Both the position numbers and the translations under genes were made by a program. The notes beneath the pieces are model-generated. The model had not been told where the DNA came from. It saw only the letters and a program-made list of their open reading frames with translations, and searched no databases. 64,000 nt of DNA. It comes from Dehalococcoidia bacterium. Lineage in GTDB: Bacteria > Chloroflexota > Dehalococcoidia > DSTF01 > JACRBR01. Within the stretch, counting starts at the first letter, position 1, and every line of letters starts with the position of its first letter. Location: assembly GCA_015478665.1 (NCBI GenBank), contig JADMII010000005.1, positions 1 through 64,000 of the forward strand, given 5' to 3'. Of the stretch, positions 1-64,000 are shown piece by piece.

Positions 1-559
1 TGGCCGCTTGCTAGCCAGTTGACCGATTACTTACACCACGTCCTGGGACTCTACTATCTTCTCCCCCAACGCCGCTACGCCAACTCGGTTCCGCTATGCT
101 TGGTGCGTTCCGCCGGATTGCCAGTAGAGGTCGGGCGAGCCAATTCGCCCGCCAATCACTACTAACTTCACAAAAACAAGTAACCCATAGTAACGGCCTC
201 GCCTCCCCCAGCCACGCTTCGCGTGTGGCCGCGCTGCCCAATAACGCCGTCCGGGCTGGCTCTGCCGGCCGGATGCCCAGGTTCGGCTTTGGTGATCTCT
301 GGAGGCAAGGACGCGTACGGACTATGGGCCGGATGATTTCCTCGGTCTCCGTTTTCACCAAGCTTCTCTGGCGCTCGATTGGGCGTTCGCGGACGAGGCC
401 CATAAGCGGTTCGGCTGAGTGCGCGTTTTTCGGGGGAGGCGAGAGCGCGACAGCCCGCCTCCGCCCGCACCAGCCCTAAACTCGAATCGCGTGCGCGCCG
501 CCCGCCGGCGCCGCGGAGCCGTGTTCCTATAAGGATCCTAGATTATTGGCGCCGATGGG
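1..559. other. no supported gene at left edge
   Basis: Open frames exist on both strands here (for example 96-479 on plus and 11-403 on minus), but none has a convincing ribosome binding site, a recognisable domain or a natural protein-like composition. The frames overlap one another and are rich in Arg, Pro and Ser, as expected of non-coding GC-rich DNA. The stretch may hold remnants of mobile DNA, since it borders an accessory region, but nothing in it can be named. Confidence 0.5.
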
Positions 560-1285
560 TCAGCGGGCAATCGTCAGATGCTGCACCGAGGTAGGTGTCA
601 TGGGAATCGAATTCTGTAGACCGTCCGCGTAGAGGTCTAGCTCTCCCACCGATGTGACGCCATTAGGTAGCGAGAACGTCAAGCTGAAGCCTCGCGACGC
701 GCCAGGCGCAAGATCAACGCTTCCGACTCCAACGCCGCCCGATCCTGCGGGAGAGATGGGCGCCACCGCCACGCGAAGCACATCACCTCGCGCGTCCTTC
801 GCTATCGCACAGGCTTTTGGAGTCGAAACACCCTCTGCACTACTATTGCTCGCCACGGCGTTGACCGTCACCAGACCGCCGGTTTGTGATGCTCTCGCGC
901 CAGACAGCGTGAGACTCCCACGGAGCACGTGGCCAAAAGTAGGTGCTGGATCTCCCGCCAGCCTCGCCCGTCCGGCCGCAAGTAGCAGCGTGGGATCGTT
1001 GGACTGCGCCTCGAAAAACTCGGATGACCCACTTTGTAGTGATCTGAGGCATGGAATAACGGTGGCCGACTGGATGACATTGCCACTTTTATCGAGGAAG
1101 TCCACCTGCACCTCATGCGCCAAGATATCCACGCCAGTGTAGTTATGAATCTCCCCAGCGAATAAAGCGTTCGTATCTAGTCGCGAACTTGATGCGTGCT
1201 GGACGACGCATCCGCCGAATACGAACGCGCCACCAACAATCAGTAGCACCCATTTAACCACGCGAGTTCCCTGCCTCTGGGTCAC
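560..1285 (-). CDS. small secreted lipoprotein, FxLYD-like
   Basis: A 241-residue protein starting at a GTG with an AAGGGAG ribosome binding site 8 bases upstream. The N-terminus has two basic residues, a hydrophobic segment (about residues 12-25) and a lipobox ending FGGC, so it should be lipidated and surface-anchored. The first half after the lipobox (about 40-100) resembles FxLYD-type beta-sandwich modules, which describe an extracytoplasmic protein without enzymatic residues; this match is by eye and tentative. The rest is Ser/Gly/Val-rich and probably another beta domain. It is downstream of, and co-directional with, the broken protease and the small secreted protein, in a lower-GC patch that looks transferred. 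Role unknown, possibly adhesion or stress. Confidence 0.65.
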   Translation of the reverse strand: MTQRQGTRVVKWVLLIVGGAFVFGGCVVQHASSSRLDTNALFAGEIHNYTGVDILAHEVQVDFLDKSGNVIQSATVIPCLRSLQSGSSEFFEAQSNDPTLLLAAGRARLAGDPAPTFGHVLRGSLTLSGARASQTGGLVTVNAVASNSSAEGVSTPKACAIAKDARGDVLRVAVAPISPAGSGGVGVGSVDLAPGASRGFSLTFSLPNGVTSVGELDLYADGLQNSIPMTPTSVQHLTIAR

Positions 1286-1366
1286 CGCATTCGCTCCCTT
1301 GCCACCTAATCACGCTCCGAGCTCGCATGCGAGGGCAACGATCCCACTCCTCGATTGGTGTTTCCG

Positions 1367-2663
1367 TCATGGATTCACGGTGAGGCTGTCATAGCTCGAT
1401 CCGTTCTGGCTCCACCAGTAAATCACACCCTCTCCGGATGGATTGGTCGTCTTGTAGCACTCGCGCCAAACAAACGCATTGAGTGGGAGATCTGGTCCTC
1501 CTTGGGGGTTGGAGCATTGAGGGTACAGCGTCAGACTGGTGTTCGTGATCCTCGTGTCCGGAATATTCTGACTGCCGCTCGCATTAAAGATGATCGCCTG
1601 CTGACTCGAACTGGCCGAGAACAGCGTCCACGCCATGGCCACGTCGCCGTTGGATGTCGTCCGCCTACCCATTCTGACCCCAACGCTACCGGAGGCGCCA
1701 CCCGCGTTCGCCTTTAAGTTAATGCAGGCGGACGTACCGGCCATGTTCGAGCCGATGAGCGGGGAGTCTGCGTAGGCCACGTCAGAATTAACCGGCGTAA
1801 CCGCCTGCGTGCTCGGGTATGCTCCGTTGCAGATTTGCCTTATGTAGGAAAAGCTTCCGACGTTCGGAACCTTGAACACCACCCGCAATGTTGAAGTGTT
1901 TGCGCCTTGATACAACCAGATGATCTGGGGCGTAGGTGGGGAACCGAAACTCCGGGAGGTTGCCGACTTCACGTTGTTGAAGTCGAAACTCTGTGGGACG
2001 GCTGGGTTGATTGGACCACTGTTGGTGCAAACGCCATCCACCTGATTCTGCGTGTTGACATCGAGTGCGTTCATTGACGTGAGTACGTTCAGGTTACAGA
2101 CGAAACTCGGCTCGATGTACTGTTCCCCCAACCCGAGTGAGTGACCCAGTTCGTGATCTGCAACCGCTCGTAGCCCGTTGTCGGTATAGGTCAGCGTCGT
2201 CTGACCGCTCTTCGGCGCGGAGTTGATCGTGATTATCTCCCCGCTGGCGAAGGCCGCATTAGTGAAACTCGTGTCAGCGTTGCAACCCAGCCAGCTTCCT
2301 GGGCAGGTGGACGAGTTCGACCAGACGACGTTTATCGGCTCCGAACCGTCGCAGTTGCCGAAGAACTCACCAAGGCCTCGCGCCCAGAACGCTTGATAAC
2401 CTAGAGCGTTGTTCCAGTCGCCCATAGCTGTGCGTACGTCGGCTTTCACGTTCGATGGTAACGTCCCGATGCATGTGTTAACCGGACGCAGGGTCCCTGG
2501 CTACGAGCCATTTATCACCAACGAGCTGTTGAAATAAATAGAGAACGGTTTGAAGTCGAGGTACACCGTGTGGTTAGCATTCGCCGGCTGCGCGAGCCCG
2601 ACCCCAACCGTCAACCGCAACGACCGCCATTATCGCCAAGCGACTGAAGCTCGACTTTATCAT
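1367..2663 (-). pseudogene. secreted matrixin-like zinc metalloprotease, broken
   Basis: The body holds the zinc site HELGHSLGLGEQY, matching the HExxHxxGxxH/D-type matrixin consensus, in a frame open from 2500 down to 1367. The original start is the ATG at 2663, which overlaps the stop of the upstream gene (ATGA) and follows a GGGGGAGG ribosome binding site. It encodes a good signal peptide start (MIKSSFSRLAIMAVVA). Near 2612 one extra base shifts the frame; removing it restores a textbook signal peptide ending QPANA and continuing NHTVYLDFKPFSIYF. A TAG at 2501-2503 then interrupts otherwise continuous protein-like sequence. Matrixins are secreted endopeptidases with a catalytic Glu between the two zinc His residues, and these are intact here. 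As written the gene cannot give a secreted enzyme. Alternatively the two lesions are assembly errors. Confidence 0.75.
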
Positions 2664-3097
2664 GGTGCCTCCCCCGCGGTGCCGCTGGTCAGCGCACCGC
2701 TTGACTGCGCGTCCCCCTCGGCCGCAATGATTGTGTGTCGCAGGCGTTCCTTGGTCACCGGATCGATGTCGAACTGATTGCCCGTACAAACATCGCTAAC
2801 AATGTCGAACGCCTGTGGTACATACGAATCAACGGCTCCTGGGCCGATGACATGAACGAGTGTGCCGGCCGGTGCGACAACTTCAGTGGCACATGGCGTT
2901 GGAAGAGGCGGCGGTGGAGGCTCCTCTCTGGGAAGCGGAGGGAAGGTCGCCGTAGGCAGAGGAGCGACCGAAGTCGAGCCGGTCGACGTGGGCGGCGCGG
3001 TCGCCGATGTCGTGTCTGATGCCGTCAGCCTGGGAAGGAGACTTATGCTAAGGATCATAACAGCCGCGACGAATCCGATGGGAACAAGTTTCATCAT
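2660..3097 (-). CDS. small secreted or membrane-anchored protein, unknown
   Basis: A 145-residue protein with an excellent AAGGAGG site three bases before an ATGATG start. Residues 4-24 are a single hydrophobic segment (signal peptide or anchor). Residues 28-75 are a low-complexity Thr/Ser/Pro linker with a run of prolines, followed by an about 70-residue tail with two Cys (in PTPCATE and DVCTGNQ) that could form a disulfide. No domain is recognised. Its stop overlaps the ATG of the matrixin-like protease by four bases, so the two were translationally coupled; a propeptide, inhibitor or surface partner of the protease is possible but only inferred. Confidence 0.6.
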   Translation of the reverse strand: MMKLVPIGFVAAVMILSISLLPRLTASDTTSATAPPTSTGSTSVAPLPTATFPPLPREEPPPPPLPTPCATEVVAPAGTLVHVIGPGAVDSYVPQAFDIVSDVCTGNQFDIDPVTKERLRHTIIAAEGDAQSSGALTSGTAGEAP

Positions 3098-3181
3098 TCG
3101 CCTCCTTGGCTCACCGAACCCTCGACACTACAGCCATTCTCCGAAGTGAATTGCATTAGGGCATCCGTCAGATTCGCACGC

Positions 3182-3589
3182 TCAGTTGCGCCTGCGGTGA
3201 TCGGTCTGATCAAAGATTTGGTTATTCTCGAACAGCTGTTGACACGACTTAGTGCAACACTCCGAGTGCTCGCGCGCCCATTTGGACAACAGGGTGTGCG
3301 TGGGTGTGAGAGATGTCAGGCCAAACACTCGATGTTCGAGTTCCGCGAGATGGCGCCGTATCGTGGCGGAGCTGATACCTAGCCCAAGCGCGATCTCATC
3401 GACCGTGTACCCGAATTCGCAGGCACTCAAGACCTGCAGTTGACGCAGGGTCAGTCGCAACATGTGTTGCTGTCGTACCGCTTGGAGCTCGCGCGGAGGC
3501 ATCGCCATCGTCCGATCCTCGTAGCCCAGCACTTCAGCGTCTTGACGTCCCAACCGGTCGGAAGGCTTGCCGGCGATTTTAGTTGACAT
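3182..3589 (-). CDS. LuxR/NarL-type helix-turn-helix regulator
   Basis: A 135-residue protein if the ATG at 3589 is used; the frame is open further upstream to 3784, but that part is unlike protein. A GerE/LuxR-type DNA-binding domain occupies about residues 45-95: LTLRQLQVLSACEFGYTVDE followed by IALGLGISSATIRRHLAEL, with the usual Thr-x-Glu replaced by Thr-x-Arg-Gln near the first helix. There is no receiver or sensor domain, so it may be a short stand-alone regulator. It is co-directional with, and upstream of, the secreted protein and protease genes and may control them. Start choice is uncertain because no strong ribosome binding site is visible. Confidence 0.6.
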   Translation of the reverse strand: MSTKIAGKPSDRLGRQDAEVLGYEDRTMAMPPRELQAVRQQHMLRLTLRQLQVLSACEFGYTVDEIALGLGISSATIRRHLAELEHRVFGLTSLTPTHTLLSKWAREHSECCTKSCQQLFENNQIFDQTDHRRRN

Positions 3590-3654
3590 CGTGCTCGGTG
3601 TCAAATCCATCCCGAACCGATGTTGGTGTTCCGAGATTCTGTCCTCACTAACTG

Positions 3655-4073
3655 TTCTGTGATTTTGTCCTCTCATGAACGAGGACATCATCATGACGGC
3701 GAAGGAACAGGTGCGGGTCCAGGTGCTCGCGGGGCGTGAAGGTGAAGACTGGCCGGAGAGAACCCGCGAAAAGTACGCGGACATGCGCGTGGGTGCTGCC
3801 GTCGAAGGAACACGGAGTTCTGCTTACAGGTCAGGTAGGGCGTTCGGCGTCGCCGCAGCAGACAGGCGCACAGGTGCGCGACCGGAGCGGATGGAATCTC
3901 TCGTGGACTCCCAGCGAAGTGACAAGCGCATCGGCGCACTCCCGCAATTTCCGGCGCGGCTCTCGGACTCACTCCGGTACGCGAAGTACTACAACAATCA
4001 AGCGGATGATGCCTGGCACGTCGCCGAGAACGTCAAATCGGCACTCAAGAAGTTGGCTTACAGACTTCGCTGA
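3655..4073 (+). pseudogene. possible insertion-sequence end with transposase N-terminal scrap
   Basis: An inverted repeat TGTCCTC/GAGGACA (3666-3672 and 3681-3687) sits directly before a frame starting MNEDIIMTAKEQVRVQVLAG. Openings of this kind, and GTCCTC-type ends, occur in helix-turn-helix transposases of ISNCY-like elements. After about 20 residues the expected helix-turn-helix is absent and the frame runs into unrelated low-complexity sequence ending at 4073. I read this as the left end of an IS truncated shortly after its start. The family call is from memory and weak; a short unrelated ORF is the alternative. Confidence 0.3.
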
Positions 4074-4170
4074 GTGCGGCGAGCGCAGTCCAATGGCGGC
4101 GGGTGCGGCACCACGAGTCCGCGGCGGATCAGCGAACAGTAGCGCACCGAGAGCCCGGACGCCCGCATGA

Positions 4171-5073
4171 TGGCGCTCAGCGGCAGCGCTTGGAGCGCGT
4201 GCCGGCGACGACCGCACGGAGAAGAAGGCGCCGTCTCCGCCGAAGCCGTTTTACGGGGACGGCGCTGCTGGAGACCCGCATCCGGCGCCGTTCGATGGCG
4301 AGCTGCTCCCCGACGGGCACAAGGAAGGCGGGCGGGACTACCCGATCGAGCTGGCGCCTTACGCCGATCTCGAGGCACGGGCAACGCCGATGGCGCGAGA
4401 GCTTGTCAGTGAACTGACGCTCATGCCGGTAGACGACGCGCCGCAGCCGGCAGAGCGTGGCGGCACACTCTCCGTTCGCCAGTATCTGCGGGAACGCGAG
4501 CGTCCGTTCCTGATACGCGACGACGAGCGACTTGCGCCGCCGCGCCTGGCCGTTCGCGTCGTCATCGACCACTCGACGAGCATGAACCACGCAACGTCGG
4601 GTCGGTCGCGCATTCAGCACGCCGCCGAAGCCGCGATGATGCTGCACCTGGCGTGCGTGGAGCTGGAGATCGACCACGGCATCAGCGTGATGCCGCAGCA
4701 GCTGACCCTCGCAAACCTAACGACGGGAGAGAGAGGCAAGGCGCTCATCGCCGGAGTCGTGCCTGCCAAGACCGGTTACGAGAACCTCGCCATCGCGATC
4801 GAGCGCCAAAGCTCAGAGCTGCTATCCGTTGTCGCCGACCTCAGGGTGCTGTTCGTGGTGCACGACGGCTATCCGAACGACGCGGAGAAGGCGCAACGGC
4901 TGTGTCTGGCACTTCGCGCCAAGGTCGAAGTGATCGGTGTGTTGATCGACCCGGACGAATCGACGGCGAAGGCGATGCGCGAGATCTTCGGCACCGACCG
5001 CCTCGTTGCTTGTGCTGCCAGTAACCTGCCGATCAAACTCGCCGCGATGCTCGAATCGATTCGCGGCGTGTGA
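4171..5073 (+). pseudogene. von Willebrand A domain protein lacking its N-terminus
   Basis: The frame is open from 4171 to 5073 and protein-like from about 4201, but no ATG, GTG or TTG is available until the ATG at 4390, inside apparently conserved sequence. The MIDAS motif is clear: VVIDHSTSMN (D-x-S-x-S) at about residues 58-67 of the 4390 product, followed by a Rossmann-like fold with FVVHDGYPNDAEKA in the position of the TD loop. The layout resembles CobT/NorD-type VWA proteins that partner MoxR-like AAA ATPases; no such ATPase is present here. The 227-residue product from 4390 may still be expressed. I favour a gene decapitated by the rearrangement at 3.7-4.1 kb. Confidence 0.55.
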
Positions 5074-5116
5074 ACCACGAGGGGTGCCGTCGACATGACC
5101 ACCCCCTCAACTCATG

Positions 5117-5145
5117 TTGACGCGGCATGAGATAATGGTTGTAAC
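5117..5145 (+). promoter_or_regulatory. sigma-70-type promoter for parA, near-leaderless
   Basis: TTGACG (5117-5122), a 17-base spacer and TGTAAC (5140-5145) give a good -35/-10 pair. Transcription would begin about 5152, only a few bases before the chosen parA ATG at 5156, and no ribosome binding site is visible. This suggests a leaderless or nearly leaderless message. Start site and strength are inferred. Confidence 0.5.
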
Positions 5146-5155
5146 ACCAACATCT

Positions 5156-5908
5156 ATGACCCGCATCATCGCCATCGCCAACCAGAAAGGCGGCGTCGGC
5201 AAGACCACGACCACGATCAATCTCGGAGCGGCCCTTTCCAGGGAGAAGCAGCGCGTGCTGCTCGTCGACCTCGACCCGCAGGCCGCGCTCTCGGGAAGCT
5301 TGGGAATCAGTGACCCCGAACTAACGGCGACGATCTACCGCGTTCTGCTATCAGAGATTCTCGCCGACGAGGCGATCCGTGCTACTCGGTCTGGTCCTGA
5401 CGTCATCACCGCGAACATCGATCTCTCGGCCGCGGAGGTCGAGCTCGCCGCGCAGATGGGGCGGGAGCACTTTCTCGCCGACGCCCTCAATCCACTTTCC
5501 AACAACTATGACTTCATCCTGCTCGATCTGCCGCCCTCGCTCGGGCTGCTGACCGTCAACGCGCTCGTCGCAGCGACGGAGGTGCTGATCCCGGTGCAGT
5601 GTGAGTTTCTGGCCATGCGCGCACTCACCCTGCTGCTCGCCACGATTCACAAGGTTCAGACGAAACTGAACCCGGCGCTGAGTGTCCTCGGGATTCTGCC
5701 GACCATGTTCGACGCACGGACCGTCCACGCGCAGGAGGTTGTCGAGGAGCTGCGCAACTCGTTCGGCCTGCCGGTTTTTTCCCACGTCGTTCGCACTAGC
5801 GTCCGCTTCAAGGAGCCGCCGGCTGCTGGCGTGTCGATCTTCGACTACGCGCCGTCGCACGATGGCGCTGCCGCCTACGCCGAGCTCGCGAAGGAGTTGC
5901 TGCGATGA
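5156..5908 (+). CDS. parA: ParA/Soj-family partition ATPase
   Basis: A 250-residue P-loop ATPase. The deviant Walker A KGGVGKTT is at residues 11-18, the DLDPQA motif at 38-43, and a Walker B-like [10 protein letters not shown] lies mid-protein. Family members bind ATP, dimerise on nucleoid DNA and move replicons or elements through a small centromere-binding partner. The start at 5156 gives the standard [10 protein letters not shown] opening and follows the predicted promoter; an upstream in-frame start at 5114 adds nonconserved residues. The stop overlaps the next gene by four bases, so the two are coupled. Its place beside an integrase suggests it stabilises an integrative element or former plasmid. 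Confidence 0.92.
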
Positions 5909-6369
5909 GTTCCCGGATTTCTATCAAGGGCAAGGGCGCAGAGCTTTTCTTCGGCGGCGCCGAGGTGCTGGAAAGCCCATCATCTCGAGACGAAACCAGT
6001 GCAAGAAAGACTGACAGCGTGCTTGCTGGCAAGACTGACAGCAAGAAAGCAAGCATGCCCGAAAGCAAGACTGCAAGACATACCGAGGTCGCACCAGGTG
6101 AGCCACGGTCCAGTGCCGTACTCAGAACACTTCGCGAGGCGCTGCTCGAGGAACATCCTGTCAACAACAGCTTTCGCTACTCGCAAGAATCGCTGGACGC
6201 GGTACGCGACATCGCGTACGAACTCGAGGTCATGAGGAATCTCAAGACGTCCCGTAACGACATCATGCGCCTCGGGCTGGCATGGATCATCGACGATTAC
6301 CGCGCCAAGGGCGCCGATAGCGTCCTGGTAGCAGTGCTGAAGGAAGAGAGAGGCAGGGCAAGCCGATGA
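5905..6369 (+). CDS. ParA partner protein, putative centromere binder
   Basis: 154 residues, translated from an ATGA overlap with parA. The first 70 residues are a flexible Lys/Ser/Thr-rich tail with near-repeats around [18 protein letters not shown]. The C-terminal 80 residues are predicted helical ([39 protein letters not shown]), the size and arrangement seen in ribbon-helix-helix or helix-turn-helix centromere binders such as ParG or type Ib ParB. Basic N-terminal tails in that group stimulate the ParA ATPase. Sequence similarity is not certain; the assignment rests on coupling and architecture. Confidence 0.55.
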
Positions 6370-6818
6370 AGGAGATGACCTTCGTGCCAAAAAGCGAGCT
6401 CAACGTCCGCGAGATCTTCGCTCAGCGCGCGGAGCGCCTCGGTTACCGCATCGTCGAGAGCCGCGCTGCGTTTCCCGATTCCCTGCTGGAACACGAGGGC
6501 GACCGCATCTTCGCCGAGGCGGAGTTCCGCACCTCCAATTTCCTCCGCCATCGCCATGACCTTGCGCGCTGCGATCTCATCATCGTCTGGGAGCACGACC
6601 TTCCGTCGATGCCAATGCCGGTGCTCGAACTCAAGAATGAGGCGCTGCACACGACGAAGCGGCGGGGTAGACCTCCGGGTTCGACAGCATCGACGACAAA
6701 CCAATCGCATCAACGAAGGGCCTTCTGGGCCCGCAAAACGGCCGCCAAAGCGTCCAACGACGTCGACGCTACTGGCAGTACCTCAGGGCGCGCTATCTCG
6801 TCTCCTGAGCCCGATTAG
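6366..6818 (+). CDS. conserved small protein of partition cassette, nuclease-like motif
   Basis: 150 residues, again overlapping the upstream stop by four bases. Residues about 1-100 look folded, with a core FAEAEFRTSNFLRHRHD then CDLIIVWEHD and a later VLELKNE. This spacing of acidic residues and the E-x-K-like ending recalls small PD-(D/E)xK nuclease folds, but the catalytic set cannot be assigned confidently. The last 50 residues are Ser/Thr/Arg-rich and probably disordered. It is the third gene of the parA operon. It could be a nuclease, or a structural relative used in element maintenance. Confidence 0.45.
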   Translation: MKEMTFVPKSELNVREIFAQRAERLGYRIVESRAAFPDSLLEHEGDRIFAEAEFRTSNFLRHRHDLARCDLIIVWEHDLPSMPMPVLELKNEALHTTKRRGRPPGSTASTTNQSHQRRAFWARKTAAKASNDVDATGSTSGRAISSPEPD

Positions 6819-6959
6819 CGGTCGACGCCGTCCGCCTGATGTTCGGTCGCCTAGGCCGCGGAGAGTTGACTGATGGGCAATTCCGATTCGGCCTCTCGAA
6901 GTGCAATCCTCAACCAATGAAGACGCAATGCCGTTCGCCGACGGCAACAGGGCAATGCG

Positions 6960-7184
6960 ATGTCAGATAACCCCCTCCTCACCGTCCCAGAAGTCGCCAA
7001 ACGCCTGCGTCTATCACCCAACAAGGTCTACGAGCTCCTACACGCCGGGCAGATCCCTCACATTCGCCCCGGGCGTAAGTTTCTGATCCCCACCCAGGCA
7101 TTGGAGCGGTGGATCGAGACGGCCGCGCAGATCGAAGATACGAATACGGACGTGATTCCGCTGTCGCGCCGGCTCGTGGGCTGA
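6960..7184 (+). CDS. excisionase-family helix-turn-helix protein
   Basis: 74 residues with a MerR-like winged helix typical of the excisionase/AlpA-like HTH_17 family: LLTVPEVAKRLRLSPNKVYE then LLHAGQIPHIRPGRKFLIP at about residues 5-47. Such proteins bend DNA at attachment sites and bias integrases towards excision, or act as repressors. It lies 53 bases before the integrase start on the same strand, the usual xis-int arrangement. The short C-terminal tail has no recognised feature. Confidence 0.8.
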   Translation: MSDNPLLTVPEVAKRLRLSPNKVYELLHAGQIPHIRPGRKFLIPTQALERWIETAAQIEDTNTDVIPLSRRLVG

Positions 7185-7211
7185 CAATCTGGACGACAAG
7201 CACGGTATGAT
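7181..7211 (+). promoter_or_regulatory. possible integrase promoter
   Basis: CTGACA (7181-7186) and TATGAT (7206-7211) are separated by 19 bases, slightly long for sigma-70. The -10 lies 26 bases before the integrase ATG at 7238. The -35 overlaps the end of the excisionase gene. Weak evidence, based on motif match only. Confidence 0.35.
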
Positions 7212-7237
7212 GGCGCTCCCCGCGGAGCTAGATCGCG

Positions 7238-8393
7238 ATGAAACAGGGTTACGTCCGCCAACGATCGAAGGGCACCTGGACCGTCGTCGTCAATCTCGTC
7301 CGTGACCCGGTTAACCGGGAAGCGGCGACAGCTGACGCGCACCGTTCGAGGTAACCGTGCCGAAGCCGAAGCCGAGTGCATCAAGCTTTTGCATGAACGC
7401 AACTCCGGCCTGCACCAGGCACCCAACAAGATCACCGTCGCCGAGTATCTCAAGCACTGGCTCGCGGCGTACGCAGAGCCCAACACAGCACCGCGGACGT
7501 ACGAGCGCTACGAGGCGCTTGTCCGGCGGAACCTCGTCCCGGCACTCGGGCGCTATAACCTCATGCGACTCCGCCCGACGCACATCCAGTCGTACTACGC
7601 AGCGGCGCTGAAGTCCGGGCGCGCCGATGGTCGCGGCGGGCTCAGCGCGCAGACCGTCGTCCATCTCCAGCGCGTGTTTCGCGAAGCGCTGCAGCAAGCT
7701 GTCAAGTGGCAGATCCTGCCGCGTAACCCGGCGGATGCAGTCACGCCGCCTCGCCCCGTCCGCCGCGAGATGCGTGTGCTTGATCCCAAGGAGATTGCGA
7801 GGCTGATGGACGCCTGCGACGACGATGACCTGCGCACGCTTATCTTCGTGGCGTTGTCAACCGGGCTCCGCGAAGGCGAGCTGCTCGCACTGCGCTGGTC
7901 CGACGTCGACCTGAAGGAGAGTCACCTCCAGGTCACGCGAACGCTGCACTACCTCACGAACAAAGGCCTGCAGTTCGGCGAGCCGAAGACGCGGCGCAGC
8001 CGGCGACGCGTCTCGCTCTCGAAGGAGACGGCGCGTGTGCTTGCGATGCATCGCACTCGCCAACTCGAGCGGCGCCTGCTGCTCGGAAGCGTTTACGTGG
8101 ACAACGACCTCATCTTCGCGACCGAGATAGGCGATCCGGTGAAGCCGTACAGCATCTCCCCTCGGTTCAAGCGAGTAGTCCGGAAGGCGAAGCTGGGACA
8201 GATGCGCTTCCACGACCTGCGACACACGAGCGCGTCCCTGCTGCTCGCCGCCGGCATCCATCCGAAGGTCGTGTCCGAACGGCTAGGACACTCGACGGTC
8301 AACCTCACGCTCGACACGTACAGTCATGTGCTCCCTGGACTGCAGGAGCAGGCGGCGCAGTCAATGGACGCATACCTTCCACGGGCTCGATAG
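7238..8393 (+). pseudogene. tyrosine recombinase/integrase with an N-terminal frameshift
   Basis: A phage/ICE-type tyrosine integrase. From 7302 onward there are the SAM-like core-binding domain (ITVAEYLKHWLAAYAEPN onward) and the catalytic domain: Arg in STGLREGE, HDLRHTSAS, LGHSTVNLTLDTYSH with the nucleophilic Tyr. The AP2-like arm-binding N-terminus starts at the ATG at 7238 (MKQGYVRQRSKGTWTVVVNL, then RDPV) in another frame. The continuation TGKRRQLTRTV sits one base out at about 7315, within the perfect palindrome CCCGGTTAACCGGG (7306-7319). One extra A restores the standard RDPVTGKRRQ. Either the element is locked by mutation, the base is an error, or frameshifting is used. A GTG at 7302 could give a protein without the arm-binding domain. 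Confidence 0.85.
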
Positions 8394-8407
8394 GCACGCT
8401 TACTGAA

Positions 8408-10150
8408 TTAGCGGGTCCGGGAGACGTCCTCAACGACAGTGATAAGCGGTTCGAGCAGCGCCGAGTCCGCTCTCGACGTGTCCCGCGTCAGGATCACGCG
8501 CCGCTTGGCTCGCGTAATGGCAACATAGAACAGACGGCGTGCCTCCTCCCAATTCTGAGCGCCTCCGCGCCTCTTGTAAGGAACGATGCCATCGTTCAAG
8601 AACGGCAAGATCACTACTTCGTACTCAAGCCCCTTCGCCGTGAAGCTCGTCATGATCTTCACCTTCTGTTCCGCCCGGGATGCCGCCGCTTCGAGGCGCG
8701 ACCATTCCATGAGCACCAGTTGGGCCAACTCCACAGAATTCGAGGGCTCATGTTCCGCGACGGCTTGAGTCAACATGCGGTTGAGAAGTCGTACCTGTTC
8801 GGCATCACGCAAGGGAGCACGTACGCTCCCGCAATTCAGCGCGTCCAACAACGCATCCATGAGTGAGCGCGGGCGGGAACCGATCCCGGCATCAACTGCG
8901 GCGCGGGCGGACGCGATGGGGAAGATCCGTTCGCCAGCTAGTTGATTCGCCGTACGGATCTCGTCGGAGAGGGCGGTACCACCGGCCATTGCGTTGAGGC
9001 AACCACGCACGGCGCGGACTGTTGGTATTTTCGTGAAGTCGTCCATTCCGAGAACGACGTGTGGAATCTCGTTGGCCTCAAGCGTCGGTCGAAGATTCTT
9101 GAACATGAATCGATGCGGCGCCAGCACGACGATCTCGCCGGCCGGCGTCCCTTGATCGAGTTCCTCGATGATGTAACCAACGATCAACTCGGCCTCGTCC
9201 TCAGCGCCGTTCGCGCCGTCGAGAATGACCTCGCCTTGAATGTCCGTGCGCCTCGATGCCATCAACTCATCACGCCTCCGCGCATTCACAGCAATCACCG
9301 CGTTCGCTGCATCAACGACGGCGGGCGGACAGCGGTAGTTGCCTCGCAACATGCGTTCTTCCGCGCCGAACCGCTCCACGAACTCGGCGATGTTCTCTGG
9401 CCGGGCGTCGCGCCATGCATAGATCATCTGATCATCATCGGCGACCCCGAACACCGTGCATCGCTCGCCGACAAGCTCCCCGATCAGGTCAAGCTGCAAC
9501 TGGTTCGTGTCCTGCAATTCGTCTACGAAGACGTAGCGGTACGCATCGCGCAGGACCGCTCGCACTCGCGGCTGCTCGCGAAGTAGCTGGAGGGTGTGAA
9601 TGATCAGATCATCGAAGTCGCGGAGCCGGCGCTCAACGAGCGCCTCTTCGTATGCTTGTGCGAGTGCCCTGAGCGTCTCGGCGGGAATACCAGCCCGTCC
9701 CTCTCGCCGGCCCTTGAAGTTGCTGATCGCCGTCCCGACATTCTGGGCTTTGGCATTGCTTCCGTGCTCATCAAGCAGGCGTTGAATGAACTCGTCTCGC
9801 TCAGGCGGTACGAGCATGCCGGCGTTACGGGGCCAGCCGATGAGATGTCCCCAACGGCCGAGCAGCGATGCTCCCAGTTGATGGAAGTTGGCGACCGTGA
9901 GTCGATGGCCCGGCGCACAGAGCGTCTTGTCCATGAGCCGCTTCCGCATCTCACGCGCCGCTTCGACGCTGAACGTCAGGCAGCAGATCCGGAAGCGTTC
10001 GTCAGGCGTCGAGCGCAGCCGGTAAGCGACCGTGTTGGTAAGTAGGTGCGTCTTACCGCTTCCCGGCGGTGCGAGCACGAGCATCGGACGATCGACTTGC
10101 GAGGCGATCTCCAACTGCTCCTCATCGAGGCAGGCGCGGAGGATCTCCAT
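8408..10150 (-). CDS. gajB: Gabija GajB-like UvrD/PcrA-family helicase
   Basis: A 580-residue superfamily 1A helicase starting at ATG 10150, one base after the stop of the OLD nuclease gene. The frame is open upstream, but that part only mirrors gajA. Walker A is APPGSGKTH (27-35) and Walker B DELQD (210-214). Next come GVADDDQMIYAW, the motif IV region GNYRCPPAVV, motif V TSFTAKGLEYEVVILPFLN and motif VI EARRLFYVAITRAKRR. In Gabija, GajB senses DNA ends or unwound DNA and stimulates GajA. It is a little longer than the best-known GajB (about 500 residues). The pair converges with the integrase, whose stop is 14 bases away. A general repair helicase is unlikely given the paired context. Confidence 0.82.
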   Translation of the reverse strand: MEILRACLDEEQLEIASQVDRPMLVLAPPGSGKTHLLTNTVAYRLRSTPDERFRICCLTFSVEAAREMRKRLMDKTLCAPGHRLTVANFHQLGASLLGRWGHLIGWPRNAGMLVPPERDEFIQRLLDEHGSNAKAQNVGTAISNFKGRREGRAGIPAETLRALAQAYEEALVERRLRDFDDLIIHTLQLLREQPRVRAVLRDAYRYVFVDELQDTNQLQLDLIGELVGERCTVFGVADDDQMIYAWRDARPENIAEFVERFGAEERMLRGNYRCPPAVVDAANAVIAVNARRRDELMASRRTDIQGEVILDGANGAEDEAELIVGYIIEELDQGTPAGEIVVLAPHRFMFKNLRPTLEANEIPHVVLGMDDFTKIPTVRAVRGCLNAMAGGTALSDEIRTANQLAGERIFPIASARAAVDAGIGSRPRSLMDALLDALNCGSVRAPLRDAEQVRLLNRMLTQAVAEHEPSNSVELAQLVLMEWSRLEAAASRAEQKVKIMTSFTAKGLEYEVVILPFLNDGIVPYKRRGGAQNWEEARRLFYVAITRAKRRVILTRDTSRADSALLEPLITVVEDVSRTR

Positions 10151-10151
10151 G

Positions 10152-11918
10152 TCACGCCTCCGGCTCGCGTGCTTCGCGCATGCCCGCCTCGGCCAGCGCC
10201 GCCGCGAACTCCAGCACCTCGCGTACCGCCGGAGGCACGGGCAGGCCGAGCACACTGAACTGCCGCGCCGTCTCGGATGCGAGTTCGGGCTTCCGGATGT
10301 GGCGCTGACGAACATACCCGCGAACCGTTGCGCCTCCGTCGTCTGCCAGCCCTTGCGCAGTTCGGCGCTCGCGGTATTCCTGCAAGTTGCCGTCGCCGTA
10401 CAAGATGTTCGCGGCGGCCCCGAACGCTGGATACCCGCCCTCCGAGACGAGGTACGCCTCGAAGTCGCCGTTCGGCCACCAGAAGATCCCAGCCTGACGC
10501 AATTGCGCTTCGTCCGGGTTGTCGATATCGATGCCGGCCGGCAGGCTGCCAGCATCGCGGAGCGACCGGAGCAATGCACCGACTGCGAGATCGCGATCGC
10601 ATACAGCAGCATGCGGGAGATCGAGACACCCACTGCTCAACAACCGGACGAATGGCCGGAACATCTGCCCCGCGACACCGACGATGCTCACACCGAGCCG
10701 ATCCAGGTCGATGCCCAATTGCGCCGCGAACTCCGGGAAAGCGCCCTGCTCACTGCCGCCTTCCACGAGCAACGCTGAGCGGCCGAAGAGGAACTCGCTC
10801 GTGCTGCCGCGCACGGCCCGCACGAGGTGCGCCCTATCGCCCTCATCGAATGACCCGGACGGCACGGCGCGGAAGGTCGAGAGGCGTCCGCTCTGGCGCA
10901 CCAGGATCGCGTTCGTGGGATCGAAGCGGTCAGCGACAACGGGCGAGTGCGTCGTGTAGATGATCTGCGTCCCATCCTCGGACAGCAGGTTGAGCAGCGA
11001 GCGGACGGCATGCGGCGAGAGATGGTTCTCCGGTTCCTCCAAGCCGAGAGCCAGCACCATGCCGCCCTGCGTCTCGACGTAGGCCCGGAAGAGTCCGAAC
11101 ATTGCCAACGTCTGTACGCCGGTGGAGTACTGGTTCAACGAGATCGGATCCTCTTCGCCCGGTGAGGTGAGGTACACCGACGTGCGGCGGGCGACGGCGC
11201 GATAGTCGAGCGGTGTTGCTCGCATCTCGGCGGAAACCGCATCATCTTCGCCGTACAGCACGGCGCTGACGTACGACCGAACACGGTCGCCCATCTCCTC
11301 CAGCCGTTCGGCTCCCAACACTGCCTCCGCGAGTTGTCGGCCTGCTTCCGTCGCGATCTCCTTCAACTGCTCGGGATCGCTGGCCTGCCGCAGTAAATCC
11401 GTCAGCCGCGCCCACATGCCGCCGCGCTCATCGAGTTCGCGTCGCGCATCACGAATCGCCGGCAGGTAGAAGAAGTTCACCGTGTCGTGCACGTGGGAAT
11501 CGAGACGACCATCGGTCTCGCCGTCGAGCTTGTAGTAGTTCGCGTAGCTCCGGAAGATGCCGTCCTGTTCGAAGCCGGCATCCGCTGTCACGAGCACAAG
11601 CTCGCTGCCGTCGGCGTGGAAGTCGATGTGCTCATCGAAGAGGGCGTGCTCGTCTTCGGTGAACGTGTCGCCCGTCGACGGCCGGATCTCGATCTCGACG
11701 GACAGGCGCTCGCCGTCGGCAAGGCCACGGGCCAGATCGTCCGGGTCGAACCCGTACCCGGCACCGCGCCGGCCGACGCCGAACACCTTGTCGATGGCCT
11801 CGAGCACGGAGGTCTTGCCCGCGTTGTTGCTGCCGATCAGAAGCGGGCGCTCCGTCAGTGTGATCTCGGCGTCCGCGAAGCACCGATAATTGATGAGTCG
11901 CACTCGGTGGATTCTCAC
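10152..11918 (-). CDS. gajA: Gabija GajA-like OLD-family ATPase/TOPRIM nuclease
   Basis: 588 residues, the usual GajA size. The N-terminal ABC/SMC-type ATPase has Walker A GSNNAGKTS (29-37), signature-like QYSTGVQTLA (263-272), Walker B LGLEEPE (291-297) and the H-loop TTHSP with His324. A TOPRIM domain follows: LLVEGGSE (383-390) with Glu386 and Glu390, and VCDRD (439-443) with Asp441 and Asp443. In known Gabija systems this protein nicks DNA when nucleotide levels fall during infection and forms a complex with GajB. Class 2 OLD proteins are defined by a neighbouring UvrD-like helicase, exactly as here. It is the first gene of the pair and stops 124 bases from the tRNA-Leu 3' end. Confidence 0.85.
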   Translation of the reverse strand: MRIHRVRLINYRCFADAEITLTERPLLIGSNNAGKTSVLEAIDKVFGVGRRGAGYGFDPDDLARGLADGERLSVEIEIRPSTGDTFTEDEHALFDEHIDFHADGSELVLVTADAGFEQDGIFRSYANYYKLDGETDGRLDSHVHDTVNFFYLPAIRDARRELDERGGMWARLTDLLRQASDPEQLKEIATEAGRQLAEAVLGAERLEEMGDRVRSYVSAVLYGEDDAVSAEMRATPLDYRAVARRTSVYLTSPGEEDPISLNQYSTGVQTLAMFGLFRAYVETQGGMVLALGLEEPENHLSPHAVRSLLNLLSEDGTQIIYTTHSPVVADRFDPTNAILVRQSGRLSTFRAVPSGSFDEGDRAHLVRAVRGSTSEFLFGRSALLVEGGSEQGAFPEFAAQLGIDLDRLGVSIVGVAGQMFRPFVRLLSSGCLDLPHAAVCDRDLAVGALLRSLRDAGSLPAGIDIDNPDEAQLRQAGIFWWPNGDFEAYLVSEGGYPAFGAAANILYGDGNLQEYRERRTAQGLADDGGATVRGYVRQRHIRKPELASETARQFSVLGLPVPPAVREVLEFAAALAEAGMREAREPEA

Positions 11919-12042
11919 GACTGCCTTCCTGAGTCAGCCGTTCGCGCGGCCTAGCTCGGCCGTAGGTGAACAAAAGGTGAGCAAATGCTAATCCGTGCAG
12001 CACTTCACCTCGCGGCTGCGAGCGACATCAGATTCAGAATCT

Positions 12043-12130
<88 letters not shown>

Positions 12131-12159
12131 CCGGCGCCAGTGTAGCGGCTCCGGCGCCG

Positions 12160-12299
12160 GCGCAATGGCGCTCCGAATGGAGTGCGGCGCAGGGGCGTGA
12201 ACCCACGCGGCGCGTCCGGCGCGCCCGAGGCGCAATGGCGCTCCGGATGCGGAGTGCGGCGCAGGGGCCTCGCCGGCCGCAGCCCCTTCGCCGTTCGCG
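12160..12299. repeat. 70-bp tandem repeat, type A (two units)
   Basis: The sequence GCGCAATGGCGCTCCG followed closely by GAGTGCGGCGCAGGGGC starts at 12160 and again at 12230, a spacing of exactly 70 bases. The stretches between diverge more. It adjoins the type B array, which has the same period, so both are probably parts of one expanded intergenic array upstream of the tRNA. Confidence 0.75.
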
Positions 12300-12303
12300 G
12301 CGG

Positions 12304-12627
12304 TCCGGATGCGGCGACCGGTCGACAGCGCACGGCTGGCGACCGGTGTACGTCCGGCGCGCGACGAGCATCATCCGGATGCAGCGACCGGTCGACAGCG
12401 CACGGCTGGCGACCGGTGTACGTCCGGCGCGCGACGAGCGTCATCCGGATGCGGCGACCGGTCGACAGCGCACGGCTGGCGACCGGTGTACGTCCGGCGC
12501 GCGACGAGCATCGTCGGGGATGCGACGACCGGTCGACAGCGCACGGCTGGCGACCGGTGTACGTCCGGCGCGCGCGACCAGCATCGTCAGGGATGCGACG
12601 ACCGGTCGACAGCGCACGGCTGGCGAT
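12304..12627. repeat. 70-bp tandem repeat array, type B (about 4.6 units)
   Basis: GACCGGTCGACAGCGCACGG begins at 12316, 12386, 12456, 12527 and 12600, so periods are 70, 70, 71 and 73. The first four units carry an inverted repeat ACCGGTCG, 15 bases, CGACCGGT, able to form an 8-bp stem-loop; the last copy is degenerate. Frames through the array give long Arg-rich products on both strands, but these are not genes. It fills the gap between the 3' end of the yceI gene and the tRNA-Leu. The regular period without spacer variation rules out a CRISPR array. Confidence 0.9.
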
Positions 12628-12798
12628 CCGGGCTCCGGCGCCGGGACGCACCCCTCTGTGGTGGGCGGCTACCCATTTTGATGCGCCACTGACGCGAGAG
12701 AGTGCCGGGGCGCATTGGCGCGGCCGCACGGCAAGGACGCCGCCGTGCGCACGCATCGGCACGGCACCGACGGCCGCCGGGGCGATCGTCCTCCGGCG

Positions 12799-13347
12799 CT
12801 ATTCCTCCAGCACCGCGGCGACCCGCAGCTCGATGCGCACGCGGTCGCCGACGAGGACGCCGCCGCTTTCGATGACGCCGTTCCAGTTCAGGCCGAAGTC
12901 CTTTCGCTGGATCGACGTCGTCGCCGTGAACGCCGCCCGCTGCTTGCCGTAGGCGTCCCGGATCTGCCCCTCATACTCGGTGTCGAGCACGACCTCACGC
13001 GTCTCGCCGCGCATCGTCAGCTCGCCCGTCACCCGCCAGCGGGCGTCGTCCACCTTCTCGACACGCGTGCTGCGGAAGGCGATCTCCGCGTAGTTCGGCG
13101 CGTCGAAGAAGTCCGCCGAGCGCAGGTGCTCGTCGCGCATCTCGACGCCAGTATCGATACTCGAGGCATCGATGGTGGCGACCACCGACGAGCGCTCCGG
13201 CTGCGCCTCATCGATCTGCACCTGTCCGCCAAGCGTCCGGAAGCGCCCCTTCACGGTGGAGATCATCATGGCCTTGACCGAGAACTCCGCGCTTGAGTGG
13301 GCGTTGTCGATGGTCCACGTGCTGATGCCCGCTGCTGCTGTCGTCAT
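12799..13347 (-). CDS. YceI-family lipid-binding-like protein
   Basis: 182 residues from the ATG at 13347, preceded by a strong GAGAGGAAGAG purine-rich site; a start at 13386 would add a basic stretch. The sequence opens STWTIDNAHSSAEFSVKAMM, then has KGRFRTLGGQVQID, the DEHLRSADFFDAPNYAEIAF segment and the closing VGDRVRIELRVAA typical of YceI. Members form a lipocalin-like beta-barrel binding isoprenoid-type ligands. No signal peptide is visible, so this copy is probably cytoplasmic. It is transcribed divergently from an HxlR regulator, and a promoter with an overlapping operator-like site lies between them. Confidence 0.92.
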   Translation of the reverse strand: MTTAAAGISTWTIDNAHSSAEFSVKAMMISTVKGRFRTLGGQVQIDEAQPERSSVVATIDASSIDTGVEMRDEHLRSADFFDAPNYAEIAFRSTRVEKVDDARWRVTGELTMRGETREVVLDTEYEGQIRDAYGKQRAAFTATTSIQRKDFGLNWNGVIESGGVLVGDRVRIELRVAAVLEE

Positions 13348-13426
13348 CGCTCTTCCTCTCTTCCTTCCGATGAGGCCTTGCCGCATCCGTCATGCGCCCG
13401 GCGGCGCTGCTTCTCTTCTACTAGCG

Positions 13427-13455
13427 ACTATACTTAACTTAGGTCACGGAGTCAA
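13427..13455 (-). promoter_or_regulatory. promoter of the YceI gene
   Basis: On the minus strand TTGACT (13455-13450), a 17-base spacer and TATAGT (13432-13427) are near consensus. The start of transcription would be near 13420, leaving a leader of about 70 bases with a good ribosome binding site. Confidence 0.65.
13432..13444. promoter_or_regulatory. operator-like palindrome in YceI promoter spacer
   Basis: ACTTAACTTAGGT is a 13-base imperfect palindrome (ACTTAA-C-TTAGGT) between the -35 and -10 of the YceI promoter. A protein bound here would block polymerase. The divergent HxlR regulator is the natural candidate; this is inference. Confidence 0.45.
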
Positions 13456-13513
13456 GCCCGCCGCCGGCGGCGACGCGGCGACTTCGCCTCACCTTTGGTA
13501 AGCTGTAAGGGAC

Positions 13514-13936
13514 ATGGCTGCGCGAACAACGGACATGGAACCGTTCTGCCCCTACTTCCACCACGCGGTCGAGCTCATCGGCCGGCGCTGGAGCGGCGCC
13601 ATTCTGCGCGCCCTCCGCACCGGCGTCTCGCGCTTCAGCGAGCTCACGGCGACGGTGCCCGGACTCAGCGACCGCATGCTCTCCGAGCGCCTGAAGGAGC
13701 TCGAAGCGGAGGGCATCGTCGAACGGCGGGTGATCGCCGAGACACCGGTGCGCATCGACTATCTGCTGACGGAGAAGGGGCGCGCGCTGAGCGGCGTGAT
13801 GGACGCGATCAGCGCCTGGGCGACGCGCTGGCACGACGATGGGCCGTCGCAGGCGCACGACTGCGCCGAGTCGGCGGCAGCGACGGGACGCCGGCGCGGT
13901 CGCAGTCGTCAGCCTGATTCGTACGACGCGCGCTGA
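13514..13936 (+). CDS. HxlR-family transcriptional regulator
   Basis: 140 residues with a winged-helix HxlR domain over about residues 12-105: PFCPYFHHAVELIGRRWSGA, then RFSELTATVPGLSDRMLSER and the wing VIAETPVRIDYLLTEKGRAL. A single Cys at position 12, just before the first helix, corresponds to the redox-sensing Cys of YodB/HypR-like members. The last 30 residues are basic and low in complexity. The gene diverges from yceI; together they look like an oxidant- or electrophile-responsive pair, although no inducer can be read from the sequence. Confidence 0.88.
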   Translation: MAARTTDMEPFCPYFHHAVELIGRRWSGAILRALRTGVSRFSELTATVPGLSDRMLSERLKELEAEGIVERRVIAETPVRIDYLLTEKGRALSGVMDAISAWATRWHDDGPSQAHDCAESAAATGRRRGRSRQPDSYDAR

Positions 13937-14102
13937 CCTCGCGCCCGGCAGTTTCGCCGCGGCCCCGCGTACTGCGGACCCGACGGCAGCCACGTGAGAT
14001 CGAGCCCGGCGCCGGCCGTGTCAGCCCCCACCGCATCGCCATGCCCACGCGCCGCCTGCGCGCGTCTGCGGCATCTGCAGATCCGGCATCGTGTGCACGC
14101 CA

Positions 14103-14831
14103 TCAGAGGAGCGCGCCCTGGCGCGCGGCCGGCACCGAAGCCGCGGCCGGCGTCAGGCACGACGGGTCGTCGTTCGCCACCGAGTTGACGCGCGACGACA
14201 CCTCCGTCGCCACCACCGCGTCGGATGGGGCGGGACGCAGCAGCGTCGCGAGGCGTGCGGCGTGCGTCTCCGCTTCTGTCGGCGGGACGAACAGCCACTC
14301 TTCGGCGGACTCGGGCGCGAGGATCACCGGCATGCGGTCGTGGATCTGCGCGACGACGTCGTTCGCGGTTGTGGTGAGGATCGTAAAGGTGCGCTGCCAG
14401 GCGTCGGTGGCCGGGTCGCGCCAGGACTCGTAGAGGCCGGCGAAGTGCAGCAGGCCGCCATCCGGCGCGTGGAACCAGACCGGCCGGCGAGCGTCCTTCG
14501 CGCCCTGCCACTCGAAGAAGCCGTCGGCCGGCACGATGCAGCGTCGACGCACGAACGCGTCGCGGAACGCCGGACTGGTGATCGCCGATTCCGCGCGGGC
14601 GTTGATCTGCCTGAAGGCGCCCTTCGCGTCGCTGCACCAGCTGTTCACCAGCCCCCAGCGCGCCGGCAGTAGCTGCCGCTCCTCCCGCTTCAGGCGCAGC
14701 AGCCAGTGCGCATCCGTCGGCGCCACATTGTAGCGGGGCCGGTAGCGCGCGGCGTCCTCGGCCGTGACAGCGCCGAGCTCGGCCGCGAGCGTCGCAAACT
14801 CCTTCGTCGTCAGCGTAAATCTCCCGCACAT
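14103..14831 (-). CDS. SRAP-domain protein (YedK/HMCES type)
   Basis: 242 residues starting MCGRFTL, so that after Met removal Cys2 is the N-terminal residue that forms a thiazolidine crosslink with abasic sites in single-stranded DNA. The family features are present: RYNVAPT with the conserved Asn, RWGLVNSW, INARAES with the catalytic Glu, RRCIVPADGFFEW, and IHDRMPVIL with the conserved His. The start at 14831 is fixed by the need for Met-Cys. The C-terminal 25 residues are Ala-rich and nonconserved. The protein shields abasic sites at replication forks. It stands alone and is divergent from the agmatinase gene. Confidence 0.93.
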   Translation of the reverse strand: MCGRFTLTTKEFATLAAELGAVTAEDAARYRPRYNVAPTDAHWLLRLKREERQLLPARWGLVNSWCSDAKGAFRQINARAESAITSPAFRDAFVRRRCIVPADGFFEWQGAKDARRPVWFHAPDGGLLHFAGLYESWRDPATDAWQRTFTILTTTANDVVAQIHDRMPVILAPESAEEWLFVPPTEAETHAARLATLLRPAPSDAVVATEVSSRVNSVANDDPSCLTPAAASVPAARQGALL

Positions 14832-15064
14832 CGCACCATGGTACCGCCCGGGTCGTGGCGGAGGCGACCTCCGGGCCGGCAGGGATGGCGGCGCACACGC
14901 CGCGCGGTGCGGAGGGCAGCGCCGCACGCAGGAGGAGCACGATGCGGCAGAATGCGGTCGACCCGGCGGGAAGCATGCCCCGGTTCTACGACCTCGTGCA
15001 TCGCAACATCGCCACCGGCCGCAGAGCGAGGTCCGAGAGCGCAGCCACCTGTTACCCTGAACCC

Positions 15065-15943
15065 ATGCCCGACGCCCGCTTCTACCCGCCGCCGAACTTC
15101 GGCTCGCTCGACGACGATGACGCCGCCTTCGACCACGCGCGCGTGGTCGTGCTGCCTGTGCCGTACGACTCGACAGTCACGGCGCGCGCCGGGACGCGCG
15201 ACGGGCCGCGCGCGATCATCGAAGCCAGCACCGACATGGAGCTGTACGACGTCGGTCTCGGCAGCGAGCCCTATCGCCACGGCATCCACACCCTGCCTGA
15301 GCTCGCGCCGCACACCGGCTCTCCGGAAGCGATGATCGACCGTATCGAGGAGGTGACCGGCGAGCTGATCGACGCCGGCAAGTTCGTCGTCACGCTGGGC
15401 GGCGAGCACACTGTGGCGGTCGGCGCCGTGCGCGCGCACGCGAAGCGCCATCCGGGGATGTCCGTGCTCGCCTTCGACGCCCACTCCGACCTGCGGGACG
15501 AGTACCTCGGCTCGAAGTACAACCATGCCTGCACGCTCCGCCGCGCGCTCGAGGTCGCGCCGGTGACCCAGCTGGGCCTGCGCAGCGCATCGGCGGAAGA
15601 CGCCGCGCTGATCCGCGACGAGCGGCTGGCGTTCTTTTCGCCGGCGGCGTACCGTGCGGCTGGCGCGCAGGCCGTCGTCGACCGGCTGGGCGATGACGTC
15701 TATATCACCGTCGACCTCGACTGCTTCGACCCGTCCGAGATGGCCGCCGTCGGCACGCCGGAGCCGGGCGGCCTGCACTGGGACGAAGTGAGCGACCTGC
15801 TCGTCGCCGTCACGCGAACGAAGCGCGTCTGCGGGTTCGACCTGACGGAGCTGTCGCCCTCGCTCGGTCCGCGGTCGTGCGCGCAGCTCGCGGCGAAGCT
15901 GGCCTACCGGCTCATCGGCCTCGCGCTCGGGCCGGTGGAGTAG
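15065..15943 (+). CDS. speB: agmatinase/ureohydrolase
   Basis: 292 residues, ureohydrolase superfamily. Manganese-binding motifs are all present: GGEH with His115, AFDAHSD with Asp138, His140 and Asp142, and VDLDCFDP with Asp217 and Asp219; the substrate-loop segment GTPEPGGLHW follows. The SKYNHACTLRR segment after the second motif favours agmatinase over arginase. The reaction is agmatine to putrescine plus urea, in the cytosol. The start at 15065 gives the normal length; an open frame upstream is noncoding. The next gene begins six bases after its stop. No arginine decarboxylase is in the window. Confidence 0.88.
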   Translation: MPDARFYPPPNFGSLDDDDAAFDHARVVVLPVPYDSTVTARAGTRDGPRAIIEASTDMELYDVGLGSEPYRHGIHTLPELAPHTGSPEAMIDRIEEVTGELIDAGKFVVTLGGEHTVAVGAVRAHAKRHPGMSVLAFDAHSDLRDEYLGSKYNHACTLRRALEVAPVTQLGLRSASAEDAALIRDERLAFFSPAAYRAAGAQAVVDRLGDDVYITVDLDCFDPSEMAAVGTPEPGGLHWDEVSDLLVAVTRTKRVCGFDLTELSPSLGPRSCAQLAAKLAYRLIGLALGPVE

Positions 15944-15948
15944 CGGCG

Positions 15949-16350
15949 ATGCCCGAACAACGCGGCCGCCGGCGACGCAGGCGCTCACGCGCCGTCCGCG
16001 CGGCGGCCGACGCGGAAGCAGCACGAGCGTCGGCCAGCCGCGATGCGGATGTGCCGCCGGGCGACGGCAGGCCGTCGGCGCGCCCGAACCTCGTGCGATC
16101 GCGGTCCGGCGGGACGATGGCGCAGCAGCGGCTTCCCTCGCCGACAGCGCGCGCGACCGGCTTTCTCATCGCGCTGATCACCGCGTTCCTCGGCGCCCTG
16201 CTGATCGAGGGGGCGGTCACGGGCATGTCGGGCGGCGCCGCTGCCGGCCAGATCGTCGGCGGCGCGCTGCTGATCGCGCTCGCGGTCTTCGTCGCGGCGC
16301 TCGTGCTGTTCCCCGCCTGGATCCGCGGTCGCCTCGGCCGACGGCGGTGA
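15949..16350 (+). CDS. small membrane protein, unknown
   Basis: 133 residues. The first 55 are extremely Arg/Ala-rich and probably disordered. Two hydrophobic segments follow (about 65-90, starting ATGFLIALITAFLGALL, and 100-122, GGALLIALAVFVAALVLF), then a short basic tail. This suggests a two-helix membrane protein with both ends in the cytoplasm. A shorter start at the in-frame ATG within SGGTMAQQRLP would remove the odd N-terminus. Close downstream of speB, perhaps co-transcribed. Function not recognised. Confidence 0.5.
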   Translation: MPEQRGRRRRRRSRAVRAAADAEAARASASRDADVPPGDGRPSARPNLVRSRSGGTMAQQRLPSPTARATGFLIALITAFLGALLIEGAVTGMSGGAAAGQIVGGALLIALAVFVAALVLFPAWIRGRLGRRR

Positions 16351-16425
16351 CGGTGGCGTCGAGCCGACGGGAAGCCCCGGCCCGGATCGCCCGCGCCAGC
16401 AAAACAGCGAACGCCGTCGCCGGCG

Positions 16426-17343
16426 CTAGCGAGAGCCGCGCAGCCGGGGATCGAGGATGTCGCGTAGCGTGTCGCCGAGCAGGTTGAAGCCCAGCACGAC
16501 GAGGCTGATCGCCAGACCAGGAAAGAGCACCAGGAACGGGTACTGCTGCCCGTAGCCGCTCCGGATCGCCGCGTTCAGGTCGATGCCCCAGCCCGGCGTC
16601 CCGACCGCGAGGCCCAGCCCGAGGAAGCTCAGCGTCGCCTCGATCACCACCGCCGCCGCGAACACGCCGCTGATGCCGACGATGATGTACGGCATCACGT
16701 TCGGCAGCACGTGCCGCGCGAAGATGCGGGCGTCCGAGGCCCCCGTCGCGTGCGCCGCCAGCACGTAGTCCTTCTGCTTCTCGATGATCGCCACCGCCCG
16801 CAGCACGCGCGAACTGCCGAAGACGGCGCCGATCGCCGTGACGATCTCGATGTTGCGCAGTCCGGGGCCGAACGCCGTCAGGAACGTCAGCACGAGGATC
16901 ACCTGCGGGAACGCGCTCCAGGCCTCGGACGAGCGCTGCAGTACGTAGTCGATCCAACGCCCGGCGTAGCCGGAGAGCACGCCGAGGAGCGCCCCCGGCA
17001 CGAAGCCGAAGACGATGACGATCGCGCCGAACGTCATCGACACGCGGGCGCCGACCAGCACGCGGCTGAACATGTCGTTGCCGGTCTCATTCGTGCCGAA
17101 CGGGTGTGCCCATGACGGCCCCAGGAATTGCGCTGCCGCGTCGAGCTGCCGCGGCGGGTAGGGCGCGACGTACGGCCCGACGAGCCCGAGCACGAAGAAG
17201 CCAACGACGATCAGCAGCGCCACGACGCCCAGCGGATTCTGCGCCGCGATCCGGCGCCAGCGCACATACCACGGCCGCTCCGGGAGCGTCTCCCAGCCCG
17301 CATCCACCGCCACCGGCAGTTGCCGACTCGTCGCCGTCGCCAT
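16426..17343 (-). CDS. peptide/oligopeptide ABC permease, DppC type
   Basis: 305 residues, about six membrane segments, first at 38-58 (LGVVALLIVVGFFVLGLVG). The OppC N-terminal region has the typical HPFGTNETGNDMFSRVLVGA. The cytoplasmic EAA-like loop is AAHATGASDARIFARHVLPN, and the C-terminal half has GLAVGTPGWGIDL and ends LLGDTLRDILDPRLRG, both standard for DppC. It pairs with the upstream permease, overlapping it by one base. The complex would import peptides or nickel-chelate-like ligands delivered by the lipoprotein encoded further upstream. No ATPase genes (dppD/F) are found here. Confidence 0.93.
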   Translation of the reverse strand: MATATSRQLPVAVDAGWETLPERPWYVRWRRIAAQNPLGVVALLIVVGFFVLGLVGPYVAPYPPRQLDAAAQFLGPSWAHPFGTNETGNDMFSRVLVGARVSMTFGAIVIVFGFVPGALLGVLSGYAGRWIDYVLQRSSEAWSAFPQVILVLTFLTAFGPGLRNIEIVTAIGAVFGSSRVLRAVAIIEKQKDYVLAAHATGASDARIFARHVLPNVMPYIIVGISGVFAAAVVIEATLSFLGLGLAVGTPGWGIDLNAAIRSGYGQQYPFLVLFPGLAISLVVLGFNLLGDTLRDILDPRLRGSR

Positions 17344-18341
17344 CAGCTGTACCTCACGCGCCGGTCGATGAGGGCGTACGAGAGGTCGATGATGAGGTTT
17401 GCCAGCACGACGACGACAGCGGTGTAGACGGCGAGGAACTGGATCACCGGCAGGTCGCGCGACAACGTCGATATGAAGAAGAAGGCGCCGACGCCCTGAA
17501 TGCTCATGATCGTCTCGGCGATCACAGAACCGCCGAAGACCGCGAGGAACGCTGTGCCCAGCGCCGTCACGATCGGCGTCGCCGCGTTCCGGAAGGCGTG
17601 CGTGAGCACGATCGTCGGGCGGCTCAGCCCCTTCGCCTGCGCGGTGCGGATGTAGTCCGCCCGCAGCACCTCGAGCATCGTCGTGCGCACGAGGCGCATC
17701 AGCGCCGCCGAGCCGCCGATGCCGAGGATCAGCGCGGGCGGTCCGAACTGCCGCAGGTTCAGCATCGGCTCACGCAGCAGCGAGTGATAGCCGCCGATCG
17801 GCGGCGCGTAGTTGAAGAGGTACGACGGGAGGATGATCAGCAGCGTCAGCAGGAAGAACTCCGGCACCGACGCGCCGAACACGGCGAAGACGCGCACGAC
17901 GTAGTCGAGCACGCTGTTGCGATAGAGCGCCGAGAGGATGCCGAAGCTGATCCCGAAGACGGAACCGATGATCAGCGCCAGCAGGATGAGCTCGAAGCTC
18001 GCCGGAAAGCGCCGCGCGAATTCCTGTCGCACCGGCGCCTGGCTCTGGTAGGTGACGCCGAAATCGCCGCGCAACGCCGCCCCCAGCCACTTCGAGAACT
18101 GGTCGTGCCTGTTGAGCTGCACGAACGGCGGCTCGCCCCGAAGGCTCACCGGGAACACCGGGTAATCCAGCCCCAGCTGCCGGTGGATCTCCTTGATTTG
18201 GTCCGGCGTCGCTCCCTGGCCCGCCATCACCCGCGCCGGATCCTGACCGGGCAGCACGCGCAGCAGCACGAACGTGAACACCGCGACGAGCACCACGATG
18301 AGCGGCAGGAAGAGCAGCCGGCGCAGCGCGTACCGCCACAT
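17343..18341 (-). CDS. peptide/oligopeptide ABC permease, DppB type
   Basis: 332 residues with a DppB layout: an N-terminal membrane helix (RLLFLPLIVVLVAVFTFVLL), the extended periplasmic region with IKEIHRQLGLDYPVF, and five further membrane spans. The EAA loop is RTAQAKGLSRPTIVLTHAFRN, and the protein ends FIDLSYALIDRRVRYS-like, as is normal for the family. It lies between the substrate-binding lipoprotein (48 bases upstream) and the DppC-type permease. Confidence 0.93.
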   Translation of the reverse strand: MWRYALRRLLFLPLIVVLVAVFTFVLLRVLPGQDPARVMAGQGATPDQIKEIHRQLGLDYPVFPVSLRGEPPFVQLNRHDQFSKWLGAALRGDFGVTYQSQAPVRQEFARRFPASFELILLALIIGSVFGISFGILSALYRNSVLDYVVRVFAVFGASVPEFFLLTLLIILPSYLFNYAPPIGGYHSLLREPMLNLRQFGPPALILGIGGSAALMRLVRTTMLEVLRADYIRTAQAKGLSRPTIVLTHAFRNAATPIVTALGTAFLAVFGGSVIAETIMSIQGVGAFFFISTLSRDLPVIQFLAVYTAVVVVLANLIIDLSYALIDRRVRYS

Positions 18342-18389
18342 CCTACGCGCCCCGCCTCATCCCGCACCGCCGCCGCGCGCGCGCATGCG

Positions 18390-20135
18390 TCATGCCTTGT
18401 CCAGCCACGTCGTCCGGTTGAACAGCCCCAGCGAGCCGCGACCGGAGATGGTTCCCTTCACATAGGCGTAGCGGCCGCCGTAGCCGATCGGCGAGTAGAT
18501 GTTCAGCATCGGCGACCAAGCCTTGATCACCGCCCGCTGGGCATCCATCACCTTCTGAATGCGCGCCTCCTCGTTGAGCTCGGTCGCCGCGGCGAGGATC
18601 GCGTCGTCGACCTTCGGGTCGTCGTACTTCATGAAGTTCGTGCCGTAGCCCTGCTTCCCGATGTAAAAGCGCAGCGGCAGGTCGGGGTCCTCGTAGGGGA
18701 GTTGCCCGAAGCAGGTCAGCTTGAACTGGCTCTGACTGAGTGTCGTCGTCAACCAGGTGATCAGGTCCTGCTGCGTCAACTTCAGCTTGATGCCGCCACG
18801 CGCGAACTGCGACGCCAGCAGGTTGGCGAGCGCGCTGTCGCCGGGCCGGTTCGAGAACTTCATCTCGTACGACTGGTTCAGGTCGAAGCCCGCCGCGCCC
18901 AGCAACTGCTTCGCCTGCTTCACGTCCGTCTTGAAGTACTCCTGGAGCGCGGGGTCGCTGTCCGGCAGCACGTAGCGGCGCTGCGCCGGCGGCATCGGCC
19001 CGCACGGCACGCCGGAACCCTGCTCCAGCACCTGGATCGCCTCCTTGCGGTCGATCAGCAGGTTGAAGGCGTGCCGTACGCGGTCATCCTTGAACGGCGG
19101 TTCGTACATCAACATCATCGTGAAGAAGTCGCGCCCGAGGTCGCTCCCGACGACGACCTTGTTCCCGAGGTCCCTCGCCGTGCGCTCCGCGTCCGCCTTG
19201 GTACCGAAGCCAATCGTGTCGAGGTCGCCGGCTTTGAACGCCGCCAACGCGGCGTTGGGGTCTGTCACGAGCGTGAAATCGATTCCATCGAGGTAGGGCT
19301 GCCCGGCGATCGACTTCGTGCCGGCGAATTGGCGGAACTTGTCGAACTTGCGCAGCTTCGGGTTGGCGCCGTTGTCGTGGCTCAGCAGCGTCCAGTGGCC
19401 GGAGCCGATGGCATCCTTGCGCAGGAGGTCGTCGTAGCCGTGCAGGATCTCCTTCGGCAGGATCGAGCTCGTGATCGGCGAGCCGGCGTTGGACGACGTG
19501 AGCACCCACGCCCACGGCATCTTCTGCTTGATCGTCACGGTCTGCGCCTGGTCGTCGCTCGTGATGTCGTCCATCACATTGTGCAGCCAGTCGTAGCCGA
19601 TGCCGGTCTCCTCCCGGAAGCGCTTGAAGCTCGCCTCGACGTCGCTCGCCAGCACCTTGCGCCCGTTGACCGGCGGCTTGTTGTGGAAGACGGCATCGCC
19701 GAGCGTCGCGGTCAGCGTCAGCGCGTCGGGCTGCTCGAGTTTCGTGGCGAGGAACAGCTCGGCGACGCCGGTGTCGGTCGGCACGTACCACATGTGGTCG
19801 AAGACGGTGAAGCCCAGCGCCAAGCCCTGGACCAGCGTCAGGACGCCCGGTCCGAACGGGTCCATATTTGGCCACGCCGGATTCTGCTGCACGCGCAGGA
19901 TGCCGCCGAGCCGCGTCGGCTTCCCGTCCTGCGTGCCGTCCGTCGGTGTCGCAGCGATCAGGCCGTTCGGCGTCGCCGACGTGCCCGGCGTCTTGTTCGA
20001 CGACGCGCCGCGCGTGCACCCGACCAGCCCGATCGCGGCCAGCGAGACGCCGCCGATCGCCGCGCCACCGAGCAGGCGCCGGCGCGAGACCCGCCCATCC
20101 TGCCAGTACCGCAGGCCGAATTCGTTGTCCGCCAC
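18390..20135 (-). CDS. family 5 extracellular solute-binding lipoprotein
   Basis: 581 residues. The N-terminus carries a twin-arginine signal (VSRRRLLGGAAIGG) followed by a lipobox ending LVGC at about residue 40, so it is exported folded and lipid-anchored. A Ser/Thr linker then leads to a SBP_bac_5 fold, with the family-type signatures SNAGSPITSSILPKEIL and RVRHAFNLLIDRKEAI. It should capture peptides or similar ligands for the two downstream permeases. It is the first gene of the operon, with a promoter at 20192-20220. Ligand specificity cannot be deduced. Confidence 0.93.
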   Translation of the reverse strand: MADNEFGLRYWQDGRVSRRRLLGGAAIGGVSLAAIGLVGCTRGASSNKTPGTSATPNGLIAATPTDGTQDGKPTRLGGILRVQQNPAWPNMDPFGPGVLTLVQGLALGFTVFDHMWYVPTDTGVAELFLATKLEQPDALTLTATLGDAVFHNKPPVNGRKVLASDVEASFKRFREETGIGYDWLHNVMDDITSDDQAQTVTIKQKMPWAWVLTSSNAGSPITSSILPKEILHGYDDLLRKDAIGSGHWTLLSHDNGANPKLRKFDKFRQFAGTKSIAGQPYLDGIDFTLVTDPNAALAAFKAGDLDTIGFGTKADAERTARDLGNKVVVGSDLGRDFFTMMLMYEPPFKDDRVRHAFNLLIDRKEAIQVLEQGSGVPCGPMPPAQRRYVLPDSDPALQEYFKTDVKQAKQLLGAAGFDLNQSYEMKFSNRPGDSALANLLASQFARGGIKLKLTQQDLITWLTTTLSQSQFKLTCFGQLPYEDPDLPLRFYIGKQGYGTNFMKYDDPKVDDAILAAATELNEEARIQKVMDAQRAVIKAWSPMLNIYSPIGYGGRYAYVKGTISGRGSLGLFNRTTWLDKA

Positions 20136-20191
20136 GTCCCACCTCGCTGCCGAATCTTCGCCCTGCCGATACGTCTCACTGAATGGTGTTC

Positions 20192-20220
20192 ATTGTGGTG
20201 AGAGCACGCCTCACTGTCAA
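20192..20220 (-). promoter_or_regulatory. promoter of the peptide transporter operon
   Basis: The minus strand reads TTGACA (20220-20215), 17 bases, then CACAAT (20197-20192). The predicted start of transcription is near 20185, giving a leader of about 50 bases before the ATG at 20135. Confidence 0.6.
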
Positions 20221-20497
20221 CCGCGCGGGGGACGATCGGCGGCGAACCTCCCGCCTCCTGCGGCGACGACGCGATGGACATGTGCAGCGCCGCCAACATG
20301 ACGGGGCGGAGGCTCCATCCCGCCGGATTCGGCCCGCCCGGACCCCGATCCGCCGCCGAATATGCCGCCCCGACGAGGCGGGCCCGGCGCGTCGGCCCGG
20401 CGCCCTGGCGTCGGGCGGCGACCGTCGCGCGCCGCACGCATCCGGGCGTGGCTCGCCAGGCGACGCGCTGGCTGCCCTGCGCGAGACGGTGCGCCAG
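20221..20497. other. intergenic, no gene seen
   Basis: Between the transporter promoter and the 3' end of the crotonase gene. Frames here are Arg/Pro/Gly-rich with no ribosome binding site or domain. Short GC-rich inverted repeats occur but no clear terminator for the crotonase gene. Confidence 0.5.
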
Positions 20498-21310
20498 CTA
20501 TCGCCCGACGAACTTCGGCGGCCGCGATTCGACGAAGGCGCGCGGGCCCTCGTGCGCGTCTTCGGTCGACTGGGCGATGGCCATGGCGGTGTTGGCCTGC
20601 TCGAGCGCTTCGGCCCAGGTGGCCGTCTCGCCGCGGTACACGAGGCCCTTCGCCAGCTGCATGGCGACGGCGGGGCCCTCGGCGAGGCGGCGGGCGAACG
20701 CCGTGACTTCGGGCATCAACTCATCGGCCGATGTGATGCGCGTGACGTAGCCGATGCGCATGGCGTCGCGGGCGTCGATGAAGTCGCCGGTCCAAATCAG
20801 TTCGAGCGCCTTGGCGAGGCCGACGATGCGCGGCAGAAAGTAGCAGCCGCCGTCGCCGGGGATAAGCCCGACCTTCACGTACGACATCGCGAAGCGCGCG
20901 TTCTCCGAGGCGAAGCGGATGTCAGCCATCGACGCCATGTCCATGCCGGCGCCGACCGCAGCGCCGTTGACGGCGGCGATGTACGGCTTGTCGAGCAGCG
21001 CGACGGCGCGCGGGACGGCGTGCACGCCATCGCGGAGCCAGTTGCGGCGCTCGGCTGCGGACGGCGGGCCCAGCGCCCGGCCGCTGTCGGTGACGCCGGA
21101 GCCGCCGCGCAGGTCGGCGCCGGCGCAGAAGCCGCGGCCGGCGCCCGTGACGATGACGGCGCGGACGTCGCGGTTCGTGCGGGCGTCGGTGAGGGCGTCG
21201 GCCCATTCGCGGAGCATGACGTCGGTGAACGCGTTCATGCGCTCGGGGCGGTTGAGGGTGATGGTCGCGACGCCGTCCTGCGTCTCATAGAGGATCTGCT
21301 GGAAGTCCAC
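20498..21310 (-). CDS. enoyl-CoA hydratase/isomerase family protein (atypical active site)
   Basis: 270 residues with a crotonase fold: TITLNRPERMNAF at the N-terminus, the oxyanion-hole segment GAGRGFCAGADL (57-67), and PYIAAVNGAAVGAGMDMA followed by IRFASENARFAMSYVKVGLI. In classical hydratases two Glu residues (rat 144 and 164) are catalytic; by alignment they are Asp124 and Tyr144 here. Crotonases lacking these Glu do other chemistry (isomerisation, decarboxylation, hydrolysis), so hydration is not assured. Predicted acyl-CoA substrate. Downstream of pnp on the same strand but beyond a strong hairpin, so probably separate. Confidence 0.88.
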   Translation of the reverse strand: MDFQQILYETQDGVATITLNRPERMNAFTDVMLREWADALTDARTNRDVRAVIVTGAGRGFCAGADLRGGSGVTDSGRALGPPSAAERRNWLRDGVHAVPRAVALLDKPYIAAVNGAAVGAGMDMASMADIRFASENARFAMSYVKVGLIPGDGGCYFLPRIVGLAKALELIWTGDFIDARDAMRIGYVTRITSADELMPEVTAFARRLAEGPAVAMQLAKGLVYRGETATWAEALEQANTAMAIAQSTEDAHEGPRAFVESRPPKFVGR

Positions 21311-21444
21311 CTTCTGCTCCTTTCCGGGGCCCCGCGTGGCGACGATAGCACGGGCTGCGCCGTGGGGCGACAGTAGGCGCCCCTGTGATCGGTCGCCTCA
21401 GACCTGGGGTGCGGCGATGCCCGTGCCGGGGGAGCGAACTGAAG

Positions 21445-21464
21445 GGCGTCCCGCGGGACGCCCC
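21445..21464 (-). terminator. terminator hairpin after pnp
   Basis: A perfect 20-base palindrome, arms GGGCGTCC/GGACGCCC around CGCG, about 75 bases past the pnp stop. No U-run follows, as is common in very GC-rich genomes, so intrinsic termination is likely but not certain; it could also stabilise the 3' end. Confidence 0.5.
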
Positions 21465-21539
21465 TGAGCGTGCGAACAACGGGCAGGCGGCGAAGCGCGG
21501 TCACGCCCGCGAGCCGCCCGATGACCGCCTGGCGCAGCG

Positions 21540-23924
<2,385 letters not shown>

Positions 23925-24133
23925 GTGTCGTTGGCTCTCCTCCGTGTGTCGGCCTTCGATGCCACGCAAGGCCGTCTGGGGTGTGTGTGGCGGCAGGATT
24001 CGCGGCCGTCTCCGCAGCGTCGTCCACGCCTCGATGCCTGGCGCCGGCGGGCGCGATCGCGCGAGGGGGACTCTCACTCAACGTGTGGGGCGCCGCCGTC
24101 GTCCGTCGCGACCGCTGGCGGCGCGTATGAGAC

Positions 24134-24170
24134 GGCCTCCGCCGGGCTTGTGCCCTTACTTGCGGAGGCC
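24134..24170 (-). other. hairpin overlapping the rpsO stop codon
   Basis: GGCCTCCGC (24134-24142) pairs with GCGGAGGCC (24162-24170), enclosing an inner GGGC-TTGT-GCCC hairpin. The stem spans the rpsO stop codon at 24156-24158. In E. coli the rpsO-pnp junction carries a terminator and an RNase III site through which PNPase represses itself; this structure occupies the equivalent place. Regulatory role is inferred. Confidence 0.5.
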
Positions 24171-24425
24171 GAGCTTGGCGAGGACGGCGCGGTAGCGCGA
24201 GACGTCCCGCTTGTTGAGGTAGGCGAGCTGTCGCCGCCGCTGTCCGACGAGCTTCAGCAGGCCGCGCTGCGTGTGGTAATCGTGCTTGTGGAGCTTCAGG
24301 TGCTCGGTCAGCCCGTTGATCCGCTCCGTCAGGAGCGCGATCTGAACCTCGGCGGATCCCGTGTCCGTCTCGTGGCCCTTGTGCTCGCCGATGATCGACG
24401 CCTTCCGCTCTGCCGTCAACGCCAT
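24156..24425 (-). CDS. rpsO: 30S ribosomal protein S15
   Basis: 89 residues, exact family length: [69 protein letters not shown] and [10 protein letters not shown]-like end ([10 protein letters not shown]). It binds 16S rRNA at the central domain and starts assembly of the platform. The start at 24425 is fixed by homology and a GAGGAAGCC-type ribosome binding site. A promoter lies at 24469-24498 and pnp follows about 230 bases downstream. Confidence 0.98.
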
Positions 24426-24468
24426 GCGCAGGCTTCCTCGTTTCCTCTCTCTCTTCGTATTCGCTGAA

Positions 24469-24498
24469 ATTGTAACAGAGCGCTCGCGCCCACGGCAA
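24469..24498 (-). promoter_or_regulatory. promoter of rpsO-pnp
   Basis: On the minus strand TTGCCG (24498-24493), an 18-base spacer and TACAAT (24474-24469). Start expected near 24462, leaving a purine-rich leader of about 37 bases. Confidence 0.5.
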
Positions 24499-24663
24499 AC
24501 GCCGCTGCCGCGCTGCGCTCCCTCCGGGTCGCCGATCTCACGACGACCAACATCCAACATCCAATATCCACCATCTATCCAACATCGCCCCCGTCTTCGG
24601 CCGCCTCAGCCGCGAGAACGTATCTTCCCCCGGCCGCGAGAACGGGTGTAGCATGGCAGCCTG

Positions 24664-25848
24664 ATGCAAACCTCCATCTTCTACCTCCCCTCGATCGGCT
24701 CCCGCGCGGAGATCGAGCGCGGCATGGCCGGGCTGCGCGGCGACCTCTACCAGCGCATGCTCGACGAGCTCAGGGAGCAGGCGCAGCTCGCCGACGAACT
24801 GGGTTACGACTCGATCTCCTTCACCGAGCATCACTTCCACGTCGAGGGGTTCGAGATCTCGAACAACCCGGTGCTGCTCGACCTCTTCATCGCGCTGCAG
24901 ACGCGGCGGATTCGCGTCGGCCAGCTCGGCATCGTCCTGCCGGCGCAGAACCCGCTGCGCGTCGCCGAGGACATCGCGATGCTCGACCACATGAGCGGCG
25001 GCCGCGCGAATGCCGGCTTCGCGCGCGGCTACCAGCGCCGCTGGGTGGACACGATGGCGCAGCAGATGCACGGCATCCACGGCGCCACCCCGAACCAGCA
25101 CGACGCGATCGACCAGGCGAACCGGCAGGCGTTCGAGGAGCACTTCCGCATCATCAAATCCGCCTGGACCGAAGACCTGATGGAGTTCCGCGGCACGTAC
25201 TGGAAGATCCCGCCCGAAGGCACGCCGTGGACCCTCGACGCCACGCGCCAATGGGGCGCCGGCATCGACGACAGCGGCACCGTGCGCGCCATCGGCGTCG
25301 TGCCGAAGCCGCTGCAGAAGCCGCACCCGCCGATCTTCCAGCCGTTCGCCTCGAGCGAGAACACGATCCGCTGGTGCGCGCGCGAAGAGGTGACGGCGAT
25401 CCTGCCGCCGATGTACCTGGCGATGCAGAATCGCCTGTGCGAGGTGTACCGCGAGGAGGCGGCGGCGGCCGGCCGCGCGCTGGCGCCGGGCGCGGGGCTC
25501 GGCTTGGTGCGCGACGTCGTCGTCGCCGATACCGATGCCGAGGCGATCGAGATGTGGTCGCACGGCGCAGCGTTCTGCGGCGCGGCCTGGTTTGCACCGT
25601 TCGGCTTCAGCAGCGCGCTCGTCGAGCCGGGGCGCGTCGAGGTGCTCTCGCAGCAGGAGATGCTGGAGAACGGCATGCTGCTCGTCGGCTCGCCGGACAC
25701 CGTCTGCCGGCAGCTCGAGCGGCTGCAGATGGATACGCCGGTGCCGTGGCTCTTCGCCTGGACCTACAACGGCCTGGTGCCACACCGGGCGATCATGCGC
25801 TCGCTCGAGCTCTTCCAGACGAAGGTACTGGCGCGCGTTGGCGTGTAG
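24664..25848 (+). CDS. luciferase-like (LLM class) flavin-dependent monooxygenase
   Basis: 394 residues with a TIM-barrel typical of bacterial luciferase-like enzymes: YDSISFTEHHFHVEGFE near the N-terminus, then RIRVGQLGIVLPAQNPLRVA, MLDHMSGGRANAGFARGYQR and the C-terminal ENGMLLVGSPDTVCRQLERL. The cofactor (FMN or F420) cannot be decided by eye. Related proteins oxidise alkanes, nitrilotriacetate-like or other organic compounds and are abundant in uncultured Chloroflexota. It stands alone, convergent with the aldo/keto reductase. Confidence 0.9.
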   Translation: MQTSIFYLPSIGSRAEIERGMAGLRGDLYQRMLDELREQAQLADELGYDSISFTEHHFHVEGFEISNNPVLLDLFIALQTRRIRVGQLGIVLPAQNPLRVAEDIAMLDHMSGGRANAGFARGYQRRWVDTMAQQMHGIHGATPNQHDAIDQANRQAFEEHFRIIKSAWTEDLMEFRGTYWKIPPEGTPWTLDATRQWGAGIDDSGTVRAIGVVPKPLQKPHPPIFQPFASSENTIRWCAREEVTAILPPMYLAMQNRLCEVYREEAAAAGRALAPGAGLGLVRDVVVADTDAEAIEMWSHGAAFCGAAWFAPFGFSSALVEPGRVEVLSQQEMLENGMLLVGSPDTVCRQLERLQMDTPVPWLFAWTYNGLVPHRAIMRSLELFQTKVLARVGV

Positions 25849-25898
25849 CCACGCCGGCCCGAACCGGCCGTCCAGCATGCCGCCGACGGCCACCCGTC

Positions 25899-26912
25899 CT
25901 ATCGATAGCCTTCGAGCACCCGCCGGCGCGGCAGCGACCACCATGCCGCGTCGCACGCCTTCCGCAGTTCGTCGTCGAGCGTGAGGCCGACCGCCGCGAG
26001 CGGGCCCTGCAGTTGCTCCGGCCGGCTCGCCCCGACGATCGCCGACGTGATCCCCGGCTGCGCCAGCACCCAGGCGATCGCTACCGGCACCATCTCCTGC
26101 CCGCGCGCCTCTACGGCCTGCCTCAGGCGGTCGACCGCGTCGAACTGCGCGTCCTGCCAGTAGCGATACTGGTAGCGCTCGGCCGCGGTGCCGAGCGTGA
26201 AGCGGGTGTTCTCCTGCGGCTCCTCGCCCTTCTGGTACTTGCCGGACAGGAAGCCGCCCGCCAGCGGGTTGTAGACGATGACGCCGATCCCTTCGGCACG
26301 CGCCAGCGGCAGCAACTCCGTCTCGATCTCGCGATAGAGGAGGTTGTAGCGCGGCTGCAGCGAATCGTAGCGCGCGACGCCCAGGCGCTCGCTCGCGCGC
26401 AGGGCGTCCGCGAGCCGCCACGCCGGGTAGTTCGAGCAGCCGACGTAGCGCACCTTGCCCGCGCGCACGATGTCATCGAGCGCCCGCAGGGTCTCTTCGA
26501 TCGGCGTGCGCGGGTCGAAGGCATGCACCTGGTAGAGGTCGATCACGTCGGTGCCGAGGCGGCGCAGGCTGGCATCGACAGCATCGAGGATGTGGCGGCG
26601 CGACAGGCCGGCGTCGTTCGGGCCCGGGCCCATCGCTCCGGCGCACTTCGAAGCGATGATCAGGCGGTCGCGGTTCCGCCGCTCGCGCATCCAGCGGCCG
26701 ATGATCTCCTCCGTCCGGCCCACGGTCTCGAGCGTGCCGCCGAGCGGATAGACATCGGCGGTGTCGAGGAAGTCGATGCCGCCCTCGACGGCGCGGTCGA
26801 GGATGGCGAACGACGTGGCCTCGTCGCACTGCAGGCCGAAGGTCATCGTGCCCAGGCAGAGCGGCGGCACCTGCAGGCCGCTGCGGCCGAGGGATCGCGT
26901 GTCCATGTCCAT
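25899..26912 (-). CDS. aldo/keto reductase
   Basis: 337 residues, TIM-barrel NADPH-dependent reductase. The catalytic tetrad is intact: Asp50 and Tyr55 in FLDTADVY, Lys89 in IIASKCAG and His130 in LYQVHAFD. The subfamily motif KVRYVGCSNYPAWRLADALR and the cofactor-binding SAIVGASRPEQL near the C-terminus place it with YhdN/Tas-like or potassium-channel beta-like reductases. It reduces aldehydes or ketones in the cytosol; the substrate is unknown. Confidence 0.93.
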   Translation of the reverse strand: MDMDTRSLGRSGLQVPPLCLGTMTFGLQCDEATSFAILDRAVEGGIDFLDTADVYPLGGTLETVGRTEEIIGRWMRERRNRDRLIIASKCAGAMGPGPNDAGLSRRHILDAVDASLRRLGTDVIDLYQVHAFDPRTPIEETLRALDDIVRAGKVRYVGCSNYPAWRLADALRASERLGVARYDSLQPRYNLLYREIETELLPLARAEGIGVIVYNPLAGGFLSGKYQKGEEPQENTRFTLGTAAERYQYRYWQDAQFDAVDRLRQAVEARGQEMVPVAIAWVLAQPGITSAIVGASRPEQLQGPLAAVGLTLDDELRKACDAAWWSLPRRRVLEGYR

Positions 26913-27034
26913 CCACTCCTTCGCACTTCGCGCGTGCTTCGCGCCGACGGACTCAGCGTGACAGAGGCATCGTGGCGACGCCAGACGGCAAGGAGGCCAG
27001 CGGCGCGCAACAACGACGCAGCGACTCGGGCCTC

Positions 27035-27844
27035 TCAGCGCCTGTCGGCGTCGCTGGGAAAGAGCGCCGGAAAGCGGCCCTGGTCGAGGCAGAGGATCGA
27101 GGCGTAGACGCGCGCATGCTCGAGGGCGCGCGCGTCACCGGTCTGCCGGTAGCGGTTGAAGCTGTCGAGCATCTTGTCCGTGATCAGGTCCAGGTCGAAG
27201 CCGAGGATGTAGCGTTCGCTCATCTCGTTCAGCGCATCGACGTACAGCTCGAAGTACTCCGCAAGCTTGAGCAGCGTCTCGCGCTGCCGTGTGCGGTCCG
27301 CCGCGTCCTCGTGCGCCGCCAGGCGATACATCCGCTTGCCCGTCGTCACGTAGTACCCCTGGTCGATGCCGGCCGGGCGCCGCTGGAGCGCCTTCCGCCC
27401 GCGACGCGGCCGCGCCGGCGCGCGCGGCGGGAAGACGCCGGACAGGAACAGCGCCGTGTCGGCGTAGCGGCGATAGGCGCCGAAGCGGTCCGTCGCGCCT
27501 CCGCCCTCGTGCTGTGCGAGCGCGTCGGAGAAGTACAGCGTCTTCGGCGTCGTCTCCCCGTCCGCCGAAGGCGCGTACAACTCGCGGGCATAGAGGTAAC
27601 GCGCGAGCAGCGCGCCCAGGTAGTCGAGCACGCGCGCATCGCTGCTGCGGCGGCCAACGTAGAGCACCTTGATCAGGAAGAGGTCGAAGAGCGCGCGGCT
27701 GCCGATGCCGCTGATCGCGCCGATGTCGTCGTAGACGGCGCTCATCAGCTCATCGACGGCACGCGCGAATCGCCGGTCGGCAGCGTTGTGCCCGTCGTTG
27801 CCGGCGATCACGGCCTTCAGCTCATCGATGCGGTCTTCCAGCAT
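27035..27844 (-). CDS. conserved helical protein, unknown
   Basis: 269 residues from ATG 27844 (MLEDRIDELKAVIAGNDGHN), chosen because residues before it look random. The sequence is mostly alpha-helical, with a Leu-rich segment (SRALFDLFLIKVLYVGRRSS), a basic loop (PPRAPARPRRGRKALQRR) and a C-terminal block ETLLKLAEYFELYVDALNEM followed by ERYILGFDLDLITDKM. No membrane segment, metal site or named domain is recognised. The natural composition and length support a real gene. No operon partner. Confidence 0.6.
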   Translation of the reverse strand: MLEDRIDELKAVIAGNDGHNAADRRFARAVDELMSAVYDDIGAISGIGSRALFDLFLIKVLYVGRRSSDARVLDYLGALLARYLYARELYAPSADGETTPKTLYFSDALAQHEGGGATDRFGAYRRYADTALFLSGVFPPRAPARPRRGRKALQRRPAGIDQGYYVTTGKRMYRLAAHEDAADRTRQRETLLKLAEYFELYVDALNEMSERYILGFDLDLITDKMLDSFNRYRQTGDARALEHARVYASILCLDQGRFPALFPSDADRR

Positions 27845-28091
27845 CCTGGTTCGTATCGTAACGGCCGGCGGTTGCGCCCGTGTGAACGCCCGTGCGCACG
27901 CCGTTACACCCGCACAGGAATGGTCGGCCCGGAGCGCCCGAAGTTGCCTCCCCGGGGAGCGATGCAACGACCCGCGAAGCCCGGCGAGGACACTCGTGAC
28001 GATCTGCTAATCTGTAGTCCGTGTTGACAAACGAGCAGCCCGGAGTCGCGCGACGGCGGCTTCCGTGGAGACACAGGGAGACCGGGGCCCG

Positions 28092-29078
28092 ATGAGTCGT
28101 GAACAGCGCAGGGTGGACCGTAAGTCGCAGCGGGGTGGCGCCACTCCGCCATCCTCCCACAAGACGCCGGTGAAGGCCGGCGGCAGCGGGCCGCCGTGGA
28201 CGCCGATCCTCGCCGCCCTGGGGGCGGTCGCCGTCGTCGGCATGCTCGTCTTCCTGATCAGCCAGCGCGGAAACGGCGCGACGATGTCCGAGGCGGCGAA
28301 GGCCGCCGCGAACCAGAGTTCGAGCATCCCGGGGACGTTCGTGCCGGACCAGGGACAGTCGCATCTCTCTGCGCCGTTCTCCCTCGCCAGCCTGCAGCCG
28401 CCGATCCCCTTCTGCCCAGGCGTGCCGTACAACACGAAATACGACCCCGTCGCCGCCCGGCAGAAGCTTGCGGCGAACGGCGCCTCGCCGGCAGCCGGCA
28501 CTGCTACCGCCAGCGCGACATCGACGCCCACCCAAACGCCGACGGCGACACCGACGCGGACGCCCGCACCCACGGGCACGACGGCCGCGGGCAGCCCGAC
28601 GCGCGGCACCCCGACGGCGAACGTCACGCCGACCGTCTCCACCGAGTGCTACCTCAGCAACCCGCCGTCGTCCGGCCCCATGCTCGGCGACCAGCAGCAG
28701 GTCGACATCGGCAACAACGCGCAGATCGAGCTGCCACCGGGCTACAGTGTCTACCCGCCCGACGTCGAGATCCCGCGCGACTCGATCTCGCACCTGCTCG
28801 AGCACGCCGGCGTCTTCGTCGGCTGGAACTGCGCGCAGGGCGACCAGGCCTGCGCGGACGTCGTCAAGCAGCTCGAGAAGGTCGTCAACAACCGGATCGA
28901 TGTCAAGCGGAACCGCGTCGTCATGGCGCATGACAATGACCTGATCGCCGGCACGATCGGCATGTCGGCGTGGACGCGCGTGCTGAACTTCAACTACAAG
29001 GACTACAAGAAGCAGACGGTGACCGACTTCATCGGCACGAACTCGTGCCGGGTCGACTGGGAAGGCTCCTGCAACTGA
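28092..29078 (+). CDS. DUF3105 membrane-anchored protein
   Basis: 328 residues from ATG 28092 (an ATG at 28065 is also possible). A basic N-terminus, one membrane helix (about 36-57, ILAALGAVAVVGMLVFLI), then a Thr/Pro/Ala-rich linker. The C-terminal DUF3105 region begins CYLSNPPSSGPML, followed by ISHLLEHAGVFVGWNC and MAHDNDLIAGTIGMSAWTR. DUF3105 proteins usually carry conserved His in this segment (LEH and later), suggesting metal binding, but their role is unknown. The linker is longer than usual. Followed by a strong hairpin. Confidence 0.8.
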   Translation: MSREQRRVDRKSQRGGATPPSSHKTPVKAGGSGPPWTPILAALGAVAVVGMLVFLISQRGNGATMSEAAKAAANQSSSIPGTFVPDQGQSHLSAPFSLASLQPPIPFCPGVPYNTKYDPVAARQKLAANGASPAAGTATASATSTPTQTPTATPTRTPAPTGTTAAGSPTRGTPTANVTPTVSTECYLSNPPSSGPMLGDQQQVDIGNNAQIELPPGYSVYPPDVEIPRDSISHLLEHAGVFVGWNCAQGDQACADVVKQLEKVVNNRIDVKRNRVVMAHDNDLIAGTIGMSAWTRVLNFNYKDYKKQTVTDFIGTNSCRVDWEGSCN

Positions 29079-29103
29079 CAGCCGTCGCCGATCGATGACC
29101 GGG

Positions 29104-29125
29104 GGGGCCGGCGTTCGCCGGCCCC
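29104..29125 (+). terminator. terminator after the DUF3105 gene
   Basis: GGGGCCGGCG and CGCCGGCCCC form a ten-base inverted repeat 25 bases past the stop, closing on a GTTC-type tetraloop. A short pyrimidine stretch (CTCTC) follows rather than a U-run. Confidence 0.65.
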
Positions 29126-29134
29126 TCTCGCGTC

Positions 29135-29760
29135 GTCACGGGCTTCTTCCGCGACCAGCCGGCGTGGGACTTCCGTTCCGGGCACGGTGTGCCGCAGAAG
29201 CTGCACGCCAAGCGCCCGAACGAGCCCGTCCGCGTCTGGAGCGCCGGCTGCGCCTCCGGCGAGGAGGCCTACTCCGTAGCGATGCTGCTCGCCGATGCCA
29301 TGGGCGAGCAGGACTACCGCCAGCGCGTCAAGATCTACGCGACCGATGTCGACGAAGACGCCTTGACCACGGCGCGGCCGGCCGTCTACACGTCGAAGGA
29401 CATCAGCGCGGTGCCGGAACGCTTCGCGGGCTACTTCGAGCCGGCGAACGGGCGCTTCGCCTTCCGCTGGTCCCTGCGCCGGGGGATCATCTTCGGCCGT
29501 CACAACCTGCTCGAAGACGCGCCGATCTCCCGCGTCGACCTGTTGATCTGCCGCAACACGCTGATGTAGCTGAACAGCGAGGCGCAGGCGCGCATCCTCG
29601 CCCGCTTCCTTCTCGCCCTCAACAACGGCGGCCACCTCTTCCCCGGCAAGGCGGAGACGCTGCTCGCGCACATTTCGGCGCTCGTGCCGGTCAACCTCAA
29701 GGTGCGCATCTTCGCCAAGGTCGGCCGCACGAGCGCCCCGCGACCAGCCGTCGCAGCCGA
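29135..29760 (+). pseudogene. CheR-type methyltransferase fragment with in-frame TAG
   Basis: Begins abruptly at VTGFFRDQPAWDF, the middle of a CheR protein, just after the terminator of the previous gene. Next are EPVRVWSAGCASGEEAYSVA (the S-adenosylmethionine site), VKIYATDVDEDALTTARPAV, RHNLLEDAPISRVDLLICRN and then TLM-stop-LNSEAQARILARFL. The TAG at 29567-29569 sits where CheR proteins have Tyr or Phe. The frame then continues with GGHLFPGKAETL to about 29760. The N-terminal domain is absent and no ribosome binding site precedes it. Clearly a remnant, probably of a CheB/CheR-PAS-kinase hybrid. A GTG at 29189 could start a 126-residue stub. Confidence 0.8.
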
Positions 29761-29896
29761 TCGACGACGAGGCCGGCCAGCTCGCCGCCGACCACCTCCG
29801 CATGCAATCGACGGCCTCACTCGCATCAGCGACGTGGTGCGCACCCCGCGCCCGGCTGCGCAGCGGGGCGGCGCCGACTCGCCGCCGGCGGCGGCG

Positions 29897-30880
29897 CTAC
29901 GAAGGGCCCATCGCCGCGCCCGCCTGCAGCCAGTCGCGGTCGACCGCCAGCGTGAAGCCGAACTCCGTGCCGCCGCCCGGGCGCGGCGTGGCCCGGATGC
30001 GGCCGCCGATCGCCTCGACCAGGCGCTTGCACACGGCGAGGCCGATGCCGACGCCCGGCGCCTCGTGGCCGTTCGCGGTCGAGCGAAAGAACGGCGTGAA
30101 GACCCGTTTCAGCTCGTCGGCGGGAATGCCGGCGCCGCGGTCGCTGACGGCGAAGCGCATGCGCCGCCCGCGTCGCGCGACGGAGATCGTGATCGGCGTG
30201 TCGCGCCGGCTGTACTTCTCGGCGTTCGCCAGCAGGTTGCGCAGGATCTGCTCGAGGTACGTCAGATCGCCGCTCACCGCCGGCAGCGTCTGCCGCGCAT
30301 CGACCGTGATCTGACGGCCGCCCGCGTGCTCGTGCGCCTCGGCGACGGCGTGCACGATGTGATGCGGCAGAAGCGGCTCGAGGACGGTCGGCGTCGTCTG
30401 CGCCCGTGCGAGGAGCAGCAGGGCATCGACGAGCCGCTGCAGCCGGCCGGCTTCGTTCTGGATGTCCGTCGGCGACGTCGCGCGCCTCGTCGTCCAGCGT
30501 CGCGCCCTTGCGGCGGAGGACCTCGGCGTTGCCGAAGATCGTCGTGATCGGCGTCCGCAGCTCGTGAGAGATCAGGCCGAGAAATTCGTCCTTGATGACG
30601 TTTGCGCGTTCGAGCTCGACGGTCCGCTCACGGACGCGCTGGTCGAGATCCCTGTTCAGTTCGCTCAGTCGCTGGTTGAAGCGCGTCTGCTCGCTGAGAT
30701 CGCGCAGCAGCCACGAGAGCGTCTGGTGCGGTGAGGCGTGGCGACAGGTCAGCGTCATCCCGGTCTGGCGCGTGCCGCCGGCGGCCGTCCTGACGCGGAA
30801 CACGTGCCCCTGCACGGTCCCCTCCTGCACCGCGCCGTTGATCGCCGCCCGCACGCGGCTGGCCGATCGGACCGTCGCCC
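29897..30880 (-). pseudogene. PAS-histidine kinase fragment with frameshift
   Basis: The 5' part reads like the end of a PAS domain (RAAINGAVQEGTVQGHVFRV), a coiled linker (RFNQRLSELNRDLDQRVRER) and the H-box KDEFLGLISHELRTPITTIF. At about 30,468 one extra base shifts the frame; removing it gives DVADIQNEAGRLQRLVDALL and then the HATPase domain with NLLANAEKYS (N box), DRGAGIPADEL (G1) and GVGIGLAVCKRLVEAIGG (G2). No proper start or complete PAS domain is found. It faces the CheR fragment, tail to tail. The two may be scattered pieces of one hybrid receptor-kinase locus. Confidence 0.8.
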
Positions 30881-31236
30881 CCGGCGGACGCCGGAGCCCC
30901 GGGGCTGGAGTCCGGCAGCGACGCTCTCCCTTGCGGGAGACCGGCGCGGGTGAGCCGCCACCAACGATAGAAAGAGCCGATGCACCCGAGGCCGACGATT
31001 CGCCGCTCGCCCGCTTCGTACCCGCGGTCGCCCTTGTCATGCAGAATTGACCTCCGCGAGCGCCGCCGCGGAGGCCCGCTTTCGCCGCCGCCGGTGTACC
31101 ATACGGCCACGGGCGGCCTCCCCCGCGGCCCTCCGCGAGTTCCGCTCCAGGCGATGACCCTGGCTGCCCGGCATGAACGACCGATACGTGGCAGAGAGCA
31201 GGCCCGGCGTGACTCCACGCGCGCACCGAGGGTGTC

Positions 31237-31809
31237 GTGGTTAACCGATCGATCAACGCCGAAGGCTACATGCTGCCGCTGGGAGGCCCGGAGTTCTGGC
31301 TTCAGGCGGAGCTGCAGGACGCGCTGGACCGCATCGTGAAGGCACACTTCCGCGATGTCATCGCCATGCCCCGCTCGCCCTACCCGAGCGTCGAGCTGAG
31401 CGGCCGCATGACGTCGAGCGCGGGCCGCTGCTACCCGGATACCGGCCAGATTCGCATCGCGACGCTCTACCATCGCGACCACGGCATCGATGAGACGCTG
31501 CTGGTGCTGAAGCACGAGTTGGCGCACTGGGCGGCGCGCTGGCGCTACGGCCGCCGCATCGCCCCGCACGGCCGCGAGTTTCGCGCCGTGGCGAAGGAGC
31601 TCGACGAGCGCATCACCGTCACCTGCCCGCCGTTCGCGCACAAGGAGCGTGCGCAGCGGCGCACCTGGCACATGATGTGCCCGCACTGTCGCCGCACGTA
31701 TCGCCGCCGCCGCCGCGACAAGGTGGCCTGCCGCTCGTGCTGCGACGCCTACGCCGGCGGCCACTACGACCGCCGCTTCCGCCTCGTCGTCATGTCGCGC
31801 GCCGAGTGA
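31237..31809 (+). CDS. SprT-like zinc protease-domain protein
   Basis: 190 residues. The zinc motif HELAHW lies at 93-98 with a third ligand in PHGREF, as in SprT/Spartan proteins. A zinc ribbon follows: MMCPHCRRTYRRRRRDKV then CRSCC. SprT-like domains cleave DNA-crosslinked proteins in eukaryotic Spartan; bacterial members are little studied. The GTG at 31237 or the ATG at 31270 may start it. Interestingly an SRAP protein, also linked to DNA-protein crosslinks, is in the same window. Confidence 0.82.
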   Translation: MVNRSINAEGYMLPLGGPEFWLQAELQDALDRIVKAHFRDVIAMPRSPYPSVELSGRMTSSAGRCYPDTGQIRIATLYHRDHGIDETLLVLKHELAHWAARWRYGRRIAPHGREFRAVAKELDERITVTCPPFAHKERAQRRTWHMMCPHCRRTYRRRRRDKVACRSCCDAYAGGHYDRRFRLVVMSRAE

Positions 31810-31955
31810 CCGCCTCCGGCGCGACGCCGCAACCGGCCGTGACGCCCGTCCCAGGTCGACCGATCCTTCGCAGCCGGACGAACGCGACCGGCACGGCTGT
31901 CCAGGATCGAACGGCCGCCGAGATCGCGCTCGCTCGCACGCCCCGCCGACGCTCG

Positions 31956-32057
31956 CCGGCGTCGCCACCTCGCCCGATGCGACGCGCATGACTTTCGCGG
32001 TGCGCCGGCCGCCGATCCCGCCGCTCTCCGGCGTCGCGACCTCGCCCGATGCGACGC
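31956..32057. repeat. 30-bp direct repeat, two copies
   Basis: CCGGCGTCGC(C/G)ACCTCGCC followed by CGATGCGACGC occurs at 31956-31985 and 32028-32057 with a single mismatch, spaced 72 bases. It lies in the roughly 375-base gap between the SprT-like gene and the glutamine-synthetase-like gene, where no gene is seen. Confidence 0.75.
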
Positions 32058-32184
32058 TCGGCGCAGACGACATCCGACGGTGATCCGCCGCCCGGCCGGC
32101 GATCGCCCGGTCGGGTGCGCGGGGCGAGGCGCCCGCGCCGGTCGCTGTCTCAGGCTCCGCTCGGCATGGCCGCCGGCCGCTGTC

Positions 32185-33543
32185 TCACACCTGCTCGAAG
32201 TAGCGCCGCCGCTCCCAGTCGCTGACGGCGGTGCGATGCTTCTCCACCTCCCGGCGCCGCATCGCCACGTAGTGGTCGATGAAGGCATCCCCCAGCCAGT
32301 CGCGCGCGATGGCGCTCCGGTCGAGCAGCTCGATGGCGGCGTCGAGCGTCCGGGGCAGCGGCGGCAGGGCGCCGGCGGCGTAGACGTTGCCGACGACCGC
32401 GGGCGGCGGCGCCAGGTTGCGTTCGACGCCGGAGAGCCCGCCGGCGAGGCAGGCGGCAAATCCCAGGTAGGGGTTCACGTCGGCGCCCGGCACGCGATGC
32501 TCGAGCCGGATCGCCTGCTCGCCGGCGGTGATCGCGCGCAGCGCCGCGGTCCGGTTGTCGATGCCCCACGTCGGCGCGGTCGGCGCCCAACTGCCGCTGA
32601 CGTAGCGCTTGTACGAGTTCACGTTGGGCGCGAAGAGCGCCAGCAGCTCCGGCAGCGCGTCGAGGGCGCCGGCGATGTAGGCGGACATCGTCGCGCCGAT
32701 GCCGTACGACGCGGCGGCGTCCCGGAACGCGCTGCGTCCGTCGCGCCAGAGGCTCTGGTGGATGTGGCCGCTGCAGCCGTCGAGCTGGTCCGAGTACTTG
32801 GCCATGAAGGTCGGCACGGCGCCGGCGCGCGCCAGCAGCTCCTTCGCCGCGCTCTTGAACAGCATGCCGCGGTCCGCCGCCTCGAGGGCATCCGCGTAGC
32901 GGAGGTTCATCTCGTACATGCCTTCGCCGTGCTCCCGGTTGTAGCCCTCGACCTCGATGCCGTACGCATCGAGTTGCCGGCGCAGTCCGCCGACGACGTC
33001 GTCATCGATGCTGGCGTGGCTGATCGAGTAGCAGTTGAGGCCGGGGTTCAGCGGCCGCAGGTCGCCGTAGTCCTTCGCACGCAGGCTCTCCTGGTCCTCG
33101 CGGAAGATGCGGAACTCGAGCTCGACGGCCATCTTCGCCTCGAACCCCAGGCGGCGGGCGCGCTCGATGACGCGCCGGAGCACGCTGCGCGGCGAGACGG
33201 CGACCGGCGCGCCGTCTTCGTCATCGACGTCGCAGACGACGGCGGCGCTGCCCGGGTCCCACGGGACGACGCGGAACGTTGCCAGGTCCGGCCGCAGCAG
33301 CACGTCCCGGAAGCCGTCGTCGGCGCTGCCGACGGCCAGGCCGCGGCCGCCGACGACCTCCTCAGCGATATCCCAGCCGAAGATCACGCCGCACTGGGCG
33401 AAGCCGGAGCCGTCGCAGCCATCGAGGAAGTGCCGGGCCGACACCCGCTTCCCGCGAAAGACGCCCTCGAGGTCCGGCGTGCCGATGCGCACCGTCTCGA
33501 TGCCGCCCGCCTCGATCAGCGCCGCGATCTCGCTCGTCTCCAT
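32185..33543 (-). CDS. glutamine synthetase family ligase (gamma-glutamylpolyamine synthetase-like)
   Basis: 452 residues. N-terminal beta-grasp region (GTPDLEGVFRGKRVSARHF), then the catalytic domain with AKMAVELEFRIF (metal-binding Glu), NREHGEGMYEMNLRY, the loop DGCSGHIHQSLW, and WGIDNRTAALRAITAG with LEHRVPGADVNPYLGFAACL. The adenylylation-site Tyr region of GlnA is lacking. This pattern fits PuuA-like ligases that attach glutamate to putrescine or other amines rather than ammonia. A polyamine role would match the agmatinase at 15 kb, but the genes are unlinked. Transcribed alone. Confidence 0.88.
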   Translation of the reverse strand: METSEIAALIEAGGIETVRIGTPDLEGVFRGKRVSARHFLDGCDGSGFAQCGVIFGWDIAEEVVGGRGLAVGSADDGFRDVLLRPDLATFRVVPWDPGSAAVVCDVDDEDGAPVAVSPRSVLRRVIERARRLGFEAKMAVELEFRIFREDQESLRAKDYGDLRPLNPGLNCYSISHASIDDDVVGGLRRQLDAYGIEVEGYNREHGEGMYEMNLRYADALEAADRGMLFKSAAKELLARAGAVPTFMAKYSDQLDGCSGHIHQSLWRDGRSAFRDAAASYGIGATMSAYIAGALDALPELLALFAPNVNSYKRYVSGSWAPTAPTWGIDNRTAALRAITAGEQAIRLEHRVPGADVNPYLGFAACLAGGLSGVERNLAPPPAVVGNVYAAGALPPLPRTLDAAIELLDRSAIARDWLGDAFIDHYVAMRRREVEKHRTAVSDWERRRYFEQV

Positions 33544-33707
33544 GGTTAGCGATGATAGAGCATCGCCTGCCGGCGCGCCCGCGTGCGACGGGGACGGAAA
33601 CGGCAGACATGCGGGCGAGGTCTCAGCAGGAGACGCGAGGGCCGGGTTGCAAGCCGCGCGCCCGGCGGCCCGGTCGCTTGCGCAGGCGTCCTGCCACGGA
33701 CGCGAAG

Positions 33708-33738
33708 GGGAGCCGTGACGGTCGTCGTCACGGCTCCC
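33708..33738 (-). terminator. terminator after the PHM-like gene
   Basis: A 13-base perfect stem GGGAGCCGTGACG/CGTCACGGCTCCC with loop GTCGT lies about 90 bases past the stop of the minus-strand copper-protein gene. On the plus strand it is followed by TTCCTTC, so it could act in both directions. Confidence 0.7.
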
Positions 33739-33827
33739 TTCCTTCGCCCGCCTGGCCGGCGACGCTCGCTGCGTCTCGATCAGGCGTCGTGCTTCGCTGC
33801 GGGCACGCTGCCCTCCGCGCGGCGACG

Positions 33828-34937
33828 TTACTTGATGAAGCCGACCATAATGCCCATGTTGTTCGGGTCGGACGCCATCTCGTTGTAGGTCTGGTGAATC
33901 CGCATCACCTGGCCCGCAGTGATCGCCATGTTCGGCTGACAGACCGTCTGTGATTCCACGACGTCCATCGCATCCTTGCCTCCCGCTGTGCGCGGATCGG
34001 AATAGATGGGCGCGCTGTCCGGCCAGGCGATCGCCGTCGCCGGATGCCCCGCGGTGCCTGGGCCGGGTCCGGGGAAGTCCATCGAGTCGAAGTGGTAGCC
34101 GGCTACCGAGGTGCAGTAGTAGGCGCCCGTGTTGACATTCTGCACGGCCGTCGCCAGCGCCTCACCGTGGCCGTGGCCTCCCATTTCGACCACCGTGCCG
34201 GTAATCGTCGACGTCCAGTCCTTGTGCGTGTCGGAGTAGCCGGCGCCCATCGCCAGCTCAGAGTCCTGGCAGTTGTCGATGTCCAGCCAGAGGGGCTTGA
34301 CCGGCGTCACGCCCGACGTCGCGTACTTGAAGGTGAACTGCAGGTACACGGTCTTGTCGGTCGAGCTCATGTTCATCAGGTCGGTGATGAGCATCCACTT
34401 GTCGCTCGACCCGACCTGATAGCCGTAGTTCTGCGCGGTCATGTCCATGACCGTCCGCTCGTTGCCGGACGCGAAGATGCGCTCGTTGCCGCCAAGCAAC
34501 GCGCCCATCTGCTGGATCGGCCCGCCGAAGAGGTTCTTCGGGCAGGAGAGATCCGAGCGGGCACGGCTCATGAGCACCATGTGGTGCAGCATCGGCCCCG
34601 TGTCCATGTTCGCCGCGGAGCCATTGGCGTACACCAGGTTCGGCGTGATGCTGCCGATGTAGCAGTTCGTGCAGGGCAGCTGCACCGTCCGGTTGACGCA
34701 GGTGGCGCCGCCGAGCAACTGCAGGACGATGCCGCCGAGTCCGAAGCAGTTATCGGTTGTTACCCAGTTCTTGCCCTCGCCGTTGGCAGGGATCGTGTAG
34801 GGACCCCAGGTCACGGTCTTCGTCTGCCATGTCGCCGCCTCTGCCGTGGCAGCCCTGCCCTGCAGGTTGCTGCCGAAGAGGCTGAAGGCGACGAGCAGAG
34901 CGCCGACGACGACGGAAAGTGCGAGCACCTTTCGCAC
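33828..34937 (-). CDS. secreted PHM/DBM-like copper type II protein
   Basis: 369 residues from the GTG at 34937, chosen because AAGGAGGAG lies six bases upstream; the ATG at 34976 is a worse start. A signal peptide spans 1-33. The motif MLHHMVLM (His118-His119) resembles the CuH site of peptidylglycine hydroxylating monooxygenase, and GGHGHGEA (His255, His257) with a late Met-rich MGIMVGF resembles its CuM His-x-His plus Met ligands. Paired Cys residues suggest disulfides. Such enzymes hydroxylate substrates using copper, oxygen and ascorbate; relatives in plants and bacteria (Nod19-like) have unknown function. The third CuH His is not certain. Confidence 0.55.
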   Translation of the reverse strand: MRKVLALSVVVGALLVAFSLFGSNLQGRAATAEAATWQTKTVTWGPYTIPANGEGKNWVTTDNCFGLGGIVLQLLGGATCVNRTVQLPCTNCYIGSITPNLVYANGSAANMDTGPMLHHMVLMSRARSDLSCPKNLFGGPIQQMGALLGGNERIFASGNERTVMDMTAQNYGYQVGSSDKWMLITDLMNMSSTDKTVYLQFTFKYATSGVTPVKPLWLDIDNCQDSELAMGAGYSDTHKDWTSTITGTVVEMGGHGHGEALATAVQNVNTGAYYCTSVAGYHFDSMDFPGPGPGTAGHPATAIAWPDSAPIYSDPRTAGGKDAMDVVESQTVCQPNMAITAGQVMRIHQTYNEMASDPNNMGIMVGFIK

Positions 34938-35082
34938 GTCGCTCCTCCTTTGCTTGTCTCGTCCACGAGGGTCCAACCAGCCGCGGCGGGGTTACGTCGA
35001 CAGTCGGGCGCCCGGCCCGTTCGCTCGGATCAGCGTCACCTCCTTCGCTGTGCCCGACGCCCCTCAGCCGATGGCTCCTGGT

Positions 35083-35760
35083 TCAGGCCGTGCCGCCGGC
35101 GCGCGCGCCCGGGCCGGCCCCGGACGGACGGCCGATACCCGAGCGGATGAAGTCGAGGATGAAGTCCAGCAGCGCCTCGCGCGAGCAGGTCTGCCGGTGT
35201 TCCAGCCAGTACACGACGACGTGCTGGATGAGCCCGACGATCGCCTGGCTGGCGAGCGACGCGTCCATCGCGCGCGCTGCGCCGGCCCGCATCGCGCGGA
35301 CGAGCCCGGGCTGGAGGTCCTGCGCATAGCTGTTGAGCGCCCACGTCGAGAGCGGGCCCATGTTGGTCTCCATCGACCCGGCGGCGCGCACGAAGTAGAG
35401 GAAGGCGCGCTCGTTCTCGAGCACGAAGTCCAGGTAGGCGTCGATGGCGCGTGAGAAATCCGCCTCGGAGAGCACCTCAGCGCCGCCGCCCACGGCAAGG
35501 AGCCGCCGTCGCAGGTGGCCGGTGTACTCCTGTACCAGCTGGACGAAGAGGTCGGACTTGCCTTCGAAGTAAAGGTAGAAGGTGCCGACGGAGAGGCCGG
35601 CGTGCGCGGCGATGTCCTCGATGCGGAGCGTCGCGTAGCCGCCTTCGTTGATCAGCGCCCGCCCGGCGTCGAGGAGGCGCTGGCGCACCTCCGGGTTCGG
35701 CGTGCGCAGGGTCTTGCGGACGCGGGGCGGCGGTCGCAGTGGGGCAAGCGGCTCGTTCAT
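35083..35760 (-). CDS. TetR-family transcriptional regulator
   Basis: 225 residues. The helix-turn-helix is at about 25-70 (RQRLLDAGRALINEGGYATL then RIEDIAAHAGLSVGTFYLYF, EGKSDLF), followed by an all-helical ligand domain containing FVLENERAFLYFVRAAGS. The Arg/Pro-rich N-terminus and Gly/Ala tail are extensions. A near-consensus promoter and an inverted repeat overlapping it suggest autorepression. The neighbouring secreted PHM-like gene, 146 bases downstream on the same strand, may be a target. Confidence 0.9.
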   Translation of the reverse strand: MNEPLAPLRPPPRVRKTLRTPNPEVRQRLLDAGRALINEGGYATLRIEDIAAHAGLSVGTFYLYFEGKSDLFVQLVQEYTGHLRRRLLAVGGGAEVLSEADFSRAIDAYLDFVLENERAFLYFVRAAGSMETNMGPLSTWALNSYAQDLQPGLVRAMRAGAARAMDASLASQAIVGLIQHVVVYWLEHRQTCSREALLDFILDFIRSGIGRPSGAGPGARAGGTA

Positions 35761-35762
35761 GG

Positions 35763-35780
35763 TGAATGCGATTATATTCA
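35763..35780. promoter_or_regulatory. operator-like inverted repeat at the TetR promoter
   Basis: TGAAT, eight bases, ATTCA. The 18-bp site covers the -10 and the predicted start of transcription of the TetR gene, the usual position for autorepression. Confidence 0.5.
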
Positions 35781-35798
35781 GTCGCGGCGCCCTGTCAA
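35771..35798 (-). promoter_or_regulatory. consensus promoter of the TetR gene
   Basis: On the minus strand TTGACA (35798-35793), 16 bases, TATAAT (35776-35771): both hexamers perfect. The expected start near 35764 leaves only about four bases before the ATG at 35760, so the message would be leaderless or nearly so. Confidence 0.75.
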
Positions 35799-35916
35799 CG
35801 GTTTTTTACGTCAATTTCACACATTTGGCCGGCCCTCGGCCGCCTGCCGCCGCAGACGGCGAGCGCGCGCCTGGTCGCTCCGGGCGCGGCGCGTTCGCCG
35901 GCGGTGCGAGCATCGC

Positions 35917-36177
35917 TCAGCAGACGCCCTCGATCGCCGCCTCCGCCACCCAGCAGACGCAGTCGCTGTCATCGTGCGGGAAGGCGAGCAGATACGCCGG
36001 CTCACCCGCCGGCCGTCGCGTGCCGATGATGCGGCCGATCGTCCACGGTGGCACGCAGGCGTCGCTCAACTGCCCGCCGCCACGGACGTGGTACACGCGC
36101 GCCTGGGAGAGGTGCGCGAGGACCTCCTCGCCGCGGGCGTAGGCGTAGTGTCGTCGTCGCGGCGCCACGTTCATCAT
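35917..36177 (-). CDS. 86-residue protein, unknown
   Basis: Starts MMNVAPRRRHYAYARGEEVL with a GGAGGG site six bases before ATG 36177. The rest (HLSQARVYHVRGGGQLSDAC, then RIIGTRRPAGEPAYLLAF, and a Cys-containing DSDCVCWVAEAAIEG) looks like a small beta-barrel, similar in feel to SH3-like or KOW-type modules, but no family is recognised. Three Cys near the C-terminal half could bind metal. It is divergent from the WYL regulator with about 140 bases between starts. Confidence 0.5.
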   Translation of the reverse strand: MMNVAPRRRHYAYARGEEVLAHLSQARVYHVRGGGQLSDACVPPWTIGRIIGTRRPAGEPAYLLAFPHDDSDCVCWVAEAAIEGVC

Positions 36178-36316
36178 GTGGGACCCTCCGGCCCAGGTGA
36201 GTCGCCTCGGCGACGCCGGGGCCACCTTCACCGTATGTCCCGGCGGCGACAACCGCTGTCGCGCGATCGGATGATTCTTTTCGTCTGGATCACGGTTCGC
36301 ATAGGATAGACGGGCT

Positions 36317-37393
36317 ATGACGACGCCGCAGCGCCGCTCCGTCCGGCTCATCGAACTCCGCGACCTCTTCGAGAGGCGCGGCAGCGGCTACACGTCCGCC
36401 GAGCTCGCGCGACTGACCGGCGTTAGCCTGCGCTCGATCCAGCGCGACCTGCTCGTGCTCGAGACCGAGAGCGGCGTGCCGCTCGCCGAGGAGCGCGGCC
36501 GCTACTTCTTGCCGACGGAAGAGCGCCTGACGCCGATGCGTCTCAACCTGCAGGAAGCGCGGGCGCTGCTGCTCGCGACGCGCCTCTTCCTGCGCTACAG
36601 CGACGAGGGCGACCCCTACGCCGCCAGCGCCCTGCGTCAGCTCGCCGAAGTGATGCCGGAGGCCGTGCGGCAGCAGGCGAAGGCGGCGGCGGAATCGCTC
36701 GCGCGCCGGCCGCTCGACGCGGACTTCACGCGCAACCTGCGTGTGATCAGCGAGGCGTGGGCGAAGCGCCGGTCGCTGCGGCTGAGCTACCGCTCGGCGG
36801 GCAAGCAGCGGGCGCGCGAGGTGATCGTCGACCCCTACTTCCTCGAGCCGAGCGCGGCCGGCTTCTCGACGTACCTGATCGGCCATTCGCACACGCACGG
36901 CGGCATGCGGACGTTCAAGGTCGAACGCGTCGTCACCGCGGAGATGCTGCCGCGCGCATTCGAGCTGCCGGCCGACCTCGACGTCGACACGCTGCTGTCG
37001 TCGGCCTGGGGGATCATCTGGGGCGAGGGGCACGTAGTGAAGCTGCGTTTCTCGCCGGCGGCCGCCTGGCGGGCGAAGGAGTCGCGCTGGCACCCGAGCC
37101 AGGAGATCATCGACACCGACGACGGCGGCTGCCTGCTGACGATCCGCGTCGCCAGCCTGCTCGAGGTCGGGCGCTGGGTGCGCGGCTGGGGCGACGAGGT
37201 CGAGGTGCTGGCGCCGGAAGAGCTGCGCGACGAGCTGCGCCGCGAGGCCGTGCGACTGGCGCGCCTCTACGCCCGCCCGCCGGCCACCCCCGCGCGCAAG
37301 CGCGCCCGACGGCCGGCGCCCGAGCCCGCGCTACCCCCGGCGCGGCTGATCGAGGCGCCGCCCGATGGCCGCGGCCCGCGCCGCGCGGGGTAG
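36317..37393 (+). CDS. WYL-domain transcriptional regulator
   Basis: 358 residues. The N-terminal DeoR/HTH_11-like winged helix (ELRDLFERRGSGYTSAELAR then LTGVSLRSIQRDLLVLE) is followed by a helical connector, the WYL region at about 155-230 (RSLRLSYRSAGKQRAREVIV, DPYFLEPSAAGFSTYLIG, with the usual Trp-Tyr-Leu degenerated to ...FSTYLIG) and a WCX-like C-terminal domain. The last 40 residues are Pro/Arg-rich. WYL regulators sense nucleic-acid-type ligands and control defence, DNA repair or CRISPR loci in several phyla; no such target is adjacent. Confidence 0.85.
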   Translation: MTTPQRRSVRLIELRDLFERRGSGYTSAELARLTGVSLRSIQRDLLVLETESGVPLAEERGRYFLPTEERLTPMRLNLQEARALLLATRLFLRYSDEGDPYAASALRQLAEVMPEAVRQQAKAAAESLARRPLDADFTRNLRVISEAWAKRRSLRLSYRSAGKQRAREVIVDPYFLEPSAAGFSTYLIGHSHTHGGMRTFKVERVVTAEMLPRAFELPADLDVDTLLSSAWGIIWGEGHVVKLRFSPAAAWRAKESRWHPSQEIIDTDDGGCLLTIRVASLLEVGRWVRGWGDEVEVLAPEELRDELRREAVRLARLYARPPATPARKRARRPAPEPALPPARLIEAPPDGRGPRRAG

Positions 37394-37415
37394 CACGCCC
37401 GGACGCCGGACGCGC

Positions 37416-37739
37416 CTACGCCGGGGCGCGCTGCCCCGCCGGCTCGTCGATCACTGACTCGTACGTCCTCACGACGGGCGGGCCCTTGAGCACGCCCATC
37501 AGCGACCCGGCCTGCCGGTGGCCGGCGACGAACGACTCGCTCTTCGTCCACGCGAGGAACGCCTCCCGGTCGACCCAGGTGCTGTGGCTGATGTACTCGC
37601 CGGCCTGGTCGCCGCGGAGCAGCGCGAAGTGCACGAAGCCGGGCACGCCCTGCAGATACGAGCTGCGGCCCTTCCACGTCTCCTCGAAGTCGGACTCCTT
37701 GCCGCCCGTCACGCTGAAGTTGTTCATCGCAATGAACAC
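37416..37739 (-). CDS. antibiotic biosynthesis monooxygenase (ABM/IsdG-like) domain protein
   Basis: 107 residues, one ferredoxin-like ABM domain: MFIAMNNFSVTGGKESDFEE at the start and VPGFVHFALLRG, then YISHSTWVDREAFLAWTKSE. The spacing and the SHSTWVD stretch resemble HmoA/IsdG heme-degrading monooxygenases, where Asn, Trp and His near these positions act on heme. Asn7 and Trp55 are candidates for the catalytic pair; the distal heme His is not obvious. It converges with the WYL regulator. Confidence 0.75.
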   Translation of the reverse strand: MFIAMNNFSVTGGKESDFEETWKGRSSYLQGVPGFVHFALLRGDQAGEYISHSTWVDREAFLAWTKSESFVAGHRQAGSLMGVLKGPPVVRTYESVIDEPAGQRAPA

Positions 37740-37820
37740 AGATTGGCCTCCATCTCATCATCCTCCGGGCGCAACTGCCCGTACGGGCAGCGTAGCAGGC
37801 GCGCGCGCGGCGGGCAGCGA

Positions 37821-37845
37821 GACGGCCGCCCGCGTGGCGGCCGTC
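37821..37845 (-). terminator. terminator of the Tad pilus operon
   Basis: GACGGCCGCC and GGCGGCCGTC form a perfect ten-base stem with a five-base loop, 27 bases past the tadC stop. No U-run, but the position and strength fit an operon end. Confidence 0.65.
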
Positions 37846-37871
37846 CCGGGCGGGGCAACTTGTGGGCGATG

Positions 37872-38795
37872 CTACTTCGGGAAGCCCTGCGTGATCGTGA
37901 TCGCCGCCGGCCCGAGGATGACGATGAAAAGCGTCGGGAAGATGAAGAGCACGAGCGGGAAGAGCATCTTCACCGGCGCCTTGTACGCCGCCTCCTCCGC
38001 CCGCTGCCGTCGCCGCACCCGCAGCTGGTCCGCCTGCACGCGCAGCACCGTGCCGATCGACGAGCCCATCGCCTCCGCCTGGACCACGGCGTTCGTGAAC
38101 TGCACGAGGTCCGCCACGGCGGTCCGCTCGCCGAGCTCCTTCAGGGCGTCCCGGCGCGACTTGCCGAGCGCGATGTCGCGCAGCGAGCGCGCCAGCTCCT
38201 GCGCGAAGGGCCCTTCGACCTTCTCGGCGACGCGCGAGAGCGCCGCGTCGAGCCCCAGGCCAGCCTCGACGCAGGTCGTGATCAGGTCGAAGGCGTCCGG
38301 CAGCTTCTTCAGGATCGAGGCTTGGCGCTGGCGGGCGCGCGAGTTGACGATCCAGAACGGCAGGTAGAAGCCGATCAGGCCGATGACGGCGACGATGCCG
38401 ATCGTCTTGATGGAGATCGCCGAGCCGGCGGCGACGAGGATGATCAGGCCGAAGCCCACGGAGGAGCCCGTGGCGACCGTGACCATCGTCAGGAAGCCGG
38501 ACATGTTCATCGGCTCGCCAGCGATGACGAGCTTCTTCTCGACGCCGTTCAAGAGCGACTTCGGCAAGAGACTGCCGAAGCCGCGGGCGACGCCGTGCAG
38601 CGCCGGCAGCAGCACGCGCGCCGAGAATGGGCGCGCCTCCGCGGGCAGCTCATCGAAGCCGCCGCGCGTCAGACCTTCGAGGCGCTGCCGCGCGGCCGCG
38701 TTGCCGGCCGTCTGCGTCGTCGCAAGGCCGAGGATGAAGAACAGGACCGTCGCGAAGATGACAGCCGCCGCGAGGGCGGAAGTGACGTCCGGCAT
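37872..38795 (-). CDS. tadC: Tad pilus inner-membrane platform protein TadC
   Basis: 307 residues, GspF/TadC family (T2SSF domain). Hydrophobic segments lie near the N-terminus (ALAAAVIFATVLFFILGLAT), at about 112-150, and at the C-terminus (MLFPLVLFIFPTLFIVILGP). The cytoplasmic T2SSF domain contains LPDAFDLITTCVEAGLGLDA and LRDIALGKSRRDALKELGER. With TadB it forms the platform that the CpaF ATPase drives to extrude the pilus. Two bases separate it from tadB. Confidence 0.93.
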   Translation of the reverse strand: MPDVTSALAAAVIFATVLFFILGLATTQTAGNAAARQRLEGLTRGGFDELPAEARPFSARVLLPALHGVARGFGSLLPKSLLNGVEKKLVIAGEPMNMSGFLTMVTVATGSSVGFGLIILVAAGSAISIKTIGIVAVIGLIGFYLPFWIVNSRARQRQASILKKLPDAFDLITTCVEAGLGLDAALSRVAEKVEGPFAQELARSLRDIALGKSRRDALKELGERTAVADLVQFTNAVVQAEAMGSSIGTVLRVQADQLRVRRRQRAEEAAYKAPVKMLFPLVLFIFPTLFIVILGPAAITITQGFPK

Positions 38796-38797
38796 CG

Positions 38798-39775
38798 CTA
38801 CACCTCGATGTTCAGGATGCGCTGGATGACGAGCACGCCGATCACCTCGAGCACCGCCGAGATCGCGATCAGGATCTTGCCGAGCGTCGTCGTGAACAAC
38901 GGGCTGATGTAACCCGGGCTCATGATCTCGAACAGGATGCCAATGCCGATCGGCAGCAGGCCGATGACGATGCCGGTCAGCTTCTGCTGCGCCGTCAGCG
39001 TCTGGATCTCGCCGCGGATGCGGATACGCTCGCGCATCGTGCCGGCGACCGTGTCCAGGATCTCGCCCAGGTTGCCGCCGACCGTACGCTGGACGATGAT
39101 CGCCGTCACCACGATGTCGAGGTCGTAGCTCTTCGAACGCTCACTCAGCGCCAGCAGCGCCTCCTCGGCGCTGGAGCCGATATTCATCTCGTGGATCGCC
39201 CGCCCGAGCTCCGTCGCGATCGGGTGCTCGAGTTGGTCCGACGCGCTGTTCAGGGCCTGGAGCAGGCCGAAGCCGGCCTTCAGCGCGTTCGAGATGATGG
39301 TGAGCGCCTCCGGAAGCTGCTGGTTGAGCTTGTCGATGCGCTTCTGGATGCGCCGCTTCACGTAGAACTTCGGCGCGTTGTAGCCGACGAGCGCCAGCAC
39401 GAGGGCGATCACGAGCCCGAAGACGCCGGGCACGAGCACGAGCGGCACCGCCAAGCCGGCGATCGCCAGCCCGAAGCGCAGCACGACGAACTCCGACGGC
39501 TGGATCGAGAGGTCGGCCCGCTCCAGCTTCGCGGCGAGCTGCTCCCGCAGCTGGCCGCCAAGGAGGTTCCGGATGATGCTCTTGCCGTTGCCGGTCGCCT
39601 GGCGCAGGGCGCCCGGCGTCGAGACGTCGATCACCGACGTGCCCGCCATCAGGCCATCGAGCCGGCCGCGCATGGCGGTACTCCCGCCACTGACCGCCGA
39701 GCCCCAGAAGGCGAACATTGCGACCACCACCGTGGTCAGTACGGAAAACGCTGCGACGGCTGCCAGTGGATCCAT
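38798..39775 (-). CDS. tadB: Tad pilus inner-membrane platform protein TadB
   Basis: 325 residues, T2SSF family. The N-terminal helix is at 5-30, a second hydrophobic pair at about 105-140 (FVVLRFGLAIAGLAVPLVLV and beyond), the T2SSF domain has LPEALTIISNALKAGFGLLQ and HEMNIGSSAEEALLALSERS, and the C-terminal helices span about 265-320. Starts one base after the stop of the cpaF-like gene. The paired tadB-tadC order is standard. Confidence 0.93.
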   Translation of the reverse strand: MDPLAAVAAFSVLTTVVVAMFAFWGSAVSGGSTAMRGRLDGLMAGTSVIDVSTPGALRQATGNGKSIIRNLLGGQLREQLAAKLERADLSIQPSEFVVLRFGLAIAGLAVPLVLVPGVFGLVIALVLALVGYNAPKFYVKRRIQKRIDKLNQQLPEALTIISNALKAGFGLLQALNSASDQLEHPIATELGRAIHEMNIGSSAEEALLALSERSKSYDLDIVVTAIIVQRTVGGNLGEILDTVAGTMRERIRIRGEIQTLTAQQKLTGIVIGLLPIGIGILFEIMSPGYISPLFTTTLGKILIAISAVLEVIGVLVIQRILNIEV

Positions 39776-41128
39776 CTACGCCCCCGCGATCGCGAACAGG
39801 TCGGCCGGCAGGTGGATACCGGACACCTGGAACTTCTCCGAGAAGCGCGGCCGGATGCCGGTCGTGCGCAACTCGCCGAGAACCCTGCCATCACTATCGA
39901 CACCGGTCTGCTCGAACCGAAACAGGTCCTGCATGGTGACGACCTGACCCTCCATGCCGGAGACCTCGGAGACGGTGACCACCTTGCGCGTGCCGTCGGG
40001 AAAGCGGGCGATCTGGAGGACGAGGTGGATCGCCGATTGCATCTGCTCGCGGATCGCCTTCACCGGCAGCTCGAAGCCCGCCATCATCACCATGTTCTCG
40101 ATGCGGGCGAGCGCGTCGCGCGGCGTGTTGGCGTGCACCGTGCCCAGCGAGCCTTCGTGGCCGGTGTTCATCGCCTGCAGCATGTCGAAGGCCTCGGCGC
40201 CACGGACCTCGCCGACAATGATGCGGTCCGGCCGCATACGGAGCGAGTTGCGGACGAGGTCGCGCTGCGTCACCTCGCCCTTGCCCTCGAGCGACGACGG
40301 CCGCGCTTCGAGCGTCACCACGTGGCCCTGCTGCAGCTGCAGCTCCGTCGGGTCCTCGATGGTGACGATGCGCTCCGTGTCCGGGATGAAGGCCGAAAGC
40401 GCGTTCAGCATTGTCGTCTTGCCGGAGCCCGTGCCGCCGGAGATCAGGACGTTGAGCTTCGCCTGCACGCAGGCGCGGAAGAACTCCGCCAGCTCGTTCG
40501 TCAACGCACCCGTCGCCACCAGGTCGTTCATCGTCATCTTGTCCGTGCGGAACTTGCGGATGGTGATCGTCGGGCTCTTCGGCGCGACAGGCGGGATGAT
40601 CACGTTCACGCGGGAGCCGTCGGGCAGGCGCGCATCGACCATCGGCGACGACTCGTCGACGCGGCGGCCCAGCGGCGCGACGATGCGCTCGACGATGCGG
40701 ATGATGTGGTTGTCATCGCGGAAGCGGACGGAGCTGAGGTAGAGCCGCCCTTCCTTCTCGTAGAACACCGTGTCCGGCGCGTTCACCATCACTTCCGAGA
40801 TCGCATTGTCGCGGAGCAACGGTTCGAGCGGCCCGAAGCCCAGCACCTCGTCCGCGACGGCGGAGACCAGCTCGTCGCGCGTGGTGCCGACGATCCCCGG
40901 CATCTCCTGGGCGATCAGCGTCCGCGCCGCCTGCTCGACGGCCTCGCGCGCCTTCTCCTTGCCGATGCCCTCGAGCTTGTTCGGGTCGAGCTCTTCGATC
41001 AGGCGCTGGTGCAGTGTGAACTTCAGCTCGTTGAGCGCGACGACGTTCTGCGAGGGGTTGTTCTTGCCGTTGTAGACCCCGCCGGTGCCGGCCTGGATCT
41101 TCCGCGACTGCCACTGAAACTGACTCAT
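39776..41128 (-). CDS. cpaF: Tad pilus assembly ATPase CpaF/TadA
   Basis: 450 residues, type II/IV secretion ATPase of the CpaF branch. The N-terminal domain contains VVALNELKFTLHQRLIEELD. Next are GFGPLEPLLRDNAISEVMVN, Walker A ISGGTGSGKTTMLNAL, the Asp box region RIVTIEDPTELQL, Walker B DRIIVGEVRGAEAFDM and the His box GHEGSLGTVHANTPRDAL. It hexamerises at the membrane to power pilus extension. Starts 26 bases after cpaE and abuts tadB. Confidence 0.95.
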   Translation of the reverse strand: MSQFQWQSRKIQAGTGGVYNGKNNPSQNVVALNELKFTLHQRLIEELDPNKLEGIGKEKAREAVEQAARTLIAQEMPGIVGTTRDELVSAVADEVLGFGPLEPLLRDNAISEVMVNAPDTVFYEKEGRLYLSSVRFRDDNHIIRIVERIVAPLGRRVDESSPMVDARLPDGSRVNVIIPPVAPKSPTITIRKFRTDKMTMNDLVATGALTNELAEFFRACVQAKLNVLISGGTGSGKTTMLNALSAFIPDTERIVTIEDPTELQLQQGHVVTLEARPSSLEGKGEVTQRDLVRNSLRMRPDRIIVGEVRGAEAFDMLQAMNTGHEGSLGTVHANTPRDALARIENMVMMAGFELPVKAIREQMQSAIHLVLQIARFPDGTRKVVTVSEVSGMEGQVVTMQDLFRFEQTGVDSDGRVLGELRTTGIRPRFSEKFQVSGIHLPADLFAIAGA

Positions 41129-41153
41129 CGGTGCCTACCTCCAGCAGCCGCTA

Positions 41154-42347
41154 TCACGCTGAACGACCGAGCACACGGTCGAGGAACCCACGCTTGTCCT
41201 GGCGCGTGCCCGTCAGCGTGTGCGCCAGTTCGATGATCGCCCGGGAGACGCGCGCATAGGGCTTCGCGATCACAATCGGCTGACCGAGCTGCGTGCTGCT
41301 GGAGACGGCGAGGTCGTGCGGGATCCGCCAGAAGACGTCGTACTCCAGCACGCGCGACACATCCTCCTCGCGCAGGCTGTTCGCTGCCGTCGAGTGGTTG
41401 ATCAGCAGCTTGACCTTGTCCTCGCTGACGCCGGCGGCGCGCAGCATCTCCAGCGCGAGCGCCGTGTCCTTGATGCTGGCGATGTCCATGCTCGTCACCA
41501 GCAGGATCAGGTTCGCCAACTCCAGCGTCGTGGCGATCAGCTCGTTGAACGTGCCCGGCGTGTCGATGACCACGTAGTCGTGCGTCTGCGCCAGCAGCTC
41601 GACGATCTTCTCGATGTGCTGCGGCGTCAGGTTCCGCCACTCCGTCGGGTGCAGCGGCGCCGGCAGGATCGAAACGCCGCTGTGGTGCTTCACGAGATAG
41701 TCGCGGATCTTGTCGCGATCCAGCGTGTCCATGTGCCGGGCGACGTCGGCGATGCTCGCCTCGACGGCGATGTCCATCATGATCGCGACGTCGCCGAAGC
41801 GCGTGTCCATATCGAGCAGGCAGACGTTGGCGCCGGTGATCTTCGCCAGCGTAGTCGCCAGATTCGTCGAGATCGTCGTCTTGCCGATGCCGCCCTTGGC
41901 GCCGAAGATCGTCACCACGGTGCCGCGCGCGACCGTCTCCTGGCCCTGGTTGTCGGCGCGCAGCCGCTTGCGCTCTTCCTGCTCCAGCACGCCGTACACG
42001 GCGCGGCTGAGGTCCTCGGGCTTGAGCGGCTTGATGATGTAGTCGCGCGCGCCGGCGACCATCGCCCGGCGCACGGAGCTGGCGTCGGCGAGCGACGAGT
42101 AGACGATCGTCGGCACGCCGGCGGCAGCGTCCGCGAGCGACTCGATGGTCTGCAGGGCCAGCGCGACCGGCTCTTCGAAGGAGATCAGGAAGACGTCGGG
42201 CGTGTGCTCGTTGGCGACCGTGACGGCTTCGACGCCATACCCTGCCTCGCCTACGACGGTGAAGTGGGCAATCTGCGCCGCACGCTTCGTCTCGGCCCTC
42301 GTCCCGAGGTCCGGGTCGACGGTGACGATCTCAGGGTTTCGCGCCAT
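41154..42347 (-). CDS. cpaE: Tad pilus localisation ATPase CpaE/TadZ
   Basis: 397 residues. The first 125 form a receiver-like domain (IVTVDPDLGTRAETKRAAQI; TPDVFLISFEEP; IVYSSLADASSVRRAMVAGA; YIIKPLK). The phosphoacceptor Asp appears replaced (Ser in LISFEEP), as in other CpaE proteins. A MinD/ParA-like ATPase follows, with deviant Walker A GAKGGIGKTT at about 149-158 and LLDMDTRFGDVAIM. It places the pilus machine at the cell pole or a defined site. Between cpaB and cpaF with short gaps. Confidence 0.93.
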   Translation of the reverse strand: MARNPEIVTVDPDLGTRAETKRAAQIAHFTVVGEAGYGVEAVTVANEHTPDVFLISFEEPVALALQTIESLADAAAGVPTIVYSSLADASSVRRAMVAGARDYIIKPLKPEDLSRAVYGVLEQEERKRLRADNQGQETVARGTVVTIFGAKGGIGKTTISTNLATTLAKITGANVCLLDMDTRFGDVAIMMDIAVEASIADVARHMDTLDRDKIRDYLVKHHSGVSILPAPLHPTEWRNLTPQHIEKIVELLAQTHDYVVIDTPGTFNELIATTLELANLILLVTSMDIASIKDTALALEMLRAAGVSEDKVKLLINHSTAANSLREEDVSRVLEYDVFWRIPHDLAVSSSTQLGQPIVIAKPYARVSRAIIELAHTLTGTRQDKRGFLDRVLGRSA

Positions 42348-42388
42348 CTCCTACGTCTCCTACGCTCGCGCGCCGTCCGTTCCTCTCC

Positions 42389-43261
42389 CTATTGGCCCGG
42401 CCTGTATCCGTTCGGCTTGAGCGAGTCCGGGATGCCCGCCAGGTCGGACGGCGGCAGCACGTCGAACAGCTTCACGACGCCCGGGTTGGTCACGTCCTGG
42501 TCGTTGACGCCCCGCAGTTCGGCGCGCAGCGTGCCGTTCTGCTCGGCGAGGAACAGCAGCTCCGACTGCTGCGGCGTGAGCAGCAGCGTCACCGTCTGGG
42601 CGTCCGGCAGCGGCTTGCCGGCGCCCGCCGAGACCGGGCCAGTCGCGCCGCCCGCCGCCGGCGTCGCATCCTTCGCGCCGGCCACCGGCCCGGAGTCGAC
42701 GACCGTCTGCGCGACGGCCGCGACCTGCACGTTGCTGAGGATCGTCTTGGCGATCACCGCCGAGCCGCTGCAGCAGGTCCAGACGAGGTCGACGAAGTCA
42801 CCGGGCAGGATCAGGCCGCCGGCGTTCGCCACCTGCGACGTCTGGATCGACATCGCGCGCTTGCCGGCGGGGACGAGGAGCGAGAGCGTCGCATCGGTCG
42901 CCGGCTTGCTCGAGTCGATGACGTTGCTCGTCGTGATCTGGCCGTTCGCCTGGATCGGGAACTTCGCCGTCTTGCCCACCGCGTCCGTGATCGCCGTGTA
43001 GGCGCCGCCGAGGATCGCGCTTGCCGGCACGCTCGTAATCGCGAGCTGGTCGGCCGTGATCAGCGTCCGCGGCTGGATCGCCGCCTTCGCGACGACGACG
43101 CTCTGGCTGCCCGGCGCCGTCGACGTCTGCGTCGTCGTGCTCGTCGCCGAGATCTTCGCGTACACGAGGACGGCGCTCAGGACGGCGAGCAGCACCGCCA
43201 CGACGAGAAACTTCCGGTTCAACCGGCCCGGCGCCGCACCGCCCGAAACTGATCGTGCCAT
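42389..43261 (-). CDS. cpaB: Tad pilus assembly protein CpaB/RcpC
   Basis: 290 residues from ATG 43261. One membrane helix near the N-terminus (FLVVAVLLAVLSAVLVYAKI), then the SAF domain (VVVAKAAIQPRTLITADQLA) and the RcpC region with LVPAGKRAMSIQ, GGLILPGDFVDLVWTCCSGS and late LLTPQQSELLFLAEQNGTLR. In diderms it stabilises the secretin; in a monoderm cell it may contact the wall, as no secretin is visible. A Gly/Ala/Pro-rich insert lies around 200-220. Confidence 0.92.
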   Translation of the reverse strand: MARSVSGGAAPGRLNRKFLVVAVLLAVLSAVLVYAKISATSTTTQTSTAPGSQSVVVAKAAIQPRTLITADQLAITSVPASAILGGAYTAITDAVGKTAKFPIQANGQITTSNVIDSSKPATDATLSLLVPAGKRAMSIQTSQVANAGGLILPGDFVDLVWTCCSGSAVIAKTILSNVQVAAVAQTVVDSGPVAGAKDATPAAGGATGPVSAGAGKPLPDAQTVTLLLTPQQSELLFLAEQNGTLRAELRGVNDQDVTNPGVVKLFDVLPPSDLAGIPDSLKPNGYRPGQ

Positions 43262-43419
43262 GACGTATTCCCCCGTATTCGAATGCGGACCCGGCGGCCC
43301 GTGCGCTACGTAGGTATCGGCTCCACGGTGGCGTGCTTTACGTCCCTCGCAGGGAAACTCCCCCGACCGACCCGATCCCCCGACCCCGGCCGCGCGTCCC
43401 AGGCCCGCCGGCTGTGAGC

Positions 43420-43995
43420 TCAGACAGCCGGGTCCATCAGCTTCATCTGCTTGCGCAGGGCGTTGAGCGCGCGGTGCTGAATGACGCGGATCGCCGCGAC
43501 ACTCTTGCCTATAATCTCGGCCACTTCGCGGTAATCTAAATCTTCGATGAAGCGCAGGATGATCACCTGGCGCTGCTCGTCGCGGAGGTGGAGGATGGCC
43601 TCCCGCACCAGCTCCTCCTCGGCCGTCTGCTGATAGGAGGCCTCCGGGTCCCGACGCATCTTGTCGTCCATGATGCCATCGTGCAGCTGCGACGACTCCC
43701 GCTTCGCGCGCAGGTGGCTGACGCCCAGGTTGTGGGCGATGCGCAACAGCCACGAGACGAAGGGCGCCCCGCGCACCTGGTAGCGCTCGATCGCCTCCCA
43801 GGCGCGGAGGAACGTCTGCGACGTGAGGTCTTCGGCCTCCGCCGCGTTCCCCAGCATGTAGTAGATGTGCCGGTAGACGCGCACGACGTGCCGCTCGTAC
43901 AGCTCGGCGAAGGCGTCTTCGTCCCGGCCGATGGCGCGCAGGACGAGGTCCGTGTCGTCGTTCGAGCGCGGGAGCGGGGCATTCAGGCTAACCAT
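43420..43995 (-). CDS. ECF-type RNA polymerase sigma factor
   Basis: 191 residues. Region 2 (AFAELYERHVVRVYRHIYYM and LTSQTFLRAWEAIERYQVRG) and region 4 (REAILHLRDEQRQVIILRFI then DYREVAEIIGKSVAAIRVIQ) are complete, with a short linker. No anti-sigma gene is adjacent. It sits 158 bases upstream of cpaB on the same strand and probably directs expression of the Tad genes or links them to a signal. Confidence 0.92.
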   Translation of the reverse strand: MVSLNAPLPRSNDDTDLVLRAIGRDEDAFAELYERHVVRVYRHIYYMLGNAAEAEDLTSQTFLRAWEAIERYQVRGAPFVSWLLRIAHNLGVSHLRAKRESSQLHDGIMDDKMRRDPEASYQQTAEEELVREAILHLRDEQRQVIILRFIEDLDYREVAEIIGKSVAAIRVIQHRALNALRKQMKLMDPAV

Positions 43996-44156
43996 GCGGA
44001 CCCTCTCCGGCCCGCGCGGACGGGCGGTCCACGCGGCGAACTGGCGGGAGCAGGAGTCCTGCGTCGTCGTACGTCAGGGCATTCCCTTACGTCCCAAGGA
44101 ACATCGGCAGATCGCATCTGAGGCTTGAGGGGTGCGCGCGGCAGGCGCCGCCGACG

Positions 44157-46031
44157 TCAGCCGGCGCGCTCTTCGTCGTCCGGCGGCAGCTCGATGTCGT
44201 TCTTCGGCATCAGCTCGACCAGCCGCAGGCGCGATGGCTCCGGCGCCGGCATGACAGGCGCCGGCGGCGGCGACGCCCGCCCTTCCGGATCGCGCAGGAT
44301 GTTCGGGACATCGGCCTCGCCCTCAGCCGCCGGCCGCTCGACGATCAGGCGGAACTCGAAGGCGTGCGGGCCGAGTTCGAAGCTGTCACCGGGATCGAGG
44401 ATCGACCAGCCGCCCGTGACACCCTCGTTCGCCAGCGCGTTGAGGCTGGTGATCCGGTGCAGCATCAACTGGCCGCCGCGCACCCAGATGCGCGCCTCGA
44501 CGGCCGAGAGGCCCCGGTCCGGCACCCGGACGGCGCAGTGCTCGCCGGAGCCGATGCTCACCGGGCGGCCACCGACGATGTACTCGCTGCCGAGGTCCGA
44601 GCCCGCGCGCGAGATGAGGAGCCCCTTCGGCTCTTCGACCACCTCCGCCGCCGCGGGGGGCGGCGGTTCGCCGACAGGCAGCGGCGCTGGCGTGCGCGCG
44701 CGCACCGCCGCGATCTGCACCGTCGCCGGCGGCAGAGACGCGTTGCGGCGTGCGCGCCAGACGAAGGCAGCGCCCGCCGCAAGCACGACGAGCACGACCG
44801 CCACTGCCCCGGCGACCATGAACATGCTGCCGCCACCACCCGCGGCGACCGGCGTCGACGCGAAGCGCACGCTGGCGTCGGCGGGGCCGGCCGGCGACTC
44901 CGCCGTCACGGACAGCGTGTGCGTGCCGCCGCCAAACGCGCGCGGGTCATAGACGTAGCTGTAGGGCGGGAAGCTCGACTGCGCGACGTCGCGGCCGTCG
45001 ACGCGGAAGATGACGCGCGTCACCGTCTGCGACCCACTGATCTTCGCCGTGACCGTCCGCTTCGCCGTCAGCGATTCGCCGGCGCCGATGCCTTCGAGCG
45101 TCACCATCGGCGCCACGGCGGCGGCCGCCTGGTAGCTCGTCTGCGCGCTCGCACTGCGCGTGCCGGACGTCACCGTGACGCCCACCCGCACGCTGCGCGC
45201 CGTCGTGACGGCCGAGGCGTCGAACGTGATCACGTACTGACTGCGCAGGAGGCGGGCGATGCCGGCATAGAGGCTGCCGAGCTCGGCGGGGTCCGGCGCC
45301 TCCAGGTAGCGGCCGTTCGACCCGCTCGCGATCTGCTGCAGATACGCGCGGTCGATGTCGCTCCCCTCGCCGACGGCGAAGATCGGGGCGCCGACGGTGG
45401 TCACGGCATCGATCGCCTGTTGGCGCGTGATCGTGCCGCCCGAGCCGTAGTCGGCGCCGTCGCTGAGCAGGACGACCGCCCGGCGGCTGGCCAGGGAGCC
45501 GCCGGCCTTGACGGCGGCGCCGCCCGTTGCCTGATAGAGCGCAGTGTTGCCGGCGGCACGCAGGCCGTCGATCACGGCCGATGCTGCCGCGTGGTCCGTG
45601 GTGTAATCCTGCAGCACCTGCACCTGGTCGCTGAACGCCATGACGCCGACGCGGTCCTGCGGCGCGAGCTGGGCGATGAACGCCTTCGCGGCATCCTTCG
45701 CCTGGGCGATCGGCCGGCCGGCCATGCTGCCACTCGTATCGAAGACGAAGAGGACGTCGAGCGGACTCGTCTCGCTCGACGCGAGTTCAGCCGAACGCAC
45801 CTTCGCCGGCTTGCCATCGAGCGTCACCTGCACGTCGCCCGCCGTCAGCGCCGGCGCCGCGGCGTTCGAGGCGTCCTCGATCGTGATGACGGCCTGCGCC
45901 TTCGGATAGCCGGCGTCGCTCACGCCGGCGATCTGCAACCCGAGCGGCGGCTCCTGTGCCGCGGCGCCGCCGACCCGCGCGGCGAGCAGGATCGTCGTCA
46001 GGAGCAGCAGGCGCGTAAGAACGCGGCTCAT
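44157..46031 (-). CDS. secreted/anchored VWA protein with C-terminal FHA domain
   Basis: 624 residues from ATG 46031. A signal peptide (1-25, ending GGAAAQ) leads to a short beta domain and a VWA domain with an intact MIDAS motif, VLFVFDTSGSM, plus LSDGADYGSGG. Further beta modules follow, then a membrane helix (MFMVAGAVAVVLVVLAAGAA) near 440-462 and a cytoplasmic FHA-like domain (IVGGRPVSIGSGEHCAVRVP, then LSAVEARIWVRGGQLMLHRI). The arrangement could link an external adhesion event to phosphothreonine signalling inside. It precedes the sigma factor and pilus operon by about 160 bases. Confidence 0.8.
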   Translation of the reverse strand: MSRVLTRLLLLTTILLAARVGGAAAQEPPLGLQIAGVSDAGYPKAQAVITIEDASNAAAPALTAGDVQVTLDGKPAKVRSAELASSETSPLDVLFVFDTSGSMAGRPIAQAKDAAKAFIAQLAPQDRVGVMAFSDQVQVLQDYTTDHAAASAVIDGLRAAGNTALYQATGGAAVKAGGSLASRRAVVLLSDGADYGSGGTITRQQAIDAVTTVGAPIFAVGEGSDIDRAYLQQIASGSNGRYLEAPDPAELGSLYAGIARLLRSQYVITFDASAVTTARSVRVGVTVTSGTRSASAQTSYQAAAAVAPMVTLEGIGAGESLTAKRTVTAKISGSQTVTRVIFRVDGRDVAQSSFPPYSYVYDPRAFGGGTHTLSVTAESPAGPADASVRFASTPVAAGGGGSMFMVAGAVAVVLVVLAAGAAFVWRARRNASLPPATVQIAAVRARTPAPLPVGEPPPPAAAEVVEEPKGLLISRAGSDLGSEYIVGGRPVSIGSGEHCAVRVPDRGLSAVEARIWVRGGQLMLHRITSLNALANEGVTGGWSILDPGDSFELGPHAFEFRLIVERPAAEGEADVPNILRDPEGRASPPPAPVMPAPEPSRLRLVELMPKNDIELPPDDEERAG

Positions 46032-46132
46032 GCGGCGGGCGCCTCCCGCACGAGCGCCGGGCGCCCAGGACATACCGAAAAGAATTGATCCGTGTCCGGA
46101 TTCTGGCCGTTCACTTTTGGCATCAATACCCC

Positions 46133-46161
46133 TTGACAGCCTTTCGCCGGCGTGGGAGAAT
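46133..46161 (+). promoter_or_regulatory. promoter for the AAA ATPase transcript
   Basis: TTGACA (46133-46138), 17 bases, GAGAAT (46156-46161). If used, the message begins near 46168, more than 500 bases before the ATPase start, giving a long leader. Confidence 0.5.
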
Positions 46162-46684
46162 CGACCCACTCTGACAGGACGCAGAGCGCGTCGCGGCGCA
46201 AACGTCAGAGCAGGCGTTCACCGAGTAGTATCGACACGAGGGCGGCCGTGATGAGCGGCCAGTGAGCCGGCACGGATGCGGGCGACACCCGAATCGGTGA
46301 CGGTTTCCCGCGCGCCTCGCGCGCGAGTTCAGCACCTTCCGCCCGGCGGAAGGCTTCATCCGGGGCCAAGGGCCCAGGGGACGCGCTGTCAGGAGGCGGG
46401 GCTTGGCTGGCGTCCCCTGGCCCCAACCCGTTTCGGCGGGGGCCAGGCGCCCCCCCACGTTCAGCCCGCGACTCCGCTCGCTTCCCTCGGGCGATCCTGC
46501 GCCGCCAGCGGGCGCGCTTCGCCAGCAGCGCACGCTCCAGCTTTCTTCCGCCTGATCCGATAGTTCTCCTGAGGGCACGGGGGAGCGGCCGCTCGTCCCC
46601 GCCCCGCCGCGATCACCTGCAGCGCCCAACGGCGACGATCGCGCGGGCTCCGATGCGCCTCCGGGCAGAGCGGGAGAGCCGTGT
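46162..46684 (+). other. structured 5' region of the AAA ATPase gene
   Basis: No protein gene is supported. The region holds several strong hairpins. CCTTCCG/CGGAAGG occurs at 46335-46353. A long stem pairs AGGGGACGC (46376-46384) with GCGTCCCCT (46410-46418) and extends by GGGGCC (46362-46367) with GGCCCC (46419-46424). A third stem pairs CCTGGCCCC (46416-46424) with GGGGCCAGG (46439-46447). The second and third share the same strand segment and cannot form together, the layout of an attenuator or riboswitch. No known riboswitch class is recognised. Confidence 0.5.
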
Positions 46685-48106
46685 ATGACGATCGAGGCGA
46701 CGACGGCGAGCATCTCCGGGCTCGCGACCCGAGAAGCCGGCCGCGCGAGCGCCGGATCGGAGGCGCACGCAGCCCCGTTCGTCGCCCAGCCGCAGACGGT
46801 CGAAGAGACCGGCCTCGACTTCTCGCTCGTGCTCGACCTCGTGATCAAGTCGATCTACTTCGCCGGCCGGCCGGCGGCGCGGAACGTCGCGACGCAGCTC
46901 GCCCTCTCGTTTCCGGCCGTCGATGAGGTGCTGCAGTTCCTCAAGCAGCAGCAGCTTGCCGAGGTCGTCGGCAGCTCCGGCATGGGCGAGCAGCTGTACC
47001 AGTACTCGCTTTCGAGCAAGGGCCTGGAGAAGGCCGAAGAGGCGCTGAACCGCAATCAGTACATCGGCCCGGCGCCTGTGCGCTTCGAGGACTACCTCAG
47101 CGTCCTTCGCCGGCAGTCCGTGACGTCGATCCGTGTGTCACCGGACACCGTGGAGTCGGCCGTCTCGCATCTCGTGCTGGACCCGCACGTCCCCGAAGCG
47201 CTCGGCCCCGCCGTGAACTCCGGCCGGTCGATGCTCCTCTACGGCGGCTCCGGCAACGGCAAGAGCACGATCACGACGGCCATCGGCCGCATGCTGCCGG
47301 GCGAGGTGCTGATCCCCTACGCGGTCGAGATCAACGGCACGATCATCAAGGTCTTCGACCCGCGCGTCCACCACGAGATCCCCAGCGACCAGCAGTTGGA
47401 GCGCCGCTCGAGCGACGCCTCGATGCCAGGCGGCGACCGCCGTCGCGACCGCCGCTGGGTCGTCGCGCGGCGGCCGATGATCACCGCCGGCGGTGAGCTG
47501 ACGCTGAAGGAGCTGGAGCTGCGCTACGCGCCGCAGTCGCAGTTCTACGTCGCACCGCTGCAGTGGAAGGCGAACAGCGGCATCCTCATCGTCGACGACT
47601 TCGGTCGGCAGATGATCCAGCCGAAGGAGCTGCTGAACCGCTGGATCGTGCCGATGGAGGAGCGCGTCGACCACCTCTCGCTCCACACCGGCGACACGCT
47701 CGAGGTGCCCTTCGACGTCCTGTTGATCTTCTCGACGAACCTGCAGCCCTCGGAGCTCGGCGATGAGGCGTTCTTCCGCCGCATCCGCCACAAGATCCAG
47801 ATCCCCGACCCGACGCGCGAGCAGTTTCTCGAGATCCTGGCGCGGGTCTGCCAGCAGCGCGAGATCCCGCTGGAGACGGAAGCCGCGCTCTACCTCATCG
47901 ACCAGTACTACAGGCGCCCCGGGCGCGGCTTCAAGGGGAGCCATCCGCGCGACATCGTCGACCTCGTGATGGACATCTGCGCCTACCGCGGCGAGAGCGC
48001 CGCGTTCAGCCGGCGGCACCTCGATGCGGCGTGCCAGTCGTACTTCGTGTCGCTGCAGCCGCAGCTGCACGCCGTCGGCCGCCACGAGGGGGCGCAGGCG
48101 GCCTGA
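46685..48106 (+). CDS. AAA ATPase linked to the Tad locus
   Basis: 473 residues. The N-terminal 45 are flexible. Residues 45-125 resemble a winged helix (LVLDLVIKSIYFAGRPAARN, LQFLKQQQLAEVVGSSGMGE). The ATPase has Walker A YGGSGNGKST (186-195), Walker B GILIVDDFGRQ (299-309) and a sensor 1-like VLLIFSTNLQP, followed by a helical lid with PGRGFKGSHPRDIVDLVMD. Between the Walker motifs is a long Arg-rich insert (about 240-265). Function is unknown; genes of this kind appear with Tad pilus clusters in uncultured Chloroflexota as far as I recall, so a role in regulation or placement of the pilus is plausible. Confidence 0.75.
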   Translation: MTIEATTASISGLATREAGRASAGSEAHAAPFVAQPQTVEETGLDFSLVLDLVIKSIYFAGRPAARNVATQLALSFPAVDEVLQFLKQQQLAEVVGSSGMGEQLYQYSLSSKGLEKAEEALNRNQYIGPAPVRFEDYLSVLRRQSVTSIRVSPDTVESAVSHLVLDPHVPEALGPAVNSGRSMLLYGGSGNGKSTITTAIGRMLPGEVLIPYAVEINGTIIKVFDPRVHHEIPSDQQLERRSSDASMPGGDRRRDRRWVVARRPMITAGGELTLKELELRYAPQSQFYVAPLQWKANSGILIVDDFGRQMIQPKELLNRWIVPMEERVDHLSLHTGDTLEVPFDVLLIFSTNLQPSELGDEAFFRRIRHKIQIPDPTREQFLEILARVCQQREIPLETEAALYLIDQYYRRPGRGFKGSHPRDIVDLVMDICAYRGESAAFSRRHLDAACQSYFVSLQPQLHAVGRHEGAQAA

Positions 48107-48126
48107 GGGCCACCGGGTTCGACCAG

Positions 48127-48367
48127 TTGGCGCGCGAGCGAGCTTCGCGCAGCGAGCGGGCGCCGGTCACAGCGCCCTGCGCCCCACGACCTGCGCCCTG
48201 CAAGCGGAATGCGGTTCGCCGCCGACGCAGCGAGGGGTCGCGCAGAGCGAGGCGGGCCGAGATCCGGCGTCATCCGGGCCGACGGGCTCCTATTGGCGCG
48301 CGAGCGACCTTCGCGCAGCGAGCAGGCGGGGGTGACAGCGCCCTGCGCCTTACGACCAGCGCCCTGC
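48127..48367. repeat. 75-bp direct repeat, two copies
   Basis: TTGGCGCGCGAGCGA(G/C)CTTC and the following bases through CAGCGCCCTGCGCC and the closing CAGCGCCCTGCGCC-like end occur at 48127-48201 and 48293-48367 with a handful of mismatches, spacing 166. It fills the space between two convergent genes. No gene is seen here. Confidence 0.8.
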
Positions 48368-48395
48368 GCCCGCATGCCCCGTTCGACCGAATGTG

Positions 48396-49265
48396 CTACC
48401 CGACGAAGAGGATCGTGAAGTACTTCATCCCGTTCGCGTCCTGCGCGAAGCCGACGCCCATCTGCGTGTAGTTCGGGCCGAGGATGTTCTCGCGATGCGG
48501 CGGGCTGTTCCAGAGCGCATCGGCGGCGACCGGCTCGTACTGGCCGTCCGGATAGTTGTTCTTCGCCAGATTCTCCCCCGCCCAGGCGTACGGGATGCCA
48601 TAGCGGTCCATCAGGCTGAACGCCGTGTCGCCGCTCGCCGGGCTGGTGTGGGCGAAGTAGTTGTACTTCGCCATGTCCTGCGAGCGCATGCGGGCGACGC
48701 CGACGAGCCCCGGGTTGAGCGCGAGCGGACGCAGCCCGCTGGCGACGCGGTGCGCGTTCGTGTTGTCGAAGAGCGCCTGCTCGACCGCCGTCATCGCCGA
48801 CGTATCGAGCCCCGCCGGGCGTGCCGGTGCGGGCGGCGGCGGCACGGGCGGCGCCGCCGGCGGCGGCGCGGCGGGAATGCGGACGGGCGCCGGCCGAGGC
48901 GTCGGGGTAGGCCGCGCCGGCGCCGGCATGGGCGGCGGCGGCGCAGGCGTCGGCGGCGGCGGCGTCGGCGTCGGAAGCGCCGCGATCTCCACGAATCGGG
49001 CGATGGCGGCATACGCGGCGGCGTCGGCGGCCGATGGCGCCGGCTGCAGTGCGAAGTTTGCCAGCACAGACGCGTCACCGGCCGTCATCGTCGCCGTCGC
49101 CGTCGGCGGCGCTGCGGTGACAGCGGCGCCGCCGCCCGTCGGCGCGGCGAGTACGGCGGCGATGCTGACGCCGCCGATGGCGAGGCCGAGGACGGCCGCA
49201 CCCGGCAGCAGAAGACGACGGCGGAGGGCGTGGGTGAGCGGCTGACGGCGGTCTGCGTCGGACAT
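48396..49265 (-). CDS. CAP/SCP-domain secreted protein
   Basis: 289 residues from ATG 49265, with GGAGC eight bases upstream. A membrane anchor or signal segment lies at about 17-40 (LLLPGAAVLGLAIGGVSIAA), then a low-complexity Pro/Ala/Thr linker (about 95-160). The C-terminal SCP/CAP domain has NAHRVASGLRPLALNPGLVG, the His-containing YFAHTSPASGDTAF, GENLAKN and LWNSPPHRENILGP, which supply the usual His-Glu-His cleft. Bacterial CAP proteins act outside the cell, perhaps on sterols, lipids or cell-wall peptides. Confidence 0.9.
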   Translation of the reverse strand: MSDADRRQPLTHALRRRLLLPGAAVLGLAIGGVSIAAVLAAPTGGGAAVTAAPPTATATMTAGDASVLANFALQPAPSAADAAAYAAIARFVEIAALPTPTPPPPTPAPPPPMPAPARPTPTPRPAPVRIPAAPPPAAPPVPPPPAPARPAGLDTSAMTAVEQALFDNTNAHRVASGLRPLALNPGLVGVARMRSQDMAKYNYFAHTSPASGDTAFSLMDRYGIPYAWAGENLAKNNYPDGQYEPVAADALWNSPPHRENILGPNYTQMGVGFAQDANGMKYFTILFVG

Positions 49266-49598
49266 GTCGGGACGCTCCATTCGCGGCGCTCGCGGGCCAT
49301 CGCTGGCCTCTCGGACCACATCTATGGTCGGCATCCCTACGTGGCGGCTTGAGGCAGCCAGAATCAAAATCACGTGTGAGAACGCTCACCTGTCCCACGA
49401 TCCCTACTCCCTGACAGGGTCGTACGGGAGCCGGCGGGGTGTCCGGGGATGAGAAGCCGGACGACGGAGGCTGGACTCTTGAGCGCCCTCGCGCGCGTTG
49501 CCCGCACTCGTCGCCGTTGCTACGATCAGCCGTCGAGGGCCAGCGACCGCCGAGGCCCTCGCATCGCGTTCCAGCCCTACGACCGAAGGGGATGCAGC

Positions 49599-51044
49599 GT
49601 GCCTGAAGGCAGCTTCGCCGTGCTCGACAGCATGTTTCACCCGCGCAGCGTCGCCGTCGTCGGCGCCTCGACGCACGACGGCCCCGGCTCGTTTGTCGCC
49701 GCGCTCCAGGAGATGGGCTTCGATGGCCCGCTCTATCCGGTCAACCCGAAGGCCGAGGAGATCCAGGGCCTGCGCTGCTATCCGCGCCTGACGGAGATCC
49801 CCGGCGACGTCGACCACGTCATCTCCAGCGTGCCCCTGCGCTTCGTAGAGCAGTTGGTCGAAGACTGTGCCGTCAAGCACGTGAAGGTGCTGCACTTCTT
49901 CACCGCCGGCTTCAGCGAGACCGGCGACGAGGAGGCGACGGCGCTCGAACGCCGCGTCCTCGCCCGCGCCGCGCAGCTCGGCATCCGCGTCATCGGCCCC
50001 AACTGCATGGGGCTGTACGTGCCCGCCGCCGGGCTCTCGTTCATGCCGTTCCTCGAGACGGAGCCCGGACCCGTCGCCCTGCTCTCCCAGAGCGGTGCGA
50101 ACGCGGGCGAGTTCTGCCGCACCGGCGCCGTCCGCGGTCTCCGCTACAGCAAGGTCGTCAGCTATGGCAACGGCGCCGACGTGCGCGAATCGGAGCTGCT
50201 GGAGTACATCGCCGAGGATCCGGAGACGAGCGTCGTCGGCTGCTACATCGAGGGCATCACCGACGGGCCGCGCTTCCTGCGGGCGCTCCGCAAGGCCGCC
50301 GGGGCGAAGCCCGTCGTGATCCTCAAGGGCGGCCGGACGGAAGCCGGCACCCGCGCCGCCAACTCACACACCGGGAGCCTCGCCGGTTCGCTCGCCATCT
50401 TCGACGCGGCGGTGCGGCAGGCCGGCGCCACGCGCGTCGACCGCATGGAGGAGCTCGTCGATTCCGTCGTCGCGTTCCGCTTCCTGCCCTCGCTGCGCGG
50501 ACCGCGCGCCGGCATCGTCGGCGGCGGCGGCGGATACAGCGTGCTGGCATCCGACGAGGTCGGCTCGTACGGTCTGCAGATGCCCGCGCTGCCCGAAGAG
50601 ACGCAGCATCGGCTCGTCGAATTCACGCCGACGGCCGGCACGAGCGTGCGCAACCCGGTGGACACGAGCGTCGGCTGGGGGCCGGAAGGTCTGAAGCCGA
50701 TGCTCGAGACGCTGCGCATCGTCGCCGCCGCGCCGAACATCGACTTCCTGCTTTATCACACCAGCTGGAGCTGGGGGCCGAACCGCTCGGGCGGCCCGAA
50801 CATCGTCGACGCGGCGACCGAGAGCGCGACGAAGATCGGCGAGCTGGCGGCGGCGGTCGGCAAGCCGATCGTCTGCGTCGCGCGCATGCCGACGACCGAC
50901 ATCGGCATGGCAGGCACATTGGCGTTCCAGCAGGTACTGGCGCAGCGCGGCGTCGCCGTGTTCAACAGCGTGCAGGCGGCATCGCTGGCACTGCAGCGGC
51001 TACTCGCGTCGCAGGAGCGCCGCGAGTTCGCCGGCGCGAAGTAG
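49599..51044 (+). CDS. ADP-forming acyl-CoA synthetase-like protein (alpha part only)
   Basis: 481 residues from the GTG at 49599 (GAAGGGG upstream). N-terminal CoA-binding Rossmann domain MFHPRSVAVVGASTHDGPGS, then the succinyl-CoA-ligase-like domains with RVIGPNCMGLYVPAAG and PGPVALLSQSGANAGEFC, and ANSHTGSLAGS in the position of the phosphohistidine loop. The ATP-grasp subunit normally fused or adjacent (beta part) is missing. It may need a partner encoded elsewhere or act as an acyltransferase-like protein. Biotin carboxylase lies just downstream. Confidence 0.85.
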   Translation: MPEGSFAVLDSMFHPRSVAVVGASTHDGPGSFVAALQEMGFDGPLYPVNPKAEEIQGLRCYPRLTEIPGDVDHVISSVPLRFVEQLVEDCAVKHVKVLHFFTAGFSETGDEEATALERRVLARAAQLGIRVIGPNCMGLYVPAAGLSFMPFLETEPGPVALLSQSGANAGEFCRTGAVRGLRYSKVVSYGNGADVRESELLEYIAEDPETSVVGCYIEGITDGPRFLRALRKAAGAKPVVILKGGRTEAGTRAANSHTGSLAGSLAIFDAAVRQAGATRVDRMEELVDSVVAFRFLPSLRGPRAGIVGGGGGYSVLASDEVGSYGLQMPALPEETQHRLVEFTPTAGTSVRNPVDTSVGWGPEGLKPMLETLRIVAAAPNIDFLLYHTSWSWGPNRSGGPNIVDAATESATKIGELAAAVGKPIVCVARMPTTDIGMAGTLAFQQVLAQRGVAVFNSVQAASLALQRLLASQERREFAGAK

Positions 51045-51233
51045 GCGCAACCCCCGCGGAGCGCGAGCCGCGTCCCTCGGACCTCATCGGCCGGCACCGT
51101 CCTGACAACCCTCCTGGTCTCCCGAGGGAGCTGTCGCCTACTCCACGATGGCAATCTGTGATACAAACACGTGCATTTCGGGTCTGGCTGGCGCGCAACG
51201 GGCGGCGGCCAGGAGCATCGAGGATTGCCGGGC

Positions 51234-52787
51234 GTGTTCAGCAAGATCCTGGTGGCCAACCGCGGTGAGATCGCGCTGCGCGTCATGCGCACCTGCCGCG
51301 AGATGGGCATCGCCACCGTCGCCGTCTACTCCACCGTCGACCGCAACATGCTGCACGTGCGCTACGCCGATGAGGCGTACTGCATCGGCGAGGGGCCGCC
51401 GCTCGAGAGCTACCTGAACTACGGGAAGATCGTCGATGTCGCCCGCCGCGCGCACGTCGACGCCGTCCACCCCGGCTACGGCTTCCTCAGCGAGCGCACG
51501 GAGTTCGCCGAGGCCTGCGCCGCCGCCGGCATCAAGTTCATCGGGCCGAAACCGGACGCCGTGCGGCTGCTCGGCGACAAGGTCATGGCGCGGCGGACGA
51601 TGATGGCCGCCAGCGTCCCCGTCGTGCCCGGCACGGAAGGACGCGTCAGCGTCGACGAGGCGGTGCGGCTGGCGCCGGAGATCGGCTTCCCGCTGCTGAT
51701 CAAGGCGTCCGCCGGTGGCGGCGGCAAGGGCATCCGCCACGTCGGCAGCGCCGACGAGATCGAGAACGCCGTGCGCGTGGCGTCGAGCGAGGCGCAGTCG
51801 GCGTTCGGCGACGGCGGCGTCTTCCTCGAGCGCTATCTGTCGCCCGTGCGGCACGTCGAGATCCAGATCATGGCCGACTCCTTCGGCGATGCCGTCGCGC
51901 TCGGCGAGCGCGAGTGTTCGGTGCAACGCCGCCACCAGAAGCTGCTCGAAGAATCACCGTCGACCGTCATCTCGCCGGAGATCCGCTCGCGGATGATGGC
52001 GGCGGGCGTCGCGGCAGCGAAGGCGGCCCGCTACGAGAACGCCGGCACCGTCGAATTCCTCTTCGACCCGAAGGCGCAGGAGTTCTACTTCCTCGAGGTG
52101 AACACCCGCCTGCAAGTCGAGCATCCGGTGACGGAGTGGCTCTCCGGCCGCGACCTCGTGCGCGACCAGATCCGCGTCGCGGCGGGCGAGCGGCTCGGCT
52201 TCACCCAGGACGACGTGCAGCTCCGCGGCGCCGCGATCGAGTGCCGCATCGCCGCCGAGGACCCGTACAACAACTACCTGCCGTCGCTCGGGCGCATCGA
52301 TTTCGTCTCGGAGCCGAGCGGGCCCGGCGTGCGCGTCGACAGCTCGATCTTCAGCGGCATCGAGATCCCGTACTTCTACGACCCGATGCTCGCGAAGCTG
52401 ATCTGCTGGGCCCAGGACCGGCCGGCGGCGATCGACCGCATGAAGCGCGCGCTGCGGGAGTACATCGTCATCGGCGTGCAGACGAACATTCCCTTCCACC
52501 TGCAGCTGCTCGATGACCCCCGCTTCATCGCCGGCGAGGTGCACACCGGCTTTCTGGACAGCGAATTCAAGATGGCGCCGCCTGAGCGGAAGCCGGAGGC
52601 GGACCATGCGGCGCTGCTCGTCGCTGCGGTGCTGTCGCATACGCGACGCAACGGCAGCAGCGTGAGCGCGAACGGCAGCGTCGCCGCGCCGCTGAGCGGC
52701 TGGCGCGACGCCGGCCGGCAGCGGATGATCGCAAGCAGCGCCGCGGCGCGTCAGCAGGGGTATCGATGGCGTCGAAGTACCGGCTGA
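51234..52787 (+). CDS. accC: biotin carboxylase (acyl-CoA carboxylase subunit)
   Basis: 517 residues from the GTG at 51234 (a TTG at 51228 is possible). The family pattern is complete: FSKILVANRGEIALRVMRTC, HPGYGFLSERTEFAEAC, ATP-grasp loop ASAGGGGKGIRHV, ERECSVQRRHQKLLEESPS, FYFLEVNTRLQVEHPVTEW and FYDPMLAKLICW. It carboxylates biotin on the carrier using bicarbonate and ATP. The C-terminal 60 residues are basic and nonconserved. It overlaps the carrier gene by 22 bases, so they are coupled. No carboxyltransferase gene is in the window, so the acyl-CoA substrate is unknown. Confidence 0.95.
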   Translation: MFSKILVANRGEIALRVMRTCREMGIATVAVYSTVDRNMLHVRYADEAYCIGEGPPLESYLNYGKIVDVARRAHVDAVHPGYGFLSERTEFAEACAAAGIKFIGPKPDAVRLLGDKVMARRTMMAASVPVVPGTEGRVSVDEAVRLAPEIGFPLLIKASAGGGGKGIRHVGSADEIENAVRVASSEAQSAFGDGGVFLERYLSPVRHVEIQIMADSFGDAVALGERECSVQRRHQKLLEESPSTVISPEIRSRMMAAGVAAAKAARYENAGTVEFLFDPKAQEFYFLEVNTRLQVEHPVTEWLSGRDLVRDQIRVAAGERLGFTQDDVQLRGAAIECRIAAEDPYNNYLPSLGRIDFVSEPSGPGVRVDSSIFSGIEIPYFYDPMLAKLICWAQDRPAAIDRMKRALREYIVIGVQTNIPFHLQLLDDPRFIAGEVHTGFLDSEFKMAPPERKPEADHAALLVAAVLSHTRRNGSSVSANGSVAAPLSGWRDAGRQRMIASSAAARQQGYRWRRSTG

Positions 52788-53278
52788 GGCTCGGCGACGT
52801 CGACCGCGAGATCGAGGTCGCCGCGGCCGCGGGCGGCAGCTTCGAGATCACCGTCGACGGGCAGTCCGAGACCGTGAGCCTGGAGCGGATCAACGAAGGC
52901 GCGCGCTACTCGCTGATCGTCGACGGGATGCCGTACGACATCTTCGCTGAGGAGACGCCGCTCGGCTTCCACATCGTCGTCGACGGCGAGACCGTCCTCA
53001 TCGGCACGCAGACCGGACGTCGCGCCGCAGCGGGCGCGGGCGGCGGCGACTCCGATTCCGGCGGCGAGTGGGTGCTAAAGTCGCCGATGGCCGGCGTCGT
53101 GCGGGACATTCGCGTCGCCGCCGACGATGAGGTGGGCGAAGGCCAGGTGCTGATCGTCGTCGAGGCGATGAAGATGCAGAACGAGTTGCAGGCGCGGCGC
53201 GCCGGGACGGTGAAAGCCGTCTACGTCAGCGTCGGCCAGCGCGTCGACCAGGGGACGCCGCTGTTGGTGCTGCTGTAG
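52766..53278 (+). CDS. biotin carboxyl carrier protein
   Basis: 170 residues. The first 90 form the beta-rich linker domain seen in acetyl/propionyl-CoA or methylcrotonyl-CoA carboxylase carriers. The biotinyl domain starts WVLKSPMAGVVRDIRVAAD and contains EAMKM with the biotinylated Lys136. It accepts carboxybiotin from AccC and delivers it to an unlinked carboxyltransferase. Starts inside the end of accC. Confidence 0.93.
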   Translation: MASKYRLRLGDVDREIEVAAAAGGSFEITVDGQSETVSLERINEGARYSLIVDGMPYDIFAEETPLGFHIVVDGETVLIGTQTGRRAAAGAGGGDSDSGGEWVLKSPMAGVVRDIRVAADDEVGEGQVLIVVEAMKMQNELQARRAGTVKAVYVSVGQRVDQGTPLLVLL

Positions 53279-53292
53279 TTCGCCCCATGTGT

Positions 53293-53309
53293 TCGCGCGG
53301 AACGCGCGA
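53293..53309. terminator. short hairpin between convergent genes
   Basis: TCGCGCG-GAA-CGCGCGA, a seven-base stem, lies between the biotin carrier gene and the RodZ-like gene and could end transcripts from both sides. No U-run. Confidence 0.4.
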
Positions 53310-53350
53310 GCGTACCCGGACGGCTGACGTTCGACGTGGGATGCCGGAAT

Positions 53351-54025
53351 CTACCTGCCGCGCGGTACGACGAGCGTGACCGCCTTGTTCCCCGACGGCT
53401 TCGTGCCCGGCGGCGGGTCTTGGGATGCGACGGTGTTCGGCGCGCCGGTCACCGCATCTGTCTCGACGATCAGGTAGCTGAGGCCGGCCTTGCCGAGCGC
53501 GCTGATCGCCTCGTCGACGTTCACATCCTTCAGGTTCGGCACAACGCCCGCGGTCACGGTCCCCGGCGACTTGCCGAGCGCCGGCGCCGGGCCGCCGCCC
53601 TGGGCTTCGACGGCGATCGTCGCCGTGGGCTGCGCCTGCACGGTGGCGGTGGCGCCACCACCCCGGCTCGAGAGGTAGAGGAAGATGCCGGCGACGGCGA
53701 GGAACACCAGCACGCCGCCGGCGAGTAGCCAGTTCATGCTGCCCGTCGGCTGCGGCGACTTCACCTCCGGCAGCGGCTTGAATTCCGGCGGCTCCTCCGC
53801 CTGCGCGTGGAACATGCGCATGAGCTCGTTCGGATTGAGGCCGAGGTACTGCGCATACGTGCGCAGGAAGGCACGGCTGTAGACCGGAGCGGGGAAGATC
53901 TTCCAGTCTTCACGCTCGAGCGCGTCCAGGTAGCGCTTGGAGATGCGGGTATCACGCTCACAGTCTTCGAGCGTCAGGCCGCGCGCCACCCGCGCCTGGG
54001 AGAACGTCTTTCCTAGTTCGGGCAT
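53351..54025 (-). CDS. RodZ-like helix-turn-helix membrane protein with PASTA domain
   Basis: 224 residues. The HTH_25 domain at 1-75 (LGKTFSQARVARGLTLEDCE, then RISKRYLDALEREDWKIFP and YAQYLGLNPNELMRMF) matches RodZ. A membrane helix follows at about 98-117 (LLAGGVLVFLAVAGIFLYLS). Outside there is a flexible linker and a PASTA-like domain (VVPNLKDVNVDEAISALGKA, ending QDPPPGTKPSGNKAVTLVV). RodZ ties MreB to cell shape; PASTA modules bind peptidoglycan or muropeptides. The RodZ-PASTA fusion links the two. Possibly not an MreB partner if the organism lacks MreB. Confidence 0.88.
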   Translation of the reverse strand: MPELGKTFSQARVARGLTLEDCERDTRISKRYLDALEREDWKIFPAPVYSRAFLRTYAQYLGLNPNELMRMFHAQAEEPPEFKPLPEVKSPQPTGSMNWLLAGGVLVFLAVAGIFLYLSSRGGGATATVQAQPTATIAVEAQGGGPAPALGKSPGTVTAGVVPNLKDVNVDEAISALGKAGLSYLIVETDAVTGAPNTVASQDPPPGTKPSGNKAVTLVVPRGR

Positions 54026-54262
54026 ACGGGCATCGATCTGTCGTACCGCCGCGCGGCCGCGGTGCTCGCCCGACTATACGGTACCCCTCCGCCGCGGGCA
54101 AACACCCATCCGACGCGGAGATCTGCCCCCCAAACCCGGCCCCCAAACCCCTTCAGAGCCGCACAGTGCCGCCGGCGCTTCACCTCAGTCCCATCCAGCC
54201 CAACCCCCAGTGCACCGCGCCCCCGGTTCACCAGCCACCAGCCCCCGGCCCGCAGCGCCCGG

Positions 54263-54631
54263 TCACCCGCGCCCCAGCTCCTCCAGCCGCTCGTCGTCGA
54301 TGCCGAAGAAGTGACCGAGCTCGTGCAGCACCGTCGCCCGGATCTCCGCGATCAGCTCGCCTTCGTCCGGGAAGTCCTCTTCGAGCGGTTCCTGGTAGAC
54401 GTCGATGACGTCCGGGGCGACGAGGTTGTACCCGCCGCCGCGCTCCGTCAGCGGCACGCCGCGATAGAAGCCGTACATGGACTCACCCGGCCCCAGCTCT
54501 GCCTCCGCGAGATCGGCACGCGACGGCCGCCGCTTGACGACGATGTCGATTTCGCGCAGGTGCTCACGAAACGGCGACGGTACGTCGCGCAGCGCCTGAT
54601 GGACGAGGCGGATGAACTCGGCGCGCTCCAC
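54263..54631 (-). CDS. zincin-like metallopeptidase (Zincin_1 family)
   Basis: 122 residues. The HELGHFFGIDDERL motif near the C-terminus (His-Glu-x-x-His plus Asp) and the DVIDVYQEPLEEDF and IRATVLHELG context match the small minimal zincin family. Members are about 120 residues, so this is complete. The protease role is unproven in most members. Downstream of the broken gene at 54.6-55.06 kb. Confidence 0.88.
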   Translation of the reverse strand: MERAEFIRLVHQALRDVPSPFREHLREIDIVVKRRPSRADLAEAELGPGESMYGFYRGVPLTERGGGYNLVAPDVIDVYQEPLEEDFPDEGELIAEIRATVLHELGHFFGIDDERLEELGRG

Positions 54632-54639
54632 GGATGCGG

Positions 54640-55055
54640 TCAGCGCGCGACGGGCGAGAGGGTCTGGTGGCCCTCGCCCACAGTCGCACGCCGGCGCTCC
54701 AGACGGCGCTCGTCGAGCAGACCTGCTGCGTCCGCAGCCGCCGCGGGCCCGCTATCGATGATCCGCACGACGACGGCGCCGTCGACGCCGTGCGTCACCC
54801 GCGCATCGCCGTACTGCGGCCACCAGGTCGCCATGATCTTCTCCCGCAGGCGGAACCGCGGCCACACCATCGCCAGGGTCTTGAAACGCTCCCTGGCGCT
54901 GGTCGCGCGCGGCCCCAGCTTCACCATCGGCGCGTCCGTCCCGCGAACGGTTGTCGATGCGCAAGCGTTCGGACGCCGTCATGAAGCGGAAGGCCAGCAA
55001 CCGTGCGGAATTCTCGGGGATCGCGTCGAAATATCGAACTCGTACTCATCGTTCA
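54640..55055 (-). pseudogene. small conserved gene with probable frameshifts
   Basis: From ATG 55055 the frame begins MNDEYEFDI and soon meets a stop, but a second frame continues plausibly as FDAIPENSARLLAFRFMTAS and ERLRIDNRSRDG, and a third as VKLGPRATSARERFKTLAMV and RLREKIMATWWPQYGDARVT down to 54640. The parts fit one protein of about 135 residues with two single-base slips. I cannot name the family. The alternative is a short gene starting at the ATG near 54927 in the last frame. Confidence 0.4.
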
Positions 55056-55357
55056 TGCCTGCGTCATGGTGAGGATGCGCTCGAGGGTACCACGCTTCGC
55101 CCTCATCCGGCGGCCACATCCACGCAACGTTTGAGAATATCTCCCGACGGCTGAGCGCCGCCGGTCCGGGACTCCGCACGGCACGCAGCCGATGATGCCG
55201 GAGAGGCGCCGACGCGGCGTCGACCGGCGAAGCGGTTCAGCGCGCTGGACGGGTCAAGGCGAGATGAGGGGCGGGGACTGCAATCCGCAGGCGCCGGCGA
55301 GCGATGGCGACGCCTGGGGCCACCGCGCGAACATCCGGCGGCCCATCGAGGCTCGCC
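55056..55357. other. intergenic, no gene seen
   Basis: About 300 bases with no ribosome binding site, domain or clear repeat. Frames are Arg/Ala-rich. It separates the small broken gene from the GNAT gene; all are on the minus strand. Confidence 0.5.
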
Positions 55358-55822
55358 TCACGGTCGTTCCGACGGCTCCCGCAGCATCCAGCCGATGCCC
55401 TCGCACTCGCACGGCCAGTGGGCGCGCAACAGCGGCCGGTAGCCGAGCCGGAGCCAGAAGTAGACGGCAATCCCGTGTCGCGCCGGCGCATACAGCCGGT
55501 GCACCTTCAGGCGGCGCAGCTCATCCTCGGCCGCAGCGGCCGCCGCCATGCCCGAACCGCGCCGGCCGCAGCCGGGCGCCGTCGCCAGCCACTCGATGGT
55601 CGCGCTCCCGCGCGCCGGCGTACCGAGCCGCGCGACGAGCAGGCCGGCCGCCGCGTCATCGCGCTCAATCAACTGCAGCCAGAGCCGGCGGTCGACGCTC
55701 GCCCGCGCAAGCAGCGCCTCGCAGGACGACGCGCCGTAGCCATCGCGTGCCGCCGCCTCGCTGAGCCAGCCGTCGCACCACCGGGCGTCGGCGACGACAA
55801 GCGGGCGCAGGCGCAGGTTCAC
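55358..55822 (-). CDS. GNAT-family acetyltransferase
   Basis: 154 residues from GTG 55822, which overlaps the helicase stop (GTGA). Opening VNLRLRPLVVADARWCDGWL, then IEWLATAPGCGRRGSGMAAA in the acetyl-CoA-binding segment (a variant of RxxGxG/A) and VHRLYAPARHGIAVYFWLRL, GYRPLL. It should transfer an acetyl group to an amine, substrate unknown. Coupled to dinG, probably through convenience of the operon. Confidence 0.75.
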   Translation of the reverse strand: MNLRLRPLVVADARWCDGWLSEAAARDGYGASSCEALLARASVDRRLWLQLIERDDAAAGLLVARLGTPARGSATIEWLATAPGCGRRGSGMAAAAAAEDELRRLKVHRLYAPARHGIAVYFWLRLGYRPLLRAHWPCECEGIGWMLREPSERP

Positions 55823-58659
55823 GCCGGCGTCCCGGGGACAGGGGTGGGATGCGCGAGCCAGGCGGCCACTTCGGACGACAGCTCGCGCAGCGGCGCCTCG
55901 CGTAGCGTGCACGGCGGCAGCGAGCGAAGGAACGACACGCCGTACTGCTTGCTGCGCAGCCGGCGGTCGAGCACCACCATGACGCCGCGGTCCGTCTTGC
56001 GCCGGATGAGCCGCCCGAAGCCCTGCTTGAAGCGCAGGATCGCCTGCGGCACGGCGTACTGCTCGAACGGCTGGTCGAAGAGCTCGGCGCGCGCCTGGAA
56101 CACCGGGTCCGACGGCACCGAGAACGGCAGCCGCGCCATGATCAGCAGCGAGAGCGCCTCGCCCGTCACGTCGACGCCCTCCCAGAAGCTCGCCGCGCCG
56201 AGCACCACAGTGCGGTGGCTGCCCTTGAGCGCCGCCAGCAGCTGCCGCGGCGTGCCGTCGATGCCCTGCCCCAGCACCAGGATCTGCTGCTCCTCGAGCG
56301 GCCGCTTGATGCCGTTGTACGCCGTCCGCAGCGCTGCGTGCGACGTGAACAGCACCAGCGCCCGTCCCTCGCTCGCGCGCGCCAGGTCGATAATCGCCGA
56401 CTGCGTGGCCGCTGCATAGCCCACCAGCGACGGCTCCGGCATGTCGGAGGGCGTCAGGATCAGCGTCGACTGCCGGTAGTCGAACGGCGACCCGAGCAAC
56501 AGCTCCTGCGGCTCCTCGAGGCCCAGGCGCTGCTTGATGTAGCCGAAGTCGCCGTCCGTGCTCAGAGTGGCGCTGGTCAGCACGACGCTCTCCTTCGGGT
56601 CGAACAGCCGCGTCTTCAGCGTCTCGGCGACCGCCAGCGGCGCGCTCGATAGCAGCGGCGACGGGTCGCGGCGCGTCAGAGTCAACCAGCAGATCGTGTC
56701 CTTCGTGTCCTCGGCGATGATCCGCGAGACGTTTCGCCGCAGCTTCTGACCAGACTCGCACAGCTCCGCCGCCGCCGCGGCGATGGCGTCGCGGTCGAGC
56801 ACGTCCTTCGGGTCGGCCTGCAGCAGCGCCGCATGCAGCTCTTCGACGACGCCCTCGGCGGCCGCCAGGCGCTCCTCCGTCTCGAACCACGCCGCCTCGA
56901 TATCCGCCCAGTCCGGCTGCACGCGCATGCCGCGGTTGAGCGTCAGCCGCTCGTCGTACTCGCCGCCGCCGGAGCCGTGCTGCAGGGCGAACGTCTGCAG
57001 CAGGCGGAAGAACGCCGGTACGCGGTCGCGCGCCCGTGTCACGGCCTCCGCGAGCGTCCGCGCGATCGCCTGGAGCTGCGGCGCGCCGCCGACGAGCGGC
57101 TGCTGCGAGCTGCGCGTCGCCGCCTGCACCGAGCCGGCGAGGCCGCCGTCACGGTCGCGGCCCGGCCGCGTGTGCAGGCGGTCGAGCCAGCCGGTGATCT
57201 CCCCTTCGCCGCCGGTGAACCCGAACTGCGATGTCGCTTCGTCCTCCAGGTGGTGTGCCTCGTCGACGACGAGGTGCTGGTACTCCGGCAGCACGTTGCC
57301 GCCGGTCGCGATGTCCGACAGCAGCAGCGCGTGGTTGACGACGAGGACGTGCGCCGCTTCCGCCCGCCTCTTCGCCCGGTGCAGGAAGCAGGTCCCGTCG
57401 CGCACGTAGGCGCATTGCGACTGCAGGCAGCCGGAATCCTGCGCGCTCAGGCGAATCCACGCCGGGTCTTCATTCCGGCGCAGGTTCAGCTCGGCGCGGT
57501 CGCCGGTATCGGTGCGCCCGAGCCAGAACAGCATCCGCACGAGCACCCGCGCCTCATCGGCGCTGAGCGCCGCGGCGCGGCGGGCGGCGGCCCAACGCAG
57601 CAGGCAGAGGTAGTTGCCACGGCCCTTCAGCTGGGCGACGCGCAGGTCGTCGGCGTCGATCCCCGCTTCGGCGAGGATGCGCCGCGCCAGTGGAATGTCG
57701 GACGCCACGAGCTGGTCCTGGAGGTTGATCGTGTTCGTCGAAACGACGGTTCGGGCGTTGTTGCGCGCGGCGTGCAGCGCCGACGGCACGAGATAGGCCA
57801 GCGACTTCCCGACGCCCGTGCCCGCCTCGACGATCAGCTGCTCGCCGCCGGCGATCGCCTCGCCGACGGCGTGCGCCATCTGCACCTGTTCGGGCCGGTC
57901 CTCGAACGTCAGCAGCGCCGCGTGCGCCGCCCGCGAGGCGATCAGCCGCTGCGACTCCTCCGGCGCTGTGCGCACGACGCGGCCGGACGGCACGACCGGG
58001 TCGCTGATCTTCGCCGGCGGGCGGATGAAACCGTGCAGCGTCTCGGCCTCCTCATCGGCTTCGCCCGGCGTCCGCGGATGCTCCGTGGCGAGCTCCTGGA
58101 ACAGGTGGCGCAGCTGCCAGTTGCTCGCCGAAGCGATCCTCTCGGCATCGGCCAGCAGGTGCGGCGGCGACGACGCGAGCTGCGCCCGCAGCGCCGTGAA
58201 GACTGCACGCGCGGCGTCGGCGTCGGCCATCGCCCGGTGCCGATTCATGAAGACGATGCCGAGGTGGTCGGCGATCGCGCCGAGCGAGTGCTCGTGCAGT
58301 CCGCTGAGCAGGATGCTCGCCAGCTCGAAGGTGTCGTAGGCCGGCACAGAGATCTGCACGCCCTTCCGCTGCAGGAAGCCGACGTCGAACATCGGGTTCT
58401 GCCCGACGATCGGATCCAGGCCGATGAAGCGTTCGATCTCCGGCGCCAGCGCCCCGAAGTGCGGCGCCGACGCCAAGTCGGCGGGATCGATGCCCGTCAG
58501 CAGCTCGATGCGGTACTCCAGCCGCTTGCCCGGGTTCACCAGTGACTGGTAGCGATCCAGCACGCCCGTCGCGTCGAAGCGCACGGCGGCGACTTCGATG
58601 ATCTCATCGACCTCCGGGTCGAGGCCGGTGGTCTCCAGGTCGAGCGAGACGTAGGGCAT
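55819..58659 (-). CDS. dinG: DinG-family helicase with N-terminal DnaQ-like exonuclease
   Basis: 946 residues. The exonuclease domain (1-160) has the DEDDh set: Asp7 and Glu9 in SLDLETTG, Asp92 in NPMFDVGF, His141 and Asp146 in NRHRAMADAD. The XPD/DinG-type helicase follows with Walker A EAGTGVGKS (278-286). The iron-sulfur Cys cluster lies around CLLRWAAARR, CLQSQCAYVRDGTC; then VVDEAHHLEDEAT and the C-terminal motifs LGAASFWEGVDVTGEALSLL and GFGRLIRRKTDRGVM. Firmicute-type DinG proteins share this fusion. It likely trims and unwinds damaged or RNA-DNA hybrid structures. Confidence 0.94.
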   Translation of the reverse strand: MPYVSLDLETTGLDPEVDEIIEVAAVRFDATGVLDRYQSLVNPGKRLEYRIELLTGIDPADLASAPHFGALAPEIERFIGLDPIVGQNPMFDVGFLQRKGVQISVPAYDTFELASILLSGLHEHSLGAIADHLGIVFMNRHRAMADADAARAVFTALRAQLASSPPHLLADAERIASASNWQLRHLFQELATEHPRTPGEADEEAETLHGFIRPPAKISDPVVPSGRVVRTAPEESQRLIASRAAHAALLTFEDRPEQVQMAHAVGEAIAGGEQLIVEAGTGVGKSLAYLVPSALHAARNNARTVVSTNTINLQDQLVASDIPLARRILAEAGIDADDLRVAQLKGRGNYLCLLRWAAARRAAALSADEARVLVRMLFWLGRTDTGDRAELNLRRNEDPAWIRLSAQDSGCLQSQCAYVRDGTCFLHRAKRRAEAAHVLVVNHALLLSDIATGGNVLPEYQHLVVDEAHHLEDEATSQFGFTGGEGEITGWLDRLHTRPGRDRDGGLAGSVQAATRSSQQPLVGGAPQLQAIARTLAEAVTRARDRVPAFFRLLQTFALQHGSGGGEYDERLTLNRGMRVQPDWADIEAAWFETEERLAAAEGVVEELHAALLQADPKDVLDRDAIAAAAAELCESGQKLRRNVSRIIAEDTKDTICWLTLTRRDPSPLLSSAPLAVAETLKTRLFDPKESVVLTSATLSTDGDFGYIKQRLGLEEPQELLLGSPFDYRQSTLILTPSDMPEPSLVGYAAATQSAIIDLARASEGRALVLFTSHAALRTAYNGIKRPLEEQQILVLGQGIDGTPRQLLAALKGSHRTVVLGAASFWEGVDVTGEALSLLIMARLPFSVPSDPVFQARAELFDQPFEQYAVPQAILRFKQGFGRLIRRKTDRGVMVVLDRRLRSKQYGVSFLRSLPPCTLREAPLRELSSEVAAWLAHPTPVPGTPA

Positions 58660-58788
58660 CGGGTGGGCTTCCAGTCGCCGTGGAGACGTGCGCGCATGAC
58701 GCTGACGCGATGCGCTGCATCCCTTTGGCGCGCTTCGAGTGTAGCACGGCAGGCGGCGCGTGCAGGCGCACCGACGACGGTCGGTCGC

Positions 58789-59514
58789 TTACGTCGCCTT
58801 GCCCGGCGCCGCCTCTTCGAGGCTGGTCTCTGTGAAGTACGTCAGCTTGCCCTGGAGCAGTCCGTGGTGCGCGTGGAAGCGGCCGGCGTGCAGCTCGCGC
58901 AGCATGTCCGCAGGCGTCCGCAGCTCCTGCTTGAACACGGTGCAGTAGAAGCCGATGCCGGACGTCGAGTGAGCGTCGCTGCCGCCCGTGACCGGCTTGC
59001 CGAGCGCCTGCGCCACGCGCAGGGCGAAGAGGTTCTCGCGCGGCGTGTTGGCGCCGTTCAGCGCCTCGATCGCATCGACGAGCTGGAACACGGGCATGCG
59101 CTCGGCCGCCTGCTCGGGCGTCATCGTGAACGGCTCCTTCCCTTGCTTCCGGAAGTACACCGGGTCGAACCAGTGCCGGAACGGATGCGCCACCACCATG
59201 TAGCCGCCGAGGTCGTCGAGCACGCGCCGCAGCTCCTCGGCGCGCCGGATGCCGGCGACGTACTGCGTCAGTCCGACGACGATCATGTGGCCGAGGTCGG
59301 TCGACACCTCCATCCCGTTGTTCACGAACAGCGGCGCGTGGCGTTCACGATACTCGCTCAGCTTGTACGTGTCCCAGAGCCGGTCGTGCTCGGTGATGTT
59401 CAGGCCGGTCAGCCCGCGCGCCTTCGCCTCCCCGGCGAGGTCCTCGGGCGAGAGTCCGCTGTCCGAAGCGCCGGCCGTCGTATGGACGTGCATGTCGAGG
59501 ATCGTGCCGGGCAT
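58789..59514 (-). CDS. PHP-domain phosphoesterase
   Basis: 241 residues from ATG 59514. PHP metal motifs: DMHVHTTAGASDSGLSPEDL (His-x-His), NITEHDRLWDTYK, the Glu in NNGMEVST, AHPFRHWF and GGSDAHST. These bind a trinuclear metal centre and hydrolyse phosphoesters, as in YciV/TrpH-like nucleases or histidinol phosphatase. The substrate is unknown. Stands between dinG and the small membrane protein. Confidence 0.9.
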   Translation of the reverse strand: MPGTILDMHVHTTAGASDSGLSPEDLAGEAKARGLTGLNITEHDRLWDTYKLSEYRERHAPLFVNNGMEVSTDLGHMIVVGLTQYVAGIRRAEELRRVLDDLGGYMVVAHPFRHWFDPVYFRKQGKEPFTMTPEQAAERMPVFQLVDAIEALNGANTPRENLFALRVAQALGKPVTGGSDAHSTSGIGFYCTVFKQELRTPADMLRELHAGRFHAHHGLLQGKLTYFTETSLEEAAPGKAT

Positions 59515-59717
59515 ATCGAGCGGGAGTATACGCGGTGATGACGAATGGCGCTCCGGCCGGGTGGCTGGAGGGACGGTGGAAGCGGAGCGGTCGATGTGAG
59601 GCTGGAGGCGGGACGGTGGACGCTGCACGGCGTCGCCAAGCCATCCACCTCCGGCTCCGGAGGAGGACGAGCCCGCAGCCACGCGCGCTCACGTCGAGTG
59701 TGGGTTTTGGTGCTGCA

Positions 59718-60137
59718 TCACCCTCCCAGCTGCGCCAGCCACGGCACGGCCCAGCCGAAGGCGACCAGCAGCGTCAGGGCGACGATGCCGACCGGCCGCC
59801 GCAGCTTCGGCGCGGCGACAGCGGGCGCGACGATGATCACGGTGATCGCGATCACCATCACGGTGTAGAGCAGGTTCGGGCTGCCGAGGCCGTCCCGCGG
59901 GTGGCGCGCGTCGAGCCCCGCCAGCGCCATGCCGAGCACCAGGCCGAGCGCTGTCAGCACGAGCATCGCCGCGAAGTGGATCACCACCGACAGCGCGACG
60001 ATGCTCGTCCCGGGCGGCGCGGCCCGCTGCGCGAAGCCGGTGTGGCGGTTCTCCCGCACGAGCATCACGGCGCCCAGCGGCCCCACGATGATCGCCAGTA
60101 CATAGCCGACGATGAAGCCGGAGAAGACTTCGGCCAT
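59718..60137 (-). CDS. small integral membrane protein, unknown
   Basis: 139 residues with four hydrophobic segments (about 6-26, 46-70, 88-108 and 116-134), for example FIVGYVLAIIVGPLGAVMLV and LYTVMVIAITVIIVAPAVAA. No signature residues recognised. It begins directly after the ispE stop, in the same operon as rsmA and ispE, so it is probably co-transcribed with them. Confidence 0.6.
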   Translation of the reverse strand: MAEVFSGFIVGYVLAIIVGPLGAVMLVRENRHTGFAQRAAPPGTSIVALSVVIHFAAMLVLTALGLVLGMALAGLDARHPRDGLGSPNLLYTVMVIAITVIIVAPAVAAPKLRRPVGIVALTLLVAFGWAVPWLAQLGG

Positions 60138-61040
60138 CTACACGTCCTCGGTGCGCAGCGCCGCCGCGCGGCCAAGCGCGCGTACGCGCCGCGGCTCGAA
60201 GCCCAGATCGCGCACGCGAGCCGACAGCGCGGCGGCGTCCGCTCGCCGATCGAGCAGCAGGAAGAACGAAGGCCCGGCGCCCGCCAGGTGGGCCGCCTGC
60301 CCCTGTGCGGCGAGCGCATCGAGCGCGAGCGCGGTGTCCGGCTGCTGCTTCGTCAGCACGCGCTCGAAGACGTTCATCAGCTCGCCGTCGCTGAGCGCGC
60401 GTCCGGCTTCCACCGCCTCGCGAAGCCCGAACGTCGCATCGCCCTCGGAGAAGTCGTCGGGCGAGAGCGCGTCGAACATCCGCGCCGTCTTGTCGCCGCG
60501 GTCGCCGGGCGGCGGCGTGGCGAGCAGGATCTCCGGCGCGACCGCGTCCGGCAGCGGCTCGACGACATCACCCCGCGCGCGCACGGCTGCGGTGCCGCCG
60601 GCGACGAAGAACGGCGGGTCCGAGCCGACCTCGCCGGCGATCTCGATGAGATTGATCTGCGGCTGCTGCAGCTCCCAGAGTAGGTCGAGCCCGCGCAGCA
60701 CGGCGGCCGCATCGCTGCTGCCACCGCCGAGGCCCGCCGCGACCGGGATGTGCTTCTCGAGCACGATCCGCGCGCCCCGGCGCCCGCCGACGCGCTCACG
60801 CAGCGCGAGGGCCGCGCGGTACGCCAGGTTGCGCTCGGCCGGCGCATCAGCGAGCGTCTCCCCGAGCGGGCCGCCGACATCGATCGTGATCCCCGGCGCG
60901 TCGGTCAGCGTCACGACGTCGCAGAGGTCGAGCGTCTGGAGCACGCTCCGCAGCTCGTGATAACCGTCCGGCCGGATGCGGAGCACCTCGAGCGTCCAGT
61001 TGAGCTTCGCCGGCGCCAGGACGCGCACACCGCGACTCAT
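60138..61040 (-). CDS. ispE: 4-diphosphocytidyl-2-C-methyl-D-erythritol kinase
   Basis: 300 residues, GHMP kinase fold: APAKLNWTLEVLRIRPDGYH near the start, the ATP loop PVAAGLGGGSSDAAAVLRGL and AHLAGAGPSFFLLL near the end. It phosphorylates CDP-ME in the MEP isoprenoid pathway. Its start overlaps the rsmA stop by four bases (ATGA). The rsmA-ispE neighbourhood is common in bacteria. Confidence 0.96.
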   Translation of the reverse strand: MSRGVRVLAPAKLNWTLEVLRIRPDGYHELRSVLQTLDLCDVVTLTDAPGITIDVGGPLGETLADAPAERNLAYRAALALRERVGGRRGARIVLEKHIPVAAGLGGGSSDAAAVLRGLDLLWELQQPQINLIEIAGEVGSDPPFFVAGGTAAVRARGDVVEPLPDAVAPEILLATPPPGDRGDKTARMFDALSPDDFSEGDATFGLREAVEAGRALSDGELMNVFERVLTKQQPDTALALDALAAQGQAAHLAGAGPSFFLLLDRRADAAALSARVRDLGFEPRRVRALGRAAALRTEDV

Positions 61041-61879
61041 CGGCGCATCCCCTCGACCCAGGCCCGCGTCAGCGTCGCCCAGTCGTCGAGCGAGAGCACC
61101 TGCGGCCGCAACGTCACGTCGATGCCCGCCGCCTGCATCACCTCGTCGACGACGGACTGTTTCACGTGCATCCCGAAGGAGAGGCTATTGCGCAGCTGCT
61201 TCCGTGGGTTGCCGAAGCCGGCGCGCACGATGCGGAAGAAGGCGTCCAGCGGCGCATCGACGCGCGGCGCCCGCGCGACGTCGATGCGCACGACCGCGGA
61301 CTGCACCGCCGGCGGCGGCGAGAAGGCGCCGGGCGCGACCCGCATCACGATGCGCGGCTCGCCGTAGACCTGCGTCGCCACGCTGAGCAGGCTCATCTTC
61401 CCCGCTGCCGCGACGATCGCCTCCGCCACTTCGAGCTGAACCATGGCGACGATGCGCAGCGGCGGTTGCCGCGCCTCGAGGAAGTGGCGGAGCACGGCCG
61501 CCGCAATGTTATAGGGGAGGTTGCCGACGAGAAGATATGGCGGCCGGGCGTCGCCGCGCCGCAGCAACTCGTCCGGCGTCCAACCCAGCACGTCGCCCTC
61601 GACGATCGTGACGCCGGCGGCGCCCGCGAACTCGCCCCGCAGCGTCGGCACCAGGTCGCGGTCGACCTCGACGGCGATCACGCGCCCCACCCGCGCGGCC
61701 AGGACGGCCGTCAGCGCGCCGAGGCCGGGGCCGACTTCCACCACCACGTCATCGCGCCCCGGGTCGGCCGCATCGGCGATGCGACCGAGGATGTTCCGGT
61801 CGGAGAGGAAGTGCTGCCCGAAGCGCTTCTTCGGGCGCGGGCGGCTGCCGCGGGCATTACGAGACGATCGTGATCTCAA
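61037..61879 (-). CDS. rsmA: 16S rRNA (adenine1518/1519-N6) dimethyltransferase
   Basis: 280 residues if the TTG at 61879 is used; no ATG or GTG is available near the expected start, and the frame runs open into the upstream gene. Sequence: PKKRFGQHFLSDRNILGRIA, VVVEVGPGLGALTAVLAA (S-adenosylmethionine site), VGNLPYNIAAAVLRHFL (the NLPY catalytic motif) and GAFSPPPAVQSAVVRID. It dimethylates two adenosines in helix 45 of 16S rRNA. The start overlaps the end of the G5/3D gene by 23 bases, suggesting coupling. Confidence 0.95.
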   Translation of the reverse strand: MRSRSSRNARGSRPRPKKRFGQHFLSDRNILGRIADAADPGRDDVVVEVGPGLGALTAVLAARVGRVIAVEVDRDLVPTLRGEFAGAAGVTIVEGDVLGWTPDELLRRGDARPPYLLVGNLPYNIAAAVLRHFLEARQPPLRIVAMVQLEVAEAIVAAAGKMSLLSVATQVYGEPRIVMRVAPGAFSPPPAVQSAVVRIDVARAPRVDAPLDAFFRIVRAGFGNPRKQLRNSLSFGMHVKQSVVDEVMQAAGIDVTLRPQVLSLDDWATLTRAWVEGMRR

Positions 61880-63311
61880 TCCAGCGCGACTGCCAGTCAA
61901 CCTGCACTCCGTCCGGAAACCCGAGGTCGATGACGTATCCCTTGACGGCGCCGCCGGTGTCCGCTGCGACCGCATAGCCGTAGCCCGGGATGAACATCTT
62001 CGTCCCCAGCGGGATGACGTTCGGGTCTACCGCCACGATACCGTACGTCACCAGGACGCCAGTGGCAGTACGCCCGTAGGCGGGATCGCTCGGCGCGCGT
62101 CCGCTGCTCGCCGCCGTGTACCAGGTGGCGTAGACGCGGAGCGTGCCGCCAGTCCTGCTCGCCGGCGCCGGCTGCGCGGTCGTGTTCCGCACGGGGTAGT
62201 ACACCACGGTGTCCACCGGCGCCGGGTCGAAGTACTCGCGCACGAGCGTCCGCCCCGCCTCGCGCCCGTCGACGTAGCTGACATCGTATTCGCGGACGCG
62301 CGCTCCGTCGCGGCCGGCGACGGTCCGCGTCTGCCCCGGCGCCAGCTTCGGATCCGGCTTGTACACCGTGCCGCTGGCGATGTATTCGCGCTCCGCATTG
62401 CGTGAGGCGGACAGCTGGACGACCCGCACCGACATGCCGGCCGTCACCGGCGTCTCCAGCGACGGCTCGGTGAAGGCGCCGGCCGGCACGGCGATGCCAG
62501 CCGCGCTCAGCGCGTCGCCTACCGTCGCCGCCAGCGTGTAGAGCACGCGATGGTCGTTCGGCAGCGTCACCGTCAGCGACCGCGCGTGCCGAATGTCGAT
62601 CAGCGCCTGGGGCTGCAGCGCGGCGTTCTCAGGGGGCGTGACGGCGTCGCCCGGCCCGACGACCACGCCGGCTTCCCGCAGCGCCTCTGCCACCGTCTGC
62701 TGGCTCGAGCTCGAGCTCGTCATCCGGCCGTCCTCGTTGATGCGGAAGGGCATCGCCCTCCGAACCGCGATCGTGATCTCGGCCGACGCTGGCGCTTGCG
62801 CTTGGGCGAAGCCCGGCGCGCGGCCGGCGAAGATGCGCGGCGGCTCGATCGGCGCGTTGACCGACACCAGCTCGCCGTCCTGCACGACGCTGTCGCGGTC
62901 GTCGATCGCCTCGGACGCCTCCGCCAGCAGCTGGTCGATCGTCCGGGCGTGCGTCAGCAGCTCGTAGCGCGCGCCGTCGGCGAGCAGCAGCACGCGGTGC
63001 GCGCGCTCGACGCGCAGGACGTCGGCGCCAGGGGCGCGCAGAGCCGTCACGCGGTCGCCGGGGCGCAGTTCGACGCCCGCGCCGCGCAGGACGGCGCTGT
63101 CCTTCGCCATCCACGTCGTCACGACGGTCTCGCGCCCATCGGCCTGCACGCGCACCTTGCGCGGTTGCAGCAGCACGGCGACGAAGACGGCGATCGCGAT
63201 GGCGACGGACAGCATCGCCAGGTGTCGGCGGCGTCGCGGATCCAGCAGGACGCTGCCCGATGTCAGGCCCGAGAGCGCCGCGCGCGCCGCCTGCCATCGC
63301 ACTCCGCGCAT
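61857..63311 (-). CDS. YabE-like cell-wall protein (DUF348, G5, 3D domains)
   Basis: 484 residues from ATG 63311, chosen for the GGGAGG site three bases away (the ATG at 63353 lacks one). One membrane helix lies near the start (LAMLSVAIAIAVFVAVLL). Three DUF348 modules follow (for example TTWMAKDSAVLRGAGVELRP), then a G5 domain (EREYIASGTVYKPDPKLAPG onwards) and a C-terminal 3D domain (TYGIVAVDPNVIPLGTKMFI, with Asp residues in AADTGGAVKG and IDLGFPDG). Such proteins are lytic transglycosylase-like cell-wall enzymes. B. subtilis yabE also lies just before ksgA, so the order is conserved. Confidence 0.92.
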   Translation of the reverse strand: MRGVRWQAARAALSGLTSGSVLLDPRRRRHLAMLSVAIAIAVFVAVLLQPRKVRVQADGRETVVTTWMAKDSAVLRGAGVELRPGDRVTALRAPGADVLRVERAHRVLLLADGARYELLTHARTIDQLLAEASEAIDDRDSVVQDGELVSVNAPIEPPRIFAGRAPGFAQAQAPASAEITIAVRRAMPFRINEDGRMTSSSSSQQTVAEALREAGVVVGPGDAVTPPENAALQPQALIDIRHARSLTVTLPNDHRVLYTLAATVGDALSAAGIAVPAGAFTEPSLETPVTAGMSVRVVQLSASRNAEREYIASGTVYKPDPKLAPGQTRTVAGRDGARVREYDVSYVDGREAGRTLVREYFDPAPVDTVVYYPVRNTTAQPAPASRTGGTLRVYATWYTAASSGRAPSDPAYGRTATGVLVTYGIVAVDPNVIPLGTKMFIPGYGYAVAADTGGAVKGYVIDLGFPDGVQVDWQSRWIEITIVS

Positions 63312-63392
63312 GCGCCTCCCTGCGGACGAAATCGTCTGGCCGATGCCGCGCATCGACGCGCGGCGCCCGCCGCGCGTGAAATGGAGGGGTAT

Positions 63393-63659
63393 GGCCGTGC
63401 ACCCACTGTCGATCAGGCCCTTCGGCTTAACGACGCTAGCCAGCTCCGGCCCGGTAGCCCTGCGGCACCCGGAACATTCCGCTTACCGCTGCTTCCTTCC
63501 GGACCTGACGGGGTTCACAGCGCTCCGCCGCGCAGGACCAAGCCCTCAACGCCGCTCGGCGCCGCCAGTTCCCAGGTACGCCGACCTCGAGTGGGGATTC
63601 AGCCCCGCTATAGCGGCTTGCGGGTACAGGGCACCGCTGGCTCCCCGCCTAGCACGGCC
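63393..63659 (-). ncRNA. ffs: signal recognition particle RNA (large bacterial type)
   Basis: The minus strand carries the invariant domain IV loop GTCAGGTCCGGAAGGAAGCAGC region (GGTCCGGAAGGAAGCAGC) and the Alu-domain-like 5' end GGCCGTGCTAGGCGGGGAG with CCCTGTACCCGCAAGCCGC. The termini GGCCGTGC (63659-63652) and GCACGGCC (63400-63393) pair exactly, fixing a 267-nt RNA. It scaffolds Ffh for co-translational membrane targeting; large SRP RNAs with an Alu domain occur in Gram-positives and Chloroflexota. Confidence 0.95.
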
Positions 63660-63834
63660 GTCCCGATCGTACCACGCGGCGCCCGCGCTTCAAACCCGCA
63701 TCCCGGCGTCGACCGTGACGGCTCACCTCGAGCTTATGAGCTGTCCTGGCGCTTCGGTTAGCTCATACACATCTCGCCCGATGGTATGATCCGATGCTCG
63801 CCGCGGACGAGCGGCGAAAGCGGCGGAGGGAGCA

Positions 63835-64000
63835 ATGGGAGACGAGCTGCCGGTCTTCACCGCCGCCGCCGTGCAGGCAGCGCCGGTCTTCATGGATCGC
63901 GATGCCACGGCCGAGAAGGCGTGCGGGCTGATCGAAGAAGCCGCGGCGAACGGCGCCCGCCTCGTCGTCTTCCCGGAGACGTGGATCCCGACGTACCCGT
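63835..64000 (+). CDS. nitrilase-family hydrolase, 5' part only
   Basis: The frame from ATG 63835 (CGGAGGG upstream) runs off the window end. The first 55 residues ([20 protein letters not shown], then [28 protein letters not shown]) include the catalytic Glu segment [10 protein letters not shown] of the nitrilase superfamily. This form with a YP ending is typical of true nitrilases, which turn nitriles into acids. Lys and Cys of the triad are beyond the window. Confidence 0.85.

What the first reader, a model, noticed from the sequence alone, without database searches (positions are those of the whole stretch)
8408..11918. Gabija-type anti-phage pair on a tRNA-Leu island
Seen: an OLD ATPase/TOPRIM protein followed one base later by a UvrD/PcrA-like helicase, with intact ATPase and TOPRIM residues. 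Known: this adjacency defines class 2 OLD systems and Gabija. Inferred: a working defence system carried as cargo, placed between the integrase and the tRNA. The helicase is about 80 residues longer than the best studied GajB, so it may have an added domain.
Basis: partly seen in the sequence, partly recalled or inferred. Interest (0 to 1): 0.6.

Follow-up and report, generated by a model that had tools for sequence, protein, structure and literature searches.

The report
Gabija defence pair on tRNA-Leu island
The two genes are a distant but complete-looking Gabija-type anti-phage defence pair, carried in a cargo slot of a mobile island that in a related bacterium holds a different known defence system, so the finding is real but belongs to a known kind.

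Summary
Window 10152-11918 (-) encodes a 588-aa OLD protein (ABC ATPase + Toprim). One base on, 8408-10150 (-) encodes a 580-aa UvrD-like helicase. ATPase, Toprim and helicase motifs are intact, and the best PADLOC matches are GajA and GajB. RecF, PcrA and AddA models fall far below their cut-offs. Nine of ten relatives in the phylum sample (11 of 12 with two class-level hits) have the helicase next door, so the class 2 OLD / Gabija filing stands. The host is a Chloroflexota genome.

The 'added domain' is not supported: the extra 86 residues over Bacillus GajB are spread along a UvrD-like protein.

A genome of another genus in the family (G003) has the same excisionase-integrase module (90% DNA identity) at the same tRNA-Leu. 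Between the integrase stop and a conserved 77-nt att-side arm it carries IetAS, a different anti-phage system. Two other relatives have the tRNA unoccupied. The slot carries interchangeable defence operons. Here the island's far end is truncated or off-contig and the integrase N-terminus is out of frame. Phage resistance was not tested. New member of a known kind, moderate-low interest.

The parts
10152..11918 (-). OLD-family nuclease, GajA-type (588 aa): ABC ATPase (about 1-355), Toprim (about 375-588)
   Evidence: PADLOC GajA PDLC00070 1e-49, PDLC00067 covers 1-523; Pfam AAA_15, AAA_21, OLD-like_TOPRIM above cut-off; model pLDDT 75, TsOLD Z 21.3 and GajA Z 19.8 over full length
8408..10150 (-). 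UvrD/PcrA-like SF1 helicase, GajB-type (580 aa)
   Evidence: PADLOC GajB PDLC00114 1.1e-78, PDLC00117 covers 9-558 of 580; Pfam UvrD-helicase and UvrD_C; fold Z 38 to UvrD/PcrA/Rep
12043..12130 (-). tRNA-Leu (CAA), integration target; transcribed towards the cargo
   Evidence: ARAGORN and Rfam
12042..12099 (.). presumed att core: 3' 58 nt of the tRNA, which recurs as partial copies in related genomes
   Evidence: 58-nt partial copies in G003:C9 and at a contig end in G002:C93
11965..12041 (.). conserved island arm next to the tRNA, with two tandem GGTGARCAAA repeats (11965-11974, 11976-11985): probable integrase or excisionase arm sites (inferred)
   Evidence: shared by three occupied sites, absent from two unoccupied ones; repeats expected 0.04 by chance, 2 found
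8381..11964 (.). exchangeable cargo slot: OLD+helicase here, IetA+IetS in G003
   Evidence: DNA match to G003 stops at 8380 and resumes at 11965; IetA 3e-124, IetS 7e-230
7302..8393 (+). tyrosine integrase; its first ~21 codons (from 7238) are in another frame here, while the G003 copy is open over 384 aa
   Evidence: Pfam Phage_integrase 7.7e-28; 95.6% identical to G003 copy
6960..7184 (+). excisionase-like HTH protein
   Evidence: NCBIfam TIGR01764 above cut-off; 97% identical in G003
6366..6818 (+). conserved island backbone ORF of unknown function
   Evidence: 95% identical in G003; no Pfam match
5905..6369 (+). island backbone ORF downstream of ParA (ParB-like role inferred from position only)
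   Evidence: 61% identical in G003; no Pfam match
5114..5908 (+). ParA-family ATPase
   Evidence: Pfam AAA_31 6.7e-58; 75% identical in G003
4197..5073 (+). 3' remnant of a 512-aa backbone gene; homology to G003 begins at 4197

Best explanation
A Gabija-type (class 2 OLD + UvrD-like helicase) anti-phage operon carried in the cargo slot of an integrative island at tRNA-Leu. Shown: gene order, intact catalytic residues, profile and fold membership, conserved adjacency, and that the same integrase module carries IetAS in the same slot in another genus of the family. Inferred from studied Gabija systems: the two proteins form a GajA4-GajB4 assembly. The OLD ATPase, and probably the helicase, sense nucleotide state and DNA structure. 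The Toprim site then cuts or holds invading phage DNA (linear ends not engaged by the host's AddAB/AdnAB-type enzyme, or after nucleotide depletion), blocking circularisation or replication. The operon reads away from the tRNA and is convergent with the integrase; it was most likely acquired by exchange of the whole operon between the integrase stop and the att arm.
For: GajA/GajB best matches in PADLOC; a profile of the family finds the class 2 OLD nuclease domains of Burkholderia and Xanthomonas (1.8e-60, 7e-60) and full-length Bacillus GajA (3.8e-44) in the PDB; residues E379, E383, D432, D434, K541 of GajA (PMC10822852, PMC10781630) correspond to E386, E390, D441, D443, K543 (K541 by conservation, as the PDB alignment to GajA stops before it); predicted fold matches OLD/GajA over the full length whereas most SMC/Rad50/RecF rows match only residues 1 to about 380; helicase adjacent in 11 of 12 relatives; closest relatives (40% OLD, 46% helicase) keep both genes and catalytic residues, and one sits beside a DruE-like gene; IetAS in the same slot; host genome has a large PDDEXK_1 gene pair of AddAB/AdnAB type.
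Against: Both proteins are distant from tested Gabija systems (PADLOC scores 168 and 263 bits; phmmer to Bacillus GajA only 24.7 bits). The helicase scores almost as well with the PcrA model as with GajB models (236 against 263 bits) and its fold ranks UvrD/PcrA first. No activity was tested. Only three members of this branch were found.
Confidence: 0.82

Rival explanations
1. A class 2 OLD-helicase pair used for host or island DNA maintenance (repair, recombination or replication of the mobile island) and not for phage defence.
For: The helicase keeps the Q-motif region and UvrD-like subdomain lengths, unlike Bacillus GajB, for which no helicase activity was detected; an OLD ATPase of another class works in the archaeal cell cycle (PMC12796447, abstract).
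Against: The pair is in the exchangeable slot and not the conserved backbone of the island; the alternative occupant is IetAS; NCBIfam repair models fall far below cut-off; a relative lies beside a Druantia-type gene.
Confidence: 0.12
2. A decayed or silent defence cargo: the genes are intact but the island is stranded (truncated backbone, integrase N-terminus out of frame) and the operon is not expressed or no longer functional.
For: Backbone homology stops inside a gene at 4197; 1-nt length difference in the integrase; no sigma-70-like promoter found near the operon; no second att copy in the assembly.
Against: Both ORFs are open with catalytic residues, ribosome sites and GC3 bias intact; the contig starts at window base 1, so the far end may simply be missing; the promoter scan covers one promoter type only.
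Confidence: 0.15
3. Helicase with an added (new) domain.
For: 580 aa against 494 aa in Bacillus GajB.
Against: The offset is already 48 residues at motif II (187 against 139), the rest is spread over the 2B-like part and the C-terminal core; the profile aligns end to end with PcrA and UvrD, which are longer still; PADLOC GajB models in the table run from 382 to 725 aa.
Confidence: 0.05

Closest known systems
Gabija (GajA-GajB), Bacillus cereus VD045
   Same: OLD ABC-ATPase + Toprim protein followed by UvrD-like SF1 helicase; Toprim E/DxD/K site; PADLOC profiles
   Different: About 15% identity by fold alignment of the OLD protein; helicase longer by 86 residues and with a Q-motif region that Bacillus GajB lacks (PMC10822852); complex and activity untested
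Class 2 OLD nucleases of Burkholderia pseudomallei and Xanthomonas campestris (BpOLD, XccOLD)
   Same: C-terminal Toprim region with helical insert matched over its whole length by the family profile
   Different: Direct identity is low; the window protein belongs to a separate three-member Chloroflexota branch
IetAS defence system (AAA ATPase + subtilase)
   Same: Occupies the same slot of the same integrase module at tRNA-Leu in genome G003
   Different: Unrelated proteins; not present in the window
Genomic islands with hotspots of defence cargo (e.g. Pseudomonas islands, PMC12629846, found by search and known here from its abstract only)
   Same: Islands that carry exchangeable defence genes
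   Different: Different phylum and backbone; only three occupied examples seen here

Membership tests
Gabija / class 2 OLD system | OLD protein: N-terminal ABC ATPase with intact Walker A/B, C-terminal Toprim | tested here: met
   Pfam AAA_15, AAA_21, OLD-like_TOPRIM above cut-offs; invariant motifs
Gabija / class 2 OLD system | Toprim catalytic residues (GajA E379, E383, D432, D434, K541) | tested here: met
   Correspond to E386, E390, D441, D443 by alignment; K543 is the invariant lysine and its pairing with K541 is inferred
Gabija / class 2 OLD system | Class 2 Toprim with helical insert, matching BpOLD/XccOLD C-terminal region | tested here: met
   Family profile 1.8e-60 and 7e-60 over the whole domain; single-sequence phmmer 1.4e-12 to XccOLD over 84 residues
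Gabija / class 2 OLD system | Adjacent UvrD/PcrA/Rep-like helicase, conserved in relatives | tested here: met
   1 nt apart; adjacent in 11 of 12 relatives
Gabija / class 2 OLD system | Profile match to GajA and GajB models | tested here: met
   PADLOC 1e-49 and 1.1e-78, both best hits
Gabija / class 2 OLD system | GajA4-GajB4 complex | not testable with these tools
   Only single chains can be folded here
Gabija / class 2 OLD system | Protection against phages | not testable with these tools
   Needs plaque assays
RecF repair ATPase | NCBIfam RecF model at cut-off | tested here: not met
   30.4 bits against 172
PcrA / Rep / UvrD housekeeping helicase | NCBIfam equivalog cut-off | tested here: not met
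   pcrA 236 against 911 bits; rep 232 against 951; uvrD 197 against 1144
AddAB / RecBCD | NCBIfam AddA or RecB cut-off | tested here: not met
   addA 90 against 708; recB 91 against 696
Integrative island at tRNA-Leu | Integrase, excisionase, tRNA 3'-end att core, unoccupied sites in relatives | tested here: met
   tRNA unoccupied in G001 and G005
Integrative island at tRNA-Leu | Second att copy bounding the island in this genome | tested here: inconclusive
   None in the assembly, but contig C1 begins at window base 1 and backbone homology breaks at 4197

The most novel reading that the evidence does not exclude
The island has a dedicated exchange slot, bounded exactly by the integrase stop codon and the 77-nt att arm, into which whole defence operons are swapped, always reading away from the tRNA, so that a new operon is expressed at once by read-through from the tRNA-Leu promoter or from a promoter in the arm.
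Probability: 0.15. Interest if true: 0.5.

Novelty: new member of a known kind. Interest (0 to 1): 0.35.

Why it matters
It adds a deep, small Chloroflexota branch to Gabija, with a UvrD-like helicase that appears to keep parts lost in the best-studied GajB, so it could show whether the helicase of some Gabija systems really unwinds DNA. The two-occupant slot (OLD-helicase here, IetAS in another genus with the same integrase) gives direct comparative evidence that the pair is defence cargo, and a clean case of whole-operon exchange.

Tried and rejected
Single-sequence scans of genome contigs and viral contigs found no close relative; the alignment-based scan found two, both named Chloroflexi, the same records as G260 and G206. 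Phage records gave only P2 Old-type and distant hits; plasmids many, the best rows at 24-29% identity. Search for a second att copy: none. The ABC-transporter gene that flanks the unoccupied tRNA site in G001 has no close copy in this genome, so the left border could not be fixed that way. Integrase relatives in the class, apart from the G003 copy, are at most 52% identical and were not followed for cargo. Retron or DRT filing rejected: no RNA family besides the tRNA in 1-14000; the RTasHel profile scores below the best GajB models. GajB chains are not among the 50 rows, which does not exclude them. The HD-domain protein in the G002 slot matches the dGTPase profile only weakly (25 bits), so it is not counted as a defence system.

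Full report
Observation. The OLD protein (10152-11918, minus, 588 aa, GTG) and the helicase (8408-10150, minus, 580 aa, ATG) are present as described, with one base between the stop and the next start and a GGAGG ribosome site inside the OLD 3' end. The longer 741-codon ORF listed mechanically is an over-extension: the closest relatives start at the equivalent inner ATG. Catalytic motifs are intact in both proteins.

Identity. PADLOC's best matches are GajA (1e-49) and GajB (1.1e-78), with long coverage by PDLC00067 and PDLC00117. Pfam gives ABC-ATPase, OLD-like Toprim and UvrD domains above cut-off. A profile of 11 relatives finds in the PDB first the class 2 OLD domains of Burkholderia and Xanthomonas, then class 1 OLD, then full-length GajA. 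Published GajA active-site residues correspond to E386, E390, D441, D443 and probably K543. The predicted OLD fold (pLDDT 75) aligns over nearly its full length with TsOLD (Z 21.3) and GajA (Z 19.8), whereas SMC, Rad50 and RecF align with the ATPase half.

Relatives. In 400 genomes of the phylum (drawn evenly) ten others have an OLD match at E <= 1e-15; nine of the ten, and both of two further class-level hits, have the helicase next door on the same strand. The two closest (40% OLD, 46% helicase; records named Chloroflexi) lie in other contexts, one of them beside a Druantia DruE-like gene. Only three members of this branch were found.

Helicase length. The helicase is 86 residues longer than Bacillus GajB, but the family profile aligns end to end with PcrA and UvrD, which are longer, and the model matches UvrD/PcrA with Z 38. 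The offset to GajB is 48 at motif II. [quoted passage not shown] the window helicase has a Q-motif region (L8-Q12) and a PcrA-like segment between motifs V and VI. So the Bacillus protein is the short form; no added domain is needed. The 2B-like stretch 369-492 is predicted with low confidence, so its fold is open. Whether this helicase unwinds DNA is untested.

Island. The backbone at 4197-8380 (remnant of a 512-aa gene, ParA-type ATPase, two small ORFs, excisionase, integrase) matches genome G003, of another genus in the same family, at 84% DNA identity; the integrases are 95.6% identical. G003 has it at the same tRNA-Leu(CAA) but in a different chromosomal setting (glycine-cleavage genes, read from the ORFs). 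Homology stops at the end of the integrase gene and resumes 77 nt before the tRNA. In between, G003 holds IetA (3e-124) and IetS (7e-230). A third genome, G002, has the same 77-nt arm followed by an HD-domain protein, seen from one side only because the contig ends. G001 and G005 have the tRNA without the arm or cargo. The 3' 58 nt of the tRNA recurs as partial copies in G003 and G002, as expected of an att core. The arm carries two tandem GGTGARCAAA repeats, read as probable recombinase sites by inference.

State of the island here. No second att copy is in the assembly. The window starts at the first base of its contig, in a 53-bp repeat shared with two other contig ends. Backbone homology breaks inside a gene at 4197. 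The integrase's first codons lie in another frame than the rest, while the G003 copy is open. Either the island is stranded or the draft assembly has errors; the data do not decide.

Mechanism. By analogy with studied Gabija systems: a 4:4 ring (PMC10781630, PMC10822852) in which the OLD Toprim site acts on phage DNA, controlled by nucleotide levels (PMC8136825, PMC10822852) or licensed by absence of RecBCD on linear DNA (PMC12407980, a preprint). The host has a large gene pair with PDDEXK_1 domains of AddAB/AdnAB type, as the latter model needs. All mechanism steps are inferred; only anatomy and context are shown.

Verdict. Gabija-type pair: well supported. Working defence: likely, from slot exchange with IetAS and intact sites, but untested. 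New member of a known kind.

Noticed in passing
L097:12653-16128 (genome G003): IetA-IetS pair in the slot that the OLD-helicase pair fills in the window, beside a 95.6% identical integrase.
   Followed up: yes
L094:8865-10148 (genome G002): HD-domain phosphohydrolase-like protein (HD, HD_assoc_2) after the same 77-nt arm and a degenerate tRNA-Leu; a possible third cargo.
   Followed up: partly
window 12304-12662: Five tandem copies of a 70-73 nt GC-rich unit between the tRNA-Leu and the YceI-like gene.
   Followed up: no
window 3-55: 53-bp sequence shared exactly with the ends of contigs C57 and C41 of the same genome; probably the end of a repeated mobile element at which the assembly broke.
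   Followed up: partly
window 1367-2449: Protein with a HELGHSLGLGEQ zinc-metalloprotease-like motif and no Pfam match, in the low-GC stretch left of the island backbone.
   Followed up: no
L098 and L099 (G003:C9:1321-27886): Five partial copies of the tRNA-Leu 3' end spread over 26 kb of one contig, which may mark repeated integrations or remnants.
   Followed up: partly
L109:7911-13351 (genome G003): The rest of the island backbone there: 512-aa gene, MoxR-like AAA ATPase, PD-(D/E)XK nuclease and DUF5131 gene, missing from the window.
   Followed up: partly
window 7238-7302: Reading-frame break near the start of the integrase; an intact copy exists in G003.
   Followed up: yes
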